DNA of 64,000 nucleotides, from NCBI RefSeq assembly GCF_029961145.1, contig NZ_JASBRG010000007.1, forward strand, positions 1,158,155 through 1,222,154. The letters are read 5' to 3'. Origin of the DNA: Pinibacter soli. GTDB taxonomy: Bacteria > Bacteroidota > Bacteroidia > Chitinophagales > Chitinophagaceae. Under the pieces are notes generated by a model that was not told where the DNA came from, searched no databases, and worked only from the letters and a program-made list of their open reading frames with translations. Shown one piece after another: positions 1 through 64,000 of this stretch. The first letter of the stretch is position 1, and every line of letters begins with the position of its first letter. The translations under genes and the position numbers were made by a program.

Positions 1-192
1 CTGTGCACGATTGTCAACTACAACAGTAGAATCAAAAAAATACTTGAATGGCATGCCCCAGCCCGTTTCAGGATAGGCCGTTGTTAATTTATCCGACATT
101 GTTGAATCCCCTACGAGCCAGATCTTAATTTTCTTAGGCGGCAGATTAAAAGAGACCAGTGCGACTAAAAGTACGGCGAGAAGTTTGTTCAT
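1..192 (-). CDS. Rhamnogalacturonan acetylesterase-like SGNH hydrolase, N-terminal part (cut by window edge)
   Basis: Only the first 64 codons are present; the gene runs off the left edge. Translating the minus strand from the ATG at 192 gives a hydrophobic signal peptide, then KIWLVGDSTMSDK followed by YPETGWGMPFKYFF and VVDNRAQ. The GDSTM block is SGNH block I with the nucleophilic serine, and the YPETGWGM plus N-R-A pattern is typical of CE12 rhamnogalacturonan acetylesterases, which remove acetyl groups from the pectin RG-I backbone. It lies downstream of the SusC/SusD pair on the same strand but beyond a hairpin terminator at 417-463, so it may have its own promoter. The catalytic Asp/His end is not visible, so family assignment rests on the N-terminus alone. 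Confidence 0.8.
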   Translation of the reverse strand, partial: MNKLLAVLLVALVSFNLPPKKIKIWLVGDSTMSDKLTTAYPETGWGMPFKYFFDSTVVVDNRAQ

Positions 193-215
193 TATTTATG
201 GTTTATGTTTTACGA

Positions 216-245
216 ATTCAAAAGTAAAAAATCAAAAGTCAAAAT
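216..245. repeat. AAAAGT-word arm upstream of acetylesterase
   Basis: The run reads ATTCAAAAGTAAAAAATCAA and then AAGTCAAAAT. It is the same degenerate word family as the arms at 17627-17652, 19015-19040 and 46029-46109. No matching opposite arm is visible nearby, so it looks like a half element. Confidence 0.5.
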
Positions 246-416
246 CGTGCAACATCCGACTACAATAAATCAGGCGGCAATTATACAATATCGCTCAATA
301 AAGAACAAAAAGCACAAGAGTGCGACGCAAGAAAAGCTTAATATTTATTCTATTGTCTGGCCCATAATTGTTCTGCATTCAACAAGCACTATTTCTGTTA
401 AATCCTTTATGTTATA

Positions 417-463
417 AAACACCGACAAGCTAGTCAATTAAGACAAGCTTGCCGATGTTTTTT
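417..463. terminator. Bidirectional hairpin terminator after SusD
   Basis: The left arm (417-431) and right arm (445-460) pair as AAACACCGACAAGCT with AAGCTTGCCGATGTTT, allowing two G-U pairs, around a 13-base loop. A T-run follows on the plus side (458-463) and a shorter one on the minus side. It should end the minus-strand SusC/SusD transcript. Confidence 0.7.
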
Positions 464-492
464 CAAATAACTATATCAAGCCGGAAATCAGA

Positions 493-522
493 AACTAACT
501 CCTAATTTTTAACTCCTAGTTG
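493..522. repeat. TAGGAGTTA-word run at the SusD stop codon
   Basis: On the minus strand the SusD stop TAG is the first TAG of a run reading CTAGGAGTTAAAAATTAGGA and then GTTAG. The same word family follows the stop codons at 10550, 21059 and 26111. Confidence 0.5.
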
Positions 523-2171
523 TATCCTTTGTTTTGATAAAACTCGCTCTTGTTCGTTACTGCATCCAACTGTTTTTGCGGGATCGGACGCAAGGTATCA
601 TCCAGCGTAACATACACTGCAGCATCCGGATTCAGGTTTTGCGTTTTGATACGGTCAACCAATTTGCCGGTACGTTTTAAATCGAACCAACGCAATTGCT
701 CGCCGCCCAACTCTCTTGCTCTTTCATCTAAAATAAAATCGAGATTAACCTGTGCCGATGTGATCACCATATCATTTGTATGTCCCGGTAACGCAGCTCG
801 CTTTCTTACAACGTTAATGAAATAAGCCGCTGAGTCAAGATCACCTTGTTTGTATTTTGCTTCAGCTGCAATCAGATACATTTCTGCTAAGCGAATCACA
901 AATACATCTCTTGCACTTTGCGCTTCAGCCAAACTCGCACGGGTAGAATCTTTGAATTTGGAAAGAGAAACATAGAACAGGTTTTGCAAAAATCCACCAT
1001 TAGCCTTGTATACTTTTGTAGCATCATATACAGTATATTTTCTTGTTGCTATATCCTTGATTGTATCTGGAGTAGCCCAGCAAACAGTGTCGCCTATTTT
1101 GAAGCTGCCGCCTGCTTGATTGCATGTCCAAAGTGACTGGAACGAACCATTGTAACGTGAATCGAAATTTCTGTTAAACATTCTCAGATAAGACAGCGTT
1201 GGCATGTAGCGGTTGAAGGGACGGCCATTATTAATGTCGCGAATCAATACTGATTTATTCACCTGGTCATACACCATCAGGTACAAAAGGTGATCACTGT
1301 TTGAACCGCGTGAGTGACCATAAGGATAAGTCGGGGTTGTCATGTCATTGTAAGAAAGGTTGGTTGAATAATCAACTGCCCAGATCACTTCCTTGTTTTT
1401 GCCGGGGCCCATGTTGCCCATATTCCACAAATCAACATAGTTGGGAAGCAGGGAGAATCCGTAGTTTTTAATCACATCATTTGCCAAAGCAGCAGCTTGC
1501 ACATTCATACCGCGGGTCAAATACATTCTCGCTAAAAATGCTTTTGCAACAGGAAGTGTTGCGCGACCATAGTCGCTTGTTGTTGTTGGTAGATTGGCAA
1601 TAGCAAAATTCAAGTCGGTAAATATCTGGCGATAAAAACTATCAATCGGTGTGCGGTTTGCTGTTGTTTGCGCACCTGCAGAAGGAACGGTTGTAAAATG
1701 CACACCGCCCCATGTTTCTACAATGTGCCAGTAGTAGAAGGCACGAAGAAAACGCAATTCTCCTTCTCTCATTTTTTTCTGCGCATCGGTGTAGTCTGGC
1801 ACAGCAGCTATGCCTGCTATACCTGTGTTACACAGGTTGATGGCTGCATAAAAATTATCCCACTCAAGGTTAAGAGAGGCCGTATTACCACCTTGCAGGT
1901 TATTGTACTGTGTAAGTTGTGGATACACATCACCGCTTCCACTTGTCCAGATATCGGTACCCATTTCTGAAAGGCTCACGCCTTCTTCTTTTCCGTACCA
2001 GAAACGATCGTAACTGTAAGCGGCGGTTACCAGTGTTTCGAAACCTGCTGCATTATTAAAAACCGTTGCAGAGGTGGTTCCGCTCGGGTTATATTCTTGT
2101 AACTTTTTATTGCAGGCTGCAGTAATGACAGCCAGCGCAATGAAACATATATATAGATGATTCTTTTTCAT
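516..2171 (-). CDS. SusD/RagB family nutrient-binding outer membrane lipoprotein
   Basis: A 551-residue surface lipoprotein that would cap the SusC channel encoded immediately upstream. The start MKKNHLYICFIALAVITAAC ends in a lipobox cysteine at residue 20. A helix-rich TPR-like SusD body follows, with the usual features FLRAFYYWHIVETWG near residue 145, YLTRGMNVQAAALA near 215 and the conserved C-terminal FILDERARELGGEQLRWFDLKRTGKL near 480. Length is normal for the family. The gap to SusC is only 18 bases, so the two are co-transcribed. The ligand cannot be read from sequence; proximity to the CE12-type esterase suggests a pectic glycan. Confidence 0.95.
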   Translation of the reverse strand: MKKNHLYICFIALAVITAACNKKLQEYNPSGTTSATVFNNAAGFETLVTAAYSYDRFWYGKEEGVSLSEMGTDIWTSGSGDVYPQLTQYNNLQGGNTASLNLEWDNFYAAINLCNTGIAGIAAVPDYTDAQKKMREGELRFLRAFYYWHIVETWGGVHFTTVPSAGAQTTANRTPIDSFYRQIFTDLNFAIANLPTTTSDYGRATLPVAKAFLARMYLTRGMNVQAAALANDVIKNYGFSLLPNYVDLWNMGNMGPGKNKEVIWAVDYSTNLSYNDMTTPTYPYGHSRGSNSDHLLYLMVYDQVNKSVLIRDINNGRPFNRYMPTLSYLRMFNRNFDSRYNGSFQSLWTCNQAGGSFKIGDTVCWATPDTIKDIATRKYTVYDATKVYKANGGFLQNLFYVSLSKFKDSTRASLAEAQSARDVFVIRLAEMYLIAAEAKYKQGDLDSAAYFINVVRKRAALPGHTNDMVITSAQVNLDFILDERARELGGEQLRWFDLKRTGKLVDRIKTQNLNPDAAVYVTLDDTLRPIPQKQLDAVTNKSEFYQNKGYN

Positions 2172-2189
2172 AAATAACTTCTTAAATGT

Positions 2190-5100
2190 TTACAGATCAA
2201 TATTTAAACCTCCTACAACCAGTTTTGTCAACGGTCTGTCGAATGAACCGCTTCCTTCCGGATCGTAGTCTTTCACTTTAGACATTGTGAAGTAGTTCTT
2301 AGCACTTACATAAAACCGCAATGAACTAATGTGCCACTTGTCCGTCGTTTTGTGAGGAAGTGTGTAACCCAACGTGATGCTTCTTATTTTTACGAAGGAA
2401 CCATCTTTATATCCAAGTGTTGTTGCGAATGGCAAAGCTGCTCTTGATATTTTTGAGTTTGGTCTTGGATAATCATTTGTTGGATTTTCAGGTGTCCAGT
2501 AATTGACAACAGCTCCATTTTCGATTGCGTTCGGTTCGAATTTGTTTGCATAGTCAGAAACAAAAGTCTGGCCCTGTCTCGCAACAATGAACATGTTAAA
2601 ATCGAAGCCTTTGTATTTCAAATCGTTTCCAAAACCAATTGTATATCTTGGCACCGCTGATCCCACAACTTTTCTATCATTGTTTGCATCGATCTTTCCA
2701 TCCGGCTTGCCCCCAGGACCGCTAATATCCCGTACTCTGATGTCGCCCGGGTTGTATCCAAATGATTTAGCCAACGCAGAGTCAGCTGTTTGCCAGACAC
2801 CTATTTTATCATAATCATAAAATGATTTAACCGGAGAGCCAATAATCAGGCTGTTCGCGATATCACTTTGGCCGCCTACTAAGTCAACAATCTGTTCTTT
2901 GTTGTGCGTAAATGTCACTGTAGATGACCATGTGAAATTTTTATTCTCAATGTTCACACTTGACAAACCAAGCTCAATACCATTATTGCGTGTTTTACCA
3001 ACGTTTTGCACGATCGTAGAAAAACCTGAAGTAGTTGGCAACACTCTTGCCAGCAACAGGTCATGCGTTCTTGAATCATAGTAATCCAATGTACCTGTCA
3101 ATCTGTTTTTGAAAAAACCGAAATCAAACCCAAGGTTCAATGTGTTGGTCAGCTCCCATTTCAGATCAGGATTACCGGCACGTGGGTTAAATCCATAAGC
3201 CAGTGTGCTTTTATCGTTGTATTCATAAGGAATCAACATCAATACACTTTGCGTTGAGTAAGGCGGTACAGCGTAGTTTCCTGCAACGCCATAGCTTGCT
3301 CTTAATTTTAATTCAGAGAAGATGTGTTGGCCTTTCATGAAACTTTCATCGATAACGCGCCATCCCGCAGCAACAGAAGGGAAGTAGGCCCATCTGTTAG
3401 CTTCTGACAAAATGGATGACCCGTCTGCACGTATAGTCGCTGCCAGCAAATACTTGCCTGCGTAACTATAGTTTAAGCGAAGGGCACCTGATGCCAGGTT
3501 GCTTCCTATGTAATTGCTAGAGATCGAAACGTTAGCAGGATTGTTTTGCAACGCATAGAACGTTTGTCCCTGCAACAGCTGACCGGTACCTGAAGCCTGC
3601 GAACTATCTACCTTACTTGCTATATAGCTGGTTACACCCGTTACTTCAAAGCTATGTTTGTCGAACTTTTTCTGATAAGTGATAATGTTTTCCCAGATAA
3701 GATCCGTACCTAAAGCATTTGTCACTCTTGATAACGAACCGGAAGACAATGCACGGTCGATTGTGTTGGCACTTTCAAAGAACCCATTGCGTGAATTGCT
3801 ATTGGTTATACCAAGATTTGAGCGCAGCGTAAGACCTTGTATTGGTTTCCATTCTGCATAAGCAGTTGAAAGGATACGCGTGGTGTTTGTCTGGTTGATA
3901 TAGGCACCAGGCAACTCTTCCATTAATGGGTTGAACTGCGCACCATTGCCAGGATATTTTGCCAGCGTACCATCAGCATTATACGGTGTGTAGTAAGGCA
4001 ATACTTTATTGGCAACAGTTAGCACACCGTCCTGCCTTGAGTTGCCTTTGTAGTATGTCAACTGACTTTCCAATCCTACCTTAAATGTTTTAGCAAGCAT
4101 TTGTTCAATGTTCAAACGAACAGCGTACCTGTTTTGATAGTCATTGGAAAGAATACCTGTTTCTCTTAAATAGTCAACGGAGAAATAAACTTTTGTTCGT
4201 TCACTACCACCTGCAACACCAATATTATAGTCCTGCTGAGAACCGTTTTTGATCAAATATCCCGGCCAGTAGGTAGACACCCCGTTTTGCACTGCTGCCA
4301 GGTCTGCGGGACTTGTAAATACCTTTGGATCATCTGCTGGTGAGTTCCATACACCGGCAGTGCGATAGGCCTGGCGTTTGAGGTCAGCGAATTCAGGACC
4401 TGTCATTGGTTTAGGATATCCGGCTACCTGTGTCTGTCCATAGTATGCGCCGGCGCTTATATGCGGCTTTCCGCTGGTTCCTCTTTTTGTACTGATGATC
4501 ACCACACCATTCGCGCCTTTTGCGCCGAAGATGGCTGTAGATGATGCGTCCTTCAAAACTTCCATTGACTGAATGTCATTTGGATTAATATCCTGGTAGC
4601 TTGAGTACTGAATACCATCTACAATGAACAGCGGACCATTTTGTGCAAGGATGGAACGATTACCGCGAACAGTAATATTTACACCTGCACCTGCGGCACC
4701 ACTTGTTCTCACGATGTCAACACCCGGCATTTTACCCTGCACACTTTCCATTACGTTGTTACCAGCCACTTTCTTCACTTCTTCACCTTTAATGGAAACA
4801 ACGGCACCGGTAAGATCTTTCTTCTTTACCGAACCATAACCCACTACCACTACTTGTTCCAGCTCTTTTTTGTTGGTGACCATGGATACGTCTATGGTTG
4901 TTCTGCCGCCCACAGCTACTTCCTGCGCATCGTAGCCAATGAAGGAAAAAACCAGCACTGCATTATTATCTGCATTGATGGAATACAAGCCCTGCAAATT
5001 CGTGGAAACGCCTTTACTTTTGCCCTTGACCATAACGGAAACATTTGCGAGCGCCTCGCCTTTTTCATCGGTTACTTTACCGGTAATAATGCCTAATGGA

Positions 5101-5264
5101 TGATTTGAATTGGTTACGACAACATTCAAATGCCGGCTCAATTCAAAGGTAGGAGAAGCCAATGACACCAAAGGCACACATGCTGCCAACAGTAGGGCGC
5201 CTTTTCGTAGAAGGGGATTTGTATTACACAAATGCTCCCGCGCAATCGTTAGTAATGGTTTCAT
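2190..5264 (-). CDS. SusC/RagA family TonB-linked outer membrane transporter
   Basis: A 1024-residue TonB-dependent transporter, partner of the SusD at 516-2171. After a signal peptide (cleavage near residue 36) there is a carboxypeptidase-regulatory-like domain (about 60-135, GIITGKVTDEKGEALANVSV), then the TonB-box/plug boundary VVVGYGSVKKKDLTGAV and a plug with the SusC signature NPNDIQSMEVLKDASSTAIFGAKGANGV. The remaining ~780 residues form the 22-strand barrel and end in an aromatic-alternating strand. There is no N-terminal STN or FecR-interaction domain, so control is probably not by an anti-sigma system sensed through this protein. Start is ATG with an A/T-rich leader. Confidence 0.96.
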   Translation of the reverse strand: MKPLLTIAREHLCNTNPLLRKGALLLAACVPLVSLASPTFELSRHLNVVVTNSNHPLGIITGKVTDEKGEALANVSVMVKGKSKGVSTNLQGLYSINADNNAVLVFSFIGYDAQEVAVGGRTTIDVSMVTNKKELEQVVVVGYGSVKKKDLTGAVVSIKGEEVKKVAGNNVMESVQGKMPGVDIVRTSGAAGAGVNITVRGNRSILAQNGPLFIVDGIQYSSYQDINPNDIQSMEVLKDASSTAIFGAKGANGVVIISTKRGTSGKPHISAGAYYGQTQVAGYPKPMTGPEFADLKRQAYRTAGVWNSPADDPKVFTSPADLAAVQNGVSTYWPGYLIKNGSQQDYNIGVAGGSERTKVYFSVDYLRETGILSNDYQNRYAVRLNIEQMLAKTFKVGLESQLTYYKGNSRQDGVLTVANKVLPYYTPYNADGTLAKYPGNGAQFNPLMEELPGAYINQTNTTRILSTAYAEWKPIQGLTLRSNLGITNSNSRNGFFESANTIDRALSSGSLSRVTNALGTDLIWENIITYQKKFDKHSFEVTGVTSYIASKVDSSQASGTGQLLQGQTFYALQNNPANVSISSNYIGSNLASGALRLNYSYAGKYLLAATIRADGSSILSEANRWAYFPSVAAGWRVIDESFMKGQHIFSELKLRASYGVAGNYAVPPYSTQSVLMLIPYEYNDKSTLAYGFNPRAGNPDLKWELTNTLNLGFDFGFFKNRLTGTLDYYDSRTHDLLLARVLPTTSGFSTIVQNVGKTRNNGIELGLSSVNIENKNFTWSSTVTFTHNKEQIVDLVGGQSDIANSLIIGSPVKSFYDYDKIGVWQTADSALAKSFGYNPGDIRVRDISGPGGKPDGKIDANNDRKVVGSAVPRYTIGFGNDLKYKGFDFNMFIVARQGQTFVSDYANKFEPNAIENGAVVNYWTPENPTNDYPRPNSKISRAALPFATTLGYKDGSFVKIRSITLGYTLPHKTTDKWHISSLRFYVSAKNYFTMSKVKDYDPEGSGSFDRPLTKLVVGGLNIDL

Positions 5265-5759
5265 AATAGTAGTTGTTGTGGTATATATTAAAAAGCTTGA
5301 GTGAACTCATTGAGCTCTCTTATAACATCTTACTGGAACCGGAAAAAATGACGGAAGACAAACAGAAACGGAGATGAAACAATAATTCCATTTGTATTGT
5401 GCCTGGAATTTATTTCATGGCAAAAATTGTGATAACTAAGTTTTTGACTCAGGTCGATTGAAGAGATTTTCATTTTGGCAAACGTTATTTGATCCGCAGC
5501 TAAAAATACCAAAATCAAATATTTGCGCTAAGTGATGAGCGATATATTTGTACGCAAACGTTCCCGAAGAGAAAGAAGTAAAAAATGTATCCTCTCCTTC
5601 TCTGTAATAAAGAGAAGCTAATTTCCGATACCTAAATATGATGACAAGTAATAACATCGAAAAGCTGCACTAATCGCTTATAATCCATTAATTACCACTC
5701 AAAACTAAATGTCTATCTTGCAATTTCATTAACACAACTCAACATTACTTTTTACCAAC
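5265..5759. other. Divergent intergenic region between SusC and acyltransferase
   Basis: About 495 bases without a gene; short ORFs here lack coding character. It must hold the promoters of both the minus-strand SusC/SusD operon and the plus-strand acyltransferase. One good plus-strand promoter candidate is listed separately. I found no full minus-strand TAnnTTTG match. Confidence 0.6.
5523..5550 (+). promoter_or_regulatory. Candidate Bacteroidota-type promoter
   Basis: TTG at 5523-5525 and TATATTTG at 5543-5550 match the Bacteroidota sigma-70 consensus (TTG, ~17-23 bases, TAnnTTTG) with a 17-base spacer. It would give a leader of about 200 bases for the acyltransferase at 5760. An octamer with two free positions arises by chance in AT-rich DNA, so support is modest. 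Confidence 0.35.
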
Positions 5760-6911
5760 ATGAAGACGAATTCATTATCCGCAAAACCTCACTATGCCAT
5801 ACTGGATGGACTACGCGGCGTTGCAGCGCTTATGGTAGTTGCATTTCATCTGTGCGAGCCGCATTCAACCAGTCACCAGGATCAAATCATCAATCATGGT
5901 TATCTCGCAGTTGATTTTTTCTTTTTGCTTTCAGGGTTTGTAATTGGCTATGCCTACGACGATCGATGGGGAAAAATGACAACCGGAAATTTCTTTAAAC
6001 GACGGCTCGCAAGGCTTCAGCCTATGGTTATCATGGGAATGATCATCGGCGCGATCTGTTATTATTTCCAGGCATCTGCTGCTTTTCCGTTAATACAACA
6101 AACTCCGGTTTGGAAAATGCTTCTTATAATGCTGATCGGTTGCACTATGTTGCCGTTGCCTCCTTCTGCGGACATCCGCGGCTGGGCCGAAACATATACG
6201 CTTGACGGGCCAGCATGGTCATTATTTTTTGAGTATGTTGTCAACATTTTTTATGCGCTTGGCGCAAGAAAGCTTTCAAAAACAATTCTTTCTATCCTTG
6301 TTGGCTTATCAGCGGCGGCGTTGATACATCTTGCAGTAACGCAGGGTGATGTTATCGGCGGCTGGTCGCTGGACGCACCGCAATTGCGTATTGGATTTTG
6401 CAGGGTTATGTTTCCGTTCTTTGGCGGACTGTTATTGTTCCGTGTTGCTAAATTGCGCAATATCAAAAATGCATTTGTGTGGTGCAGCCTGCTGACCATT
6501 ATTGTGCTTGCAGCGCCAAGAATCGGCACAAAGGAACATTTATGGATGAATGGCTTATATGATTCCTTAAGCATCGTTTTGATCTTTCCTCTTATCATTT
6601 TCCTGGGCGCAAGTGGCGAAATACAAAGCAATGCGGGAAAGAAAATATGCAAGTTTCTCGGCGACATTTCTTATCCCATTTATATTACGCACTATCCACT
6701 TATTTACATTTATACGGCCTGGGTATCCGATAAAAAAATTCCGCTGAAGGAAGCCTACCCAGTGTCGGTATTGGTGTTTGTTTCTGCAGTGGCAATTGCC
6801 TACGCTTGTTTGAAATGGTACGATGAGCCGGTGAGAGCATGGCTGAATAGGAAAATGTTTGTGAAAACTCCAGCTAAAGTGACACAAGAAACAGAGGTGA
6901 CGGTGAAATAG
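5760..6911 (+). CDS. Acyltransferase family 3 (OafA/YrhL-type) membrane protein
   Basis: A 383-residue polytopic inner-membrane acyltransferase. It starts with the family signature YAILDGLRGVAALMVVAFHL (residues 12-31), in which the histidine is the likely catalytic base. About ten hydrophobic segments follow, with an RRLARLQP motif near residue 88. Such proteins move acetyl or other acyl groups to extracytoplasmic glycans, lipids or antibiotics; the acceptor cannot be deduced. The C-terminus is a short basic tail. The next gene on the strand, YqgE, is separated by a strong palindrome beginning five bases after the stop, so functional linkage is uncertain. Confidence 0.9.
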   Translation: MKTNSLSAKPHYAILDGLRGVAALMVVAFHLCEPHSTSHQDQIINHGYLAVDFFFLLSGFVIGYAYDDRWGKMTTGNFFKRRLARLQPMVIMGMIIGAICYYFQASAAFPLIQQTPVWKMLLIMLIGCTMLPLPPSADIRGWAETYTLDGPAWSLFFEYVVNIFYALGARKLSKTILSILVGLSAAALIHLAVTQGDVIGGWSLDAPQLRIGFCRVMFPFFGGLLLFRVAKLRNIKNAFVWCSLLTIIVLAAPRIGTKEHLWMNGLYDSLSIVLIFPLIIFLGASGEIQSNAGKKICKFLGDISYPIYITHYPLIYIYTAWVSDKKIPLKEAYPVSVLVFVSAVAIAYACLKWYDEPVRAWLNRKMFVKTPAKVTQETEVTVK

Positions 6912-6916
6912 ACGAA

Positions 6917-6972
6917 GCTAAACGCCTAACGCTAAATGCAAATATGCTTGCGTTTAGTGTTAGGCGTTTAGC
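6917..6972. repeat. Near-perfect 56-base palindrome after the acyltransferase
   Basis: The two halves read GCTAAACGCCTAAC... and its reverse complement, meeting at 6944-6945. Four of 29 paired positions differ, and three of these remain G-U pairs in a plus-strand transcript. The word GTTAGGCGTTTAGC followed by ATTAAGCATT recurs in the hairpin region at 36244-36318. There is no T-run after the stem, so a simple intrinsic terminator is not indicated. Confidence 0.75.
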
Positions 6973-7006
6973 ATTAAGCATTCCAAATTCTACTAGCTTT
7001 GCCCAT

Positions 7007-7462
7007 ATGAACGCAGGCACCATTTTACACAGCACACCCCTTCTTGACGATACTATTTTCGAAGACACTTCTATACTCATCACAGAACATAACGAAAAAG
7101 GTGCGATGGGTTTTGTGATCAACAAACTGTTTGATCGAAAGCTCAACGAACTGGAAGAGTTCAAACACATCAGGCCCTTCCCTCTACACGATGGCGGACC
7201 AGTGGACCGCGAACATCTTTTTTTCATCCACCAGCGACCAGACTTAATAAAAGACGGAACGTTGACTCACAACAACATTTACCTCGGCGGTGATTTTAAA
7301 ACTGCCGTGAAGCTGATCAATGATCGAACAATCACAGAAAAAGACGTCAAAATTTTCATCGGCTATTGTGGCTGGGATGCCAACGAACTAGAGGAAGAAA
7401 TTGCGGAAGGAAGCTGGGGAATCAGCGAAACAGAAACTTCATTTGATTTGACATTCTCGTAA
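7007..7462 (+). CDS. YqgE/AlgH family protein
   Basis: A 151-residue protein of the conserved YqgE/AlgH (DUF179) family, cytosolic and of unclear biochemical function. I take the ATG at 7007 (MNAGTILHSTPLLDDTIFED). An in-frame ORF reaches back to 6944, but that extension is translated from the palindrome and is not conserved-looking. Family hallmarks are LLDDTIFEDTSILITEHNEKG, the GFVINK block, GGPVDREHLFFIH and GYCGWDANELEEEI near residue 120. Length is slightly short of the usual ~180 residues, as is common in Bacteroidota. Confidence 0.92.
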   Translation: MNAGTILHSTPLLDDTIFEDTSILITEHNEKGAMGFVINKLFDRKLNELEEFKHIRPFPLHDGGPVDREHLFFIHQRPDLIKDGTLTHNNIYLGGDFKTAVKLINDRTITEKDVKIFIGYCGWDANELEEEIAEGSWGISETETSFDLTFS

Positions 7463-7467
7463 CTTCA

Positions 7468-8343
7468 TTATTTGGCACCTGCTTCTTCTTTGATTATTTC
7501 CTTAAACTTCATAAGCCGGTCGCCGATAAAAAATACATCAGGGTGCTTATTGAAATTTTCGGTATTAGTCCTGCGCCTTTCAATATCCGACTTATAATCA
7601 TTCAAAAGAGAAGCAAGATCTCCGCTTCTGCCATATATGTATGAGCCCATCGTCAAAGACTCCGTCAATTCAAAGTGTACGATCTTTTCCACATTAGGGC
7701 TTGCATCAATTTCCAGACAGTCCATCATAATTTTTTCAACGCATGGAAATACGTTCTCTGGAGAATCGCCATACCTGCCGAAATAATAGCCGTTTATAAA
7801 ATCATCCGTTGTTGGTTGGCGACCTTCGAGATAGTCAAACAAAGTAAAATCATAGTACTTGTTGAATTTCTCTGAAATAAAAACTGCCAAATACTTTCCT
7901 TCACCGCAATGAATACTTACACAATCTCCTTTTCTATACTTCACCAGTTTGCCTCTCACTTTATCAGGTGAGCCCTTTTTGATCCAATAATCTTTGGGCG
8001 GCGATATTATACCTTTACTAAACTCTCCTTTACGAAATGTACCGATTGCATTAAACTCGATTACTTTTTTAAACTCCTTATCCCAAATACAAAATCCGCT
8101 AACACCTATCAACTCTTCAACATGCTTCATCAAATCAGGTTTCGCACACTCAAAAGAATCTTTTCGTGTTTTCGAAAAATAGAAACTACCCTCATTAAAA
8201 AACTCATTGAACTCAGATGCTATAAGCTCATTCTTAAAATCTTCCTTTACGCCACAATAGACCCACTCTGAATCCGCTTGTCTCACCCAATCAACTTTGC
8301 CTATCGCTTTTTTATTTGCCTCGTAAATAAGTCTGGAATCCAT
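7468..8343 (-). CDS. Hypothetical protein, possibly Imm26-like
   Basis: A 291-residue cytosolic protein I do not recognise with confidence. I chose the ATG at 8343 (MDSRLIYEANKKAIGKVDWV); an upstream in-frame extension to 8400 looks unrelated. No signal peptide or membrane segment. The middle (about residues 130-190) has KYRKGDCVSIHCGEGKYLAV followed by FTLFDYLEG, which resembles the beta-barrel core of Imm26-type polymorphic-toxin immunity proteins. That is a weak visual match, and no toxin gene lies next to it. Its stop is six bases from the convergent YqgE stop. It is preceded by the hairpin at 8445-8509 and separated from the SRPBCC gene by about 170 bases. Confidence 0.65.
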   Translation of the reverse strand: MDSRLIYEANKKAIGKVDWVRQADSEWVYCGVKEDFKNELIASEFNEFFNEGSFYFSKTRKDSFECAKPDLMKHVEELIGVSGFCIWDKEFKKVIEFNAIGTFRKGEFSKGIISPPKDYWIKKGSPDKVRGKLVKYRKGDCVSIHCGEGKYLAVFISEKFNKYYDFTLFDYLEGRQPTTDDFINGYYFGRYGDSPENVFPCVEKIMMDCLEIDASPNVEKIVHFELTESLTMGSYIYGRSGDLASLLNDYKSDIERRRTNTENFNKHPDVFFIGDRLMKFKEIIKEEAGAK

Positions 8344-8444
8344 TTTTCTATTTATGCACTCAATATAGCAACTTTCGAAGAGAGAGCACTCAGATGACAC
8401 AGATTTGACTGGTTTGCGCTGATTTTTTCGCGCAGCAGGAAATT

Positions 8445-8523
8445 AGTTGAAAGTTGAAAATGAGTTGTTCGATCAGGCTTTCTTTCTTCATTCTCAACTT
8501 TCAATTTTCAATTTTCAATTCTT
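8445..8523. repeat. TTGAAAAT-word inverted repeat at the SRPBCC stop codon
   Basis: The left arm (8445-8464, AGTTGAAAGTTGAAAATGAG) pairs with the segment near 8488-8509 at 17 of 20 positions. The right arm continues as tandem TTTTCAA words to 8520. On the minus strand the SRPBCC stop TGA (8515-8517) is part of the arm. Confidence 0.65.
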
Positions 8524-9018
8524 CCTCAACCCCTCCATATAATTCGCAATTTCTTTCCTCAACGCACTTATCAAACCTGCCTTTTGCGCTTCATCGCCTT
8601 CTGCTCTAAAGAAAATATGCAGGCTTGATATGCCCTCTCCTTCTGTTGCCGCATGAAATGCAAGCGTGTTGGTCGTTATAGATGCTGGAACCGGATCGGT
8701 GACCTTTAGCACGATGAATTTATATTCCGGTTGATATTGCGTCACTTCATCTTTTCTTTTACTTCCGTCGGCAAAAGTAATTTCACGTTTCAAATTCTGC
8801 GCCTCTCCTTTTGCATCGATAGATGTGATGTAGCCATTACTTATCGTTGCCCATTTCGCAGGATCTTTAATTGCATCCCACAGCGCCGGAACAGGTTTAT
8901 TGAATTTAACCGTCGTATCAAAATCCCAACTTGTTTTTTGCGCTGCTTGCATCTGTGCAAACGAACAACTATAATTAGCTACGCAAAAAAATACGATCAA
9001 TAAATATTTATGCATCAT
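8515..9018 (-). CDS. Secreted SRPBCC (START-like) domain protein
   Basis: A 167-residue protein with a signal peptide (MMHKYLLIVFFCVANYSCSFAQ), followed by one SRPBCC/polyketide-cyclase-like domain. The pattern FDTTVKFNKPVPALWDAIKDPAKW near residue 32 is the typical first strand and helix, and the C-terminal helix ALRKEIANYMEGLRKN closes the fold. Such domains bind hydrophobic ligands; the ligand is unknown. It is the last minus-strand gene after the thioredoxin/SusCD locus, separated from TlpA by about 180 bases, so it may be transcribed separately. Export to the envelope is somewhat unusual for this family. Confidence 0.8.
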   Translation of the reverse strand: MMHKYLLIVFFCVANYSCSFAQMQAAQKTSWDFDTTVKFNKPVPALWDAIKDPAKWATISNGYITSIDAKGEAQNLKREITFADGSKRKDEVTQYQPEYKFIVLKVTDPVPASITTNTLAFHAATEGEGISSLHIFFRAEGDEAQKAGLISALRKEIANYMEGLRKN

Positions 9019-9170
9019 TAGAATGTAGTTTTTTTTCTATTGGCTAAAGCGAAAGAGCAATAAATAAATGAATGAATCAATCATAACAACTCGAATTTAG
9101 CAGCGCATGGGTGTTAAGAGAGACGCGTTCAACGCGATTCTACGAGAGGAGAATGCGATTCGCCCCTACC

Positions 9171-9198
9171 ATTTTCAATTTTCAACTTTCAATTTCTC
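9171..9198. repeat. TTGAAAAT-word arm abutting the TlpA stop codon
   Basis: On the minus strand, directly after the TAG stop of the thioredoxin at 9199, the sequence runs GAGAAATTGAAAGTTGAAAA then TTGAAAAT. It is the same word as the hairpin 650 bases away at 8445-8523. Confidence 0.5.
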
Positions 9199-10365
9199 CT
9201 ATCCATTACTCAAAACCTTCTCAATCTCTTTTGCTGAATCTGCAGAAAAACCGTTGTACTTGCTAACAATTTTGCCCTGCTTGTCAATCAGGTAAATCGT
9301 TGGTATGCCAGAGAAAAGGAAGTTCTTCATCGTTGCATTTTTATCGGGACTTAACAATTGCTTCCATGGCATTCCTTCTTCTTCCATTGCTTTCGTCCAC
9401 GCTTTTTTGTTGTCATCTATTGAAACGCTCACGATATCAAACCCTTTTTCTTTGTATTTTTCATACAACTCCTTCACTTTAGGAATTGCTTGTCTGCACG
9501 GACCGCACCAGCTTGCCCAAAAATCGATCAGCACATACTTTCCTTTATATTGCTCAAGTCCTTGCATTACACCATTATTATCCGGGTAAGAAATAACAGG
9601 CACCGGCATCCCTGGTTTAAGCGAATTTGCTTTGGCCATTTTTTCTTCCATGTCTGCCTTCATTTGCACGCCATCTTTGAACCATGGGTAGCGCTTGTTT
9701 AAATCAGCAAGAATGGGCATGATAATATCCTGGTCTTTTTCCCAGTTCAGCATACCAAGTCCATACACTACCACGGGACGATTGCGATAGGCATGTATCA
9801 ACACTTTCAGCCTGTCTTTAAAATCGTCGGCAAGCCCCTTATAAGGATCTTTCTTCTTAAGATAGCCGGACCACAGAGAATCTCCCGCTTTGCCGGCTTC
9901 ATACATTTCCCTGCTATCTGCAATCATTGATTGATAATTGCGGTAAACAATGTGATCAACAAGATTGATGAAGTTGTTGTCTGCCGAACCTTCTACAAAG
10001 ATGTAAGGCGGATTTTTTATTTTAATTTTTGCGGTATCGTAACCGCGTGAATTGATCGTCATGGATGAGTCTGTATACACCGTTACTCTGTCCCACTTCA
10101 CGATGTCGACGGTATATATACTAGGCACGGTTGCATCTACTTTCAACTGCCAGGTGCCATCAGCTGCAACGTCTACAGAATCGTAGGTTATTGTATCCCA
10201 GCCTTTGCTTTTGCTCAGCCATACCTTATTTAAGTAAGTATAAGGGGCCCGATTAATAAACTGAACTTTCCCTTTAATGACGATGTACTTCTTCGCAACT
10301 TTCTTTTGCGCCTGTAACGCGCTGATGGCAAGCAATGCACCAGCAACCACTAACAACTTTTTCAT
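9199..10365 (-). CDS. TlpA-like thiol-disulfide oxidoreductase with N-terminal DUF4369-like region
   Basis: A 388-residue exported thioredoxin-fold protein. Signal peptide (MKKLLVVAGALLAISALQAQ), an all-beta N-terminal region resembling DUF4369 (about 25-120), a helical linker, then an AhpC/TSA-Redoxin domain from about 250. The active site is DFWASWCGPC with Cys287 and Cys290. Such proteins reduce or isomerise disulfides in the periplasm. It lies 3' of a double-thioredoxin gene and a SusD/SusC pair on the same strand, and resembles the TlpA protein at 17797-19002 in architecture. The stop codon abuts a word repeat. Confidence 0.92.
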   Translation of the reverse strand: MKKLLVVAGALLAISALQAQKKVAKKYIVIKGKVQFINRAPYTYLNKVWLSKSKGWDTITYDSVDVAADGTWQLKVDATVPSIYTVDIVKWDRVTVYTDSSMTINSRGYDTAKIKIKNPPYIFVEGSADNNFINLVDHIVYRNYQSMIADSREMYEAGKAGDSLWSGYLKKKDPYKGLADDFKDRLKVLIHAYRNRPVVVYGLGMLNWEKDQDIIMPILADLNKRYPWFKDGVQMKADMEEKMAKANSLKPGMPVPVISYPDNNGVMQGLEQYKGKYVLIDFWASWCGPCRQAIPKVKELYEKYKEKGFDIVSVSIDDNKKAWTKAMEEEGMPWKQLLSPDKNATMKNFLFSGIPTIYLIDKQGKIVSKYNGFSADSAKEIEKVLSNG

Positions 10366-10490
10366 TTTGTTTATTTTGAACTTTTAATTTGTATGCATTG
10401 AAACATTGAGGCATAGCAAGTCGCGCAGCGGGATTTTCACCCACCGGCTTTTTTACTGTTGTATGAACTCAAATTAATTGGGGGTTTTTC

Positions 10491-10556
10491 CTCACCACTA
10501 AGGCCACTAAGTTTCACTAAGAGATTTCCTAACTCCTAGTTCCTAATTCCTAATTA
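10491..10556. repeat. CACTAAG- and TAGGAATTA-word runs after the double-thioredoxin gene
   Basis: Two word families are adjacent here. CTCACCACTAAGGCCACTAA and its continuation (10491-10527) matches runs at 17706-17746 and, inverted, 40974-41014. CCTAACTCCTAGTTCCTAAT (10528-10556) is the TAGGAATTA family. On the minus strand the thioredoxin stop TAG at 10550-10552 is the first word of the second run. Confidence 0.55.
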
Positions 10557-11365
10557 CCTATCGCTTTCTTTCCCGCATCAATAAACTTATCTGCTTCCTG
10601 GTAGCCGCCATCGCGGGATACGAGTTTACCGTCGCCGTCGATATAGAGGAAAGATGGGTAGGCGTTCACGCTGTATTTTTTTGCAAGCGCAGGACCTTCG
10701 CCTTTCTCCATGTCGAGGCTGACATTGATGAAGTTCTTGTTGTAAAAGTCGGCAACGACATCAAGCGTAAACACATCTTTCGCCATCATGATGCAAGGTC
10801 TGCACCATTGTGTGTACGCATCTACAAACACGAGCTTGTGCTCTTTCTTTGCTTGTGCGAGTATAGAAGCCCAATTGCTTTCAGTGAATGTGATGGATCT
10901 TTTGTTGTCGTTTTTAACTTTTGCAACAGCCATCGAGCTACGTGCCTTAGTCATCAAAATGGCTGGATCTTTCACTACTACGCCTGCGTTTGTAAAATCA
11001 AGCTGATCGCCATTTCCAGCATAAAAAACATAAGCCGGATACATGAGCATAGCTAAATGCGGCGCAAACTTTTTACCTTCTTCTGTTGTCATGTTCATTT
11101 TGATGCTGATGCAGTGATCGTTGAAATAACGCGCAACCGAATCTGCAGTAAAAACATCTTTATCTGCTTGCAAATTGACGGGAGAAGGCTTTGCCATCTG
11201 TACGTCAACAAAAACAACTTTATTATATTTTTTCGCTTTCGCTACGGCCTCATCAAAACCAATGTTTTGAAAACGAATAGAGTCTTGGGCAAACAAGCTA
11301 TTCGCAGAAACAAATACTAAACCTGCGAGCATAAGGGCCCGGTCAAAAAATTTCATACAATTCAT
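10550..11365 (-). CDS. Exported protein with two thioredoxin-like domains
   Basis: A 271-residue protein with a signal peptide ending near residue 26 (an alternative ATG at 11356 removes three residues). Two thioredoxin-like modules follow. The first (about 35-145) has VFVDVQMAKPSPVN where the active site should be and lacks both cysteines. The second (about 160-270) has VDAYTQWCRPCIMMAKDVF with Cys188 and Cys191. The cis-proline regions are present in both (YPAYVFY, YPSFLYI). It probably acts as a periplasmic disulfide reductase whose first module binds rather than catalyses. It sits 45 bases after SusD and so is likely in that operon. Confidence 0.88.
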   Translation of the reverse strand: MNCMKFFDRALMLAGLVFVSANSLFAQDSIRFQNIGFDEAVAKAKKYNKVVFVDVQMAKPSPVNLQADKDVFTADSVARYFNDHCISIKMNMTTEEGKKFAPHLAMLMYPAYVFYAGNGDQLDFTNAGVVVKDPAILMTKARSSMAVAKVKNDNKRSITFTESNWASILAQAKKEHKLVFVDAYTQWCRPCIMMAKDVFTLDVVADFYNKNFINVSLDMEKGEGPALAKKYSVNAYPSFLYIDGDGKLVSRDGGYQEADKFIDAGKKAIGN

Positions 11366-11409
11366 TTTTTGTTTTTAAATGGAATCAAATTGTTAAGAGT
11401 AAAGAACAA

Positions 11410-12840
11410 CTAAGGTGCGTATCCTGTATTTTGTTTTATAAGACCATTAGATATATCAATTTCGCTTTGCGGTATTGGCAATACTTTTTTCGCCTCCGGC
11501 AAATCCGGCGACTGCAAAGGTTTTCCCGTGCGTATTAAATCGTAGCGATAAAACCCCTCAAAAGCCAGTTCAAATTTTCGCTGCTGCAATATTTTTTCTA
11601 TCAATGCATTCGCGTTCGCAAAATCAGCACTGGTCAACGGTGTAGCGTTCGGCAGTGAACGGGTACGTATTGTGTTAAGCAATGTGATGGACTCAGCATT
11701 TACGCCTTGTATTCTTGCCAAAGCTTCTGAACGAACGAGCATTACTTCCGCCAATCGTATTACAGGCACATTGTCTCTGCTGTTTTGATTATTGAACTTG
11801 AATGTCGTGTAATCATTGAGGCGATCTGTGTTATAAATCTGATCTCCTTTAAACATCAACTGGCTCACACGCAGATCACCGCTTTCAAACTCGCTCATGA
11901 AATTTTTATTGATCCAGAATGCGCGTTTGTAATAATAAGTGGAACCAACGCTATTGCTAACTGATGTACTTGTGCCCACCATCTGGCTCACGGGAAATGC
12001 AAGTATGTGCTCGGCTGTAAGATTTTGCGCTGCTCCGGAAGGATTTGCAGGAAACAGCTGCAGGAGATTATTGACGATCGAATAGGTGCCCGTCTCGTCA
12101 AGTACTGCCTTCGCAGCATCCCCCGCTTCTTTGAATTTTCCCATGTACAAATAACATCTTGCAAGCAAAGCATTGGCTCCGCCTTTTGTGGCACGTGATC
12201 TTGTGTTGAGATCATTTGCCTGTTTCTCAGGTAATATAGCGGCCGCTTCAGTAAGATCTTTTACAATGCTGTTATAAATATCGCCATTGGTAGAGCGTGG
12301 TATTACCTGCCCTGTCTTGTAACCCTGGAATGGCGTTAATTGCAGCGGCAAACCCAATCCATCCATTTTGCCTGTCAGGGCACCGTCTCCGTACAACTTG
12401 AGCAAATCAAGATAAGCATAGGCGCGAATAAATTTTGCTTCTGCTATGAACTGATCTTCCTTTGCCTGCTCAAATTGACCAAAGCGTGGAATTTTATCGA
12501 TTATGTTATTGGCGATATTGACTGTCTGAAAATACTCCGTCCACATTCCTACAACACTATAATCCGTGGGCAATGCTGTGCCCTTTACATAAGCATCATA
12601 ATTAATCGCATGATTCAGTGTTGTGGTGCTGAAGTCACCGAAAGTATAAGCGATGTATTGTGTGGCAGAGCCAAACAAATTGTAGTAGCCTTCCATCAAT
12701 GCCTGTTCTGCACCGCTTGATGTAGCAAACACATCCTTATCTACCAATGTGTTTTCCGGTGATATGTCCAGCTTTTTATTGCAGGCGATCATGGAGATTG
12801 CCGCGCCAAAAAGCAGTAAGTAAAATATTTTTTTTGTCAT
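11410..12840 (-). CDS. SusD/RagB family nutrient-binding lipoprotein
   Basis: A 476-residue lipoprotein starting MTKKIFYLLLFGAAISMIAC (lipobox Cys20). It shows SusD-like features: AKFIRAYAYLDLLKLYGDGA near residue 130, ANALLARCYLYMGKFKEAG near 215, and the C-terminal QQRKFELAFEGFYRYDLIRTGK near 425. It is shorter than the SusD at 516-2171 and in the range of peptide/unknown-ligand SusD homologues. The gap to SusC is 19 bases. The surrounding thioredoxin genes, rather than glycoside hydrolases, make a polysaccharide ligand less likely, though this is inference. Confidence 0.95.
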   Translation of the reverse strand: MTKKIFYLLLFGAAISMIACNKKLDISPENTLVDKDVFATSSGAEQALMEGYYNLFGSATQYIAYTFGDFSTTTLNHAINYDAYVKGTALPTDYSVVGMWTEYFQTVNIANNIIDKIPRFGQFEQAKEDQFIAEAKFIRAYAYLDLLKLYGDGALTGKMDGLGLPLQLTPFQGYKTGQVIPRSTNGDIYNSIVKDLTEAAAILPEKQANDLNTRSRATKGGANALLARCYLYMGKFKEAGDAAKAVLDETGTYSIVNNLLQLFPANPSGAAQNLTAEHILAFPVSQMVGTSTSVSNSVGSTYYYKRAFWINKNFMSEFESGDLRVSQLMFKGDQIYNTDRLNDYTTFKFNNQNSRDNVPVIRLAEVMLVRSEALARIQGVNAESITLLNTIRTRSLPNATPLTSADFANANALIEKILQQRKFELAFEGFYRYDLIRTGKPLQSPDLPEAKKVLPIPQSEIDISNGLIKQNTGYAP

Positions 12841-12859
12841 GGTTACTTCTCTTTAAAAT

Positions 12860-15800
12860 CTACAATCCAACATTGAAACCAACCTGGTACATTTTGTTTT
12901 GCGGCATCGTTATTTCATCATAGCCCGATTGCAGCGCCGATGAGCCAAATGCATTCACTTCAGGATCCAGGCCAGTGTACTTTGTAAGGGTAAACAAATT
13001 GGTTGCTCTCGCAAATATCTGAATGGTTCGTACTGTATTTTTTGTCGCATGCATCAGCTTATCAGTGCGCACATTATATGCGAGTGAAAGTGTGCGCAAA
13101 CGCAGGTATGATGCATCTTCCAGGAAACGACTGATTGTTCTGCTAGTGGTAAAATCCATTGTACTCGCTGCCGATCCCGGTGATGTTGTAATGGATGCAT
13201 TTGCCAATTTTGGAATTGCCGTAATATGACCGGGCACTAACCAGTGGTCCATTATATCTGTGCTTAAATTCGCAGCATCCGCGGTGGCATAAGTAAGAAG
13301 GCTCGCTTTTGCACCGTTGATCATTTTTCCCCCGTAAGAAAATGAAAGGAATGCATTCAGCTCCCAGTTCTTATAAGTAAATGTGTTTCCCAAGCCACCA
13401 AAGAAATCAGGTAAACTTGTTCCGTACGGTTTTCTGAAATCATTCACATCATTAACTACAGCAAACAGCGAAGCCGGAGGTATGGTGGAAACGCCGCCTT
13501 TGTTATCGTTCCACAAAGGATTACCTGTCATTGGATCTACGCCCTGCCATGTGTACAAAAAGAATTGCGCAGCGGGCTCCCCTTCTTTCATGTACTTGTA
13601 GGCATCATTTGCAAGGCCCACTTCTTCACCGCTAAAATTGAGCTTAATAATTTTATTGGTGTTGCGTGAAATGTTGAAATTAAGTGCCCATGAAAAATTC
13701 TTTCTTCTCATCACATCGCTGGTGATCGTCAATTCCAATCCTTTGTTCATCATATCGCCGATGTTTTGCGGCTGCGATGTCCAGCCCTGGTATAGCGGAA
13801 CGGCTGAACTTAGTATCATGTCTTTGATGCGGCGCTGATAGTAATCAAACACCACGGTCAGGCGGCTGTCGAACAACGATGCATCCAAACCGATATCAAC
13901 AGATCTCGTTCTCTCCCACTTTAGATTTGGGTTATCCGGTTGCTGCATTTGCAAGATCGGAGTTCCCGCATAAGTGATGTTGTCGCTATTGATCGTATAT
14001 TGTCCCTGGCTGCCATAGTACGAAGTCGTGCTGTTGTTTCCGGAATAGCCAACACTACCACGTATTTTAAGATCGGTGATCCATTTTTGATTCATCAAAA
14101 ATGACTCTTGCGATAAGCGCCAGCCTGCAGAGAATGATGGAAACCCAACATATCTGTTGTTGCTTGCAAACCTTGATGAACCGTCAATTCTGTAAGTGAT
14201 GCCGGCAAGATATTTATTCTTAAACTCATAGTTGGCTCTCGCAAAATAAGACACCAGCGCCCATTTCTGGTTCAATGCAGATGATACATACCTCCTGCTT
14301 GCCGCAGTTATGCTCCTGATGTTGTCGTTGAAAAAACCATAACCGCCAATGCCGGTAGTCGATTCATTTGACTGCTCATAACTTTGACCCACGATGGCAT
14401 TGATGTAGTGACTGCCACCTAGAGTTTTAAGAAAAGTAATGGTGTTGTTTACAACGATCTTTCTGTTGTTCGCAGTGCTTTGTACAGCATCGTCGCCAAA
14501 GCCGCTTGGCAGTTTCACTCTTCTTGTATAGGCATTTGAGTTGGTAAACTGCGTACCAAACTCAGAGCGCAAATTGAGCCATGAGTAAGGCTTGTATTGC
14601 AAAAAGATATTTCCCAATGCATCCGAAACGTTTAGCGTATTCGTATTCAGATTGGCATCTGCTACCGGATTAGCATCTAACTTTCCGTAAGGGTTTGTAC
14701 CAATGCCGTAGTAATATTTCCCTGTTGAATCTTTTACGGGAAGATTCGGTGCTTTCGTAATGGCGGCGCGGTAAATAGCCGGCGCATTCATTGACGAATT
14801 GGCTGAATAGTTCATCGACATGTTTACACCGAGCGATATAGCTTTCGATGCCTGGTAATTTACATTTACTCTTCCTGTGTACCTGGTATAATCATTGTTG
14901 ATCACATAACTCGGCTGATCTGTGTATGAACCACTAATAAAGAATTGCGCCTTATCGGTTCCTCCGGCCATTGATACATCTGCCTGTTGTGTAAAAGCGG
15001 TGCGTGTTACTTCGTCCTGCCAATTAGTATTGTAAGGTGAATTGAAAATTTTAGTTGAACCCAGTTCTTTGTAGTACGTTGTGTATATGTCATTGTACTG
15101 CGGGCCATTAAGCAATGAATATTTTCCTATCGGCTGAACTGCTCCGGCCGTATAACGAACGTTGAAAGATGTTTTTCCCCTGTTGCCTTTTTTAGTGGTA
15201 ATCAAAATAACACCGGCAGAACCGCGTGAACCATAGATTGATGTGGCATACGCATCTTTCAAAATTTCGATTGACTCAATGTCCGCGGGATTTAAAGAAG
15301 CAAGCGGATTGTTTTCAAATGATTGTTCCGGTGTAAGATTGTTGCTCACATTCACGCCGCCAAAACTTGCCGCGGCTGTGGTTGAATTTTTAAAAGTGCT
15401 TGTGTTCGTAGTTTTTCCCGAGCCGTACACTGGCATACCATCAATAACAATCAGCGGTTGGTTGCCGTCAGGATTCAATGTGCTCAAACCACGAATAGTA
15501 ATGGCTGTCGCAGAGCCCGGAACGCCTGAACTTGACAACACGTTTACGCCTGCAGCTTTTCCGGTTATTGCGTTATCGAATGAAATATCTGCTGCCTTAT
15601 TTAACTCGTCCCCACTTATGGAAGTAATGGAACCGGTGATGTTTCTTTTTCTTTCATTGCCATAGCCCACTACCACAACTTCATTCATGTCTTTACTCGC
15701 GGACAAAAGCCTGAGTGCCTGAAAGACATTCTTGTTGCAGGCGGTTTCAAGTTTTGCAAAACCAACGGCTGTTACCACAAGTGTATCACCTGGTTGTACA

Positions 15801-16021
15801 AGCAAATGAAATTTCCCGTTCTCATCACTGGTTGTGCCTTTCTTAGAACCTTTTACTCTGATAGAAGCGCCGGGAACTATAGCACCATCTTTTTCTGAGC
15901 TAACAGTACCCTCAACCTTGCGGGTTGCGGACTTCGTATCCTGTGCGTGCGACATCGAAGCTATGCACGATATTGCAACGAGATACAGAATATGTTTGCG
16001 TATTTTTTTTCTCAAAGCCAT
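12860..16021 (-). CDS. SusC/RagA family TonB-linked outer membrane transporter
   Basis: A 1053-residue SusC homologue. The ATG at 16021 (MALRKKIRKHILYLVAISCIASMSHAQ) is preferred to the GTG two codons upstream because it gives a standard signal peptide. Domains: carboxypeptidase-regulatory-like (about 40-115), TonB box/plug start VVVGYGNERKRNITGSITSI, plug signature NPADIESIEILKDAYATSIYGSRGSAGVILI, then the barrel to the C-terminus. The plug has an inserted Asn/Thr-rich loop (SFKNSTTAAASFGGVNV region) seen in some SusC proteins. It pairs with the SusD at 11410-12840 and is preceded by the kelch lipoprotein. Confidence 0.96.
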   Translation of the reverse strand: MALRKKIRKHILYLVAISCIASMSHAQDTKSATRKVEGTVSSEKDGAIVPGASIRVKGSKKGTTSDENGKFHLLVQPGDTLVVTAVGFAKLETACNKNVFQALRLLSASKDMNEVVVVGYGNERKRNITGSITSISGDELNKAADISFDNAITGKAAGVNVLSSSGVPGSATAITIRGLSTLNPDGNQPLIVIDGMPVYGSGKTTNTSTFKNSTTAAASFGGVNVSNNLTPEQSFENNPLASLNPADIESIEILKDAYATSIYGSRGSAGVILITTKKGNRGKTSFNVRYTAGAVQPIGKYSLLNGPQYNDIYTTYYKELGSTKIFNSPYNTNWQDEVTRTAFTQQADVSMAGGTDKAQFFISGSYTDQPSYVINNDYTRYTGRVNVNYQASKAISLGVNMSMNYSANSSMNAPAIYRAAITKAPNLPVKDSTGKYYYGIGTNPYGKLDANPVADANLNTNTLNVSDALGNIFLQYKPYSWLNLRSEFGTQFTNSNAYTRRVKLPSGFGDDAVQSTANNRKIVVNNTITFLKTLGGSHYINAIVGQSYEQSNESTTGIGGYGFFNDNIRSITAASRRYVSSALNQKWALVSYFARANYEFKNKYLAGITYRIDGSSRFASNNRYVGFPSFSAGWRLSQESFLMNQKWITDLKIRGSVGYSGNNSTTSYYGSQGQYTINSDNITYAGTPILQMQQPDNPNLKWERTRSVDIGLDASLFDSRLTVVFDYYQRRIKDMILSSAVPLYQGWTSQPQNIGDMMNKGLELTITSDVMRRKNFSWALNFNISRNTNKIIKLNFSGEEVGLANDAYKYMKEGEPAAQFFLYTWQGVDPMTGNPLWNDNKGGVSTIPPASLFAVVNDVNDFRKPYGTSLPDFFGGLGNTFTYKNWELNAFLSFSYGGKMINGAKASLLTYATADAANLSTDIMDHWLVPGHITAIPKLANASITTSPGSAASTMDFTTSRTISRFLEDASYLRLRTLSLAYNVRTDKLMHATKNTVRTIQIFARATNLFTLTKYTGLDPEVNAFGSSALQSGYDEITMPQNKMYQVGFNVGL

Positions 16022-16070
16022 ATCCACGTGCAGTCATTAATGGTTATTAAAATAGAAAATACAGTTGAAC

Positions 16071-16104
16071 ATTGCTGATGACATATGGAGATGTCATCAG
16101 CAAT
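16071..16104. terminator. Strong hairpin between kelch lipoprotein and SusC
   Basis: A perfect 14-base stem (ATTGCTGATGACAT / ATGTCATCAGCAAT) with a six-base loop lies between the stop of the kelch gene (16120) and the SusC start. T-runs on either side are weak, so it may attenuate, process or stabilise the transcript rather than end it. Confidence 0.6.
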
Positions 16105-16119
16105 ATTTGTTTTAATTAC

Positions 16120-17511
16120 TTATTCAGGGAACTGGCCTTTCCAGGTATCGTTGATAAATGAGTAGGTGCCCGCCGCCGGCATCGACGCTTGTCCGCCCAC
16201 GATCCAAATGGTGTTATTGTTCACAAAGTAACTAAAATGTGCACGTCCGGCAATGCTGGAAGGCAACGCTCTTACATCACCTGCAGAAGCTTTTTTCCAG
16301 GTCACACCTTTGTCTTCAGATATCCATAATTCGCTGGAGGCATCGGTCGAATTTACCTCGCCGCCAAACAGGAACAACTGGTCCTTGTACACAATCACTT
16401 TGTGTCCCCATCTTTCCGTAAATACCTGTGTAGTTGTTACCTGCGTCCAGTTCGCACCATCGGTAGAGTTCCACACATCATTCAGCAATTTGCCTGAATT
16501 GTCTCTACCGCCAACAACCCATATTTTGTTATCGTAAACAAATACGGCTGGCTCCGTTCTTGCTATAAAAGCCGCAGCATCAGTAACTTTTGTCCATGTC
16601 GCACCGTCTGTGGTGCTCCAAACATCATTCAATGCAGTGCCCGGGGAGTTTGCGTTACCGAATGCAGGATAACCGTTTCCGCCAATCACAAACAATTTGC
16701 TATTGAACACAACTGCCGCTGTACGTTCGCGGGCCGACCATATCGTAGCGCCTGCAGCCGGTGTGGTAAGCGTCCAGGAAACACCGTCTGTAGAACTCCA
16801 TACCTTGTTCGTAACATTGCTGAAGTTGAAACCGATCCCGGGAACCAGACCACCAACCAGCCACATTTTATTATTAAATCCAAACACACCTGTCTGGCGC
16901 TCTGCGTAAGGAACATTGTTCGTTGCATCGTCTTTCGCAGTCACCTTTGTCCACGTGATTCCATCTACAGAAGACCACAATCCGGAGTTAAACACACCGA
17001 ATGAACCGCTCTCCGCTGCTGCTACCCAAAGCTTGCCGCCATAGAATCCTGCAGTGGATGTGCGATAAGGCCCCCAGCCGCCATTGGCTGTTGCCTGCTG
17101 CCATGCAACTGTTTTAGGATCAAGTTTGGCAACGTTTACCCTTACTGTGTAATTGCGTTTTGTTATACCATCTTGTGCAACAGAAGTATACATTACCGGA
17201 GAGGAAAAATTATTTGCTGTGGTGCCCGAAACCTGCACCACTTCACCCACTTTGGTGGTAGAATTAGGCACTGCTTTAAAGATGGCAACGAGTGAAGAAA
17301 CATTTGTTTGAAATGGCAAACTATCTGTGTTTTCAATGGTTGCCTTGGTTTCATCAATCTTGAAACTCACGTTCACATCTTTAATACTGAATTCGCTTAA
17401 ACCGGCGAGATTACTTTTTGCTTCATCTTTTTTGCAGGATGCAAGCAATGTTGTACCAATCAGGAAAATGCCCAACACTCTGTGGGTGCTTTGGGAGGAA
17501 TAAGACAGCAT
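16120..17511 (-). CDS. Kelch/BNR beta-propeller lipoprotein (DUF6242-like)
   Basis: A 463-residue lipoprotein. I take the ATG at 17511 (MLSYSSQSTHRVLGIFLIGT, lipobox LLASC); the in-frame TTG at 17535 is less likely because an A-rich leader sits just before the ATG. After an immunoglobulin-like N-terminal region (about 35-130, LSEFSIKDVNVSFKID) there are about six blades, each with an Asp-box-like S-x-D-G-x-x-W motif: SSVDGITW, SSTDGVSW, STTDGATW, NSTDGANW, SEDKGVTW. These resemble DUF6242 and galactose-oxidase central-domain propellers. It is probably surface exposed and may bind substrate for the SusC/SusD pair downstream. No enzymatic residues can be assigned. Confidence 0.85.
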   Translation of the reverse strand: MLSYSSQSTHRVLGIFLIGTTLLASCKKDEAKSNLAGLSEFSIKDVNVSFKIDETKATIENTDSLPFQTNVSSLVAIFKAVPNSTTKVGEVVQVSGTTANNFSSPVMYTSVAQDGITKRNYTVRVNVAKLDPKTVAWQQATANGGWGPYRTSTAGFYGGKLWVAAAESGSFGVFNSGLWSSVDGITWTKVTAKDDATNNVPYAERQTGVFGFNNKMWLVGGLVPGIGFNFSNVTNKVWSSTDGVSWTLTTPAAGATIWSARERTAAVVFNSKLFVIGGNGYPAFGNANSPGTALNDVWSTTDGATWTKVTDAAAFIARTEPAVFVYDNKIWVVGGRDNSGKLLNDVWNSTDGANWTQVTTTQVFTERWGHKVIVYKDQLFLFGGEVNSTDASSELWISEDKGVTWKKASAGDVRALPSSIAGRAHFSYFVNNNTIWIVGGQASMPAAGTYSFINDTWKGQFPE

Positions 17512-17626
17512 AGTTTTGTTGTTTTTTATTTTCAAAAAATACAGGCGCAGGAGTTCCCGTTCCCGTTTTTAAAGAGAATTAGCAAATGGCAAAAACAATA
17601 AATGTTAAGAGGGACGTTGAATAAGG

Positions 17627-17797
17627 CAAAAGTTAAAAATCAAAAGTCAAAACAGGCGGCTCTCAAATGAACCTCAACTGCTTGTTAAAGCAAGGTCCAA
17701 CATTTACCACTAAGGAACGAAGGGCACTAAGACACACTAAGAGAGACCGCGTATGGTGAAACTCTTTTTACTTTTTACTTTTTACTTTTTACTTTTC
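17627..17797. repeat. AAAAGT-word inverted repeat between TlpA and kelch genes
   Basis: The left arm (17627-17652, CAAAAGTTAAAAATCAAAAG then TCAAAA) and right arm (17762-17797, tandem TTTTTAC words) are roughly complementary. On the minus strand the right arm begins immediately after the TAG stop of the TlpA gene at 17797. A CACTAAG-word run (17706-17746) lies inside the loop. Confidence 0.6.
17706..17746. repeat. CACTAAG-word run
   Basis: Reads ACCACTAAGGAACGAAGGGC and then ACTAAGACACACTAAGAGAG. It matches the runs at 10491-10527 and, inverted, 40974-41014. All three lie between genes. Confidence 0.5.
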
Positions 17798-19002
17798 TAT
17801 TGCATGGCTTTCATTGGCACCGCTTTCATTACTTCTTTCTTTTCTTCTTTTTTCTGCGTGGTGGCAACGGGTACAGATTTTCCGAATAGTTCCTCGAGCT
17901 TCAGTTCCATTGGTCCTTTCTTTGTGCTTTCAAAACCTACTTCTTTTAGCAATATTTTTCCTTGCGGATCTATCAGGTATGTTGTGGGTACGCCGGTGAT
18001 GGCGAAACCTTTATCTGCTACGGAATTATCATCCAGCGTTTGTATCCATGGATTGTTTTCCTGCGCCACCGCTTTTAACCATGCAGCTTTGTCTTTATCA
18101 ATCGAAATGCTCAGCATTTCAAATTCATTGCTTTTAAACGTTTTATACACTTCGCGCATGTGCGGAAACGACTGTCTGCAGGGGCTGCACCAGCTGGCCC
18201 AGAAATCGATGATCACATATTTTCCTTTTAGCGAAGCGAAATCAAATTGCTTCCCTTCAGGAGAAACGGCTGTAAAGTTTTTCACCGTGGCACCGATGGC
18301 AGAGCTTTTCAAACCCTGTATATAGTTGGCTACTCTCTTTGCATCATCTGTTTTTTTAACAGCCGGGGAAAACATTGCGTATGTTTTTTCAAGCTCATCA
18401 ACACTCATCATGTTTCTTGCATAACCGACCACTGCAAAGGCCGACACGTAACTGTCTTTATTTTCTTTTACAAACGACATGATCATTGGAACAATAATCG
18501 CCTTTTGCAGTGAGTCCCTGCTTTTGCTCAATGCCGCAGCATTCGGATCGGTCTCGGGCAGCCATCCTTTACCATAAATTTTCTCCAGCTGCTGATTCAC
18601 TTTCTTAAATGCAGCTGATTGTTGATCATTATAAGACTGATATAGCTCTGGCGTTTTACCTCCTGTGACCTTTGTACTGTGAAAACCTTTTGTGATGTCG
18701 GTAGTAAGGTAATAGGTTCCCGGTTTGTCGATCAACACACCGTAGGGCTGGTACATTCCATTGTTGCGGATATCATACTCGTCATAGAACAATTGCAGCA
18801 CAGGTCCTTCATACGGCAACTCTATGGAAAAAGCGCCATCTGATATTATCGCTGTATCCTTCGTGGTGTGACCGGTGTAGGTGAACACGTTATTGTATCC
18901 TTTGGTATCGCCGGATACCTTTCCTTTGAAAATGATCTTACTTTGCGCACTGGCGCTCGCTACAAGTGAACTGCATATTATGGCGGCTGTATAAAATTTC
19001 AT
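17797..19002 (-). CDS. TlpA-like thiol-disulfide oxidoreductase with DUF4369-like N-terminus
   Basis: A 401-residue exported thioredoxin-fold protein. It has a signal peptide (MKFYTAAIICSSLVASASAQ), a DUF4369-like beta domain (about 22-115), a helical linker, then an AhpC/TSA domain with KYVIIDFWASWCSPCRQSFP carrying Cys272 and Cys275. After the catalytic fold there is a Lys/Glu/Met-rich tail (TTQKKEEKKEVMKAVPMKAM). It is the first gene of the minus-strand SusCD/thioredoxin locus and diverges from the LytS kinase at 19238. Its role is probably to keep substrate or partner thiols reduced in the periplasm. Confidence 0.92.
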   Translation of the reverse strand: MKFYTAAIICSSLVASASAQSKIIFKGKVSGDTKGYNNVFTYTGHTTKDTAIISDGAFSIELPYEGPVLQLFYDEYDIRNNGMYQPYGVLIDKPGTYYLTTDITKGFHSTKVTGGKTPELYQSYNDQQSAAFKKVNQQLEKIYGKGWLPETDPNAAALSKSRDSLQKAIIVPMIMSFVKENKDSYVSAFAVVGYARNMMSVDELEKTYAMFSPAVKKTDDAKRVANYIQGLKSSAIGATVKNFTAVSPEGKQFDFASLKGKYVIIDFWASWCSPCRQSFPHMREVYKTFKSNEFEMLSISIDKDKAAWLKAVAQENNPWIQTLDDNSVADKGFAITGVPTTYLIDPQGKILLKEVGFESTKKGPMELKLEELFGKSVPVATTQKKEEKKEVMKAVPMKAMQ

Positions 19003-19014
19003 CAGGCTGTTTTT

Positions 19015-19084
19015 AAAAAATCAAAATTCAAAAGTCAAAATAGCGGCTCCAGTTTTTTACTTTTTACTTTTTACTTTTACTTCC
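19015..19084. repeat. AAAAGT-word hairpin just upstream of TlpA start
   Basis: The left arm (19015-19040) with AATTCAAAAGTCAAAA words and the right arm (19054-19084) with TTTTTACTTTTTACTTTTTA words can fold with a loop of about 13 bases. It begins 12 bases upstream of the TlpA ATG, within its expected untranslated leader. Confidence 0.55.
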
Positions 19085-19237
19085 CTATTGACAGTACATA
19101 ATTATCAAATTATTATTTCTGTTTTGAGTCTAATATGTGAACACCCCAATTAAATACGTGAACGCCTCCCACCACTTTAGATTCCTGATTTGATCCCTAA
19201 AATGTTGCAGCTTTCATATAAATAGATAATTTGCAGT

Positions 19238-20344
19238 ATGCCTTTAACCAATATACAACCGACTTCAGGCAGCAAAATCAGGCAGATTGTGATGCTGTTT
19301 TTGATATTCCAGGCTTTCTGGTTCCTGTTCTATATTTTGTCGGGAACACTGCTGAAAGTGAACGATGTGCATATTGTCATAATGCGCAGGTTCTTTATCC
19401 ATTGCAATGGTTTCCTTTCATTGTCACTCGGTGCATTTGTTATCTTTCCATACTTTATTGCTAAAAGAAGATTCTATCCCCTTCTTATTATTGTACCTGT
19501 AATAATATTTGTCCTTGCCAATGTGGACCTTGCAGGGCAAAGATGGCTGCTGTCGCCCACAAGGCCATTCAAACCCATCGCTAATCTGGGCGGAAAATCG
19601 GTAGCAATGGCTACGTTGCAGCTATCGCCAATTGCGTGGTTGTGGTCTACGGTAGGTATGCTGGTGTATATGCTGCTGGGAATTGGTTACGCCTATATGA
19701 GAGACTGGTTTGTGAAAGACAGAGAGACAAGAATTTTACAACAGGAAAAAACAAGCGCTGAACTTGCATTACTCCGCTATCAACTCAATCCGCATTTCCT
19801 GTTCAATACCATCAATGATATTTATTACCTCGCACTCATTCAATCTGCATCAACAGCAGATGCTTTGCTGGAGCTCTCTGACCTGCTGCGTTATGTTTTA
19901 CATAATAAAGACGAAAAGGTATCGGTGCACAAAGAGATTGAGTACCTGAAACAATTTATCAAACTCCATCTTTTCCGTTTCACTGATGATGTGATCATAC
20001 TAAATACAGATATAGACGAACCTGGAAGAGAATGCCTTATCGCGCCGCTGATACTTAGTACCTTCCTTGAAAACGCCTGTAAACACGGACAATTGGGCAC
20101 AGAGGAAATTCCCATCACAGCGCTGATCGAAATTAAAAACAAGCAACTTTTATATCGCGTAGAAAATGTAATTGACGAAGGAAAAGTAAAAGATGCGACA
20201 AGCGGCATTGGCTTACCAAATCTGCAACGCAGGCTTTCATTGCTGTATCCCGGTCACCATACCATTTCTTTGCAGGAGGAAGAAGGAAAATATATTGCAG
20301 AACTTCAAATTGACTTAGCTTATGATAACATGCATCGCGATTGA
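19238..20344 (+). CDS. LytS/YehU-type sensor histidine kinase
   Basis: A 368-residue membrane kinase. Hydrophobic segments cover roughly residues 15-40, 46-75, 80-98 and 128-152. The His_kinase domain follows with LLRYQLNPHFLFNTINDIYY, giving phospho-acceptor His186. A HATPase region follows with ILSTFLENACKHGQ (N box) and SGIGLPNLQRRL (G box). There is no extracellular sensor domain of note, so the stimulus is likely membrane derived. The 3' end overlaps the LytTR regulator by 23 bases, a classic translationally coupled pair. It is transcribed divergently from the TlpA/SusCD locus, 235 bases away. Confidence 0.93.
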   Translation: MPLTNIQPTSGSKIRQIVMLFLIFQAFWFLFYILSGTLLKVNDVHIVIMRRFFIHCNGFLSLSLGAFVIFPYFIAKRRFYPLLIIVPVIIFVLANVDLAGQRWLLSPTRPFKPIANLGGKSVAMATLQLSPIAWLWSTVGMLVYMLLGIGYAYMRDWFVKDRETRILQQEKTSAELALLRYQLNPHFLFNTINDIYYLALIQSASTADALLELSDLLRYVLHNKDEKVSVHKEIEYLKQFIKLHLFRFTDDVIILNTDIDEPGRECLIAPLILSTFLENACKHGQLGTEEIPITALIEIKNKQLLYRVENVIDEGKVKDATSGIGLPNLQRRLSLLYPGHHTISLQEEEGKYIAELQIDLAYDNMHRD

Positions 20345-21059
20345 TGATGAAGCAAATGCACTCGGCGTCATTACTGAATATGCCAAGCGCATTCCCGACC
20401 TTGAATTGGTGCAGGTTTACAAAGACCCTGCAAAAGCCCTGCAGGACATAAGCGCTGGCAAAATACAATTCGACCTTGTGTTTCTCGATATACAAATGAG
20501 TCGCATCAACGGCCTTGCGCTTGCGCAAAGATTGCCTCAACACACGAATGTGATCTTAACAACTGCCTATCCTGATTTTGCGTTGCAGGGTTATGAAATG
20601 GACGTGGTTGATTACCTGCTGAAGCCTTTCTCTTTTGCAAGATTTGAACGTGCCGTAAAAAAAGTTCGCTCCATCAGCGGCGCCGAACAAAGCTCATCGC
20701 CTGCGCAATCATCGCAATTGCTTTCTCCGGAAAAGGACGATTTTATTTTTGTCAAATCCGATAGCCGGATGATCAAAGTAATGCTCGATAGCATTTACTA
20801 TCTCGAAGGTTCAGGCAACTATGTTATCATTCACACTACAAAAGGTAAAGTAATGGTATTGCAAAATCTTAGGAAATTTGAAGATCAACTGCGTCCGTAT
20901 AAATTCATTCGCATTCATAAATCGTTTATCATTTCTTTGAATTATGTTGATGTGATTGAGCGCAGTACTGTTCGTGTGCATACGTTCGAACTGCCGATTG
21001 GAGAAACTTACAGAGAAGAATTTCATCAGTTTATTGATAAGCAGTACAGGAATTTTTAG
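20322..21059 (+). CDS. LytTR-family response regulator
   Basis: A 245-residue regulator that pairs with the LytS-type kinase. The receiver domain (1-115) has the acidic pair DDE at 8-10, phospho-acceptor Asp56 in VFLDIQM, TTAY near 80 and Lys101 in YLLKPF. After a Ser/Gln-rich linker the LytTR DNA-binding domain (about 145-245) starts FIFVKSDSRMIKVMLDSIYY, with GSGNYVIIHT and FIRIHKSFIISLNYV. The start ATG lies inside the kinase gene. Possible targets are the divergent TlpA/SusCD operon or the surface protein downstream; neither can be shown from sequence. Confidence 0.94.
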   Translation: MITCIAIDDEANALGVITEYAKRIPDLELVQVYKDPAKALQDISAGKIQFDLVFLDIQMSRINGLALAQRLPQHTNVILTTAYPDFALQGYEMDVVDYLLKPFSFARFERAVKKVRSISGAEQSSSPAQSSQLLSPEKDDFIFVKSDSRMIKVMLDSIYYLEGSGNYVIIHTTKGKVMVLQNLRKFEDQLRPYKFIRIHKSFIISLNYVDVIERSTVRVHTFELPIGETYREEFHQFIDKQYRNF

Positions 21060-21719
21060 GAACTAGAAATCAGGAATTAGAAGTCAACCCCGTTTCCTTA
21101 CAGATATATCTTCTGTTGAGATTGCTTCGCCCGGTTCTTTTTTATTTATTTTACTTTTTATAATTCAACCATTCATTTTCCACAGGGCTCGCAATGACGT
21201 GCCACTCTCGAATTCAGCAGTAACAGGTTGTAGCCTTAAGTTCAAAATGGTAGCGCCGTCATTGCGAGACCCTGCGGAGAGTGGAGATTGTAAAAGGAAA
21301 TATTCCTGAAATGTAAGGAATGGGTCGAAGCAATCCCGCCCGGGAATATTATTCCTAAGGAAACGAATCAGCGTCACTTGCGTGCTTTCTCCGTTCCAAA
21401 TTCCCATTTTACCCACACGAACCGTACTATTCCTAAAATTAAATAGAAAGATTCCGATCTTTTCAATTTCTTTGCATCCTTAACAGGAACCAATAACCTG
21501 TTATTATAACACCAAACCCAAACCATGATAACCAACCGTACCCAAGCCAATTTTGGCACTCCCGCAATATCGTGCTCACGATCCCGTTATTATCCATTTT
21601 TTGCAGACCAGAAAAACGCATAAGGCTCAAAAGGCCATTAATAATGCATTTCCAGGAAATTGCTGTTTTCAATTAGTCAATATTATAGTACGCCTTAGCA
21701 GGCTGACAAATCCAATTAT
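21060..21719. other. 660-base intergenic region with repeat elements
   Basis: No credible gene. It contains a TAGGAATTA-word run directly after the LytTR stop (21057-21085), a MITE-like inverted repeat with GTCATTGCGAG ends (21184-21273, related sequence to about 21345), and the leader of the large surface protein. Short ORFs such as 21374-21559 and 21463-21672 on the minus strand have no recognisable composition or start. Confidence 0.6.
21184..21345. repeat. MITE-like element with GTCATTGCGAG inverted ends
   Basis: AGGGCTCGCAATGACG (21184-21199) is inverted at CGTCATTGCGAGACCCT (21257-21273), and CCACTCTC and GAGAGTGG flank it asymmetrically. GGTCGAAGCAATCCC further right is the inner motif of the same broad family seen at 55183-55537. 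This copy looks decayed or rearranged. Confidence 0.6.
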
Positions 21720-24700
21720 ATGAGACCAAAACTCTACCTGTCCATTTTATTGTTGTTGCTTACCGGCTCATTATTTTCCCAAACTGTAAAACTTACGGAC
21801 TGTAATGAAACATCAACCATAACGCTTAGCTGGACCGGCTCCGAATTTTCAGGAAACGGGGTCCAGGGCACTTATCACCTCTATCCCGTTGGAGCCACCT
21901 GGATGCTGATGCTCGGAAATGCAGGCGATTTATACTACCATAACCTTGCCGCCGGCCAAACCATTCCTACATCCTGGTACTCAGGAACCACCAATGTATG
22001 GGTAAAGGACAATGGCTGTGCCCTATCTTCTGTTACAGTGTTGGCAGGAGCCGATGTAACAACAGGCTCGGCCAGCAGTGTCAGTTTTACAACCGCAACT
22101 GTTTCAGGCAATGTCACCTACGCGGGCAACGGCCCAGTAAGCGAAAAGGGAATTGCTTATGGTACAAGCACTGACCCAACCATCGCCGACGGCAAAGTAG
22201 CCAACGGTTCCGGCACAGGTGCGATCTCTTCGAACCTTACCGGACTTACGCCCGGCACATGGTACCACGCAAGGGCATATGCGACAAATGCCACAGGAAC
22301 GGCCTATGGAGCGGAAATCACTTTCCAAACGCCTGTACCTCTTACGGTTGCCAGCGTTACGGCCGCCTCACCCAATCCCACAAATGCATCATCTGTTTTA
22401 TACACCGTTACATTTAGCGACAACGCTACAAATGTAACGCCAGCCGCTTTTGGATTTACAACAACCGGAGGCCTTACAGGACCGACTGTCACCGGTGTTA
22501 GCGGAAGTGGCACCACTTACACGGTAACAGTTAATACAGGCTCCGGAGATGGCGGCCTGCGACTTGTAGTAAATGGAAACGCAATGGGTGCTGTTCCTAC
22601 CAACTCTCCCTATATTGGAGCTCCATTTTACCAAATTGACAAAACTGCGCCAACGACATCCATCACCGCGAATCCTCCTGCGCTTACCAATTCAACAAAT
22701 GCAAGCTTTTCATTTACCAGCAGCGAAAGCCCTTCGACATTTGTAGCAAAACTGGATGCAGGATCATATGCTGCACCTACATCACCTCAAAGTTACAGCG
22801 GCCTTTCAGCAGGCAGCCACACCTTTTATGTAATGGCCACGGACAATGCAGGCAATACAGATGCAACGCCGGCAACATACACGTGGACAATTGATAACTT
22901 GGCACCCGTAGCTCCCGTTGTAGTAACCGTTGCGAATGGCGCAAGCGTCACTACTGCAACACCTGTCTATAGTGGCACCGCGGAAATCAGTTCGACCGTT
23001 AACGTCATAGTAGACGGAACTTCCATAGGTACTGCTACTGCAGATGCATCCGGCAACTGGACGCTTACGCAGCCCGCTTCGCTTTCTAACGGTTCACATA
23101 CCGTAAAAGCCACAGCAACTGATGCAGCAGGCAACACAAGTGCAAACAGCTCAACCAACTCTTTTACTGTTTCGTTGCTTACTATTTCTCCAACAACAGT
23201 GCCTTCAGGAACTGTCACTACCGCATACAGCCAAACATTAACAGCATCTAACGGCACGACGCCTTATGCTTTTATAATCACCTCCGGTTCATTGCCTGCA
23301 GGTGTAACACTGTCTGCAGGGGGCGTGCTTTCAGGAACGCCTACGGCAGGCGGCACTTTCAACTTTGTGGTAAAGGTTACAGATGCTGCTGCAAAAACAG
23401 CAACACAATCATATACACTTACTATAGCTGCTCCGAGTATATCTATGGCTCCAGCCAGTGTACCGGCAGCAAACCAAAATGTGGCATACATTGCTACTGT
23501 GACAGCAGCAGGTGGTACTGCTCCATACAGCTACTCGCTTTCTTCAGGCGCATTGCCTCCGGGAATGAGTTTAACGAATACCGGCACCTTATCAGGAACG
23601 CCAACTGCAAGCGGCACATTCAACCTTACGATTACCGCCCAGGATGGCTCAACCGGCGCGGGCCCTTACACTGCAAGCAAATCATATTCTTTGGTTGTAA
23701 ATGCCCTGCCAACGCTCACATTTTCTCCTTTACCTGCGAGTACTTACGGAGATGCCGATCTTACATTAAGTGCTACCAGCACCAATCCCGGACCAGCTAT
23801 CACTTATACAAGTATGAACACTGCCTTTGCAACTATTGTTAATGGTAACCAGGTGCATATCGTTGCTGCAGGAACGGTTATTATCAAAGCATCGCAAGCA
23901 GGCGACGCCAATCACGGCGCACCGGTTGATGTACAACAAACACTCGTAATCAATCCAATGTCGATTAATATTATAGCAACTGCGAAAACCAAAGAGTACG
24001 GATCTCCTGATCCTGTATTAAACTACACAACACTGCCTTCGCCTGTGAATGGAGATGTAATTTCAGGAGCGCTTGCAAGAACGGCGGGCGAGAATGTAGG
24101 CACCTACAGCATTACACAGGGAACGTTGTTGCTAAGCAGTAACTATACTATTACTTATTACGGAGCGAACTTCTCCATTACTGCTGCACCGTTAACCATT
24201 ACGGCAGATAGTAAAACAAAAACTTACGGCGACGCCAATCCAGCACTTACTGCAACGTATACCGGTTGGGTAAATGGCGATGGTGTTTCCAGTTTTACAA
24301 CAGCGCCTGCCATCGCTACAACCGCGACTACATCAAGTCCGGCGGGCAACTACCCTATCAATGTAAGCGGTGCGGTGAATCCAAACTACACCATCACTTA
24401 TGTTGTGGGAAATCTTGCAGTAAACAAAGCAACGCTGACAATTACAGCTGATAACAAAACAAAAGTTTATGGTCAAAACAATCCACTGTTAACGATTAGC
24501 TACAGTGGCTTTGTAAACAATGATGATGCTACTAAATTAACACCGGCAGCAACTGCAAATACATCAGCAACCGCTGCCAGTGCCGTGGGCGATTACACCA
24601 TTACAGCAAGTGGCGCGGTAAACGCAAACTATACCATCAACTATGTAAATGGAAAATTGTCGATCACTTCGGCAGCATTGACCATCACAGCGGACAACAA

Positions 24701-26111
24701 AACAAAAGCTTATGGTGCGGCGCTTCCAACATTTACCGCAACGTATAGTGGCTGGGTAAATGGCGATGGCGTTTCAAGCCTCGCTAACGCGCCATCCATT
24801 ACTACAACTGCAACTGCAGCAAGCAATGCAGGCAACTATCCTATCACGGCAACAGGTGCAGTAAATGCAAACTACAACATCAGTTATGTAACGGGTAATC
24901 TTGCTATCACCACCGTTCCGTTAACCATTAAGGCAGATGATAAAACCAAAATATACGGCGATGCCGACCCTGCGTTGACCTACGTTGCAACCGGTTTGGT
25001 AAATGGCGATGGCAACAGCGTGATCACCGGCGCATTGAAAAGACTTGCCGGCGAGAACGTGGGCAACTTCCCTATCAATCAAAATACATTGAGCGCGGGT
25101 AACAACTACATCATCGCTTACACTGCGGCCAACTTTGCAATCACACCCGCAACGCTGACGATTACAGCTAATCCGCAAACAAAAGTCTACGGAACGGCAG
25201 ATCCTGCTTTAACTTTTGTTGCAACAGGCTGGAAATATAGCGACGACGTGACCATCGGAAAACTGGCAAGAGTAGCCGGAGAAAATGCAGGCACCTACGC
25301 CATACAACAAGGAACAATTGGCGCAGGCGCAAACTACACCATTGCTTTTTTTGGCAATACGTTTACCATTACTAAAGCGCCGCAGCTAATTACCTGGAGC
25401 CAGGACCTTACAATAGGCTGTACAGCAGACATAGCACCAATTCAGTTGAACGCAACTGCAAACAGTGGCCTGGCTGTTTCTTACTCCATTGCAAACACGA
25501 GTGTAGGAACGATCAGCGGTAACTCGCTTACACCGGTACTGCCGGGCTATGCGGTGATTACAGCAAATCAGGCCGGCGATGCCAATCACTTTGCAGCTCC
25601 TTCTGTTACGAACACTGTAAACTACAGATCAGCATCTGCAATAAGACAACACTGGAGCGATGTATTGATGTTTGACAACAGCAGCAACAACTACACCAAA
25701 TGGGAATGGTATAAAAACAACACCGTGGTGACCAACCAAACTTCGGCTTACTACAGCGAAGCAAAAGCACTAAACGGCACATACTATGTAGTGGCCACCG
25801 ACAAAAACAATGTAGCGATTCAGTCATGTCCGCTAACATTAAATGGCAGCGCTACAGTTACTGCCGGAATCAAAGTATACCCTAATCCATCTACTGCAGG
25901 TTCGAGCGTAACAGTAACTTGTAGCTATACGGCTGCGGCATTGCAAGGTGCGAAAATGGCGATCGTTGATATGTCAGGCAAAGTACAACAGGAGCTTACG
26001 AATGTAACGGCGACACAAACGATCGCAGCACCGTCTGCACGCGGCATGTATTACATTACGCTGCTGCTGAAGAACGGAGCGAAAACGAGTGTGAACCTGC
26101 TGGTGAAGTAA
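21720..26111 (+). CDS. Large secreted surface protein with Ig-like and MBG repeats and type IX sorting domain
   Basis: A 1463-residue exported protein with low-complexity Thr/Ser/Ala/Asn composition. Order: signal peptide (MRPKLYLSILLLLLTGSLFSQ), an N-terminal beta domain, an FN3-like domain (about 105-205), two bacterial Ig-like domains including AAGNTSANSS (about 210-480), and two putative-Ig (He_PIG-like) domains with GVLSGTP and GTLSGTP (about 485-655). Then come six MBG repeats, each opening with a variant of LTITADNKTKVYG (nucleotides ~23958-25380). A bridge region leads to a C-terminal Por secretion-type domain opening IKVYPNPSTAGSS. The CTD is type A, so export by the type IX system and surface attachment are expected. 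It is probably an adhesin or matrix protein. The OmpA protein gene begins 53 bases downstream. Confidence 0.93.
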   Translation: MRPKLYLSILLLLLTGSLFSQTVKLTDCNETSTITLSWTGSEFSGNGVQGTYHLYPVGATWMLMLGNAGDLYYHNLAAGQTIPTSWYSGTTNVWVKDNGCALSSVTVLAGADVTTGSASSVSFTTATVSGNVTYAGNGPVSEKGIAYGTSTDPTIADGKVANGSGTGAISSNLTGLTPGTWYHARAYATNATGTAYGAEITFQTPVPLTVASVTAASPNPTNASSVLYTVTFSDNATNVTPAAFGFTTTGGLTGPTVTGVSGSGTTYTVTVNTGSGDGGLRLVVNGNAMGAVPTNSPYIGAPFYQIDKTAPTTSITANPPALTNSTNASFSFTSSESPSTFVAKLDAGSYAAPTSPQSYSGLSAGSHTFYVMATDNAGNTDATPATYTWTIDNLAPVAPVVVTVANGASVTTATPVYSGTAEISSTVNVIVDGTSIGTATADASGNWTLTQPASLSNGSHTVKATATDAAGNTSANSSTNSFTVSLLTISPTTVPSGTVTTAYSQTLTASNGTTPYAFIITSGSLPAGVTLSAGGVLSGTPTAGGTFNFVVKVTDAAAKTATQSYTLTIAAPSISMAPASVPAANQNVAYIATVTAAGGTAPYSYSLSSGALPPGMSLTNTGTLSGTPTASGTFNLTITAQDGSTGAGPYTASKSYSLVVNALPTLTFSPLPASTYGDADLTLSATSTNPGPAITYTSMNTAFATIVNGNQVHIVAAGTVIIKASQAGDANHGAPVDVQQTLVINPMSINIIATAKTKEYGSPDPVLNYTTLPSPVNGDVISGALARTAGENVGTYSITQGTLLLSSNYTITYYGANFSITAAPLTITADSKTKTYGDANPALTATYTGWVNGDGVSSFTTAPAIATTATTSSPAGNYPINVSGAVNPNYTITYVVGNLAVNKATLTITADNKTKVYGQNNPLLTISYSGFVNNDDATKLTPAATANTSATAASAVGDYTITASGAVNANYTINYVNGKLSITSAALTITADNKTKAYGAALPTFTATYSGWVNGDGVSSLANAPSITTTATAASNAGNYPITATGAVNANYNISYVTGNLAITTVPLTIKADDKTKIYGDADPALTYVATGLVNGDGNSVITGALKRLAGENVGNFPINQNTLSAGNNYIIAYTAANFAITPATLTITANPQTKVYGTADPALTFVATGWKYSDDVTIGKLARVAGENAGTYAIQQGTIGAGANYTIAFFGNTFTITKAPQLITWSQDLTIGCTADIAPIQLNATANSGLAVSYSIANTSVGTISGNSLTPVLPGYAVITANQAGDANHFAAPSVTNTVNYRSASAIRQHWSDVLMFDNSSNNYTKWEWYKNNTVVTNQTSAYYSEAKALNGTYYVVATDKNNVAIQSCPLTLNGSATVTAGIKVYPNPSTAGSSVTVTCSYTAAALQGAKMAIVDMSGKVQQELTNVTATQTIAAPSARGMYYITLLLKNGAKTSVNLLVK
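23958..25380 (+). repeat. Six in-frame MBG-domain coding repeats
   Basis: Six units of about 230-245 bases inside the surface protein gene begin near 23958, 24189, 24431, 24673, 24917 and 25151. Each starts with codons for (L/I)(T/N)I(T/I)A(D/T/N)xxTKxYG. Units 2 and 4 are especially close (both continue ATYTGWVNGDGVSS or ATYSGWVNGDGVSS). Such arrays change copy number by recombination. Confidence 0.8.
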
Positions 26112-26146
26112 GCAGTAATTAGAAATTAGTAACTAATAATTAAAGA
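26109..26146. repeat. TAGAAATTAG-word run after the surface protein stop
   Basis: Directly after the TAA stop the sequence is GCAGTAATTAGAAATTAGTA then ACTAATAATTAAAG, the fourth member of the TAGGAATTA word family found at stop codons in this window. Confidence 0.45.
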
Positions 26147-26164
26147 ATTTAAAATCATTATAGG

Positions 26165-27550
26165 ATGAATAGAAAAATGCTCGCAATGTCACTTGGCTTA
26201 CTGGCCATCACGGGCAATGCAATATCTCAGGAACTAAGCGTCGAAATAAATGGCGGCCTGCAGGGATTGCATTACGATCTTCCCGGCGGCAACGTGAAAC
26301 CGCAAGCCGGTGGCGCACTGGGCGTTGGATATATGTTTCCCGTGCACAAAAACTGGAACGTACTAACCGGCATTAACGGCGCATTCTATGCAACAAAAGC
26401 TACGCTAAATAGCCAGCTCACCTACTCTTCCTTCCAGGTAGATGATATGGGCTCCGCGTTTCAATACAACGTAAAAACAACAGGCTACCAGGAAAAACAA
26501 ACCTTCATGGCAGTAACAGTTCCGCTGATATTGCAATACCACACCAACGGTGAAAAAATACAATGGTACATCAACGGCGGTGCGAAGCTCTTAATGCCGT
26601 TTAGCGGAAAAGCAAAAGCTTCTGCTGACCAGATCGAAACTTCCGGCTACTACCCCGACATGAATGTAGAAGTGAAACAACTGCCTGAACATGGTTTTGG
26701 CACCGTTCAAAACTGGAGCGGCACGAGCAACGCCGACCTCAAGCTTGGCGCTATGGCGAGCTTTGCAACGGGTGTGAGTTTCCCGCTCTCTACAGGTATG
26801 CGCCTGTACGCAGGTGTGTATGCAGACTATGGCCTTACCAACGTTTACAAAAAAGATGGCAGCGGTTCTATGCTTTCATATAGCGCCACCGGCGTAAATA
26901 ATATCGTGCCCGGCACCGTGTTGAACATGGAAGCAGCAGGAAACGCCTACCCTAATGCATTTGGCATACAAGTGAAGCTTGGTTTTGACCGCAAAAAATC
27001 GAAGTCTGCTCCGGCCGCTCCTGCCGCAGGCAAATCGGCATCTACTACAGGAAAATCAGATTCTGTTGCAAAAACATCGGTTCCTGCATCCAAAGTGCAA
27101 CCTGAACCAGAAGTGAAGAAAGACAGCCAGACAACTGCTGTGCAACCGGTAGAACAAGTGAAGCAAATCGCTCCGCCACCGCCGCCACCTGCTGTTATGT
27201 CAGACGAAGAAATGGGAACACTACAGGACCCTGTGGCGTTTGGAAAAATCGGCAGCACCGACGTTCCTGAGGCACTCAAACCGCGCCTGGATAGCATCGC
27301 CAACATTATGAAAAAATATCCCACCATGCGTGTATCTGTCACTGGCCACACCTGTGATATCGGGTCTGACGAAACCAACCAGAAAATCGGCCTCAAACGC
27401 GCCCAGGAAGTGGCTGCATATCTTGCAAACAAAGGCATTGATGCCGATCGTATTGAGGTGACATCCTTGGGCAAAACAAAGCCGTTGATGCCAAATACGA
27501 GTGAAGAAAACAGAAGAGTGAATAGAAGAGTTGAGATAATGGTGTTGTAG
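26165..27550 (+). CDS. OmpA-family protein with N-terminal outer membrane beta-barrel
   Basis: A 461-residue envelope protein. Signal peptide (to about residue 21), an outer-membrane beta-barrel region (about 22-280, with repeated aromatic-alternating strands such as GALGVGYMF and MRLYAGVYADYG), and a Pro/Ala/Lys/Ser-rich linker containing a run of prolines (about 285-345). An OmpA C-terminal peptidoglycan-binding domain follows (about 355-461) with VSVTGHTCDIGSDETNQKIG and NRRVNRRVEIMVL. The TGHT-D-x(n)-N-x(n)-R peptidoglycan-binding pattern is present. It is 53 bases downstream of the surface protein in the same direction. It probably anchors that protein's export or display to the cell wall, but a direct link is inference. 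A strong terminator follows. Confidence 0.93.
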   Translation: MNRKMLAMSLGLLAITGNAISQELSVEINGGLQGLHYDLPGGNVKPQAGGALGVGYMFPVHKNWNVLTGINGAFYATKATLNSQLTYSSFQVDDMGSAFQYNVKTTGYQEKQTFMAVTVPLILQYHTNGEKIQWYINGGAKLLMPFSGKAKASADQIETSGYYPDMNVEVKQLPEHGFGTVQNWSGTSNADLKLGAMASFATGVSFPLSTGMRLYAGVYADYGLTNVYKKDGSGSMLSYSATGVNNIVPGTVLNMEAAGNAYPNAFGIQVKLGFDRKKSKSAPAAPAAGKSASTTGKSDSVAKTSVPASKVQPEPEVKKDSQTTAVQPVEQVKQIAPPPPPPAVMSDEEMGTLQDPVAFGKIGSTDVPEALKPRLDSIANIMKKYPTMRVSVTGHTCDIGSDETNQKIGLKRAQEVAAYLANKGIDADRIEVTSLGKTKPLMPNTSEENRRVNRRVEIMVL

Positions 27551-27570
27551 AATTTTTATCAGAGATATAA

Positions 27571-27600
27571 GGCCCGCAGCGATGCGGGCTTTTTTGTTTT
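27571..27600 (+). terminator. Intrinsic terminator after the OmpA gene
   Basis: GCCCGC (27572-27577), a six-base loop and GCGGGC (27584-27589) followed by TTTTTTGTTTT. It closes the surface-protein/OmpA transcription unit. Confidence 0.88.
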
Positions 27601-27691
27601 TGGGAAAAATTTATTAAGTTCACAAACGTCCCAAATCGTCATTTTTCAATTTCTTAAAATAAACGGATGTAAAATTTACACATCATTTTTC

Positions 27692-28651
27692 ATGCGACAT
27701 TTAGTAATCCTCATCAAGTTCACAATCTTGTCAGCAATTTGTTTTGGACAACAAAATAACACCTATATAGAAAGCCTTTTATCTGGCAAGTACTATCCCG
27801 AAAACAGGCTTATCAAAAACAATCATATAAAATATGTAATCGATAGCTGCGAACTTACTCTTCCTGGCGAAATGAATATTAAAATTTATGACATTCTTGG
27901 AAGATTGATCGGAGACATCAACTATCCTATTGATAGTTTCAGAAACCCGTTTATTTATAGAATTAGCGGTGACACCACTTATCGATTAAAATACAACGAC
28001 GAAAAGACTGCCCTTCTTGGATTTGAACGATTTATTCAAAACAATAAAGGACAAGTTCAAAGCTACCTCGACTGTTACAACTATTATGGCAGGAAAGACA
28101 GCTATTATGTCGGCTATGAAGAGTTTTTCTACGATGAAAAGAATCTCCTTAAAACAAAATTGACCTATTTCAAAGAAGACTATCCTGGAAATGTATCTGA
28201 TCAAATCGAAATCAAACCAACGAGTTTGGAACTAAATGATGTAGTCTATTACTCGTATCAAAATCTCAAAGGCCAAACCAAACTTGTAATTGGAAGGCAT
28301 GGTTTGGGAAAAGCAGAATGGCGCAAAACAGACAGCGCAATTTATGACAAATACAACAGGATAATCCGGCTAAATTCTTTTTCAAAGTCGGGCACAATTG
28401 GCGAACTGGTACATAACAATTTAAACAGAATTACGGAATATATTTACACAGACACCTCACTGGAAACTATCAATTACGAAGTATACTGCGATGCCCCTCC
28501 ACCAAACATTGACTGTTTTCCGTATACTCAAACCAGCAAGGATATGGAACTAATCATTTACAATAAAGACAAATTAAAGCGAGCAGTGTATGGCTTTTAC
28601 GCCAACGGCAAAAAGTACTTGATCGATAAATTTGAATATCATTGCTACTAA
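27692..28651 (+). CDS. Hypothetical exported protein
   Basis: A 319-residue protein with a signal peptide (MRHLVILIKFTILSAICFGQ) and no family I can name. Composition is Tyr/Asn/Lys rich. Segments such as YNRIIRLNSFSKSGTIGE and LNRITEYIYTDTSLET resemble the beta-hairpin repeats of toolkit/YD-type or MORN-like exported proteins. Several Bacteroidota lineage-specific secreted proteins look like this. It follows the OmpA terminator, so it is transcribed independently. A cysteine pair near the C-terminus (CDAPPPNIDC) may form a disulfide. Confidence 0.7.
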   Translation: MRHLVILIKFTILSAICFGQQNNTYIESLLSGKYYPENRLIKNNHIKYVIDSCELTLPGEMNIKIYDILGRLIGDINYPIDSFRNPFIYRISGDTTYRLKYNDEKTALLGFERFIQNNKGQVQSYLDCYNYYGRKDSYYVGYEEFFYDEKNLLKTKLTYFKEDYPGNVSDQIEIKPTSLELNDVVYYSYQNLKGQTKLVIGRHGLGKAEWRKTDSAIYDKYNRIIRLNSFSKSGTIGELVHNNLNRITEYIYTDTSLETINYEVYCDAPPPNIDCFPYTQTSKDMELIIYNKDKLKRAVYGFYANGKKYLIDKFEYHCY

Positions 28652-28810
28652 TTCGAGTTTTCGAACTTTGAAAACAAATCCTTTTCGACGTCGGCAAACT
28701 GTTAACTATATATGAAATTACTTATGAATGATAAGCTGACAGATTTCAACACGGATGAAGCGAAAGTATTCGAACACCTTGCATGGGTCGTCTGACAAAT
28801 ATTAAAGCTT

Positions 28811-29179
28811 ATGACAACAAACAATAATAAACCCTGGCCCTACCCCGATTCCCTCGACGCTCTCATCGCGTCACCCCAGCACCACAAGCTCTTATTCGAA
28901 AATGAATTCGTGCGGGTGCTGGATACGCTTATTCCACCGGGCGAAACAACGGCGATTCATACGCATCGATATCCGGCGTCTACTTACATTTTGAGTTGGT
29001 CGGATTTTGTGAGATTTGATGACGAAGGTAATGTGATGCTCGATACAAGAATGCTTGAAAAAAAGCCCGGCCCGGGAGCTGCCAATTGGGTCGAAGCGCT
29101 TCCACCACATGTTTTGCAGAATGTTGGCACGCAGGATATTCATGTGATTAGCGTGGAGCAAAAAATCGAAAAGTTATAG
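28811..29179 (+). CDS. Small cupin-domain protein
   Basis: A 122-residue cytosolic protein with a single cupin fold. The first cupin motif is visible as IPPGETTAIHTHRYPASTYI (metal-binding HxH pair around residues 46-48), and the second as LPPHVLQNVGTQDIHVISVE. It lacks the usual conserved glutamate spacing, so metal binding is uncertain. Stand-alone cupins of this size in Bacteroidota are of unknown function. A very short ORF precedes it (28712-28795), which I could not support as a gene. Confidence 0.82.
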   Translation: MTTNNNKPWPYPDSLDALIASPQHHKLLFENEFVRVLDTLIPPGETTAIHTHRYPASTYILSWSDFVRFDDEGNVMLDTRMLEKKPGPGAANWVEALPPHVLQNVGTQDIHVISVEQKIEKL

Positions 29180-29281
29180 TTAATTTAAACCGACTGCATT
29201 AACCATACACGTCTGTGAATACTCTTAAAAAATAATTGGAAACAATATTCCCCAGAACAACTGAAGAAGACCGTTAAACTA

Positions 29282-29887
29282 ATGAAAACTAAAATTCCCG
29301 CTCTGCTGATTTATTTGAGGCTCGTGATTGGCTTGATATTGATCTTTCTAAGCTGCCTGCATTTTGATGGCTATAAAACAACTGCAATCATTCTTTTAAC
29401 CACCGGATTATTGACAGATATTTTCGACGGAATTATTGCAAGACAATTAAAAATATCAACGCAAAAACTCAGACGCTTAGACTCAACCATCGACCAAATA
29501 TTTTTCATTTCGGTTGCAATTGCAACATATATCCAGTGTCCTGATTTTTTTAAATCAAATGCAGTAAAATTGGGAATACTGATTATGTTTGAAGCATTGA
29601 CATATCTGGTAAGCTTCTTAAAGTTCAAAAAAGAAATTGCCACGCATTCCATTGGCGCAAAAGTATGGACACTGTTATTGTTTGCAACGCTAATTCAGGT
29701 TATCGTGCAATGCCAATCAACCATATTATTCAACATATTATTCTGGGTTGGCTTGCTGACCAGAATTGAAATTGCGGCGATTATTCTCGCCTTAAAAAAT
29801 TGGACAAACGATGTACCTTCATTCTATCACGCCTTAAAGCTCAGCCGTGGAGAAGAAATAAAAAGACACAAAATGTTTAACGGCTAA
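29282..29887 (+). CDS. CDP-alcohol phosphatidyltransferase family protein
   Basis: A 201-residue polytopic membrane protein. The family motif D-x2-DG-x2-AR-x8-G-x3-D-x3-D is present as DIFDGIIAR then RRLDSTIDQ, keeping all four metal-binding aspartates. The conserved glycine before the third aspartate is replaced by leucine (TQKLRRLD). About five to six membrane segments surround it. Such enzymes transfer a phospho-alcohol from CDP-alcohol in phospholipid or polar-head-group synthesis; the product cannot be specified. It stands alone between a cupin gene and a secreted plug-like protein. Confidence 0.88.
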   Translation: MKTKIPALLIYLRLVIGLILIFLSCLHFDGYKTTAIILLTTGLLTDIFDGIIARQLKISTQKLRRLDSTIDQIFFISVAIATYIQCPDFFKSNAVKLGILIMFEALTYLVSFLKFKKEIATHSIGAKVWTLLLFATLIQVIVQCQSTILFNILFWVGLLTRIEIAAIILALKNWTNDVPSFYHALKLSRGEEIKRHKMFNG

Positions 29888-29985
29888 TGCGATATAGGAG
29901 CATTGCAAAAGCGAACTGATTCTATTAAATTGTGCAATATTATTATCCTACCCTCTACCATTAAACTTTATAAACTTAAACGAAA

Positions 29986-30555
29986 ATGAAGCACTTTCTT
30001 GTACTTGCTTTCGTAGCCTTACCCATTACAATGCATGCGCAAACCCCAATCGCCAGAGGCGTTACAATCGCATCAGACAGCACAATAAAAGTGATTTATA
30101 GAAACAAGCTAAAACCTGTAACACAAACCGCGTACTACCTGAACGGCACTTTTTTCGGTAGCTCAATGCCATCCATCAACCCAAATACGATAGAAAGCAT
30201 AGATGTCCTCCACGCAGACACGATCAACGGCATTCAATATAACGGTAAAATTCTCATAAAGACGAAAGTCAGTTACACACCCAAACCAATTACCCTGAAT
30301 GAACTAAAATTCAAATACACAAACATTACGGACAACCCAGTTGTATTTATGATTGATGGCGACATCATCAATGCCGATTACGACAAATATCTTATCGACG
30401 AAAACAATGTACTTCAAATCATTGTGGACGAAATTAATAACCCGAAAGAAAAACTTCAGTTGGAATTTGTAAAGGTTTTAACGAAGACCGAAGAAAATAT
30501 TAAGAAGTCAAAAGAGATCAGGATTCGAGGCAATGAAGTGACAAGTAATAAATAA
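29986..30555 (+). CDS. Small exported protein resembling an isolated TonB-receptor plug domain
   Basis: A 189-residue protein with a signal peptide (MKHFLVLAFVALPITMHAQ). The segment SINPNTIESIDVLHADTIN followed by GKILIKTK resembles the SusC plug signature NP-x-I-E-S-I-E-V-L-K-D-A...G-x-(I/L)-I-I-T-K, but no barrel follows. A second half (about 100-170) repeats a plug-like pattern, FMIDGDIINADYDKYLIDEN. Function unknown. It may be a periplasmic plug-like module, a component of antirepressor-type signalling, or a domain detached from a receptor. Confidence 0.7.
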   Translation: MKHFLVLAFVALPITMHAQTPIARGVTIASDSTIKVIYRNKLKPVTQTAYYLNGTFFGSSMPSINPNTIESIDVLHADTINGIQYNGKILIKTKVSYTPKPITLNELKFKYTNITDNPVVFMIDGDIINADYDKYLIDENNVLQIIVDEINNPKEKLQLEFVKVLTKTEENIKKSKEIRIRGNEVTSNK

Positions 30556-30661
30556 AGGCATTTGCAATAGCATCAGCCTCCGGACAAATCCTATCCCGAA
30601 AACTTTCCCAATGCTTTTCTCTCTTCTATCACGCCCGTCATTCAATTAAACCCAAAAGCAT

Positions 30662-31135
30662 ATGAAACAATGTAAACTTTTGTTCATCGCAGCCCTCGTA
30701 TTAAGTTCATTTAGTTTAGCAGCACAACATTCTACAGACGCTACGAAAATCAAAGAAGTAGAAGCCGCCGAATCGCGGATGTTTAAAAACATGAACTTCA
30801 CGCATTATAAGGAATATTACAAAACCGACGTTGCTGATGATTTTTTTACCATCAACGCGGATGGCGTAACGGCAGACAAAGCGCAGTCCTTCGCGGATAC
30901 CGCCCGCATGAAAATGGTTGAATTGGGAAATCTCAAACTGGTCGACAAAAAGATTAGAGTGTATGACAATGTAGGCATCACCAATGGCCGTGGCCAGGTG
31001 TATGTAGACAACATGCTTGTGGTGGAATTTTTATACACCGCAGTATTTGTAAAACGCAATGGCAAATGGATGTACACCAGCTGGCAGGGAACAATGTCAA
31101 AAGATTCCCCGAAGATTGGTGCGCCTCAGCAATAA
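30662..31135 (+). CDS. Exported NTF2-like (DUF4440-type) protein
   Basis: A 157-residue protein with a signal peptide (MKQCKLLFIAALVLSSFSLAAQ), then one SnoaL/NTF2-like alpha-beta domain. Typical features are ESRMFKNMNFTHYKEYYKTDVADDFFTINADGV at the start, and FLYTAVFVKRNGKWMYTSWQGT as the final strands with the conserved tryptophan. The family covers small ligand-binding or isomerase-like proteins. Next to it is the broken DKNYY gene, 21 bases downstream. Confidence 0.85.
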   Translation: MKQCKLLFIAALVLSSFSLAAQHSTDATKIKEVEAAESRMFKNMNFTHYKEYYKTDVADDFFTINADGVTADKAQSFADTARMKMVELGNLKLVDKKIRVYDNVGITNGRGQVYVDNMLVVEFLYTAVFVKRNGKWMYTSWQGTMSKDSPKIGAPQQ

Positions 31136-31156
31136 AAAATTAAACCTCCAGTTGCT

Positions 31157-31796
31157 ATGAAAACTTTAAACCGGACAATGAAAATTGCAAACTGCATTTT
31201 GCTAATCGCTTGCGCGGCCATGCATCAGGGTTGTGGGCAAAACACTAAAAACAGTTTTACCATAAAAAAAGCTGAACAAAAACCGATTGTTCATCACGAC
31301 GTCGACTCAGAGGACACTGCAAAAACATGCAAATGCCCTGCTCAATTTGAACTAAGTGACAGCCTTCTTCTTACACACATTAAAGATGAATTTTACAAAA
31401 GTCAAACCGGCCATCTGTATGAGAACACAATTGGCCTGAGAGAAGTTAAGGACCATCTGACTGAAGTTGAATATTTCAATGGATATTTTTGCTAGGAAGT
31501 TGATCCGATGACTTTTGAACCTCGACGGCTGGTATGCAAAAGATAAAAACAACGTTTATTACTACAGACCAGTAAGCGGTGGAATGCAAATTTCAAAACT
31601 TGAAGGCGCAGATACCAAAACTTTCAAACTGCTGCAAGGGCATTACCAATATGCAGTGGACAAATACTTTTTCTATGATGGAACGCAGGTCATTGAAGGG
31701 TTTAATCCCGCCAAAACCAGACAGCTACTTAACAACAAAGGACAAGTGACGGCAATTATCAGCAACAACAAAAGATTCAAACTCGACCTGAACTGA
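31157..31796 (+). pseudogene. Broken DKNYY-family lipoprotein gene
   Basis: Two pieces in different frames look like one protein. The first (31157-31495, lipobox MHQGC) ends EYFNGYFC followed by an in-frame TAG at 31492-31494, and continues EVDPMTFE in the same frame after it. The second (from about 31516) reads LDGWYAKDKNNVYYYRPVSG and then GADTKTFKLLQGHYQYAVDKYFFYDG. Joined, these form DKNYY repeats of the type (G/E)(A/V)DPxTFExLDGWYAKDKNNVYY. A TAG nonsense change plus a one- or two-base frameshift at the CCTCGAC near 31518-31525 separate them. No good start exists for the second piece (only TTG). A sequencing indel is possible for the frameshift but would not explain the stop. Confidence 0.65.
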
Positions 31797-31919
31797 GCAA
31801 GCATGAAGAATGGGAACAAACATCAATAACAAAGAAATCACTTAACCTATCCCTTTCATGGCATAAATTTGACTTAATAACAATTACGAGACTTCTGTTA
31901 AGCCATTAAAGCAACAACC

Positions 31920-32402
31920 ATGAACGACAATAAAAACATACCTACTCTATTCGAATGGATTGGCGATATCACAACCTTTGAAACTTTGTTTACAAAATTT
32001 TACGACAAGGTATTGAAGGACGACTTGATTGGAGGATTATTCGAACATATGTCACCCGAACATGTAAACCATGTAACGCATTTCATAGCAGAAGTTTTTG
32101 GTGCGGGTGAGTTATACTCCGGACAAGACCAAGGTTCACATGCAAAAATGATCGGCAAGCATATCGGTAAAATGCTTACTGAGCAACAACGGCAACGCTG
32201 GATGAATTTACTGATACAAACCGCTGACGAAATCGGCCTTAAAAGCGACCCGGAATTTCGCTCTGCTTTTGTTGGATATTTAGAATGGGGAACACGAATA
32301 GCGGTAATCAATTCTCAGTTAACAACCAATCCGATGAACGAAAAAGCGCCAATGCCGACCTGGGGCTGGGGCGAAACCAAGGGGCCGTACTTGGAATCGT
32401 AA
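31920..32402 (+). CDS. Group II truncated haemoglobin
   Basis: A 160-residue cytosolic globin. Starts MNDNKNIPTLFEWIGDITTFETLFTKFYDKV. Conserved blocks are the helix B/C region LFEHMSPEHVNHVTHFIAEVFGA and the proximal-histidine region HAKMIGKHIGKMLTEQQRQRW. The C-terminal PTWGWGETKGPY closely matches the tail of group II truncated haemoglobins. Such proteins bind O2 or NO and often act in oxygenation or NO detoxification. A palindromic promoter was not seen. It is independent of the DKNYY pseudogene upstream. Confidence 0.88.
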   Translation: MNDNKNIPTLFEWIGDITTFETLFTKFYDKVLKDDLIGGLFEHMSPEHVNHVTHFIAEVFGAGELYSGQDQGSHAKMIGKHIGKMLTEQQRQRWMNLLIQTADEIGLKSDPEFRSAFVGYLEWGTRIAVINSQLTTNPMNEKAPMPTWGWGETKGPYLES

Positions 32403-32515
32403 CATTCATCGTTGCATATAAACGACCGGCCCACAAAACAGTTATATCTATTCATTCCCAGCATTTCAAACATAATTGATATATTGCCGTTCAGATCGAA
32501 CCAAATATCAATTTC

Positions 32516-33346
32516 ATGAAGTTCACCAATATCGCATCTACCTTTTTTGCGGTTAGCCTTGTCGCATTATCATCTTGCAACAATGAACAAAGCAGCACCA
32601 CAACCACTGAAACAGCTGCCATTCCGGCTACTCCGTTAATCAACTATTCTATAGTTAATCAATATCCTCACGATGCTTCCCTGTTTACCGAAGGCTTTCT
32701 ATTTTATAACGGCACACTATACGAAAGCTCGGGCTCACCAAAGGATCTTCCACTAACAAAATCTTTGGTAGTAGCGCACAATTTATCGAACGGCCATATT
32801 GAAACAAAAGTGGAACTGGACAAGTCAAAATACTTCGGTGAAGGAATTGTATTTCTTAATGACAAACTGTACCAGCTTACTTATAAAAACCAGACAGGTT
32901 TTATTTACGACGCTAAAACCTTTAAAAAAATTGGAGACTTTAAGTATTCAAACATTGAAGGTTGGGGCATGACAACTGATGGCGCAAGCTTAATTATGAG
33001 CGACGGCACAAACAAACTTACCTATCTGAATCCAAAAACTTTAACGCAGGAAAAAATACTCTCCGTTACAGATAGCAACACTCCTCTTGAAAGCATTAAT
33101 GAATTGGAATTTATCAAGGGATTTATTTATGCCAATGTGTGGCAACAAAATGTGATTGTAAAGATCGATCCATCCAATGGAAAAGTAGTTGGAAAGATCG
33201 ACCTGAGTTCATTGATGAATGAAGCCAAAACAAAGAATCCAAACGTGGATGTACTGAATGGAATCGCTTATGATCCCGCTACAGATAAAGTGTATGTAAC
33301 AGGGAAACTGTGGGAGAATATTTATGAGATAAAGTTTGCGCATTAG
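32516..33346 (+). CDS. Glutaminyl-peptide cyclotransferase (plant-type) lipoprotein
   Basis: A 276-residue lipoprotein (VALSSC lipobox) with the five-bladed propeller of the plant-type glutamine cyclotransferase family. It opens NYSIVNQYPHDASLFTEGFL and has YESSGSP, LYQLTYKNQTGFIYDA, EGWGMTTDG, NELEFIKGFIYANVWQQN and NGIAYDPATDKVYVTGKLWE. The family forms N-terminal pyroglutamate on exported proteins, in keeping with the processing of surface lipoproteins common in this phylum. Thr/Ala-rich linker after the lipid anchor. Length is normal. Confidence 0.9.
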   Translation: MKFTNIASTFFAVSLVALSSCNNEQSSTTTTETAAIPATPLINYSIVNQYPHDASLFTEGFLFYNGTLYESSGSPKDLPLTKSLVVAHNLSNGHIETKVELDKSKYFGEGIVFLNDKLYQLTYKNQTGFIYDAKTFKKIGDFKYSNIEGWGMTTDGASLIMSDGTNKLTYLNPKTLTQEKILSVTDSNTPLESINELEFIKGFIYANVWQQNVIVKIDPSNGKVVGKIDLSSLMNEAKTKNPNVDVLNGIAYDPATDKVYVTGKLWENIYEIKFAH

Positions 33347-33378
33347 AAAATCACCTTCAAATCCATTTACCCGAACCC

Positions 33379-33885
33379 ATGAACCAAACTATCAAAATAT
33401 TACGCAACGGAATTTCTTACGGTGTTGCCATGTTTGTTCTAGCATATATTTTTGGCACCTACTATCACTTTTCATCGCAGGACACTTTATTAGCATCCAG
33501 CTTTATGAGCATTGCAGCTTTGCTTGCCAATGGCTTGATCCATAGAAAATATACAAAGCCAGTAAAAGTGCTGCAGGCAATCAACATTACGCTTCAGGAT
33601 TCAGAGACTGTAAAACTTCAAACCCCGGCAAATCATACAATGGATGAGAATGCAGTTCCCGGTAAATTGTTTTTAACTGACAAACGACTGGCTTTTGTTC
33701 CGTGCCAGCAGGATGAGCAGACCCAGCAAGTACATTCATGGTCATTGACGGATCAACATTCATTTAAGTTTTACCCAACCATTTTTAATGCAGGCGGAGA
33801 ATTTATAATCAATTGCAGCGATCATCAGCTGGTATTCGAAGTGGATGAACTAAAGGCATGGAAGAGGTCTTTATTGGAAAAATAG
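33379..33885 (+). CDS. Membrane protein with GRAM/PH-like domain
   Basis: A 168-residue protein with two membrane segments (about 10-30 and 36-53), then a cytosolic domain with PGKLFLTDKRLAFVPCQQDE, the characteristic beta-strands of GRAM-like domains. They continue WSLTDQHSFKFYPTIFNAGG. Bacteroidota contain many small membrane proteins of this kind, function unknown. It begins 32 bases after the cyclotransferase stop in the same direction. A hairpin terminator follows and is shared with the convergent phosphoesterase gene. Confidence 0.75.
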   Translation: MNQTIKILRNGISYGVAMFVLAYIFGTYYHFSSQDTLLASSFMSIAALLANGLIHRKYTKPVKVLQAINITLQDSETVKLQTPANHTMDENAVPGKLFLTDKRLAFVPCQQDEQTQQVHSWSLTDQHSFKFYPTIFNAGGEFIINCSDHQLVFEVDELKAWKRSLLEK

Positions 33886-33956
33886 AATCGTAAACGCTAT
33901 AAAATAAGCAGCGCTGATTTTATAACACCTTATTTAGCTATCGCCACATTAAATAA

Positions 33957-33986
33957 AAAGAACCCGCCTTTTGAGCGGGTTTCTTT
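33957..33986. terminator. Bidirectional intrinsic terminator
   Basis: AAAGAACCCGC and GCGGGTTTCTTT pair around CTTTTGA, with T-rich ends on both sides. It lies between two convergent genes (ends 33885 and 34026). Confidence 0.85.
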
Positions 33987-34025
33987 GTTTAACTTAAAAT
34001 CGTTGTATGGTCGCATTAACAAACA

Positions 34026-35201
34026 TTACTTCAAATTAATCGTTACCATTTTACCCCATTGTATAGCCGCCAGTGGATTTGAAGGGTCTGCATCCCACAA
34101 ACATTCTCTCATCGTCAGTGTCATTGTTTTAGGATCCAGTACGCCGAAGTGAAACGAAAGTTTTGTTTCATCATTCATAGTAGACACCACGCCTTTCATT
34201 GGCGAGTCTGCTCCTACTGTGCTCAATGCAACATCATTGTCAGGGCCATTGTACACATAGTACTTGCTTTCGTGTGCGTGACCATGCAAGTATGCTTTGA
34301 TATTGGTGTGTTGTTTCAGGAAAGCAACAAATGCTCTCTGCTCGATATTATCTGCAACAGAAGCTGTAGTACCACTTTTAAAACGCTCGTCCAGTACGTT
34401 ATCAAACTTATCTGTACTGTTGATAGAATGATCTCCGTTTGGATTGGTGAAATGGTTTGATACTACAGCAGGCTGATCATGTGCCACAATAACTACAGGC
34501 GTTGTTGATGACACCTTCTGCAGATCATTGTTCATCCATACTCTCACGCTTGAATCCGGCCACATTTGTATGAAACAAAAGTGAACACCTGCGATATCTC
34601 TTGAATAATTGATCCTGTCTTTTGCGTAATTATAATTCAGCGCATCTTTTGTAGAAACGCCAAACATCAGGTTGTAGATATTCGCCATTGATGTCGCATC
34701 TGTAAGCGGCGACATTTTTGCGTAATACCCAATGGTATTCGAAACATCATGATTACCCGGAACAATCATCAACTGTGCTTTTTGACCATCTTTATTTTTT
34801 ACGGTCAGGTTCTGCAGATAATCCACTCTGAACTGCTCCCATGATGCAGCAGCAATTTGTACACTGACACTTGTTTCCATCCGGTTTGCAATGTCGCCAC
34901 CTTCAAAAAGATAATCAACAGTGTTGATCTTTTTGCCAGCATTCAATCCTCCATCATTAGGCAAAGTAAGATTAGGCAGCGTGTTCATTTTTGCGATCAT
35001 GGCTGCATTCACCACATGTGCATCCACGTTTGTTTTGCCCTGAAACGCAGGACGTGAAATACCATAGTGTGCATCAGAAGTAAAAATGAATTGTATAGGT
35101 TCATTGTCCTGCGAATTGTTATCGTCTTTTTTACAACTTGTTGCCACCATTGTTGCCAATACAGCGATGATTATAACAGGTTGCTGAAATATTCTTTTCA
35201 T
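34026..35201 (-). CDS. Metallophosphoesterase lipoprotein
   Basis: A 391-residue calcineurin-type phosphoesterase with lipobox (ATSC, Cys23). All metal-binding motifs can be seen: FTSDAHYG (D-x-H), FEGGDIANR (GD), VPGNHDVSN (GNH(D/E)), VIVAHDQP and LHGHAHESKY (GHxH). It probably works on a phosphomonoester or diester in the periplasm or on the surface. It is last in a minus-strand set with a propeller lipoprotein, a beta-helix lipoprotein and a TonB receptor. It begins 17 bases after the propeller gene stop, so co-transcription is likely. Confidence 0.93.
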   Translation of the reverse strand: MKRIFQQPVIIIAVLATMVATSCKKDDNNSQDNEPIQFIFTSDAHYGISRPAFQGKTNVDAHVVNAAMIAKMNTLPNLTLPNDGGLNAGKKINTVDYLFEGGDIANRMETSVSVQIAAASWEQFRVDYLQNLTVKNKDGQKAQLMIVPGNHDVSNTIGYYAKMSPLTDATSMANIYNLMFGVSTKDALNYNYAKDRINYSRDIAGVHFCFIQMWPDSSVRVWMNNDLQKVSSTTPVVIVAHDQPAVVSNHFTNPNGDHSINSTDKFDNVLDERFKSGTTASVADNIEQRAFVAFLKQHTNIKAYLHGHAHESKYYVYNGPDNDVALSTVGADSPMKGVVSTMNDETKLSFHFGVLDPKTMTLTMRECLWDADPSNPLAAIQWGKMVTINLK

Positions 35202-35218
35202 ATTGAGTCTTCGGGTTG

Positions 35219-36208
35219 TTATTTTCTTCTATAAAATGAAATAGTTGATAAAGCACCGGCGTGATCTTTTATTTCAGTATCGGTTAAATAACCACTACCA
35301 TCGTACATAAAGCATATGCCTTCGCCCTGGTGCTCGTTGCCTGCATAAGGTGCCGTTTGTGGAGCTGTCAATATTGTTTGTGCAACAGACTGACCGGCAT
35401 TTCTTTTCCAATACCATATCTGTCCTTTGTTACGCAACACCATTTCTGAGCCATCCGGAGAAATATCACCGGAAGTAAGGAGGTCAAAATTTGTTTTCAC
35501 AACAGACTTCAAAACGATTGTAACTGTGAGCGATTGAGGATAAGCAGCGGAATATATCGTGCTTCGCAATGTTTCTTTTGATGCAATAAAAATATCTTTC
35601 GTTACAGGATCAACCAGTAATGTTTCTGCATTCACTGCACCTTTTGGATAAGCGAGTTCTATTTTATCAATTGACTGCATATGAATAACAGAACTACCTG
35701 AGAGGTCTTTCAGCACAGGTTCCTCAAAACGATACACTGTAATTGTTTTGCGTGAAGCATTGTTATCACCAATGTCGGCAAAATAGATATAGGTCTTTCC
35801 GGCTTCAGGGCCCGGGCCAACTCTTATATCTTCAACGTCGCGTGTGGAAATATTATCCAGCACAAGTTTGCCAAGGTCATCACCAAGTGCATTGGTGAGT
35901 GCGATAGTGTTTGTACCTGCATCATCTTCATGCACATACAATACACCTGGATTAGCAACACTCGAAGCAATGCCCGATAATTCGTTGTACTCCTGGCGTT
36001 GCATAACGTTTACAACCGGTATTGTTGCAAACAACAAACAGTTATCAAGTTGTGTAATATCATATTTTGCTTGAGGCGTAGTGTCTTTGACCACAGTAAC
36101 GATAGTGTCGCTACCACCGGGATTATCCGGCGTTACCCCTGTTGAGTTCTTCGAACATCCAACAGCGTCAATCAAAGTAACGATAGAAAGTAAAGTGTAA
36201 AATTTCAT
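35219..36208 (-). CDS. Propeller-type lipoprotein of unknown function
   Basis: A 329-residue lipoprotein. I take the ATG at 36208 (MKFYTLLSIVTLIDAVGC, lipobox Cys18); the longer in-frame start at 36229 adds unrelated residues. The protein has LSGIASSVANPGVLYVHEDD, TRDVEDIRVGPGPEAGKTYIYFADIGDN and YPKGAVNAETLLVDPVTKDIF. These blocks occur in a recognisable bacterial propeller family (with some similarity to phytase-like esterase propellers) that I cannot name exactly. It is located between the beta-helix lipoprotein and the metallophosphoesterase. A phosphate-ester-binding role would fit the neighbours but is inference. Confidence 0.78.
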   Translation of the reverse strand: MKFYTLLSIVTLIDAVGCSKNSTGVTPDNPGGSDTIVTVVKDTTPQAKYDITQLDNCLLFATIPVVNVMQRQEYNELSGIASSVANPGVLYVHEDDAGTNTIALTNALGDDLGKLVLDNISTRDVEDIRVGPGPEAGKTYIYFADIGDNNASRKTITVYRFEEPVLKDLSGSSVIHMQSIDKIELAYPKGAVNAETLLVDPVTKDIFIASKETLRSTIYSAAYPQSLTVTIVLKSVVKTNFDLLTSGDISPDGSEMVLRNKGQIWYWKRNAGQSVAQTILTAPQTAPYAGNEHQGEGICFMYDGSGYLTDTEIKDHAGALSTISFYRRK

Positions 36209-36243
36209 TAGTGAAAGCTTAATGCACAACGTTCAAAGCAAAA

Positions 36244-36318
36244 CACTTAATGCAGAACGCAAGGTGTCGAAAGATCGGGCACCTTGCGTTCTGCGTTAAG
36301 CATTAAGCATTAGGCGTT
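36244..36318. repeat. 23-base-pair hairpin between beta-helix and propeller genes
   Basis: CACTTAATGCAGAACGCAAG(GTG) (36244-36266) pairs with 36280-36302 at 20 of 23 positions around a 13-base loop. The right side continues TTAAGCATTAAGCATTAGGC and GTTCAGC to the stop codon of the beta-helix gene. The word set overlaps that of the palindrome at 6917-6972. Confidence 0.7.
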
Positions 36319-36327
36319 CAGCAGCTA

Positions 36328-37869
36328 CTAGTAAGAATGCTGATTACCGCTATTGTCAGTTGGGAACGCACCCAAATCTTTATTTGGACCAGTGATAACA
36401 GCGTCAAATTCGGTAGGCTTTGCGGCACCTAGTATAGTCATCGGGAAACCGTACTGCATCAACACTGGAGCTGTTGGTTTCGATGGCATTGCATTAGCGC
36501 CTGTACCTCCTTTGTAAACACCGGCACCAATTGCAGGAGAACCAGCTTTCAAGTGGAAGTCAGCACCAGCAGGGATCACGCTGTTTCTATATTCTTTACC
36601 TATGCTGTTTTTGGCAACATCATAATTTGTGAACATTGGATCGTACTTCAACGAATCATTAGGATTGTTAGTACCTGCGTTAGTGCCATTAGCTGCGATC
36701 ACACCATTTGTATAACCATTCAAATCACCTGCTTGTTTCAACGTGAACTGATTAGGCTCGATGAAAAGCATGTATTGGTCCGCAGGGCCCATTACAGTAC
36801 CTCTACCAATGCAAGTTAGGTTGTGACCGTAAGATGTGTTCAATGTATCACTAGGTTTACCTTTTTCTGATTGATAAGAAATTCTCAACCCTTGTTTACA
36901 GTTAACGATGATGTTATTGTAAATAAAACCACCAGTGTTTGTTTCTGTATTGATAGAACCATTACGCGTAGCTTTTGTTTGCCTGAAACCGCAGTTAACA
37001 AGCGTGTTGTTGTAGATGTTCACTAACGTGTTAACGCCATCTGTACCTGCAGTTTTCAAACCGTTTGTAGCGATACCGTAAGACAGGTTGTATGCCATAT
37101 CCCCGAAGGTGTGGCTTTTCAGGTTTACACCTTCACCACCCTGGCCACCAAGTTTGTTAAACGTGTTTCTCATAATGCTCACGTAAGTGTTTTCACATTT
37201 ACCGATACAGTCATCTTTACTACCAAAGAACCATGAATCTTCAAGGATCAATTTGCTGAAGCCTGAAGCACGGTTCATGTAAACTGCATAACGTGGATCA
37301 CCAGGTTTTGCGCCGTAATCAGCTGCATTCGCGCCCCAAGGGCCACCTGTGTATTCAACGTGTGTCCAGCGAAGCAACAAAAGATCTGCCGCTTTACCGC
37401 ACTGGAAACCACCCCAGTAACCTTTGTAAGCCGGGTCATTTACAGCGTCGTCTTTGTATGTAGAATTTGACTTTTGAACAGTTGACGTTTCATAAATCGT
37501 GAACCAGTTTGGAGCATCTTTAGTACCCTGGCTTACGAATGTTCCGTTAACATAAATTGCCGGACTTGTTTCAGGACTAAGACCATCACCATGTATCAAA
37601 ACCTTTACACCTGGTTGTACATACACCGTATCGCCTGCATTAATAGTAACGTCAGACATGATGTGATACGTTTTGCCTGCAAGCATTGTTCCTTTCAAAG
37701 GAATAGAATTACCGCTTGCATCTTTCTTTGGAAGAATAGTATCAGAAATACTTTGACCGATAATAGTCAACGGCTTTGAAATGTTTGTGTTTTCACCGTC
37801 TTTCTTACAAGAGAACATTACGACCGGAATCATTGCGATAAGACCGATCCTGAAATGATGTTTCTTCAT
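36328..37869 (-). CDS. Parallel beta-helix (pectate-lyase-like fold) lipoprotein
   Basis: A 513-residue lipoprotein with lipobox (VMFSC, Cys21). Repeats of a right-handed parallel beta-helix can be seen: TYHIMSDVTINAGDTVYVQPGVKVLIHG, SKLILEDSWFFGSKDDCIGKCENTY, VSIMRNTFNKLGG, VNIYNNTLVNCGFRQ and TGGFIYNNIIVNCKQGLRI. The fold is shared with polysaccharide lyases and with structural proteins; no obvious PL catalytic motif can be assigned, so an enzymatic role is unproven. It follows the TonB receptor at 37909 on the same strand with a gap of about 40 bases and probably works with it. Confidence 0.85.
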   Translation of the reverse strand: MKKHHFRIGLIAMIPVVMFSCKKDGENTNISKPLTIIGQSISDTILPKKDASGNSIPLKGTMLAGKTYHIMSDVTINAGDTVYVQPGVKVLIHGDGLSPETSPAIYVNGTFVSQGTKDAPNWFTIYETSTVQKSNSTYKDDAVNDPAYKGYWGGFQCGKAADLLLLRWTHVEYTGGPWGANAADYGAKPGDPRYAVYMNRASGFSKLILEDSWFFGSKDDCIGKCENTYVSIMRNTFNKLGGQGGEGVNLKSHTFGDMAYNLSYGIATNGLKTAGTDGVNTLVNIYNNTLVNCGFRQTKATRNGSINTETNTGGFIYNNIIVNCKQGLRISYQSEKGKPSDTLNTSYGHNLTCIGRGTVMGPADQYMLFIEPNQFTLKQAGDLNGYTNGVIAANGTNAGTNNPNDSLKYDPMFTNYDVAKNSIGKEYRNSVIPAGADFHLKAGSPAIGAGVYKGGTGANAMPSKPTAPVLMQYGFPMTILGAAKPTEFDAVITGPNKDLGAFPTDNSGNQHSY

Positions 37870-37908
37870 AATTGTACTTTAATAAGAGTTGAATAGTTGT
37901 ATTTGAAA

Positions 37909-40698
37909 TTATTTTTTGAAAATGTAACGAACACCAGCCTGATAGACTTGTCCGTATTCGCTACGCTGTGTAAGTGTTTTGCCTGACGCAGGGTCCTGGT
38001 AAGGAACCCGCACATCGTTGATAACCGGCTTGTTCACATACACTTCATATTTTGCATTCAGCAGATTCTGAACCTTGACAAATACTGAAAAATGTTTCGC
38101 AATTCTTTTTTCTGCTGCCAAATCAAAAATGCTCATGCCTGTTTGCCAGTAGTCCATTTCGTAATAAGGAGATACCAGTGCAATGCGTTTTCCTGTATAC
38201 TGCCATGTAACCTGCGCATCTAAACCAAGTTTATTGTTCTTATACAACACAGCTACGTTTGCAACATGCGGTGCCTGCCCTTGCAATGGCCTTGTTTGCT
38301 CAGGATACATTTTGTCTACTGTACCATCTGGTTTTCTAAACGACGTGAACTTCGTTGTGGTGATAGAAGAGTGAGTGTAAGTATAGTTTGCTCTTACACC
38401 AAAGTTGCCAATGTATTTCTCGTACACCAGTTCCAGACCATAGTTAGCCGCATCGCCATAGTTATTTGGTTGATATATCTGGCTGTTTTGAAATCCTGTG
38501 AAATTGAACCCATATTCAATCGGATCGTGTATTTTTTTATAGAATGCTCCTACAAATAATTGCTCGTTTGGTTTTGCGTACCATTCGTAACGAACATCGA
38601 AATTCTGCGATGTAGAATGCTTCACAAATGGATTACCATTCACCACGAAATCATCTCCTGCTTTGTCGTTATAAGGAACGATCTCAAAGTAACTTGGCCT
38701 TGCTATTGCGCTGTAGTAAGAAAGACGAATATTTGTTTTATCATTCAGCAAATATTTGAAGTTTACGCTGGGCAAAATATCCTGATAACTTTTCTCTCCC
38801 GATTTTCCTTCTACTGTTGCATCCACATCAGTCATGTAGTCCTGCGCAGTATGTTCCATTCTCACACCGGCAACGGTCTCCAATCGCTTTATTTTAAACT
38901 TCAGCATTGCATAAGCCGCGCCGATCGTTTCGTTTGCCCTGTAGTTATTGTAATCTGCAGCGCTACCCTTGGGGTTAAACACAGACCATTTGTAATTGTA
39001 AATACCTGCCCATGTTTGCTTTGAACCATCTGAATTTGGCACAGGTCTTAACTCATAATTATCATACTCATTCACACGGTGTTTATCACGATACAAACCA
39101 CCCACTGTTACTGTGTAGGGAATATTACGCGTTGTATTATTGTAACTAAGATTTACGATGCCCGTCAAATCCCTGTCTGTATTTTTCCACCATGTACGAT
39201 CATAGTCCATCAACACATCAGGATGCTTGTATGGTGCAGAGCCCGGTGCATTTGCATCTGCATAGATCCCTCCATCGTATTCATACTCTGCCACATCCGG
39301 AACCTGGCTCATTGCATTGGAATAAACAGCGGACCAGTCAAGCTTTAGTCTGTCAGTAACAATAGTATGCTGGCCTTGCAAAGTTGTGTTGAAAATATTT
39401 TGATGTTGATATCTGGAGCGTCCGAACTGCCATATCTGGCCGGTTCCCGGAACAGTTCTCGGAGCAAGAATGAGCGTATCTGTTGTTAAACGGGCCTGCG
39501 CATCCTGCAAGTCAGCATATATTGCATACAAGCCTATTTTGTTCTTATCATTAATATTGAAATCAACTTTACCATTCAATGCCGCACGGGTAAGTTCCGT
39601 AGAATAATCACGAACATTGAAATGTTTGATGTAAAGTTGTCCACCATCCTGAAACTCGCCGGGACTAAAGATCGTATTGTATGACTTGTAAACATTTTGA
39701 TAAGAACCGCCAAGCATTACGCCTAAACGATTTTTAAAGAAGCGGTTGCCGATAGACAATGTCGCGAACGTGTTTACCGGTGCAGACTTGTGTGTATAGT
39801 TCAAATTATCTCTTGTAAAATCCTGCGGAGTGGCACTATAAGCAGGACCATTCGCTCTGTATGGAGATTGTTTATTAATGGCACTTACAGGAAATTGATC
39901 AAAGCCGTTTTTCAATACGTTCTGGTTGAACCCTGCAGAAGCACTGGCGTTTACATACAATGCATCGGGAGCGTTTTTCATCACCATATTTACCGTACCA
40001 CCGATCGCATCGGCTTCCATATTAGGTGTAAGTGTTTTGTTCACTTCAATTCTTTCGATCAAATCAGAAGGAAAAATGTCCAGTGGAATGAAACGGCTTT
40101 TATTATCAGGGCTCGCGATTTTTACACCATTGATCAATGTATTATTATATCGCTGATCCATCCCTCTGATGATCGCATAACGTCCGTCACCACTGCTGCT
40201 GCGTTCTACAGACACGCCTGATACACGTTGCAAAGCATTTCCCACTGTTACGTCGGGAGACATTTGAATTGCCTTTGCCGAAATGATATTCTGAACGCTT
40301 GCTGCATTTTGTTCTGTTCTTTTTGCAGCTATCTCAGATTCACCGTTTGCCTTTCTTCCTGCAATTACAACCTCACTCAAAGCAGAAGACGCGTTCCTTA
40401 ATAGTATATATATTTTGATGTTGCTGTTTACAGCAAATACTGTATCAATTGTTATGTAACCAATGTAGCTGATCTGGAAATGATAAGTACCGCTATTGAT
40501 ATGTTCAAGTGTGAAAGAACCATCCAATCTCGTGCTTGTATTACGATGTAATTCAGCAATGGTGATGGTTGCACCCGAAAGCTGTTCTTTTGATTGGGCA
40601 TCAAGAATAGTCCCTTTTACGGAGTGTTCGTTTTGTTGGCCGAACGAAGTATTACAAATGAAAAACAGTCCGGTTATAAGCAGAGAACGCAGTTGCAT
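37909..40698 (-). CDS. TonB-dependent receptor (non-SusC type)
   Basis: A 929-residue outer-membrane receptor from the ATG at 40698 (MQLRSLLITGLFFICNTSFGQ); the longer ORF adds an unrelated stretch. A carboxypeptidase-regulatory-like domain follows (SVKGTILDAQSKEQLSGATI). The plug domain has TVGNALQRVSGVSVERSSSG and EADAIGGTVNMVMKNAPD, and the barrel ends with GVRYIFKK. It lacks the SusC signature and has no SusD partner, so it is a stand-alone receptor. Downstream lie a beta-helix lipoprotein, a propeller lipoprotein and a metallophosphoesterase, all likely co-transcribed. Such arrangements suggest uptake of a phosphorylated organic compound after extracellular cleavage. Confidence 0.93.
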   Translation of the reverse strand: MQLRSLLITGLFFICNTSFGQQNEHSVKGTILDAQSKEQLSGATITIAELHRNTSTRLDGSFTLEHINSGTYHFQISYIGYITIDTVFAVNSNIKIYILLRNASSALSEVVIAGRKANGESEIAAKRTEQNAASVQNIISAKAIQMSPDVTVGNALQRVSGVSVERSSSGDGRYAIIRGMDQRYNNTLINGVKIASPDNKSRFIPLDIFPSDLIERIEVNKTLTPNMEADAIGGTVNMVMKNAPDALYVNASASAGFNQNVLKNGFDQFPVSAINKQSPYRANGPAYSATPQDFTRDNLNYTHKSAPVNTFATLSIGNRFFKNRLGVMLGGSYQNVYKSYNTIFSPGEFQDGGQLYIKHFNVRDYSTELTRAALNGKVDFNINDKNKIGLYAIYADLQDAQARLTTDTLILAPRTVPGTGQIWQFGRSRYQHQNIFNTTLQGQHTIVTDRLKLDWSAVYSNAMSQVPDVAEYEYDGGIYADANAPGSAPYKHPDVLMDYDRTWWKNTDRDLTGIVNLSYNNTTRNIPYTVTVGGLYRDKHRVNEYDNYELRPVPNSDGSKQTWAGIYNYKWSVFNPKGSAADYNNYRANETIGAAYAMLKFKIKRLETVAGVRMEHTAQDYMTDVDATVEGKSGEKSYQDILPSVNFKYLLNDKTNIRLSYYSAIARPSYFEIVPYNDKAGDDFVVNGNPFVKHSTSQNFDVRYEWYAKPNEQLFVGAFYKKIHDPIEYGFNFTGFQNSQIYQPNNYGDAANYGLELVYEKYIGNFGVRANYTYTHSSITTTKFTSFRKPDGTVDKMYPEQTRPLQGQAPHVANVAVLYKNNKLGLDAQVTWQYTGKRIALVSPYYEMDYWQTGMSIFDLAAEKRIAKHFSVFVKVQNLLNAKYEVYVNKPVINDVRVPYQDPASGKTLTQRSEYGQVYQAGVRYIFKK

Positions 40699-41116
40699 TG
40701 GGCTAAAAAATTTCGGCAAAGGAAGATAAAAATGCAACTGTTCATCAGCGTTACAAGGATTATAACGTAATCGTAATATTATGGTAATAAATAATTAACA
40801 TGGTTGTCCGTTTTCCTTCACTAAGCACACAAAGCTGCATTAAGTGGAAGGCTTTACTTTTTAAACCACAGAGGAAAAGAGTTTTTTTTCACAGAGGAAA
40901 GGAGGATTGTGAACCGCTCCTTGTGAGAGGGTTTTCAGTATTTTACTTTCGTGTCGCTACGCCGCAGTAAGCCCTCTCTTAGTGAAACTTAGTGCCCTTA
41001 GTGCCTTGGTGATGAAAAAAACTCTACATGTTTTAACGTCGCCTATTTATTGTCCGCAAACTTTTCAAGTGCTAAAAAATGTCTTAAGTTCGCTGCTGAA
41101 CCCTGTACCCATTTTC
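40699..41116. other. Divergent intergenic region with CACTAAG repeat
   Basis: No gene. It should carry the promoters of the TonB receptor (minus) and the TPR gene (plus). It contains an AT-rich stretch with GTAAT repeats (about 40770-40800), ACCACAGAGGAAAAGAG and CACAGAGGAAAGGAG words (40865-40905), and the CACTAAG run at 40974-41014. I saw no TAnnTTTG site in a convincing position. Confidence 0.55.
40974..41014. repeat. CACTAAG-word run (inverted copy)
   Basis: CTCTCTTAGTGAAACTTAGT then GCCCTTAGTGCCTTGGTG. Its reverse complement aligns to 10491-10527 (CACTAAGTTTCACTAAGAG) and 17706-17746. It precedes the TPR gene's real ATG. Confidence 0.5.
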
Positions 41117-42028
41117 ATGATCAAACTTTTAACTACAACGCTGCTTTCATTTTTAGTATCTCTTTGCTCTGCTCAAACAACAATAATGAAAACCAGATAC
41201 CTCTCCCAAACTGAATTCAATGACAATTTCGGAAACGAGATGGCCGATGCTAATTCTATTTACAAAGGAATGATAGCAAACGGAACCAAAGAATATAGTT
41301 TACTGACATTTGACTTTACATACATTTCTGATGCGAAGGACAAGCTGGACTCACTAGCAGTATTTCTATCAAATAACTATGGCTTTAAAAACTACCCAAT
41401 AAAAAAACAAAAGGGATATTGGGAACTAAAAGGAGATGCGACGGCATTTCCGCTTGACAGTAGCAATCTCATGTATTGGGCAATTGACCTGTATTACAAG
41501 GGATATGAATTTGACTGTAAACTTACGGGCTATGGAGCGCTTGCTGATCCAAATAATCAAAATTTCCCGAAACTTGACTCTAACTTGTATGATCATTATT
41601 TTGACATAGCTATGGAAGCCTACAATAAAAGAAATCTCGGAATGGCTATTATTCATTTTTCAACAGCTATAAGGATCGATCCGAAAAATCCCGATGCCTG
41701 GTACTCCAGAGGTCTTATTAAAGATGAATTGCGAACTCAGAAAGCTGCCAGATGTGACTATGACAAAGCACTTGAGCTGGCCCCGCATTTCGTAGACGCT
41801 TTGATAAGCAGAGCTACCAATAAAGATGAATCCGGCGAATTTGACGAAGCACTAAAGGATTATGACGAAGCAATATTACTCGACCCAAAGAACACCATGG
41901 CATATTTTAACAGAGGAAATACCAAATTCAACAAAGGCAACAAGAAAGAAGCCTGCATGGATTGGACAAAGGCAAAATCGCTGGGGGCGGAATATGCACA
42001 GAAAAGAATTGATGAGGTGTGTAAATAA
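41117..42028 (+). CDS. Exported TPR-repeat protein
   Basis: A 303-residue protein. The ATG at 41117 is preferred because it gives a signal peptide (MIKLLTTTLLSFLVSLCSAQ); an in-frame ORF extends upstream to a GTG at 40982 but translates repeat DNA. An N-terminal alpha-beta domain of about 160 residues (RYLSQTEFNDNFGNEMADAN...) with a ribosome-inactivating-like or RraB-like aspect (cannot be assigned with confidence) precedes three TPR units: DIAMEAYNKRNLGMAIIHFS, NPDAWYSRGLIKDELRTQKA and NTMAYFNRGNTKFNKGNKKE. It probably mediates protein interactions in the periplasm. Confidence 0.85.
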   Translation: MIKLLTTTLLSFLVSLCSAQTTIMKTRYLSQTEFNDNFGNEMADANSIYKGMIANGTKEYSLLTFDFTYISDAKDKLDSLAVFLSNNYGFKNYPIKKQKGYWELKGDATAFPLDSSNLMYWAIDLYYKGYEFDCKLTGYGALADPNNQNFPKLDSNLYDHYFDIAMEAYNKRNLGMAIIHFSTAIRIDPKNPDAWYSRGLIKDELRTQKAARCDYDKALELAPHFVDALISRATNKDESGEFDEALKDYDEAILLDPKNTMAYFNRGNTKFNKGNKKEACMDWTKAKSLGAEYAQKRIDEVCK

Positions 42029-42214
42029 CCCGTAAATGAAACAACTCTTAATCTCCTTAAACTTTCAAACCCTCGTTAACATATATCTTGACTATAAAGG
42101 CTACAAAGATGAGCAGGCGCCGGATAAGTTATAAGAAGTAAAACTATTTGCCAACATTTTTTTGCCATTGTTGTTATCTAAGCTACCGCAACCTAAACGC
42201 TAAATAACTGCAAG

Positions 42215-43030
42215 ATGGCAAAGCAGCTTTTGATCATCCTTTTTGTGATCGCTCACCAATTTTTATTTGGACAAAGTATTGATTCTGTGAATGTCATCAT
42301 CATTGACTACAGCAAGGGTCAATATTCATTTGGCAGACCCGGCGTTTACGGGAAGGGCGAAATACTTGAACTTAGCCGAATTCAAAGTGGGGACTTTAAA
42401 TTTACACATCGATTTTCTACTGTCGCATCGGCGGGAAACGATGGCAAATCACTACATACTGACTCTATCAGGTTTTCTACAAAAAACCTGGCCATTGTTC
42501 CAAGAGAGAAAATATATTACTGGCTCACCCAACTAAATACTGATAAACAGAATTTTACACCATCGTTTATCGGGCCAAGATTGGCCGCTCCCGAAAGAAA
42601 AGAAATTGTACAGGTAGCGAAAAAAAATGACGAGCTCTGGAAACTAAGAGGCTTTGATTCGGACAAGGAAGACTCCAGGAAAAAAATTGAAGAAATGCAA
42701 AGCTTCAAAATGCTTGACACCTTTCTTGCGTCTCAAAAAACGACAATGAATCATGAAGCCGTTTCCACAGATGCCTACAACAATCTTAAAATCATTACTA
42801 TCAGCGGAAGTGATACTACAGAATATCGTTGCCAATTCTTTGATTCCCCGGGGCAACCTATTTCCCGCTTCAAAAACAGATCCCGTTCAATGGTTTCAAC
42901 AATTGTGAACCTCGAAGCAAATACCGCTGCGCAGGATTTCCTGCCAAAGCACTCCATGATCTACAGAGTGCTTGATATCAACAGCATAAAGGAAGATTAT
43001 ATTGATTGGTACCTGGATAAGAAAATGTAG
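42215..43030 (+). CDS. Hypothetical exported protein
   Basis: A 271-residue protein with a signal peptide (MAKQLLIILFVIAHQFLFGQ). No domain recognised. The N-terminal half contains SVNVIIIDYSKGQYSFGRPGVYGKG and a mixed beta pattern; the middle (about 130-175) is charged and helical (KEIVQVAKKNDELWKLRGFDSDKEDSRKKIEEM). It lies after a TPR protein and ends at an inverted repeat 10 bases beyond its stop. A lineage-specific Bacteroidota protein is the safest statement. Confidence 0.7.
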   Translation: MAKQLLIILFVIAHQFLFGQSIDSVNVIIIDYSKGQYSFGRPGVYGKGEILELSRIQSGDFKFTHRFSTVASAGNDGKSLHTDSIRFSTKNLAIVPREKIYYWLTQLNTDKQNFTPSFIGPRLAAPERKEIVQVAKKNDELWKLRGFDSDKEDSRKKIEEMQSFKMLDTFLASQKTTMNHEAVSTDAYNNLKIITISGSDTTEYRCQFFDSPGQPISRFKNRSRSMVSTIVNLEANTAAQDFLPKHSMIYRVLDINSIKEDYIDWYLDKKM

Positions 43031-43040
43031 GGAGAACCGG

Positions 43041-43214
43041 AACGCAGATTATCATGATTGTCATGATTTGAATGATATGATTTTACGTTTTCATAAGGCT
43101 AATAAATACGAAGTTTCCAAAGTCGTTTCTGCGCTGCTTTTTTTGTGGTTTATAAACAGTGACAACCATCCTTAAAAATCATAACAGATCATGACAATCA
43201 TGACAATCTGCGTT
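43041..43214. repeat. GTCATGAT-word inverted repeat between convergent genes
   Basis: The left arm (43041-43084) begins AACGCAGATTATCATGATTG and the right arm (43175-43214) is its close inverse, AATCATGACAATCTGCGTT at its end. About 35 of 40 right-arm positions pair, with a four-base insertion in the left arm. Ninety bases separate the arms. It lies entirely between two convergent genes (ends 43030 and 43231). Confidence 0.75.
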
Positions 43215-43230
43215 CTTTTTCTCCTTCAAA

Positions 43231-43788
43231 TTATTCCTCCGGGTCTATCACTGCAGCCTTCGACTTGTCATCAAACTTTTTGTACAAGCCAACAGGTTCA
43301 ACGGTAATGAACACTTCAAGCGTAGGACCTACAACCAGCTCCAGCAAATGTCCGCCGTGTACAATACCATCCGACGTGGCGGCATTTACATGGGAATGCG
43401 CAACCGGCTGGCCATTGTAAATAGCAATGTTGCCCGTAAGTGTTGTAATTTCTGCGGCTTCATTGATGGGAATTACTTTGAACATTTTCTTTTGCTCATC
43501 ATACCATCCAACTGTCAGCGTACTGGCATCTCCAATGGCTGAATAATGGGCACTTTTTACATTGTACTTTTTAGCAAACTCGGTTAATCCTGTACGTAGC
43601 TCATCACCTGTTGCAAATACAAGCACATAATTTTTTGTTTCGCCGTTTGTACTCAACAATTTCACTTTAACACCTGGCGCTTTGCCCGCCTTTGGTGGTG
43701 TGGTCGGTGAAATATAATCCTGTGCGGCTGCAGCGAAACCAAACGCCGCAATGATCATCAATAAAAGACTTGATTTAAAGATTTGCAT
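43231..43788 (-). CDS. Exported PPC-domain (DUF296) protein
   Basis: A 185-residue protein from the ATG at 43788 (MQIFKSSLLLMIIAAFGFAAAAQ, a signal peptide). A longer ORF to 43872 translates an inverted-repeat arm and can be set aside. The PPC domain has YVLVFATGDELRTGLTEFAKKYNVKSAHYSAIGDASTLTVGWYDEQKK, and HSHVNAATSDGIVHGGHL with the conserved His set. In plants this domain is on AT-hook proteins, while stand-alone bacterial versions form trimers of unknown role; an exported form is notable. The start lies two bases from an inverted-repeat arm (43790-43824). Confidence 0.85.
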   Translation of the reverse strand: MQIFKSSLLLMIIAAFGFAAAAQDYISPTTPPKAGKAPGVKVKLLSTNGETKNYVLVFATGDELRTGLTEFAKKYNVKSAHYSAIGDASTLTVGWYDEQKKMFKVIPINEAAEITTLTGNIAIYNGQPVAHSHVNAATSDGIVHGGHLLELVVGPTLEVFITVEPVGLYKKFDDKSKAAVIDPEE

Positions 43789-44108
43789 CAATTTGAAAAT
43801 TTGGGGATTTGAAAATTTGAAAATTCTCGACGTGCAAATCTCGTTATTAATCCTAAACATATTGCATCGCAAGAATGATTAAATCAATTAGGGAGATACA
43901 CTCAAAGCATTTTCAAATTTTCAAATCCTCAAATTTTCAAATTGCGTTCGAACGACATGCAGGAAAAATTGTAGAATGTTTTACCCACACTTACCGTTTA
44001 TTTTGTAATTTATGTTTTCGTTGATAATCCAATATCCGACCCGAATTACCACTGGCACAATATTTATTGTTATCGTTTTTCCTTTACCCCCATGCGACTT
44101 ACACAACC
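43789..44108. other. Divergent gap occupied by an inverted-repeat element
   Basis: About 320 bases with no gene. Roughly half is the 154-base element at 43790-43943. The remainder to 44108 is leader for the PAS kinase. The region between the arms (43825-43908) has no coding or RNA structure that I could identify. Confidence 0.6.
43790..43943. repeat. TTGAAAAT inverted-repeat element, 35-base arms
   Basis: The left arm (43790-43824) starts AATTTGAAAATTTGGGGATT and the right arm (43909-43943) is its reverse complement at 34 of 35 positions. Interior 84 bases. The left arm shares 32 of 35 positions with 58048-58082. It starts two bases from the PPC-protein ATG. Confidence 0.85.
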
Positions 44109-46034
44109 ATGAGCGTTACATTTCCGGATACTAAATACTTATTGCAACAGGTTTTAGACCCACAGCAAGATGCTGTATACATTTGCGACAGCAATGGCTT
44201 TATTGTTTTTTACAACGAAGCATCCGCAAAACTTTGGGGCCGCAGGCCTGAACCCGGCAAAGAAAAATGGACCGCCGCATGGAAAACTTTTGACGAGAAA
44301 GGACAGCCATTTGCACCGTTTTCAACCGAAAGTATAATGAACGGCAAGCTGTCGATACACAACATGCTCGTTGAAAAATCTGATGGTAAAAGAACACTTG
44401 TCAAAACCAATCTCAGATATCTCCATGATGAAGAAGGCGCACACATTGGCTTTATTGTTAACTGCGAAAGCGTTCTAAGTCAAAATATAAACCAACAAAA
44501 AGAAGCACACCTGGCCGCCATCGTTGAAACCTCCGACGACGCCATCATTTCCAAAACACTCGATGGCGTAATTACCAGCTGGAACGCAGGCGCAGAAAGA
44601 ATCTTCGGCTACACTGCCGATGAAATGATCGGTCAACTGATCTTTAAACTTATTCCCGGAAATCTATGGAACGAAGAATCCATGATCCAGGAACATCTTC
44701 GCAGAGGTAGTCGCATTGAACACTATGAAACCGTTCGCATTACCAAAAACGGAAAGCTGCTGAATGTATCTCTGACAATTTCGCCGATAAAAGATGCTAA
44801 TGGCAAGATAGTAGGTGCTTCGAAAATTGCACGTGATATCACACTTCAAAAGATGCAGGAAGTTTCCTTACGTGAGAGTGAGGAACGATACCGGCTTGCC
44901 ATCGAGACAGCAAGACTTGGCACATGGTCGTTTGATATCAAAAACCATAACCTTGCCTACTCAACAGAAACGGCCAATATTTTCGGTACATGGAGCAAAG
45001 CGCTTACCTGGGCAGTTATGATGGAGGCTATTTATCCGGAAGACAAAGATCTTGTAAATGCCCGGCTGCAAGAGGCTATGACAAATGTAGACAGCGGTGA
45101 CTACGACATCGAATACCGCGTTGTTCAGGAATCGAAAGCCATCAGATGGGCAAGAGTGCGAGGCAAAGTATATTTCTCTTCGAATGGTGATGCAGAAAAG
45201 ATCATTGGCACCATGCTGGATATTACCGACGAAAAAACCACCAAAGAAATACTTGAACAAACGGTTGCCGAACGCACAGCTGATCTCAGCAGAATGAATG
45301 AACACCTGCTAAAGTCAAATGAGAATCTTGCTCAATTTGCTTATATAGCCAGTCACGATCTGCAGGAGCCTTTGCGGAAAATTCAAACATTCATAGACAT
45401 CATTGAGAAAAATGGACGCCTTGATCCGATGCCGGCAAATTATTTTAATCGTATAAAATCATCTGCCGAGCGAATGTCAGGTCTTGTAGAAAGCATCCTG
45501 GAATATTCCAGAATTGACCGACAGGAAACTCAGTTTGTAAAAACAAATCTTAACCTCATTCTGAAAGAAGTTCTTGAAGACTATGAAACACTAATCAATA
45601 CAACAGGCACTCAAATTCAATCGCAGCAATTGCCTGTAATAATGGGGCTGCCGTCTCAATTGCGACAACTGTTTGCAAACCTGATCAGCAATGCGATAAA
45701 ATTTTGCGAAACAACCCCTTGCATAAACATTAGTACACGATTCCTGTTCAACGACCAACTTCCAGATGGCGTACCAATACTGGACTCAGAGCGTGTGCTG
45801 GAAATTTCTTTTACAGACAACGGCATCGGCTTTGAACAACAGTATGCAGAAAAAATATTCCAGATTTTCCAGCGGCTGCATTCAAAATCCGCTTACAAAG
45901 GAACAGGCATCGGCCTTGCCCTTTGCAAAAAAATCATTGAGAATCACCAGGGCTATATATATGCATTCGGCGAACGGGATAAAGGCTCTACGTTTGTAAT
46001 ATTGCTTCCTGCTCATCTGGTTATTATGAAGTAA
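44109..46034 (+). CDS. PAS-domain sensor histidine kinase (phytochrome-like HisKA)
   Basis: A 641-residue soluble kinase from the ATG at 44109 (MSVTFPDTKYLLQQVLDPQQ); the upstream in-frame TTG at 44067 is unlikely. There are three PAS-type domains: about 10-120 (DAVYICDSNGFIVFYNEASAKLWG), about 135-250 (DDAIISKTLDGVITSWNAGA) and about 265-385 (YRLAIETARLGTWSFDI). A coiled linker follows, then HisKA with FAYIASHDLQEPLRKIQTF (phospho-acceptor His) and HATPase with NLISNAIKFCE, DNGIGFEQQYAEKIF and GTGIGLALCKKI. No transmembrane segment, so it likely senses a cytosolic or diffusible signal. No response regulator is adjacent. Confidence 0.93.
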   Translation: MSVTFPDTKYLLQQVLDPQQDAVYICDSNGFIVFYNEASAKLWGRRPEPGKEKWTAAWKTFDEKGQPFAPFSTESIMNGKLSIHNMLVEKSDGKRTLVKTNLRYLHDEEGAHIGFIVNCESVLSQNINQQKEAHLAAIVETSDDAIISKTLDGVITSWNAGAERIFGYTADEMIGQLIFKLIPGNLWNEESMIQEHLRRGSRIEHYETVRITKNGKLLNVSLTISPIKDANGKIVGASKIARDITLQKMQEVSLRESEERYRLAIETARLGTWSFDIKNHNLAYSTETANIFGTWSKALTWAVMMEAIYPEDKDLVNARLQEAMTNVDSGDYDIEYRVVQESKAIRWARVRGKVYFSSNGDAEKIIGTMLDITDEKTTKEILEQTVAERTADLSRMNEHLLKSNENLAQFAYIASHDLQEPLRKIQTFIDIIEKNGRLDPMPANYFNRIKSSAERMSGLVESILEYSRIDRQETQFVKTNLNLILKEVLEDYETLINTTGTQIQSQQLPVIMGLPSQLRQLFANLISNAIKFCETTPCINISTRFLFNDQLPDGVPILDSERVLEISFTDNGIGFEQQYAEKIFQIFQRLHSKSAYKGTGIGLALCKKIIENHQGYIYAFGERDKGSTFVILLPAHLVIMK

Positions 46035-46109
46035 AAAGTCAAAAAGCTTATTATCAGGATGGTTACGGAAAATAAACTTTCTGACTTTTGAATTTTTAAT
46101 TTTGACTTG
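46029..46109. repeat. AAAAGT-word inverted repeat at convergent stop codons
   Basis: The left arm (46029-46047, AAGTAAAAAGTCAAAAAGC) and right arm (46077-46109) pair approximately. The kinase stop TAA (46032-46034) lies in the left arm and the GH95 stop (46096-46098) lies in the right arm, so the element covers both gene ends. Confidence 0.65.
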
Positions 46110-48633
46110 TAACCTTCTTCAACTCTCCATCCAATCGGACCGATTCTCCTTTCATCGTCGAAAATTTCACGGTCTTATCGCCCAACTGAACATTCAATTC
46201 TCCGCCAAGTTTCGAAGTAAAGGTTGCAGTTACCAGTTTTCCATTTGCCCATTCCATATCCACCACAAAGCCTCCGCGTGTACCCAACCCTTTAACAGCG
46301 CCTGTTTCAAATGCATGCGGCAACGCAGGCAGCAGCTGAACAACATAACTGCCGTTTGTCGTTTGTTGCTGACTTTGCAAAAACATTTCTGCTATGGCGG
46401 CAGCTGCACCAAAGTTTCCGTCTATTTGAAATGGAGGATGGTTATCAAAAAGATTGGGCAGCGTTTTTGTTGTTAGCAGCACCGATAGCAATTTATATGC
46501 GTGATCGCCATCCTGCAACCTGTTCCACATATTGATCTTCCATGCGAGGCTCCAGCCCGTACCGTTATCACCTCTTGCCTCTAATGTTTTACGTGCAGCT
46601 TCTGCAAGCTCTGGTGTACCATTCACGGTAATCTGGTTGCCGGGATACAATCCAAACAAATGCGAAGTATGACGATGATGCGGATCTGTTTCTTTATAAT
46701 CTTCTGCCCACTCCATTATTCTCCCCGTTGTTTTACTTATGCGGATTGGTGCCAATTGCTGTAATGTCTCAGTACATTGCTTTCTAAAATCAGCGTCTAC
46801 ATTCAGTATTTTGCTTGCTTCGATGCAGTGCGTTAACAGATCATGAATAATTTCAAGGTCCATTGTAGCTCCATATGTAAAAACAGATACTTTTCCGTTA
46901 GGCAATACAAATTCATTCTCCGGTGAGTATGATGGATTAGTTACAAGCTTACCTGCACAAGCCGTACCCTCCGGTGCTTTCACAAGAAAGTCGAGCATAA
47001 ACAAAGCAGCACCTTTCATCAAAGGATAAGCCGTAGAAGAAAGAAATTTTCTATCTCCTGTAAAACAATAATGCTCCCATGGATCCTGTGCGAGCCATGC
47101 GGCGCCCATTGGCCAAATGCCTTGCGGACCGTCTGCAGGAGCTGTGAAACCCCATGCATCGGTGAGGTGATGCACCACCCAACCGCGTGCTCCGTATTCC
47201 GTACGTGCTGTTTTTTCACCGGGCTTCACCAATGCATTGCTAAGATCAAACAATGGCAAATGCATTTCAGAAAGATTGGTTATTTCTGCGGGCCAATAAT
47301 TCATCTGTACATTGATGTTCGTGTGAAAGTCTGCGTTCCATGGTGGATTCATTTGCCATGCCCATAAACCTTGCAGGTTAGCAGGCATGCCGCCCGGCTG
47401 CGAAGAGGAGATCAATAAATAACGTCCGTATTGAAAGTATGTTGCGATCAGATCATTGTCCGCTTTTCCATTCACACGGGCTTGTGCAAGGCGCTCATCT
47501 GTAGACAACGTCTTTAATGTATCAGCAACCTTTCCCAAATTAATTGCCACACGATTAAAATAGCGTTGATAGTCTTTTATATGTTGCGATTTCAATTGAG
47601 CGTAAGGAACAGTAATGGCTTTGCGAAGAGTTTTATTACACTCTTTTTCAGGATCAATATTTGAGGTCTGTACACCCTTTGCCAATTGCAACAAACCCGG
47701 ATAATTTGTCGCCGCTGTTATGTACAATGTAACGGACGTAGCCTCATGCACGGACAACACGCCGTCTTTGACTTCTACTGTTCCACCTTCCGCAACAGCT
47801 TTAACTTCTGCGGCAAACCTAACTCCTCTTTGTTTCCCTGTACTGTCTTTCACCGACACCTGTCCGCTAAGCAGTAGTGCCTGGTTATCGTCTGCAACGG
47901 GAACGCAGTTGGCATCTTTTGCACGTCTCAATCTCAGATTGAAACCAATGCTGCCTTTGTTACTTGCCGTAAAACGAACAACCATCACATTACTTGCTGC
48001 GTCTGCGAAACTTTCTCTTGTATATGTAGCGTCTTTCAAACGGTACTGCACCGTCGCGATTGCAGTTGACAAATCCAGACTTCTAACATAATTCTCTGCA
48101 TTGGCCAGAGGCATATCAAACCACAATTCTCCCAGCGATTGATAGGGCTTGATGCGCGACGGATTTCCCATCATGGTTTTACCCGCCAATTCAACCGCTT
48201 CATTGTTTTTATTTTCAAATAATAAACGACGTACCTCCGGTAAAGCTTTTAATGCATTGGGATTGCTAGCATCCTGCGCAAACCCATCCCACAGTGTGCT
48301 TTCATTTAGCTGAATGCGTTCATCAGTAACACCGCCAAATATCATCGCACCCAACTTTCCATTGCCTATTGGAAGTGCTTCTTCCCACACCTTTGCAGAT
48401 GTGCGGTACCACAAAACATTTTCTTTCTGTGGTCCATCTCCCTTTCCAGAAAAAACCGCACGGTCATACCATTGCGCTGTTATTTTCCCATTGCGTTGAG
48501 AGGCTGGCAATGTAGAATCTTCTTTTGTTAAGCGATCCTGTGAAAAGGTTGAAATGAAAGAGATTTGAAAAAAAATACCACCCAGAATTTTTATCCAATT
48601 CGAATTTGCAATCGTTTTTTTCTGTTTATACAT
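46096..48633 (-). CDS. Glycoside hydrolase family 95 (alpha-L-fucosidase / alpha-L-galactosidase)
   Basis: An 845-residue exported GH95. The ATG at 48633 gives MYKQKKTIANSNWIKILGGI and a signal peptide ending FSTFSQD. Family features are LWYRTSAKVWEEALPIGNGKLGAM, RIQLNESTLWDG, GGMPANLQGLWAWQMNPPWN, HTNINVQMNYWPAE (catalytic Asn pair) and HHRHTSHLFGLYPG. It releases terminal alpha-1,2-L-fucose or L-galactose from glycans such as xyloglucan or pectin side chains. It is the last gene of the minus-strand CAZyme cluster, about 115 bases after the GH3 gene at 48748. Confidence 0.95.
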   Translation of the reverse strand: MYKQKKTIANSNWIKILGGIFFQISFISTFSQDRLTKEDSTLPASQRNGKITAQWYDRAVFSGKGDGPQKENVLWYRTSAKVWEEALPIGNGKLGAMIFGGVTDERIQLNESTLWDGFAQDASNPNALKALPEVRRLLFENKNNEAVELAGKTMMGNPSRIKPYQSLGELWFDMPLANAENYVRSLDLSTAIATVQYRLKDATYTRESFADAASNVMVVRFTASNKGSIGFNLRLRRAKDANCVPVADDNQALLLSGQVSVKDSTGKQRGVRFAAEVKAVAEGGTVEVKDGVLSVHEATSVTLYITAATNYPGLLQLAKGVQTSNIDPEKECNKTLRKAITVPYAQLKSQHIKDYQRYFNRVAINLGKVADTLKTLSTDERLAQARVNGKADNDLIATYFQYGRYLLISSSQPGGMPANLQGLWAWQMNPPWNADFHTNINVQMNYWPAEITNLSEMHLPLFDLSNALVKPGEKTARTEYGARGWVVHHLTDAWGFTAPADGPQGIWPMGAAWLAQDPWEHYCFTGDRKFLSSTAYPLMKGAALFMLDFLVKAPEGTACAGKLVTNPSYSPENEFVLPNGKVSVFTYGATMDLEIIHDLLTHCIEASKILNVDADFRKQCTETLQQLAPIRISKTTGRIMEWAEDYKETDPHHRHTSHLFGLYPGNQITVNGTPELAEAARKTLEARGDNGTGWSLAWKINMWNRLQDGDHAYKLLSVLLTTKTLPNLFDNHPPFQIDGNFGAAAAIAEMFLQSQQQTTNGSYVVQLLPALPHAFETGAVKGLGTRGGFVVDMEWANGKLVTATFTSKLGGELNVQLGDKTVKFSTMKGESVRLDGELKKVTSQN

Positions 48634-48682
48634 ATAATCATTCTCGATTTTAAGGAGTCGCATGACGGTCAACTTAGGTGCT

Positions 48683-48722
48683 ACAAGACCTGACAGGTTT
48701 TTAGAACCCTGTCAGGTCTTGT
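48683..48722. repeat. Palindrome CAAGACCTGACAGG
   Basis: ACAAGACCTGACAGG (48683-48697) and CCTGTCAGGTCTTGT (48708-48722) form a perfect 15-base stem with a 10-base loop. It lies between the GH3 and GH95 genes in the same operon direction. I recall this same palindrome as frequent in Bacteroidota intergenic DNA, but could not check. Confidence 0.75.
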
Positions 48723-48747
48723 GATACGCTACTATTTATGTCAACAA

Positions 48748-51612
48748 TTAAAACTGTTTTGTTATACTCACATGTTTACTTGTAAACGTTACCTGTTTAC
48801 CTGCTATGTCTTCATTAAGAACAAATGCCACTTGCTTTTCTTTACCGGGTTCTACTTCAAAGTGATGCACATCATCCGCACGACTTCCATTTATATACAT
48901 CGAGACAGTTCCAACATCTGTAAGATTGCCACTGTTCTTAACGAGCACGGGCAATATCTTTTTTCCGATGATGCTGTCAACAAAAATATTTCCGGTAGTT
49001 ATGCTAAATGATGCTGCAAACTTTTTATTGTAATGCAACATAGTACTTACGCCTTCTACACTGGTGGCAAATGCAACACTGTTCTTAATTTCATCCGATG
49101 CTTTAAAGGAAGGGCTTTTTCCACCAACCAAAATTTTAAAATCACCGGCTTCTACCACTCTATCCATTTCGTCATTTAATAAAGATAATTGATAAGGGCT
49201 TAGCGTAAACGATATTTTCTTTGCTTCACCCGGAGCGAGCGTTACACGGGAAAAATCTTTCAACTCTGTTACGCGGGTTTTCACACTTGCATACATATCA
49301 GTAACATATAGTTGCACTACTTCATCGCCTGCAACGCTGCCAGTGTTGGTAACAATTGCCGTAACATTTATTGAGCCATCGTCATTTATTGAAGTCTTTA
49401 AATCCGAATAATTAAAAGAGGTATAACTCAAGCCATATCCAAAAGGATACAAAGGATAGAATGGCATATCTACATACGCATACTGCCTTCCTGATGTTTT
49501 GAAGTTGTAATACAATGGCAACTGCGCAACATCCTTCGGAAAGGTCATAGGCAAGCGACCTGCGGGATTGTAATCGCCAAACAATACATCGGTAGTAGCA
49601 TAGCCGCCTTCCTGTCCCGGAAGCCAGTTTACCAATATGCCTTTACAATGTTGGGAAGCATAAGTTAAGTTGTATGGCCTACCCGATTGGAGAATCAATA
49701 CAACAGGTTTTCCAGCGGCGCAAACCGCTTCCAATAATTTTTGCTGATATCCTGGCAAAATAAGAGAAGCATAGTCATTCGCTTCACCGGAAGTTTTTTT
49801 AACACCACTCATCGCTTCACTTGTTGAGCAATCGCCCAATACCATTACTACGACTTCTGCTTTTTTCGCAGCAGCAACCGCGTCTTTTATGCGCGAACTA
49901 TCTGTGGAATAAAACTCGCACCCCTTTTCAAACAACACCTGCGTTGCAGTGCCAACAGCTTTCTTCACACCTGATAGAACAGAAACAAGTTGTCCGGGCT
50001 GAAGTTTCGCAGTGTAATCGCCGGGTTGTAAATCGTCGGCGCCCGGGCCTATCACTGCAATAGTTGATATTTTTTTAGAGAGCGGCAAAACCTTGTCTTC
50101 ATTTTTCAACAACACAATTGATTCTCTCGCCGCTTGTCTCGCCACTTCTTTATGTGCAGGACTGTTCCAACCCGGATAGATAGTGTTCCAGTTTAAAGAC
50201 TTTGCAGGATTATGATCAAACAAGCCGTTCCTAAACATTGTTGCGAGCAAAGTACTGCAAGTGAAATTGAGATCATCCATATTGAGACCTCCGTTCTTTG
50301 CAGCTTCTATCACTTTCGGATTGTTGTACGTATCTCCGCAATTAGTTGCTACGCCTGCGGCAAGCGATTGATTCGCTGCTTCTACTACATTCGTTGCCGT
50401 AAAATGTTTCTTACTTGTAAGATTGCCAATTGCACCGCAATCGCTAACTACATAGCCATCGAATCCCCACTCCTCGCGAAGAATGCCTTTGAGCAACTCT
50501 TTGCTTTTTGCATCAGGCACGCCGTAGAAATCAGAGTAAGCAACCATGATCGATTGACATTTGTACTTTTCGATGACGTGACGAAAAGGAACCAAATGTA
50601 TCTCACGCATTTCGCGATCAGACAATCCGATGTCGTGAGAGTCGCGACCACCCAGCGGTGCACCGTGTGCAGCAAAGTGTTTTGGTGTAACCATCAATCC
50701 TTTTGATTGATAGCCTTTGATCCATGCTCCACCTATTTCCGATACCAACACAGGATCCTCTCCATAAGTTTCTTCGCAACGTCCCCACCTCGCATCCTGC
50801 GCCACATCAAGCACGGGAGACCATGCCTGCACAGTGTTTGCGCTCACCGTTTCATCACCAATTGTTTCTGCAACTTTCTCTATCAGCTGCTTGTTCCATG
50901 TTGCACCAAGACCAATTGATTGCGGAAAAATAGTAGCGCCGCTTCCATACGAAAAACCGTGAATGGCTTCCACCTTGTTCACAAACGGAATGCCCAAAGA
51001 AGGAATGCCGGGTATGCCCCAGCCTTCTCTCAACAATTCCATCTTTTGCGCAGGTGTCATTACGTTCAGTAGCAAAAGCACTCTCTCATTTACAGGGAGC
51101 GATGCATTTAGCCACGGTTTGTTTTTTAGTTCAGTCGCATCAGTCATAGCACCGCCATATTCTACTGTGATCTCTTTGAAAGTAACAGGCGCTTTGATGC
51201 TACTTTCTTTTATCACCATCTTTAAATGCGCACCATATTTTGCGGGAAATGAAACATCAAACGTCTTGCTCCCCGAAACACTGTAGGTAACAGGCGTTCC
51301 AAGGTTCATAGGATCGTAAGTGACGTATATTGTCAACGATTTTTTTAACACATCAGCAGTGAGATTATCGGTAACAATGTGTAAGCCGTTAATGTTGCCG
51401 GGCTTGTATAAAGTAAACAACACCGATTGTTCTTTCTTAAGATCATTGCTACGCAATGCCCAGCCTGTTTTCGTATCACCATCGAAAGACTGGCCAACAG
51501 CTGCCTGGTTAACAGACGCTACAGCTGACATGAAATATTTTGTTTGCGCCTGTGTGTCGTTGGCATGTAGTAAAAAGAAACCGAAAATAATTTTTGAAAG
51601 ATTCTTCTTCAT
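48748..51612 (-). CDS. Glycoside hydrolase family 3 (beta-xylosidase/beta-glucosidase type)
   Basis: A 954-residue exported GH3. It has a signal peptide (to about residue 22), an N-terminal discoidin-like beta domain (about 25-150, VNQAAVGQSFDGDTKTGWAL and VTFKEITVEY), then GH3 N-terminal (about 165-480), GH3 C-terminal (about 520-740) and an FnIII-like domain (about 755-830), plus a C-terminal extra beta domain. The nucleophile aspartate lies in GFDGYVVSDCGAIGNL, and KHFAAHGAP is the conserved substrate-binding block. The SDCGAI form is often seen in beta-xylosidases; linkage is not provable. The next gene on the minus strand is a GH2 (51664-54936), 51 bases away. Confidence 0.95.
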   Translation of the reverse strand: MKKNLSKIIFGFFLLHANDTQAQTKYFMSAVASVNQAAVGQSFDGDTKTGWALRSNDLKKEQSVLFTLYKPGNINGLHIVTDNLTADVLKKSLTIYVTYDPMNLGTPVTYSVSGSKTFDVSFPAKYGAHLKMVIKESSIKAPVTFKEITVEYGGAMTDATELKNKPWLNASLPVNERVLLLLNVMTPAQKMELLREGWGIPGIPSLGIPFVNKVEAIHGFSYGSGATIFPQSIGLGATWNKQLIEKVAETIGDETVSANTVQAWSPVLDVAQDARWGRCEETYGEDPVLVSEIGGAWIKGYQSKGLMVTPKHFAAHGAPLGGRDSHDIGLSDREMREIHLVPFRHVIEKYKCQSIMVAYSDFYGVPDAKSKELLKGILREEWGFDGYVVSDCGAIGNLTSKKHFTATNVVEAANQSLAAGVATNCGDTYNNPKVIEAAKNGGLNMDDLNFTCSTLLATMFRNGLFDHNPAKSLNWNTIYPGWNSPAHKEVARQAARESIVLLKNEDKVLPLSKKISTIAVIGPGADDLQPGDYTAKLQPGQLVSVLSGVKKAVGTATQVLFEKGCEFYSTDSSRIKDAVAAAKKAEVVVMVLGDCSTSEAMSGVKKTSGEANDYASLILPGYQQKLLEAVCAAGKPVVLILQSGRPYNLTYASQHCKGILVNWLPGQEGGYATTDVLFGDYNPAGRLPMTFPKDVAQLPLYYNFKTSGRQYAYVDMPFYPLYPFGYGLSYTSFNYSDLKTSINDDGSINVTAIVTNTGSVAGDEVVQLYVTDMYASVKTRVTELKDFSRVTLAPGEAKKISFTLSPYQLSLLNDEMDRVVEAGDFKILVGGKSPSFKASDEIKNSVAFATSVEGVSTMLHYNKKFAASFSITTGNIFVDSIIGKKILPVLVKNSGNLTDVGTVSMYINGSRADDVHHFEVEPGKEKQVAFVLNEDIAGKQVTFTSKHVSITKQF

Positions 51613-51663
51613 AAACGCTCTTGATTAATTGTTGGCTATTGTTAGTTGAATCTGTTTAAATTT

Positions 51664-54600
51664 TTATTGGGAAATTTTTGAACGAAGCTTTTCGACAAAA
51701 TCTTTCTGGGTAGAAATGAATTTTACCTGCACGCCCAAATTATTTCTTTGCACGTTTTGAATAAGAAAATGGTTCCAACCTTTATCCAGCGGCAGTGAAT
51801 GAATAATTTTACCATCTTTCTTATTTTCAATGGAAGCGGCATCTACGGCCTTTCCATTCAAATACACCTGCCACGGACTTTTGGTAGTGATATCCATATC
51901 TAACACCGGCATATCCGGCTCTGACAAAAGATTCACCAGCGAGCGGGGACTGTACACCCAAAAGCTAGTGAAGTTGTTCCCATCCTTGCTTTGTTGAATA
52001 TCGCTCGCATCCAATGTACCGTTCGAAGAAGCACTTAGCGTTCTTGATGTTGTTTTACCATTTGCTACAGAATCCAAAAACATCGCGTATTGCAGAACAC
52101 CATCGCCATCTATCGCTGAAAGATCTTTACCTGCTTGAGCATTGAACGTTGCACCAAGATTTGCCAACAGGGCATACAATACTCTTTCAGATGTTTTGTA
52201 GATTGCCTGTGGATCAAGTGTGGTGAAATAAATATTTCCCTGGCCCGATGAATATACGACCATCACATTGCCAACTGCTTTATTTTCTCTTTCGCTTTTA
52301 ATCAGGGAAATGGTTTTAGAATATTCCGCCTTGCCGTTCCAGGCCTTCCAGTCGGCATTGCAAGCACTCAACAGCACTTTTCCTTTGTTGACAAAATCAC
52401 CCGCAATACAATAATTCACCAGCGGTTGCGACGCCATCTCACTGAAGTAAAGTTCACCGTTACCAAAACCATTCAAAAGAGGATCATCATTTTCTTTGAT
52501 AAACGAAGTGGCTTTGCGATCAACAACATTTACCGCGAAAGGAAGATAAGATGCTACGGCTGCAGGTGTTTTTTCATTGGCACCCCAAATGAAGATATCA
52601 CCGCCCTTGTTTGTAACAGCACTGCAGAGCGAAATAGATGATTTATCGGTTGGAGGAAATTTTCCGTCTACAATAACCAGCGCATGATCTGTTGCAGAAA
52701 GCTTATCCTCTGCTTGTACACCAAGATCCCTGAACAGCGTAGCCAGCTTAGCTTCAGGATCTGCAGACAAGATCATTATTTTTGAATAGGACGTTTTGCG
52801 TTTATCATCAGTCGTTGGTTTATCTTCTATTTTGTCATAATCACTGATAGGAACATTCGTAGCATAAGAGGCTTGTATGGCATTGAACAACGGCCATGTG
52901 CGGTACATGGGCAATGAAGGATCATAACCCGGATTCAATGTGCTGGTATATGGCCCGAGCCTTTCCGGCTGCACTCCCGGCTGACCTTCTTTGAATGCAT
53001 CGAAGAAAATTCCGTCGGTTGATTTTGGAGCTCTGCTTGTATCTTTTAATCCGAACTCAAGTGGCTTTAATCCATACCATACCACATTAAAAATAGAATA
53101 GTAAGAAGCATCGTATTTCTTTTGTCCGTTAAGCAACCGCACTGCTTCTATTGCCACGCCTTCCATTCTACCCTGTTGAGAAACATAAGAGCGATTGCCA
53201 TTGTATTGTGCCGTTTGCCTTGGCGTACCATAGTAAGCCATTCCTGATTCACCGATGCCCCACAGCTTTCCTTTTGATGACCAGTTCTTGTAAGAGTTTT
53301 CATCGCCATAGTGACCGATGATTGTTGGCAGATCAGTAGGACGATCTGTTTCACCATCACCGGAGATCCAGTTTCTTGTCGGATCCAACTCTTTTGTGAT
53401 CGCCACCCAATGATTGATCTCCTGTAACTGTTTGTTGACAAGGCTATCGGGCGAGTGATGCACATACACAGCTACAGGAATATTCTCATTACAAACACTC
53501 CATCCAAATACAGATGCATGATTGCGGTCACGCAGAATGAAGCGCTTCAGGTGATCAGCTGCATTTGTCCAATATACTTCTGCATCTTCTTTAGGGCCGC
53601 CATCGCTTGCCCACAATCCTGTTTCGTCAAGAATATAGATACCCATTTCATCGGCCATGTCAAGATAGAACGAAGGGTAAGGTTGTGCATGCAAACGAAC
53701 AGCGTTTGCATGAGCGTCTTTCAACATCGAGTACCAGGCCCATGCATAACGGCGCGTCATTTGAGGAATGCCCATGAAATGCCATGAATCGCCCTTCATT
53801 GCAACGCGTTGTCCGTTGAGGTATAGTTTATCGCCTTCTATTTTAAACTGTCTCCAACCAAAGCGTTCATATTGTTTATCAACGATAGTTTTGCCATTGC
53901 TCAATGTTGTCACGAGCCCATATAAATTAGGCGCTTCAGCCGACCATGTCTTCAGCTTACCTTTAACAGCAACGGAAAGTGTCACTATCTTTTTTTCACC
54001 TGCCACAAGCGTTACTTTTTGAGATGGAATAGAAAGCGCTTCTTTATTATCGAGTGTCCATTTTACTTCAGGCGCTTCGGTAATACTTTTACCGGCAAGA
54101 TTGATCCATTGGGAAACAGTTCCACCAAGGTCGATGGTTCTTTTTGCGTTAGTCGTATTTATCAAAGTATATTCAACCTGTAAAGAATCTTTATCGACCT
54201 GCGCTTTAATGAAAGCATTAGCTACGTATACCTCGGGCTTTACGAGTAAGTATGCATCTTGCCAAATGCCATTGATGTGTTGCCCCCAGAAGGAGCCGCC
54301 TACGTACAATCTTTTTCCATACTTGCCTGGCTCGTTGAGCAGATCAGCATCTGCAACCCACAACAGTAATTCATTTTCGCCGTCCTGTTTTATCTCGTCA
54401 GTTATATCTACTTCAAAAGGAAGGAAGACATCATAGTTCTCTCCCACTTTTTTTCCATTAAGTATCACTTTGGTGAATCCGGCAACAGCATCGAAATGCA
54501 ATACCAGGCGCTTACCTTTCCATTCTGTTTTGTAAACAAATTTGCGCATGAGCCAACCGGCCCTCACAGTGTCCCAATCTTTTGGATAGCTGGGATAAGT

Positions 54601-54936
54601 CACGAAATCGCCGCCGCCTTGCGCAAAACTGTTGATGTTCCATGGTGATGGAATTTTTACCGCAACATTTTCCCATGAAAAACTTTTGGGCAATGCGGGA
54701 TCGCGTAACTGATCTTTTGAAAAACCGCGAACATTTCTTTCAGGAAAAAATTTCCAGGAACCATTCAAACAAATATCATCCCTGAAGGGACGTTCGATCG
54801 AAGTAGTCCGATCTTCGGAGGGGGCAAAATCATGATGAAAATTTTGCTGCTGCGCATTGACCTTTGTACCAAGGTTCATGCAACATGTCAACAGAGCGAA
54901 AGCAACTCCTTTGTTTCTTTTTAATAAAGCAAGCAT
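51664..54936 (-). CDS. Glycoside hydrolase family 2
   Basis: A 1090-residue exported GH2 enzyme. Signal peptide to about residue 28, sugar-binding N-terminal jelly roll (about 50-235, LNGSWKFFPERNV and WKGKRLVLHFDAVAGFTKVILNG), Ig-like domain (about 240-355), TIM barrel (about 360-650) with acid/base glutamate in FGWSVCNENIPV and candidate nucleophile in LWGIGESGMAYYG. A long C-terminal half adds a glutamine-amidotransferase-like or flavodoxin-like module (about 720-830, KIMILSADPEAKLATLFRDL) and a terminal beta domain. The gene sits between two GH3 genes. Substrate could be a beta-galactoside, glucuronide or arabinoside. Confidence 0.93.
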   Translation of the reverse strand: MLALLKRNKGVAFALLTCCMNLGTKVNAQQQNFHHDFAPSEDRTTSIERPFRDDICLNGSWKFFPERNVRGFSKDQLRDPALPKSFSWENVAVKIPSPWNINSFAQGGGDFVTYPSYPKDWDTVRAGWLMRKFVYKTEWKGKRLVLHFDAVAGFTKVILNGKKVGENYDVFLPFEVDITDEIKQDGENELLLWVADADLLNEPGKYGKRLYVGGSFWGQHINGIWQDAYLLVKPEVYVANAFIKAQVDKDSLQVEYTLINTTNAKRTIDLGGTVSQWINLAGKSITEAPEVKWTLDNKEALSIPSQKVTLVAGEKKIVTLSVAVKGKLKTWSAEAPNLYGLVTTLSNGKTIVDKQYERFGWRQFKIEGDKLYLNGQRVAMKGDSWHFMGIPQMTRRYAWAWYSMLKDAHANAVRLHAQPYPSFYLDMADEMGIYILDETGLWASDGGPKEDAEVYWTNAADHLKRFILRDRNHASVFGWSVCNENIPVAVYVHHSPDSLVNKQLQEINHWVAITKELDPTRNWISGDGETDRPTDLPTIIGHYGDENSYKNWSSKGKLWGIGESGMAYYGTPRQTAQYNGNRSYVSQQGRMEGVAIEAVRLLNGQKKYDASYYSIFNVVWYGLKPLEFGLKDTSRAPKSTDGIFFDAFKEGQPGVQPERLGPYTSTLNPGYDPSLPMYRTWPLFNAIQASYATNVPISDYDKIEDKPTTDDKRKTSYSKIMILSADPEAKLATLFRDLGVQAEDKLSATDHALVIVDGKFPPTDKSSISLCSAVTNKGGDIFIWGANEKTPAAVASYLPFAVNVVDRKATSFIKENDDPLLNGFGNGELYFSEMASQPLVNYCIAGDFVNKGKVLLSACNADWKAWNGKAEYSKTISLIKSERENKAVGNVMVVYSSGQGNIYFTTLDPQAIYKTSERVLYALLANLGATFNAQAGKDLSAIDGDGVLQYAMFLDSVANGKTTSRTLSASSNGTLDASDIQQSKDGNNFTSFWVYSPRSLVNLLSEPDMPVLDMDITTKSPWQVYLNGKAVDAASIENKKDGKIIHSLPLDKGWNHFLIQNVQRNNLGVQVKFISTQKDFVEKLRSKISQ

Positions 54937-55577
54937 TACAAAGCTGATTGTGGGTTAAAAATCCAACACTGGTAAACTCCGAACTCGTCGAAAAAATCTA
55001 CCTATGACAAATTAAATATCGCCACCAAAGAAAGCTTTGAGAGACTAATAAAATCGTAATAAAACATTAATAGAACGTTAGTACCGGAATTTCTTTATAA
55101 TAAACTGAAGAACTCAATAACTCAATAACTGAGCAACCCAATAACTGAAGGTTGAGTCATTGAAACGATAACGAAACGCACACGTCATTGCGAGGCAAGC
55201 AGAGCATGCTGCCTGATATTGTGCTGTATGGCGCAATCGCGGCAATTGCCAAAGCAATCTCTCAATAGTAAGGAAGATTGCTTCGACCGATTCACTTGGT
55301 GCAAGCATCTTGACTAAACGCGAGTCACATTGTCTGCAGGTCTCGCAATGACGACCACTCGCACTCGTCATTGCGAGGCAAGCCGAGCGTGTTGTCTGAT
55401 ATTGTGCTGTATAACGCAATAGCGGGAATTGCCGAAGCAATCTTAGGGCCTATCAGTGAGATTGCTTCGGCCGCCTCCGAATTTTGATGTAGCTTTTGTA
55501 ATTCGAGCACTCAGATTTCTCTGGCCTCGCAATGACGACGCTGATTTTATTCAACCCTTCAGTTTATTCAGTTATTC
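54937..55577. other. 640-base intergenic region filled with repeats
   Basis: No gene. It has two tandem MITE-like elements (55183-55537) inside an outer pair of ACTGAATAA-word arms (55099-55150 and 55551-55582), plus AT-rich leader for the GH2 gene near 54940-55080. The ORFs drawn across it are repeat translations. Confidence 0.65.
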
Positions 55578-55582
55578 TTAGA
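55099..55582. repeat. ACTGAATAA-word arms flanking the MITE-like pair
   Basis: The left arm reads ATAAACTGAAGAACTCAATA and continues with ACTCAATAACTGA words to about 55150. The right arm (55551-55582) is roughly its inverse. On the minus strand the right arm starts at the TAA stop of the GH3 gene (55578-55580) and reads TAAGAATAACTGAATAAACT. Confidence 0.6.
55183..55537. repeat. Tandem pair of MITE-like elements with CGTCATTGCGAGG ends
   Basis: Copy A (55183-55353) and copy B (55366-55537), 171 and 172 bases, both start CGTCATTGCGAGGCAAGC and end CTCGCAATGACG. Both contain GCCTGATATTGTGCTGTAT- or GTCTGATATTGTGCTGTAT-type stretches and an inner AAGCAATCT...AGATTGCTTCG inverted repeat. No ORF of transposase type is inside. 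Related sequence occurs at 21184-21345. Confidence 0.75.
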
Positions 55583-57935
55583 GCTTAATCTTCCCACTCA
55601 ACCGCACATCCTCCGAACTCGCTCCGACCAAAATATCGAACCATCCCGGTTCAACTACGCGTTTCATTTCACGGTTGATCAAGGAAAAATCTATTGCGTG
55701 CAAAACCATCGTTACCAATTTTTCTTCACTGGGTTGAAGGGAAACCCTTTCAAAGCCGCGCAGCTTTCTTACGTAAGTCGAAACCGAGCTTAACTGATCA
55801 TGCAGGTACAATTGGGCGATTTCATCACCCGCATATTTCCCGGTATTTTTTATTTTGAAAGTTACTGTCACCTCGCCTTTTGAAGCGTATTGATCGGCAT
55901 TCACTTTAAGATCGCTGTAAGCAAATGTTGTATAACTCAACCCAAATCCAAACGGATAAAGAAAGCCACGCACGTTGGCATCACCTACTCCATCAGCCGC
56001 CGGCTTCATAGGAAAGGAAAGCGGTATTTGTCCTACATGTTTGGGAAACGGCACACACAATTTACCGGCAGGATTGTAATCACCAAATAAAACAGATGCC
56101 ATAGCATCTCCCATTGATTCACCAAGGTACCAGGTCTCAATGATGGCAGGTAAATTTTTACTCGCATAATTAATTGTCACAGGGCGACCGCCCATTAACA
56201 CCAGCACAGTTGGCTTGCCCAATGCCGCAATACGCTTGACCAATTCTTCCTGTCTGCCCGGCAATTTCAGGTTAAGTCTTGAATGTGTTTCACCAATTGT
56301 ATTTTCATTGTCTCCTAAAGCAAGCAAAACTACATCTGCCGCAGAAGCGGCGTCAACAGCCTCTTTCAAAGCTGCATCCTCATCTGCAGTAAGAGCAAAA
56401 TCTTCTATATCGCTTTCAGGAAAATTTTTGTCGGTGTGTGTACAACCTTTTGCATACAAGACTTTTGTGTTTGACGGAAGCGCTTTTATAATGCCATCGT
56501 AAAAGGTAACAACATTTGTATGCACCGGACCATAGCGTGAGAGCAAACTCTTTTCTTCTTTTACATTGGGGCCTATCAACGCGATGGTTTTTATGCTGTT
56601 CTTGTTCAAAGGCAATGTGTTGTTATCATTCTTCAACAAAACAATACTTTGCTTAGCCGCTAATGCAGCGAGATCTTTCGCTTCCTGGTTGTGCACGAGG
56701 CCGTCTGCCAGCGTTGTATCTTTTACATAAGGATCATCAAAAAGTCCCAACCAAAATTTTACACGCAACACCTCGCTCACGCGTTGATCGATCACGCTCA
56801 TAGGTATGCTGCCATTTTTAATTCCCCTTCTTATGCCCATAATGTACGGGCGAGGTGCCGCAAAATCCGTACGCACATTCATGCCTGCTGTAAGTGCCTG
56901 CTTAGCGGCATCTGCGGTGTCAACCGCAACATGATACTTATCCCAAAGATCTTCAAATGCATGGCTGTCGCTCACTACATATCCCTTAAACTTAAATTGC
57001 TTACGCAAAATATCAGTAAGAAAATAATAATTGCCAATGATGGGAACACCATCGTAATCATTATAAGAAGCCATTGTACCCATTGCTCCAGCCTCCTCAA
57101 ATGCGACTCTGAATGGTTCAAGATACAGTTCCCACATTTCTCTCGGCGCCACATGCGGATCGGTGCGGGTTCCTCCATCGCGGCCACCAACAGGAATGCC
57201 GTACACTGCGAAATGTTTTACAGTCGACACAATTTTGTTTTCCTGTATGCCCGTTATATTTTGCCTGCCTAACTCCGCAACAAGAAACGGATCGCAACCA
57301 TAAGTTTCTTCAATTCTTCCCCAACGCGGATCTGACGCTACATCCAGTATTGGCGAGTACACATTTGTGTAGCCCAATGCTTTGGCTTCTCTTCCGGTAA
57401 CCCGTGCAATTTTATGCACAAGCTCTTTGTTGAAAGTACATGCCTGTGCAATCTGCGCAGGAAAATACGTAGCCTTCATGTGATTCAAACCGCGAATACC
57501 TTCTGTGGTAAAATCAACAGGAATACCTAAACGTGTTTGCTCAACGAACCATTTTTGTATAGTATTGATGGCACCTGCATGGGACGAGTATGGATAAGCA
57601 TACATTGTGTCCTTACGCAGCCCCGTAAGTTGTTCATCAATATTAGCGATGCCATCTTTCCACACACTGTCTCTCCATCCGGCTTGTGGCAAACGATCTT
57701 TCAAAACAGCGCCATAGCCGTACAATGTAGCCAGCTGGCAAGTCTTTTCTTCCGTTGTCATTTGCGACAGCAAATTACTTACACGCTTATCAATGGGTTG
57801 TGCCGGATCTTCGTAAACATCTTTTTTGCCATTCTTATTAAAGTCTATCCAGCCGTTCTTTTTCACTGACTGAGCAAGTACATTGTTAGTTAAACATGTT
57901 ACCGACAAAGTCAGCGCTATCAAAATTTTATTCAT
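55578..57935 (-). CDS. Glycoside hydrolase family 3
   Basis: A 785-residue exported GH3 with signal peptide (MNKILIALTLSVTCLTNNVLAQ). GH3 N-terminal (about 60-360), C-terminal (about 420-640) and FnIII-like (about 690-765) domains are all present. Key residues: KHFAVYGIP block, and nucleophile aspartate in FKGYVVSDSHAFEDLWDKY. An N-terminal segment YEDPAQPIDKRVSNLLSQMT is typical of secreted xylan/xyloglucan GH3 enzymes. It differs from the 954-residue GH3 upstream by lacking a discoidin domain. It and the esterase at 58184 are separated by 248 bases with an inverted-repeat element. Confidence 0.95.
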   Translation of the reverse strand: MNKILIALTLSVTCLTNNVLAQSVKKNGWIDFNKNGKKDVYEDPAQPIDKRVSNLLSQMTTEEKTCQLATLYGYGAVLKDRLPQAGWRDSVWKDGIANIDEQLTGLRKDTMYAYPYSSHAGAINTIQKWFVEQTRLGIPVDFTTEGIRGLNHMKATYFPAQIAQACTFNKELVHKIARVTGREAKALGYTNVYSPILDVASDPRWGRIEETYGCDPFLVAELGRQNITGIQENKIVSTVKHFAVYGIPVGGRDGGTRTDPHVAPREMWELYLEPFRVAFEEAGAMGTMASYNDYDGVPIIGNYYFLTDILRKQFKFKGYVVSDSHAFEDLWDKYHVAVDTADAAKQALTAGMNVRTDFAAPRPYIMGIRRGIKNGSIPMSVIDQRVSEVLRVKFWLGLFDDPYVKDTTLADGLVHNQEAKDLAALAAKQSIVLLKNDNNTLPLNKNSIKTIALIGPNVKEEKSLLSRYGPVHTNVVTFYDGIIKALPSNTKVLYAKGCTHTDKNFPESDIEDFALTADEDAALKEAVDAASAADVVLLALGDNENTIGETHSRLNLKLPGRQEELVKRIAALGKPTVLVLMGGRPVTINYASKNLPAIIETWYLGESMGDAMASVLFGDYNPAGKLCVPFPKHVGQIPLSFPMKPAADGVGDANVRGFLYPFGFGLSYTTFAYSDLKVNADQYASKGEVTVTFKIKNTGKYAGDEIAQLYLHDQLSSVSTYVRKLRGFERVSLQPSEEKLVTMVLHAIDFSLINREMKRVVEPGWFDILVGASSEDVRLSGKIKL

Positions 57936-58047
57936 TATGCGATCACCTTTTTAAAGAGATATAAAATTGTGAAAAAAAATCAATACGCAAAGCTGTGAGT
58001 TAAAATTCCGGAATGATTTCAGTCTCATGGACACTAAATAGCGGAAC

Positions 58048-58185
58048 AATTTTAAAATTTAAGGATTTGAAAATTTGAAAATGCTTTGCGTGCGACACGA
58101 GCCTCTACTAATTTCTGTATTCAGTTCAGCGAGTTAAGAGCTTTTATTGAAATCTGCACTGAAATAATTTTCAAATTTTCAAATC
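58048..58185. repeat. TTGAAAAT element, second copy
   Basis: The left arm (58048-58082) begins AATTTTAAAATTTAAGGATT and shares 32 of 35 positions with the arm at 43790-43824. The right arm (58167-58185, ATTTTCAAATTTTCAAATC) is an exact inverse of 58064-58082, but is cut short where it meets the esterase gene's end. The TGA stop (58184-58186) overlaps its last bases. Confidence 0.8.
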
Positions 58186-59965
58186 ACCTGTATTTCTCAA
58201 TCACAGGTATCAACAACCCCGCTGCTTTAATCTGTCCCACCACGCTTGGGTGCAAACCATCGCCATAATTAGCCTTCGTCAGCCATCCATCTGTATCTAC
58301 ATAATGTAGTTTTGTATCACCTGCAGCGATGCGTACATTCACTGCAGCCAATGTTGGCACTGCTTTCACGCCAAGAAATGTTCGCATCACCAATATTTGT
58401 GCGTTGGGAAATTGACTGCGAATTTTGAAAAGGAACTCTGCATAGTTTGCCTGCAGCACACTGTCCGGCACACGCTTATTGTTATCATTTGTACCAAGAT
58501 TAATCACAATCATGTCCGGAACATATTTGTTCATCTCCCACATAGGGCTCACAATTGATGCAGGCGAACCCATTCTGAAGTACTGATTATCCATGCCACC
58601 CTTAGGATATCCACTTACCAGCGTAATGCCGGGGTAAGCAATCTGAGTGTGTTCCGCGCCAAGTTTTTCTGCACTTATCCATGCATAATCAGAAACATTT
58701 GCCTGGTCATCTGTATAACCTGCTGTAATCGAGTCGCCGATAAACTCAATAAGAAACGGAGACACAGGAGGATCAGACGTTACAGCGCCAGGTTCCAAAA
58801 TCAATCCATGAAAACTAAAGACATAATTGTAATCCTTGCCCTGCGCAACACTAAGTATGTGCTTTCCTTTTGACAACGCAGTAGGTGTGAGATCAATTGT
58901 ATCGCTTACATTCTTATAACTGATCCAGGGACCATTGTCTATCTTGACGTAGTAGTTTGTTTTGTTCGTACCTGTTTTCAATTTCACTTTCGTGCCGGTG
59001 AATGCAACTTTAAAATAAGCCCCGCCCCATCTGCTCACATATTCGGCAGCATTGCTTTGATCCCATCGGCCAAAGTATTTGATGTGATTATCTTCCAGCG
59101 AACCAGGTGCAATTTTCGTAGGAGAAGCTTTCTTTTTTGTTTGTGCAAACAACCAATCCCAAACTTCGTTTTCTGCGTACGTTCTACTCCATGAATCATG
59201 ACCAACACCGGGATATTCTGTATATCGCGGATGGCCTCCTTTTGAAACAATCTGCTGCACCATTGCACGTGAACGCGTTACCGGCACGGTGCTGTCAGCA
59301 TCGCCATGAAATACCCAAAGCGGAACATGCGAAAGCTTTCCCGCAAAAGCAGTGTCGCCACCACCGCAAACAGGCACACCTGCAGCAAACAACTCCGGAT
59401 GACGCTGTAACATTTCCCATGTAGCAAAGCCGCCCATTGAAAGTCCCGTTATGTAAATGCGATCGCGATCAATGTTATTCTCCTTAATGATTTTATCAAG
59501 CAATTCAATGGATAACTGCATTGGCCATGTAGGCTCTCTCTGCATTGTATGGCTCTGTCCACCAAAAGGCGTATATACCCACACTGCGCCAGCATCGTTA
59601 TCTACATCTTTTCTTTCCGGACATTGCGGTGCTAAAACATAGCATGGATATTTTTCCCAAAACTTCGTACACGAAAAACGAAGGAACTGCTTGCGATTGT
59701 CAACGCCTCTTTCTCCGGCTCCATGCATGAACAATACCAGCGGATATTTCCCTCCGTTTTGCACTGCTGGTTTGTAAAGCCTGTAAGGCAAAACATGGTC
59801 GTTCTTTTTGTACACATTAAAAGAGAAATCTGAGAATTTCTTCTCCCAATCGAGCATTGGCACTGTTGTGTAATCAGGCGTTGATGCATTAACAGCCTGT
59901 GCGTTGATGTTACCGATCAACATCGTGCAGACTAGCAACATCAATATATTCTTGACAGATTTCAT
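58184..59965 (-). CDS. Two-enzyme carbohydrate esterase (alpha/beta-hydrolase + CE2-type GDSL)
   Basis: A 593-residue exported fusion. Domain 1 (about 30-275) is an alpha/beta hydrolase of the PHB-depolymerase/CE1-like group with LVLFMHGAGERG, nucleophile Ser176 in ITGLSMGGF, Asp224 in HGDADSTVPV and His256 in VGHDSWS. Domain 2 (about 290-593) is a CE2-type acetylesterase: a jelly roll (YFGRWDQSNAAEYVSRWGGAYFKV) then an SGNH part with FIGDSITAGY (Ser412), INLGTNDNN (Asn/Asp) and YGDGLHPSV (Asp569/His572). Together they could remove acetyl and a second acyl or aryl group from a hemicellulose. Located between GH3 and GH2 genes. Confidence 0.92.
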   Translation of the reverse strand: MKSVKNILMLLVCTMLIGNINAQAVNASTPDYTTVPMLDWEKKFSDFSFNVYKKNDHVLPYRLYKPAVQNGGKYPLVLFMHGAGERGVDNRKQFLRFSCTKFWEKYPCYVLAPQCPERKDVDNDAGAVWVYTPFGGQSHTMQREPTWPMQLSIELLDKIIKENNIDRDRIYITGLSMGGFATWEMLQRHPELFAAGVPVCGGGDTAFAGKLSHVPLWVFHGDADSTVPVTRSRAMVQQIVSKGGHPRYTEYPGVGHDSWSRTYAENEVWDWLFAQTKKKASPTKIAPGSLEDNHIKYFGRWDQSNAAEYVSRWGGAYFKVAFTGTKVKLKTGTNKTNYYVKIDNGPWISYKNVSDTIDLTPTALSKGKHILSVAQGKDYNYVFSFHGLILEPGAVTSDPPVSPFLIEFIGDSITAGYTDDQANVSDYAWISAEKLGAEHTQIAYPGITLVSGYPKGGMDNQYFRMGSPASIVSPMWEMNKYVPDMIVINLGTNDNNKRVPDSVLQANYAEFLFKIRSQFPNAQILVMRTFLGVKAVPTLAAVNVRIAAGDTKLHYVDTDGWLTKANYGDGLHPSVVGQIKAAGLLIPVIEKYR

Positions 59966-60040
59966 TAAAACTAGTTTTCGTATTATTCGTTAGAAAGGTT
60001 CTTCCAATCACACGGTATTCATAGCCGGTGGTGAAAGGCA

Positions 60041-60071
60041 CTTGTCATCCCTCCTTCGTCGGGATGACAAG
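60041..60071. terminator. Perfect hairpin between esterase and GH2 genes
   Basis: CTTGTCATCCC (60041-60051), nine-base loop, GGGATGACAAG (60061-60071). The stem is perfect but there is no T-run on the minus side; it lies 15 bases after the GH2 stop. It could be a termination, processing or stability signal, or a small repetitive palindrome. Confidence 0.55.
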
Positions 60072-60086
60072 CGAGATACATTAAAA

Positions 60087-63000
60087 TCATTTTGCCAAAT
60101 CAGTCAACATATTCACCAGTAATTTTCCGGCAACAGGATCCGTTACTCCTTTTTCCAAGGCCATAGTTGAAATGATAGCCGTGCCTTTATCATTGATTTT
60201 TACGATCGTACTTCCTTCTATGGTTTGCATATATTTTGCACGCTCGGCCATATCTCCATTAATGTATCCATGAATCTTGATGTGTTTCGCCAATAGTTCA
60301 ACATGTTCGCTCCGGGTTACTTTTAAAGCCAAATTACAAACCGTGGGAACCTCTCTTTTATTATTATTAAAATAACGAAGATCCATCAATTCAATTCCAT
60401 TAAATACAGGCGATTCAGGAATTTCCATGTTTACGATGTCACCCTCTGTCGGCACGATTGAACCTTTTATATACTCGGGAAAAAGATCCGCAGCTAAGCC
60501 TGAATTAAGCAAAAGAAATCGGGCGCCATTTGCTTTCATTTCTTTAATGCGCTGCAAATCCTGTACGGATACGTCGCTGGTATTTACACCGGAGAATACA
60601 TAAACGTCAGCTTTCTGTTGTAAAGCTTCACTCACCGTTGCTGATGATGTATGTGTAATGCCCAACCTATCAAACACAGCTTTCATATTAGTTTTATCTA
60701 CTAATAAAATATTTTTAGAAAAGCTTGCTTTGTTCCACTGTTTGTTTGCCAATGTTATCGCATATTCATTGGATGAAATTTGCCTGCCATTTTCTTTTAG
60801 CGATAATACTAGTTTTCCGTTGATTCTATCTTGTGGCAGTGCAGCAATGTTAATCGTCGGCGTTACCCACTCGCGGCCATAGTATGCAACCTCAGGAACT
60901 TTCTGCATACCGCTTTGTAAAACTTTTCCATCGTTGGCTACAAGCTTCCATTCCATTTCGGACGTAGCAATCGCGTTCCCTTCATTCCTGTCGTTCACGA
61001 TGCATATTCGCACTGGTAGTTGTTCACCTGCATAAAAATGACGTCCCCACAACTCAGCACTTACGAGTACCGGTTGCAACGCTCTTTGCATGGCATAGTA
61101 TGTCCCGTATGGTTTTATCGTTGATGCATTGTACACATTCTGGAACCATGTAATAAGCGCAAAGTGAATGATGCCTGCAGACTTATCATTGCTTCGCCTT
61201 AATGCCTCAGCAAGCTCGCCTGTGATAAATGATTGCGACTGTAAAAAATAGGCAGGATCATTGTATTCATATGCAAGATCGCCCACGAGCGACTGCGGTG
61301 TTTGGTGCACCTGTGTGTAAAACCGCACGGGATGGCCGGTTTCACTGTTTGGATAACCTGTCGACATTTCCTGGCTGATCAACGGCCTACCCTCCCACCA
61401 GTTTTCTTTTTGAAACTCGCCGTTGAATTGTTTGAACACTGTATGATCGTACCAGTTGATGTAGGAATGAATGTCGTCGATATCGCCATCATCGATACTG
61501 CTAAAAAATGTTTCACCAAATTTCTTCGCTTTGCCTTTTCTTTTGTAGTTGGAATCAAAACAAATTGGCCGTGTATTATCTACTACACGCATTCTTTTCA
61601 CCACATCAGAAATGATCGTCATTTTCGATTTCGCACGTTCCATATCAGGATCATTGTCATAGAATTTCATTTCATTGTTTACCGTCCAGAACAATAGTGA
61701 AGGATGGTTCCTATATTTTTTGATCATCGCAAGAAATTCATCTGCCCACATATCGATCAGTTTTTTATCGGGCATTGAAGTCGCGAGCATGAGCCACGGC
61801 CATGTACCTTCAAAGCTTACACCAATTCCTTTTTTGTCTGCTTCCTGCATCCACAATTCGTTGAATGGTGCGGTGTGAGTTCGCGTTACTTCCATGTTAC
61901 CTGCCTTCATAAGATCGTAGAATTTGTCAGCGAGCGCAATATCATTTGGCGCTAGTGCAAAGGGCGTTTGGTTACCACCTCGTAACCAATAACGTTTGCC
62001 ATTCAACCATAAGTAACCATCTTTACTTTCAAATGTTCTAAATCCGGAAACAATGACAGAACTATCCGCCACCTTACCATTTGCATTGATGTAGAATGTA
62101 AAGTCATACAGGTTTGGCGTTTGCGGTGTCCACAACAATGGTTTCAAATTGTTCACATTGTAATTGAAAGTACGTTCCTCTCCTGCGTGAATAATGTTTT
62201 TCTCCAACCCCAGACCCAAGAATAGAGGCTTGCCATTCTTATCTGCAATCTTTGTAACGAATGAAAATTGACTATCGCTCTTACCTGAATTTTTCACGGT
62301 AACCTCAAACGCAGCACCAGTAAGGTTCGGCTTGATGTACACATCACTGATCTTCACAGGATCCGTAATCACGAGCTTCACCGGTTGCCAGATACCAGCC
62401 GGATCTCCATTGTAAAATCCATGCGCAAGGTCCTTTAGCATTTTATTGGTTACTTCCACACTAACTGCAACATCAACAACATTGCCTTCGTCTTTAATAT
62501 CATTTGTGTAGTCACGAATGACTTTTACTGTTACAAGATTTTTTCCTTTGTGAAACAAACCAGCAGCATCTATGTTAAGGTCGCCAAACATTCCAACATG
62601 CTTACCCGCATGCACACCGTTGATCCAGACTTCTGCGATTTTCGAAATGGCATCAAATTGCAGCGATACATCTTTTCCTTCTATATCAGCAGGTAATTCA
62701 ATCCATTGACGATACCACGCCGCGGCTGTTTTTTTGTAGTCGAATGTGTAGCCCTCGCATCGATCAGTTTCTGCCTGAAAATAATTATCGGAAGCTCCTT
62801 TGGCAAATTGGCCAAAGGTTTCGCCGTGCAGCCAGATCCGAATAGGGTTCCAGAAATCCGGCACGTGCATGCTGTGCCATTCTTTGTCGTCCTCCTTCGG
62901 AGAAATGGCTTTCTTTTGATCGGCCATTTCATTTACGGGCATAAACAACCATTGTCCGTCCAGCGAAATCACTGTTCGCCCTTCATTAATTTTATCTACA

Positions 63001-63707
63001 ACAATTGCTTTGTATATGCTACGCTCCTGTTTTCTCTTTGCTGTTTTATCAACTGTTTTTGTCGCTGCAGCATATTCCAGTTTCGGCATATTATCCAAAG
63101 CTCCTTTTTGTAATGGCACTATCGTAAGTCCTTCATAGAGGCTGGTGATCCATCCTCCACCGAGTGTGATTTTTCCGGAAGGCGCCAACACACTGTTCTT
63201 GTCTTCTATGTCGATACGTGGCAATAAATCGTCATTGAGAAACACGCGGATTCTCTTGCCACTCACCTGTATGCGGAAGGTATACCAAGTGCCGGGCTGC
63301 GGTTTAAAATCTAATGTGCGCAATGCAAGAAATTCATCTGTGCCGAGATAACCGAGCCTGCTCAGGTAGAGTGTATTTTGCAAACCGCCACGCAGACCAA
63401 TTATATATCTGTCGTTTCTATTGAATTCTCTAAAGCCCGCCCACAATTGTACTTGCTCTTCACCTTTGGGTGTGCAGGCACGAAATGTTGCCTCATAATC
63501 ACTCATGTTTTCATCACCAAAACTTGCATACGCATCTTTTGTTTTCAACACGCCGTTATTCATTTCACATATACCACGGCCCCTTGTCTGGAAAGCACTT
63601 TTAAAAGATGTTGGAGTCGTGGAAACGCCTTGTGCTTTTGCATCTGACAAAAAGAGCAGTGAGGTTGTCGTCAATAACATTACAAGCGAAATTCTTTTTA
63701 ATCTCAT
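60087..63707 (-). CDS. Glycoside hydrolase family 2 with N-terminal LamG-like domain
   Basis: A 1206-residue exported GH2; ATG at 63707 (MRLKRISLVMLLTTTSLLFL). Domains: signal peptide, concanavalin-like beta-sandwich of the DUF1080/LamG type (about 45-200, WYTFRIQVSGKRIRVFLNDDLLPRI), then the GH2 sugar-binding domain (about 245-425), Ig-like (about 430-555), TIM barrel (about 560-900) with acid/base glutamate in LLFWTVNNEMKF and candidate nucleophile in RPLISQEMSTGY, and a C-terminal flavodoxin-like or Big module. It is larger than most GH2. The beta-sandwich probably binds the polysaccharide. It begins 11 bases after the GH92 stop, so the two are in one operon. Confidence 0.93.
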   Translation of the reverse strand: MRLKRISLVMLLTTTSLLFLSDAKAQGVSTTPTSFKSAFQTRGRGICEMNNGVLKTKDAYASFGDENMSDYEATFRACTPKGEEQVQLWAGFREFNRNDRYIIGLRGGLQNTLYLSRLGYLGTDEFLALRTLDFKPQPGTWYTFRIQVSGKRIRVFLNDDLLPRIDIEDKNSVLAPSGKITLGGGWITSLYEGLTIVPLQKGALDNMPKLEYAAATKTVDKTAKRKQERSIYKAIVVDKINEGRTVISLDGQWLFMPVNEMADQKKAISPKEDDKEWHSMHVPDFWNPIRIWLHGETFGQFAKGASDNYFQAETDRCEGYTFDYKKTAAAWYRQWIELPADIEGKDVSLQFDAISKIAEVWINGVHAGKHVGMFGDLNIDAAGLFHKGKNLVTVKVIRDYTNDIKDEGNVVDVAVSVEVTNKMLKDLAHGFYNGDPAGIWQPVKLVITDPVKISDVYIKPNLTGAAFEVTVKNSGKSDSQFSFVTKIADKNGKPLFLGLGLEKNIIHAGEERTFNYNVNNLKPLLWTPQTPNLYDFTFYINANGKVADSSVIVSGFRTFESKDGYLWLNGKRYWLRGGNQTPFALAPNDIALADKFYDLMKAGNMEVTRTHTAPFNELWMQEADKKGIGVSFEGTWPWLMLATSMPDKKLIDMWADEFLAMIKKYRNHPSLLFWTVNNEMKFYDNDPDMERAKSKMTIISDVVKRMRVVDNTRPICFDSNYKRKGKAKKFGETFFSSIDDGDIDDIHSYINWYDHTVFKQFNGEFQKENWWEGRPLISQEMSTGYPNSETGHPVRFYTQVHQTPQSLVGDLAYEYNDPAYFLQSQSFITGELAEALRRSNDKSAGIIHFALITWFQNVYNASTIKPYGTYYAMQRALQPVLVSAELWGRHFYAGEQLPVRICIVNDRNEGNAIATSEMEWKLVANDGKVLQSGMQKVPEVAYYGREWVTPTINIAALPQDRINGKLVLSLKENGRQISSNEYAITLANKQWNKASFSKNILLVDKTNMKAVFDRLGITHTSSATVSEALQQKADVYVFSGVNTSDVSVQDLQRIKEMKANGARFLLLNSGLAADLFPEYIKGSIVPTEGDIVNMEIPESPVFNGIELMDLRYFNNNKREVPTVCNLALKVTRSEHVELLAKHIKIHGYINGDMAERAKYMQTIEGSTIVKINDKGTAIISTMALEKGVTDPVAGKLLVNMLTDLAK

Positions 63708-63718
63708 GACCAATTCAT

Positions 63719-64000
63719 TTATTTTAATAGCGAAGATTTCTGTTTAGAAGCGTGATTCGCATCTGTATCAGGTTTGTCACTCATAATGAACTCCAGCGTA
63801 CCACCCGCCATAATCGCGGCATGATCGATATATGCTGCATCATAAGCTTTTCCATTCAGTAATACTTTTTGTATGTAAGGTTGGGTTGTGGCCCCTGCTG
63901 CTTTTACGGTGAACGTTTTTCCGCCAGGTAGTTTCAATGTTGCCTGCTCCACCAACGGGCTGCCGAAAACATATCTCGTATCGGCCGGAAATACAGGATA
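63719..64000 (-). CDS. Glycoside hydrolase family 92 (alpha-mannosidase type), C-terminal end (cut by window edge)
   Basis: Only the last 93 codons are present. The open frame continues to the window end. The residues YPVFPADTRYVFGSPLVEQ, LPGGKTFTVKAAG and QPYIQKVLLNGKAYDAAYIDHAAIMAGGTLEF match the conserved GH92 C-terminal beta-sandwich, PxY(V/I)xGSPxFD...Y(I/V)QxVxLNGKP...ISHxxIxxGGxLxF. GH92 enzymes are exo-acting, calcium-dependent alpha-mannosidases. No catalytic residues are present in the window, so the assignment rests on the C-terminus alone. Confidence 0.85.
   Translation of the reverse strand, partial: YPVFPADTRYVFGSPLVEQATLKLPGGKTFTVKAAGATTQPYIQKVLLNGKAYDAAYIDHAAIMAGGTLEFIMSDKPDTDANHASKQKSSLLK

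Follow-up and report, generated by a model that had tools for sequence, protein, structure and literature searches.

A family of dispersed palindromic elements at gene 3' ends in Pinibacter soli, with similarities to REPINs

Detailed work on REP-type repeats has come mainly from Proteobacteria. Among the closest described systems are the REPINs of Pseudomonas fluorescens SBW25, with which the elements reported here share two inverted, conserved half-sites separated by a spacer that is less conserved but of set length, an extragenic and dispersed distribution, and a RAYT gene nearby (PMC3116915). In Bacteroidetes, TnpA-REP subclass 2.4 is accompanied by canonical REPs, and subclass 2.6, which contains RAYT group 5, by atypical structures (PMC6006769). 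Some of the repeats flanking TIRtron or TIRYT genes have been assigned to repeat families (PMC3733652), and prokaryotic MITEs, like the present elements, are small and intergenic and have terminal inverted repeats (PMC10969869 and PMC5896051).

In the current study, we analyzed a window of Pinibacter soli DNA, i.e., the whole stretch of 64,000 nucleotides from position 1,158,155 to 1,222,154 of contig NZ_JASBRG010000007.1, and compared its elements with the remainder of the genome (G000) and with two sister species of the same genus (G248 and G249). The initial annotation of the window had described a recurrent inverted repeat with 35-base arms in two gaps and had interpreted it as a MITE-like mobile or RNA-hairpin element. 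The observation is real, and was under-called, and its MITE-like interpretation is partly supported. We propose that the repeats form a REPIN-like family specialized for gene 3' ends, with a RAYT gene as the leading candidate for its mover, a reading in which we place about as much trust as doubt.

Anatomy and extent of the family

The two copies in the window and the genes that they adjoin are the following (window coordinates).

43790-43943: element 1, whole, 35 + 84 + 35 bases
43790-43824, plus strand: element 1 left arm, 35 bases, four 8-base units
43825-43908, strandless: element 1 interior, 84 bases
43909-43943, minus strand: element 1 right arm, mirror image of the left arm (34/35)
43231-43788, minus strand: PCC-domain (PF03479) gene, its putative ATG start adjoining element 1
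58048-58184: element 2, whole
58048-58082, plus strand: element 2 left arm
58083-58166, strandless: element 2 interior, 84 bases, orientation opposite to that of the orthologous G248 copy
58167-58184, minus strand: element 2 right arm, 18 bases, two units only, ending in a stop codon
58184-59965, minus strand: esterase gene (CE2_N and GDSL matches), its TGA stop (58184-58186) flush with element 2

As first described, the arms of element 1 match at 34 of 35 positions (43790-43824 against 43909-43943) and the left arm returns at 58048-58082 with 32 of 35, both of which can be read directly from the letters, and the right arm of element 2 is indeed shortened by a coding end, i.e., to 18 bases that run into the TGA of the 58184-59965 gene. 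Element 1 belongs to the divergent-gap class and adjoins the PCC gene at its putative start codon. An Rfam search of the window returned no RNA match at gathering score. Two further palindromes lie in the window, namely a repeat with GAACGCAGATTATCATGATTGTCATGAT arms and a spacer of about 120 bases located 3' of the PCC gene (43040-43215), words of which recur in all three genomes, and a short palindrome of the GCTAAACGCCTAACG family at about 6917-6972.

Allowing at most two mismatches, the 19-base arm word GATTTGAAAATTTGAAAAT matched the P. soli genome (5.9 Mb, 12 contigs) at 194 forward and 191 reverse positions, these being match counts and not element counts, since one arm may give several, and the reversed-pattern control gave 0 forward and 0 reverse matches in the same genome. 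Similarly, positions 43760-43960 of the window had 121 matches on both strands of this genome. The proposal that the element is dispersed, with a variable interior between conserved arms, is thus borne out by its many copies in the genome. The interiors had been described as about 84 bases long and only weakly similar; the length is correct for both window copies, but P. soli interiors are mutually related, with near-full-length matches at 70-77%, and their ends share the motif GCTTTnnGTGCAnC.

We collected 111 non-redundant copies (48 from G000, 33 from G248 and 30 from G249) with the interior search limited to 66-104 bases. The arm consensus, AATTTGAAAATTTGARRATTTGAAAATTTGAAAAT, is 35 bases long with sharp boundaries and consists of four units of 8, and the interior measures 81-86 bases in 86 of the 111 copies. 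The family thus has the architecture of a REPIN, with two conserved half-sites inverted around a spacer of set length. The interior starts with (G/T)CTTTnnGTGCAnCTTT from both sides, so that the halves of the consensus are symmetric, with some polarity between them.

This symmetry appears to be one of sequence motifs and not of pairing. Arms are hardly more similar to their own partner than to permuted partners (identity 0.836 vs 0.825, sd 0.004, z of about 2.5, 111 copies), and pairing of interior halves with their own partner did not exceed the permuted value (z -1.5), so the compensatory changes that would have supported the initial annotation are hardly present in the arms and absent from the interior halves. 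Selection for a hairpin was rejected on the basis of this negligible covariation. Besides, interior folding barely exceeds that of shuffled sequences (mean z -0.52, 11% below -2), the arm consensus contains no guide of the GT[AG]G or GTAG type, and no strong hairpin was seen in it by eye. Short target duplications, the other expected support, were not seen either: none of the 86 canonical copies (both arms at least 27/35, out of 111) has a direct repeat of at least 3 bases at its ends, with decay in old copies being possible, and end repeats of 1 base (22 vs 16.4 permuted) and 2 bases (1 vs 6.4 permuted) occur in the same set.

Within the order, the exact arm word is present, mostly in low numbers, in 58 of 248 genomes, covering 29 of 126 genera. 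Twenty stretches from other genera contain recurring arms of the same build, as judged by eye, around interiors that vary in length and sequence. A literature search with the literal arm and family words, covering few subscription journals, returned no paper.

Other palindromes are also numerous in this genus. Long inverted repeats (arms of at least 24 bases) number 36 in G000:C11:938155-1442154, and 74 and 57 in the syntenic regions of G249 and G248, respectively, and none was present in a single order-3 Markov simulation of the G000 region. By eye, they comprise about a dozen families, many with arms of short units, and a given stop-codon site can hold one family in one species and a different family in another.

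Placement at gene ends and fate in sister species

Based on crude gene calls, none of the 111 copies lies inside a long frame, and the family is thus extragenic as well as dispersed. With the same calls, 109 copies could be placed, of which 58 are in tandem, 32 in convergent and 19 in divergent gaps; convergent gaps account for 41 of the 356 gaps of at least 154 bases in the three regions. The elements lie close to gene 3' ends, with a median distance of 2 bases to 122 3' ends compared with 64.5 bases to 96 5' ends. Tandem copies are within 10 bases of the stop in 40 of 58 cases, against 22.4 expected under uniform placement, and 24 of the 32 convergent copies are within 10 bases of both stops. 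At 121 of 194 arms, a frame of at least 100 codons ends between -150 and +35; the stop is formed by a T and the first AA of the arm in 22 arms, and by the TGA of AATTTGA in 14.

The sister species, which are closer to each other than to P. soli (fourfold-site identity 0.656 for G249-G248, 0.553 for G000-G249 and 0.563 for G000-G248), allow the history of individual sites to be followed. Orthologous pairs were reduced from 47 to 43 by removing four with a flank match below 300 bases, and pairs within one genome or with one flank only were also left out. At these sites (43 pairs, 24 sites) mean identity is 0.88 for arms and, taking the better of the two orientations, 0.74 for interiors. The arm value is biased upward, since the arms served to detect all copies, including the orthologous pairs. 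A fairer check of conservation is the comparison by synteny, in which a truncated arm was found at three of six retained sites. It comprises 13 pairwise comparisons, i.e., full elements with an alignable partner site and without the site merged by the absence of the PCC gene, and the partner carries the element in six and lacks it in seven. Five of the seven element-less partners (four sites) have another palindromic family instead, as identified by eye, and one has a remnant of about 14 bases (C309797 vs A1144015), which might reflect excision, a deletion or an old target. No blurring by scattered changes was seen in the arms of the six retained sites, which are either complete or truncated; arm units are lost beside a gene end at A998812, A1216211 and A1368472, and at A1002083/B786259 the arms are kept while the interior in G249 is another palindrome.

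Orthologous interiors were scored in both orientations, and the 99th percentile of 6046 non-orthologous pairs was used as the threshold. Of the 43 pairs, 15 had kept their orientation, 7 were inverted and 21 were indeterminate, which places an inversion between sister species at 5 of 13 classifiable sites. The interior of element 2 is one of the inverted ones, scoring 42 vs -3.5 against G248. Wholesale replacement of interiors at orthologous sites was rejected, as this two-orientation comparison revealed inversion behind the low identity. The arms of inverted copies are too alike for the crossover point to be located, and recombination between them is the simplest cause of the inversion. Identity above 0.81 without shared flanks was limited to the pair of elements at the RAYT gene described below together with a G249 copy (0.86-0.89) and to one other pair (0.83), and with so few highly similar pairs among the sampled copies movement was not directly seen.

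The position of the copies, flush with stops and filling convergent gaps, supports a host 3'-end module, in which the element would chiefly benefit the cell by ending or trimming the transcripts of one or both neighboring genes. Each arm would act as a sequence signal that has the same sense in both converging transcripts, and selection would keep the arms after an ancient spread. Arms and interiors both exceed fourfold-site identity (with the upward bias of the arm value), the 13 site comparisons show the element either present or absent with retained arms full or truncated, and another palindromic family occupies the same place at four sites. Such a module is nevertheless difficult to reconcile with the 19 of 109 placed copies between divergent genes, the missing compensatory pairing, the folding of interiors at the level of shuffles, the truncation of arms at half of the retained sites, and the patchy occurrence in the order, and we consider it unlikely. 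A guild of interchangeable palindromic modules at gene 3' ends is a doubtful reading as well. About a dozen families with short-unit arms, unrelated in sequence, would swap at the same stop codons, and the TTTGAAAA family would be one of them, a selected, bidirectional, invertible 3'-end signal recognized by a protein and not by RNA pairing.

A RAYT gene as candidate mover

A Y1_Tnp profile had three matches above cut-off in the P. soli genome, where the gene of interest is the following.

G000 C11:608085-608621: RAYT gene, REP-associated tyrosine transposase, Y1 HUH

It matches NF047646 with 99.4 bits (cut-off 80), has a predicted structure with a mean pLDDT of 92.6 whose best fold match is 4er8, i.e., TnpA-REP with its REP hairpin, and has an HUH-to-Y distance of 80 by our own count. 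Its stop adjoins an element and one arm lies about 400 bases upstream. The G248 orthologue (93%) is bracketed by two full elements in the same orientation, which are 0.92 identical and form the most similar of the 6046 non-orthologous pairs. The G000 and G248 units are homologous from an arm to a point about 50 bases within the other element, and beyond the units homology consists of 61 bases of a shared neighbor gene. This neighboring HTH gene indicates that the two loci correspond at least in part. This RAYT gene is absent from G249, where one element of 0.86-0.89 identity remains close to a homologous gene and a remnant of the HTH gene.

A RAYT gene is present in 98 of 294 genomes of the family at E of at most 1e-40, but none of 28 related loci (L271-L298; 47-64% identity, at least five shortened by contig ends) carries the arms. 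Instead, 15 of these loci have an inverted sequence common to both flanks, often GC-rich, and comparable hairpins occur upstream of the RAYT gene in G000 and G248. These upstream GC-rich palindromes were rejected as a dispersed family, an 18-base pattern matching the RAYT locus only; the exact 14-base GC-rich motif has no copy beyond the two RAYT loci in 1.75 Mb, and one at one mismatch. A further 28 RAYT loci in element-bearing genomes of the order gave isolated weak matches at 10, and the three of these that were read (L079, L084, L086) are not arms. RAYT as a universal partner was dropped given these isolated weak matches and the empty family loci, and the arm word is also present in genomes in which the RAYT search found nothing, i.e., G209 (near-complete, 17 matches), G028 and G082. 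With bracketing in G248, partial bracketing in G000 and no arms at the related loci, the link between RAYT and the element is plausible, not established. The related transposase that the initial annotation proposed to look for thus has a candidate, of RAYT (HUH) type and not of the DDE type of a classical MITE, whose connection to the element is incomplete.

The RAYT genes of L271-L298, which stem from many genera of the family, have inverted motifs such as ACTGGTCTGAGCGTCCCGCTCAGACC or CTGGCGCAGGAATG on their flanks, and a survey of cognate RAYT repeats looks feasible. A second RAYT gene (L091 / L062, G000:C9:119437-119967), with counterparts of 40% identity in G248 and G249, has CTGCAAGGCTTGTAGCCTTGCAG-type hairpins on both sides, and a third Y1 transposase gene (L060, G000:C11:242721-243065) is followed, past its 3' end, by a palindrome of the form CAGCCCCGTAGGGGCG...CGCTCCTACGGAGCTGG, as seen by eye.

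Absence of a gene that lies between elements in another species is illustrated by the PCC gene. In G249 it sits between two elements, in P. soli it has an element on one side and a different palindrome family on the other, and in G248 it was not found in the genome and the outer flanks join at a single element, whose interior is 0.50-0.61 identical to the two G249 copies with no clear mosaic. As G248 and G249 are the closer pair, loss in G248 would be the simpler history. Among 11 stretches between neighboring copies this is the single clean absence; the middle of the other 10 is present in the examined DNA of another genome, and genes between neighboring copies were accordingly rejected as mobile cassettes.

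In the REPIN-like reading that we prefer, the family would consist of small non-autonomous DNA elements of two inverted, AT-rich 35-base half-sites about 84 bases apart, settled at gene 3' ends. The arms may be retained since a protein or mobilizing enzyme reads each of them by sequence, and flipping and loss of intervening DNA would proceed through recombination between near-identical arms. Past spread may have been mediated by a single-strand HUH transposase of the RAYT type, the element-bracketed RAYT gene being the leading candidate, and most present copies are probably old and vertically inherited.

Descent from a DDE-transposase insertion sequence, as classical MITEs, i.e., non-autonomous remnants recognized by their 35-base terminal inverted repeats, would explain these repeats with their inner conserved motif, the length of about 154 bases and the many copies. 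We regard it as quite unlikely given the lack of target duplications (in copies that are old), the arms kept while interiors differ in other families of the order (by eye), and the RAYT as the only transposase recognized among the longest frames of 11 stretches of at most 6 kb between copies, which represent part of the genomes. Invertons of Bacteroidota are flipped by site-specific recombinases and thereby change the expression of their neighbors. Such a switch would fit the inversions between close species (5 of 13 classifiable sites) and the arms held to a consensus, as expected of recombinase sites; yet the elements are located at gene ends instead of promoters, a flip alters little in a near-palindromic element, and flips seen in assemblies may be rare ordinary recombination, which makes a switch very unlikely. 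Most improbable are passive palindromes with no protein or function, whose likeness would be maintained by replication slippage and template switching. They would account for arms of 8-base units in genomes rich in other short-unit palindromes, but not for arms hardly closer to their own partner than to other arms and mostly of the same length.

Comparison with described systems

The REPIN-like reading can be set against each related system. Compared with prokaryotic MITEs, the present family has no target duplications of at least 3 bases and no matching DDE transposase recognized in the examined DNA (PMC10969869, PMC5896051). The RAYT gene resembles TnpA-REP subclass 2.6 of Bacteroidetes in its HUH-to-Y distance (80 vs a reported median of 82) and in atypical flanking repeats that lack the GT[AG]G guide and have copies elsewhere in the genome, a likeness based on distance and repeats and not on subclass profiles (PMC6006769), whereas the related RAYTs of the family carry different flanking repeats instead of these arms. 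Both TIRtrons (TIRYT) and our locus have a RAYT-like gene with long flanking repeats unrelated to GTAG REPs (PMC3733652), with the difference that the G248 gene is flanked by whole palindromic elements as direct repeats that have many copies genome-wide.

In comparison with the REPINs of SBW25, the arms described here are 35 bases long, AT-rich, built of 8-base units and without the GTAG guide, and compensatory changes, which are reported as common in those REPINs, are hardly seen; the word 'inversion' is absent from that account (PMC3116915). As the guide tetranucleotide and the compensatory pairing of classical REPINs are missing, we classify the family as a variant and not as a member. Overall, its traits, i.e., arms kept in sequence without pairing, a position flush at stops, flipping between species, and the bracketing of a gene that later vanished, make this variant a clear test case for whether repeats of this type in Bacteroidota are selfish, structural, or part of transcript ending.
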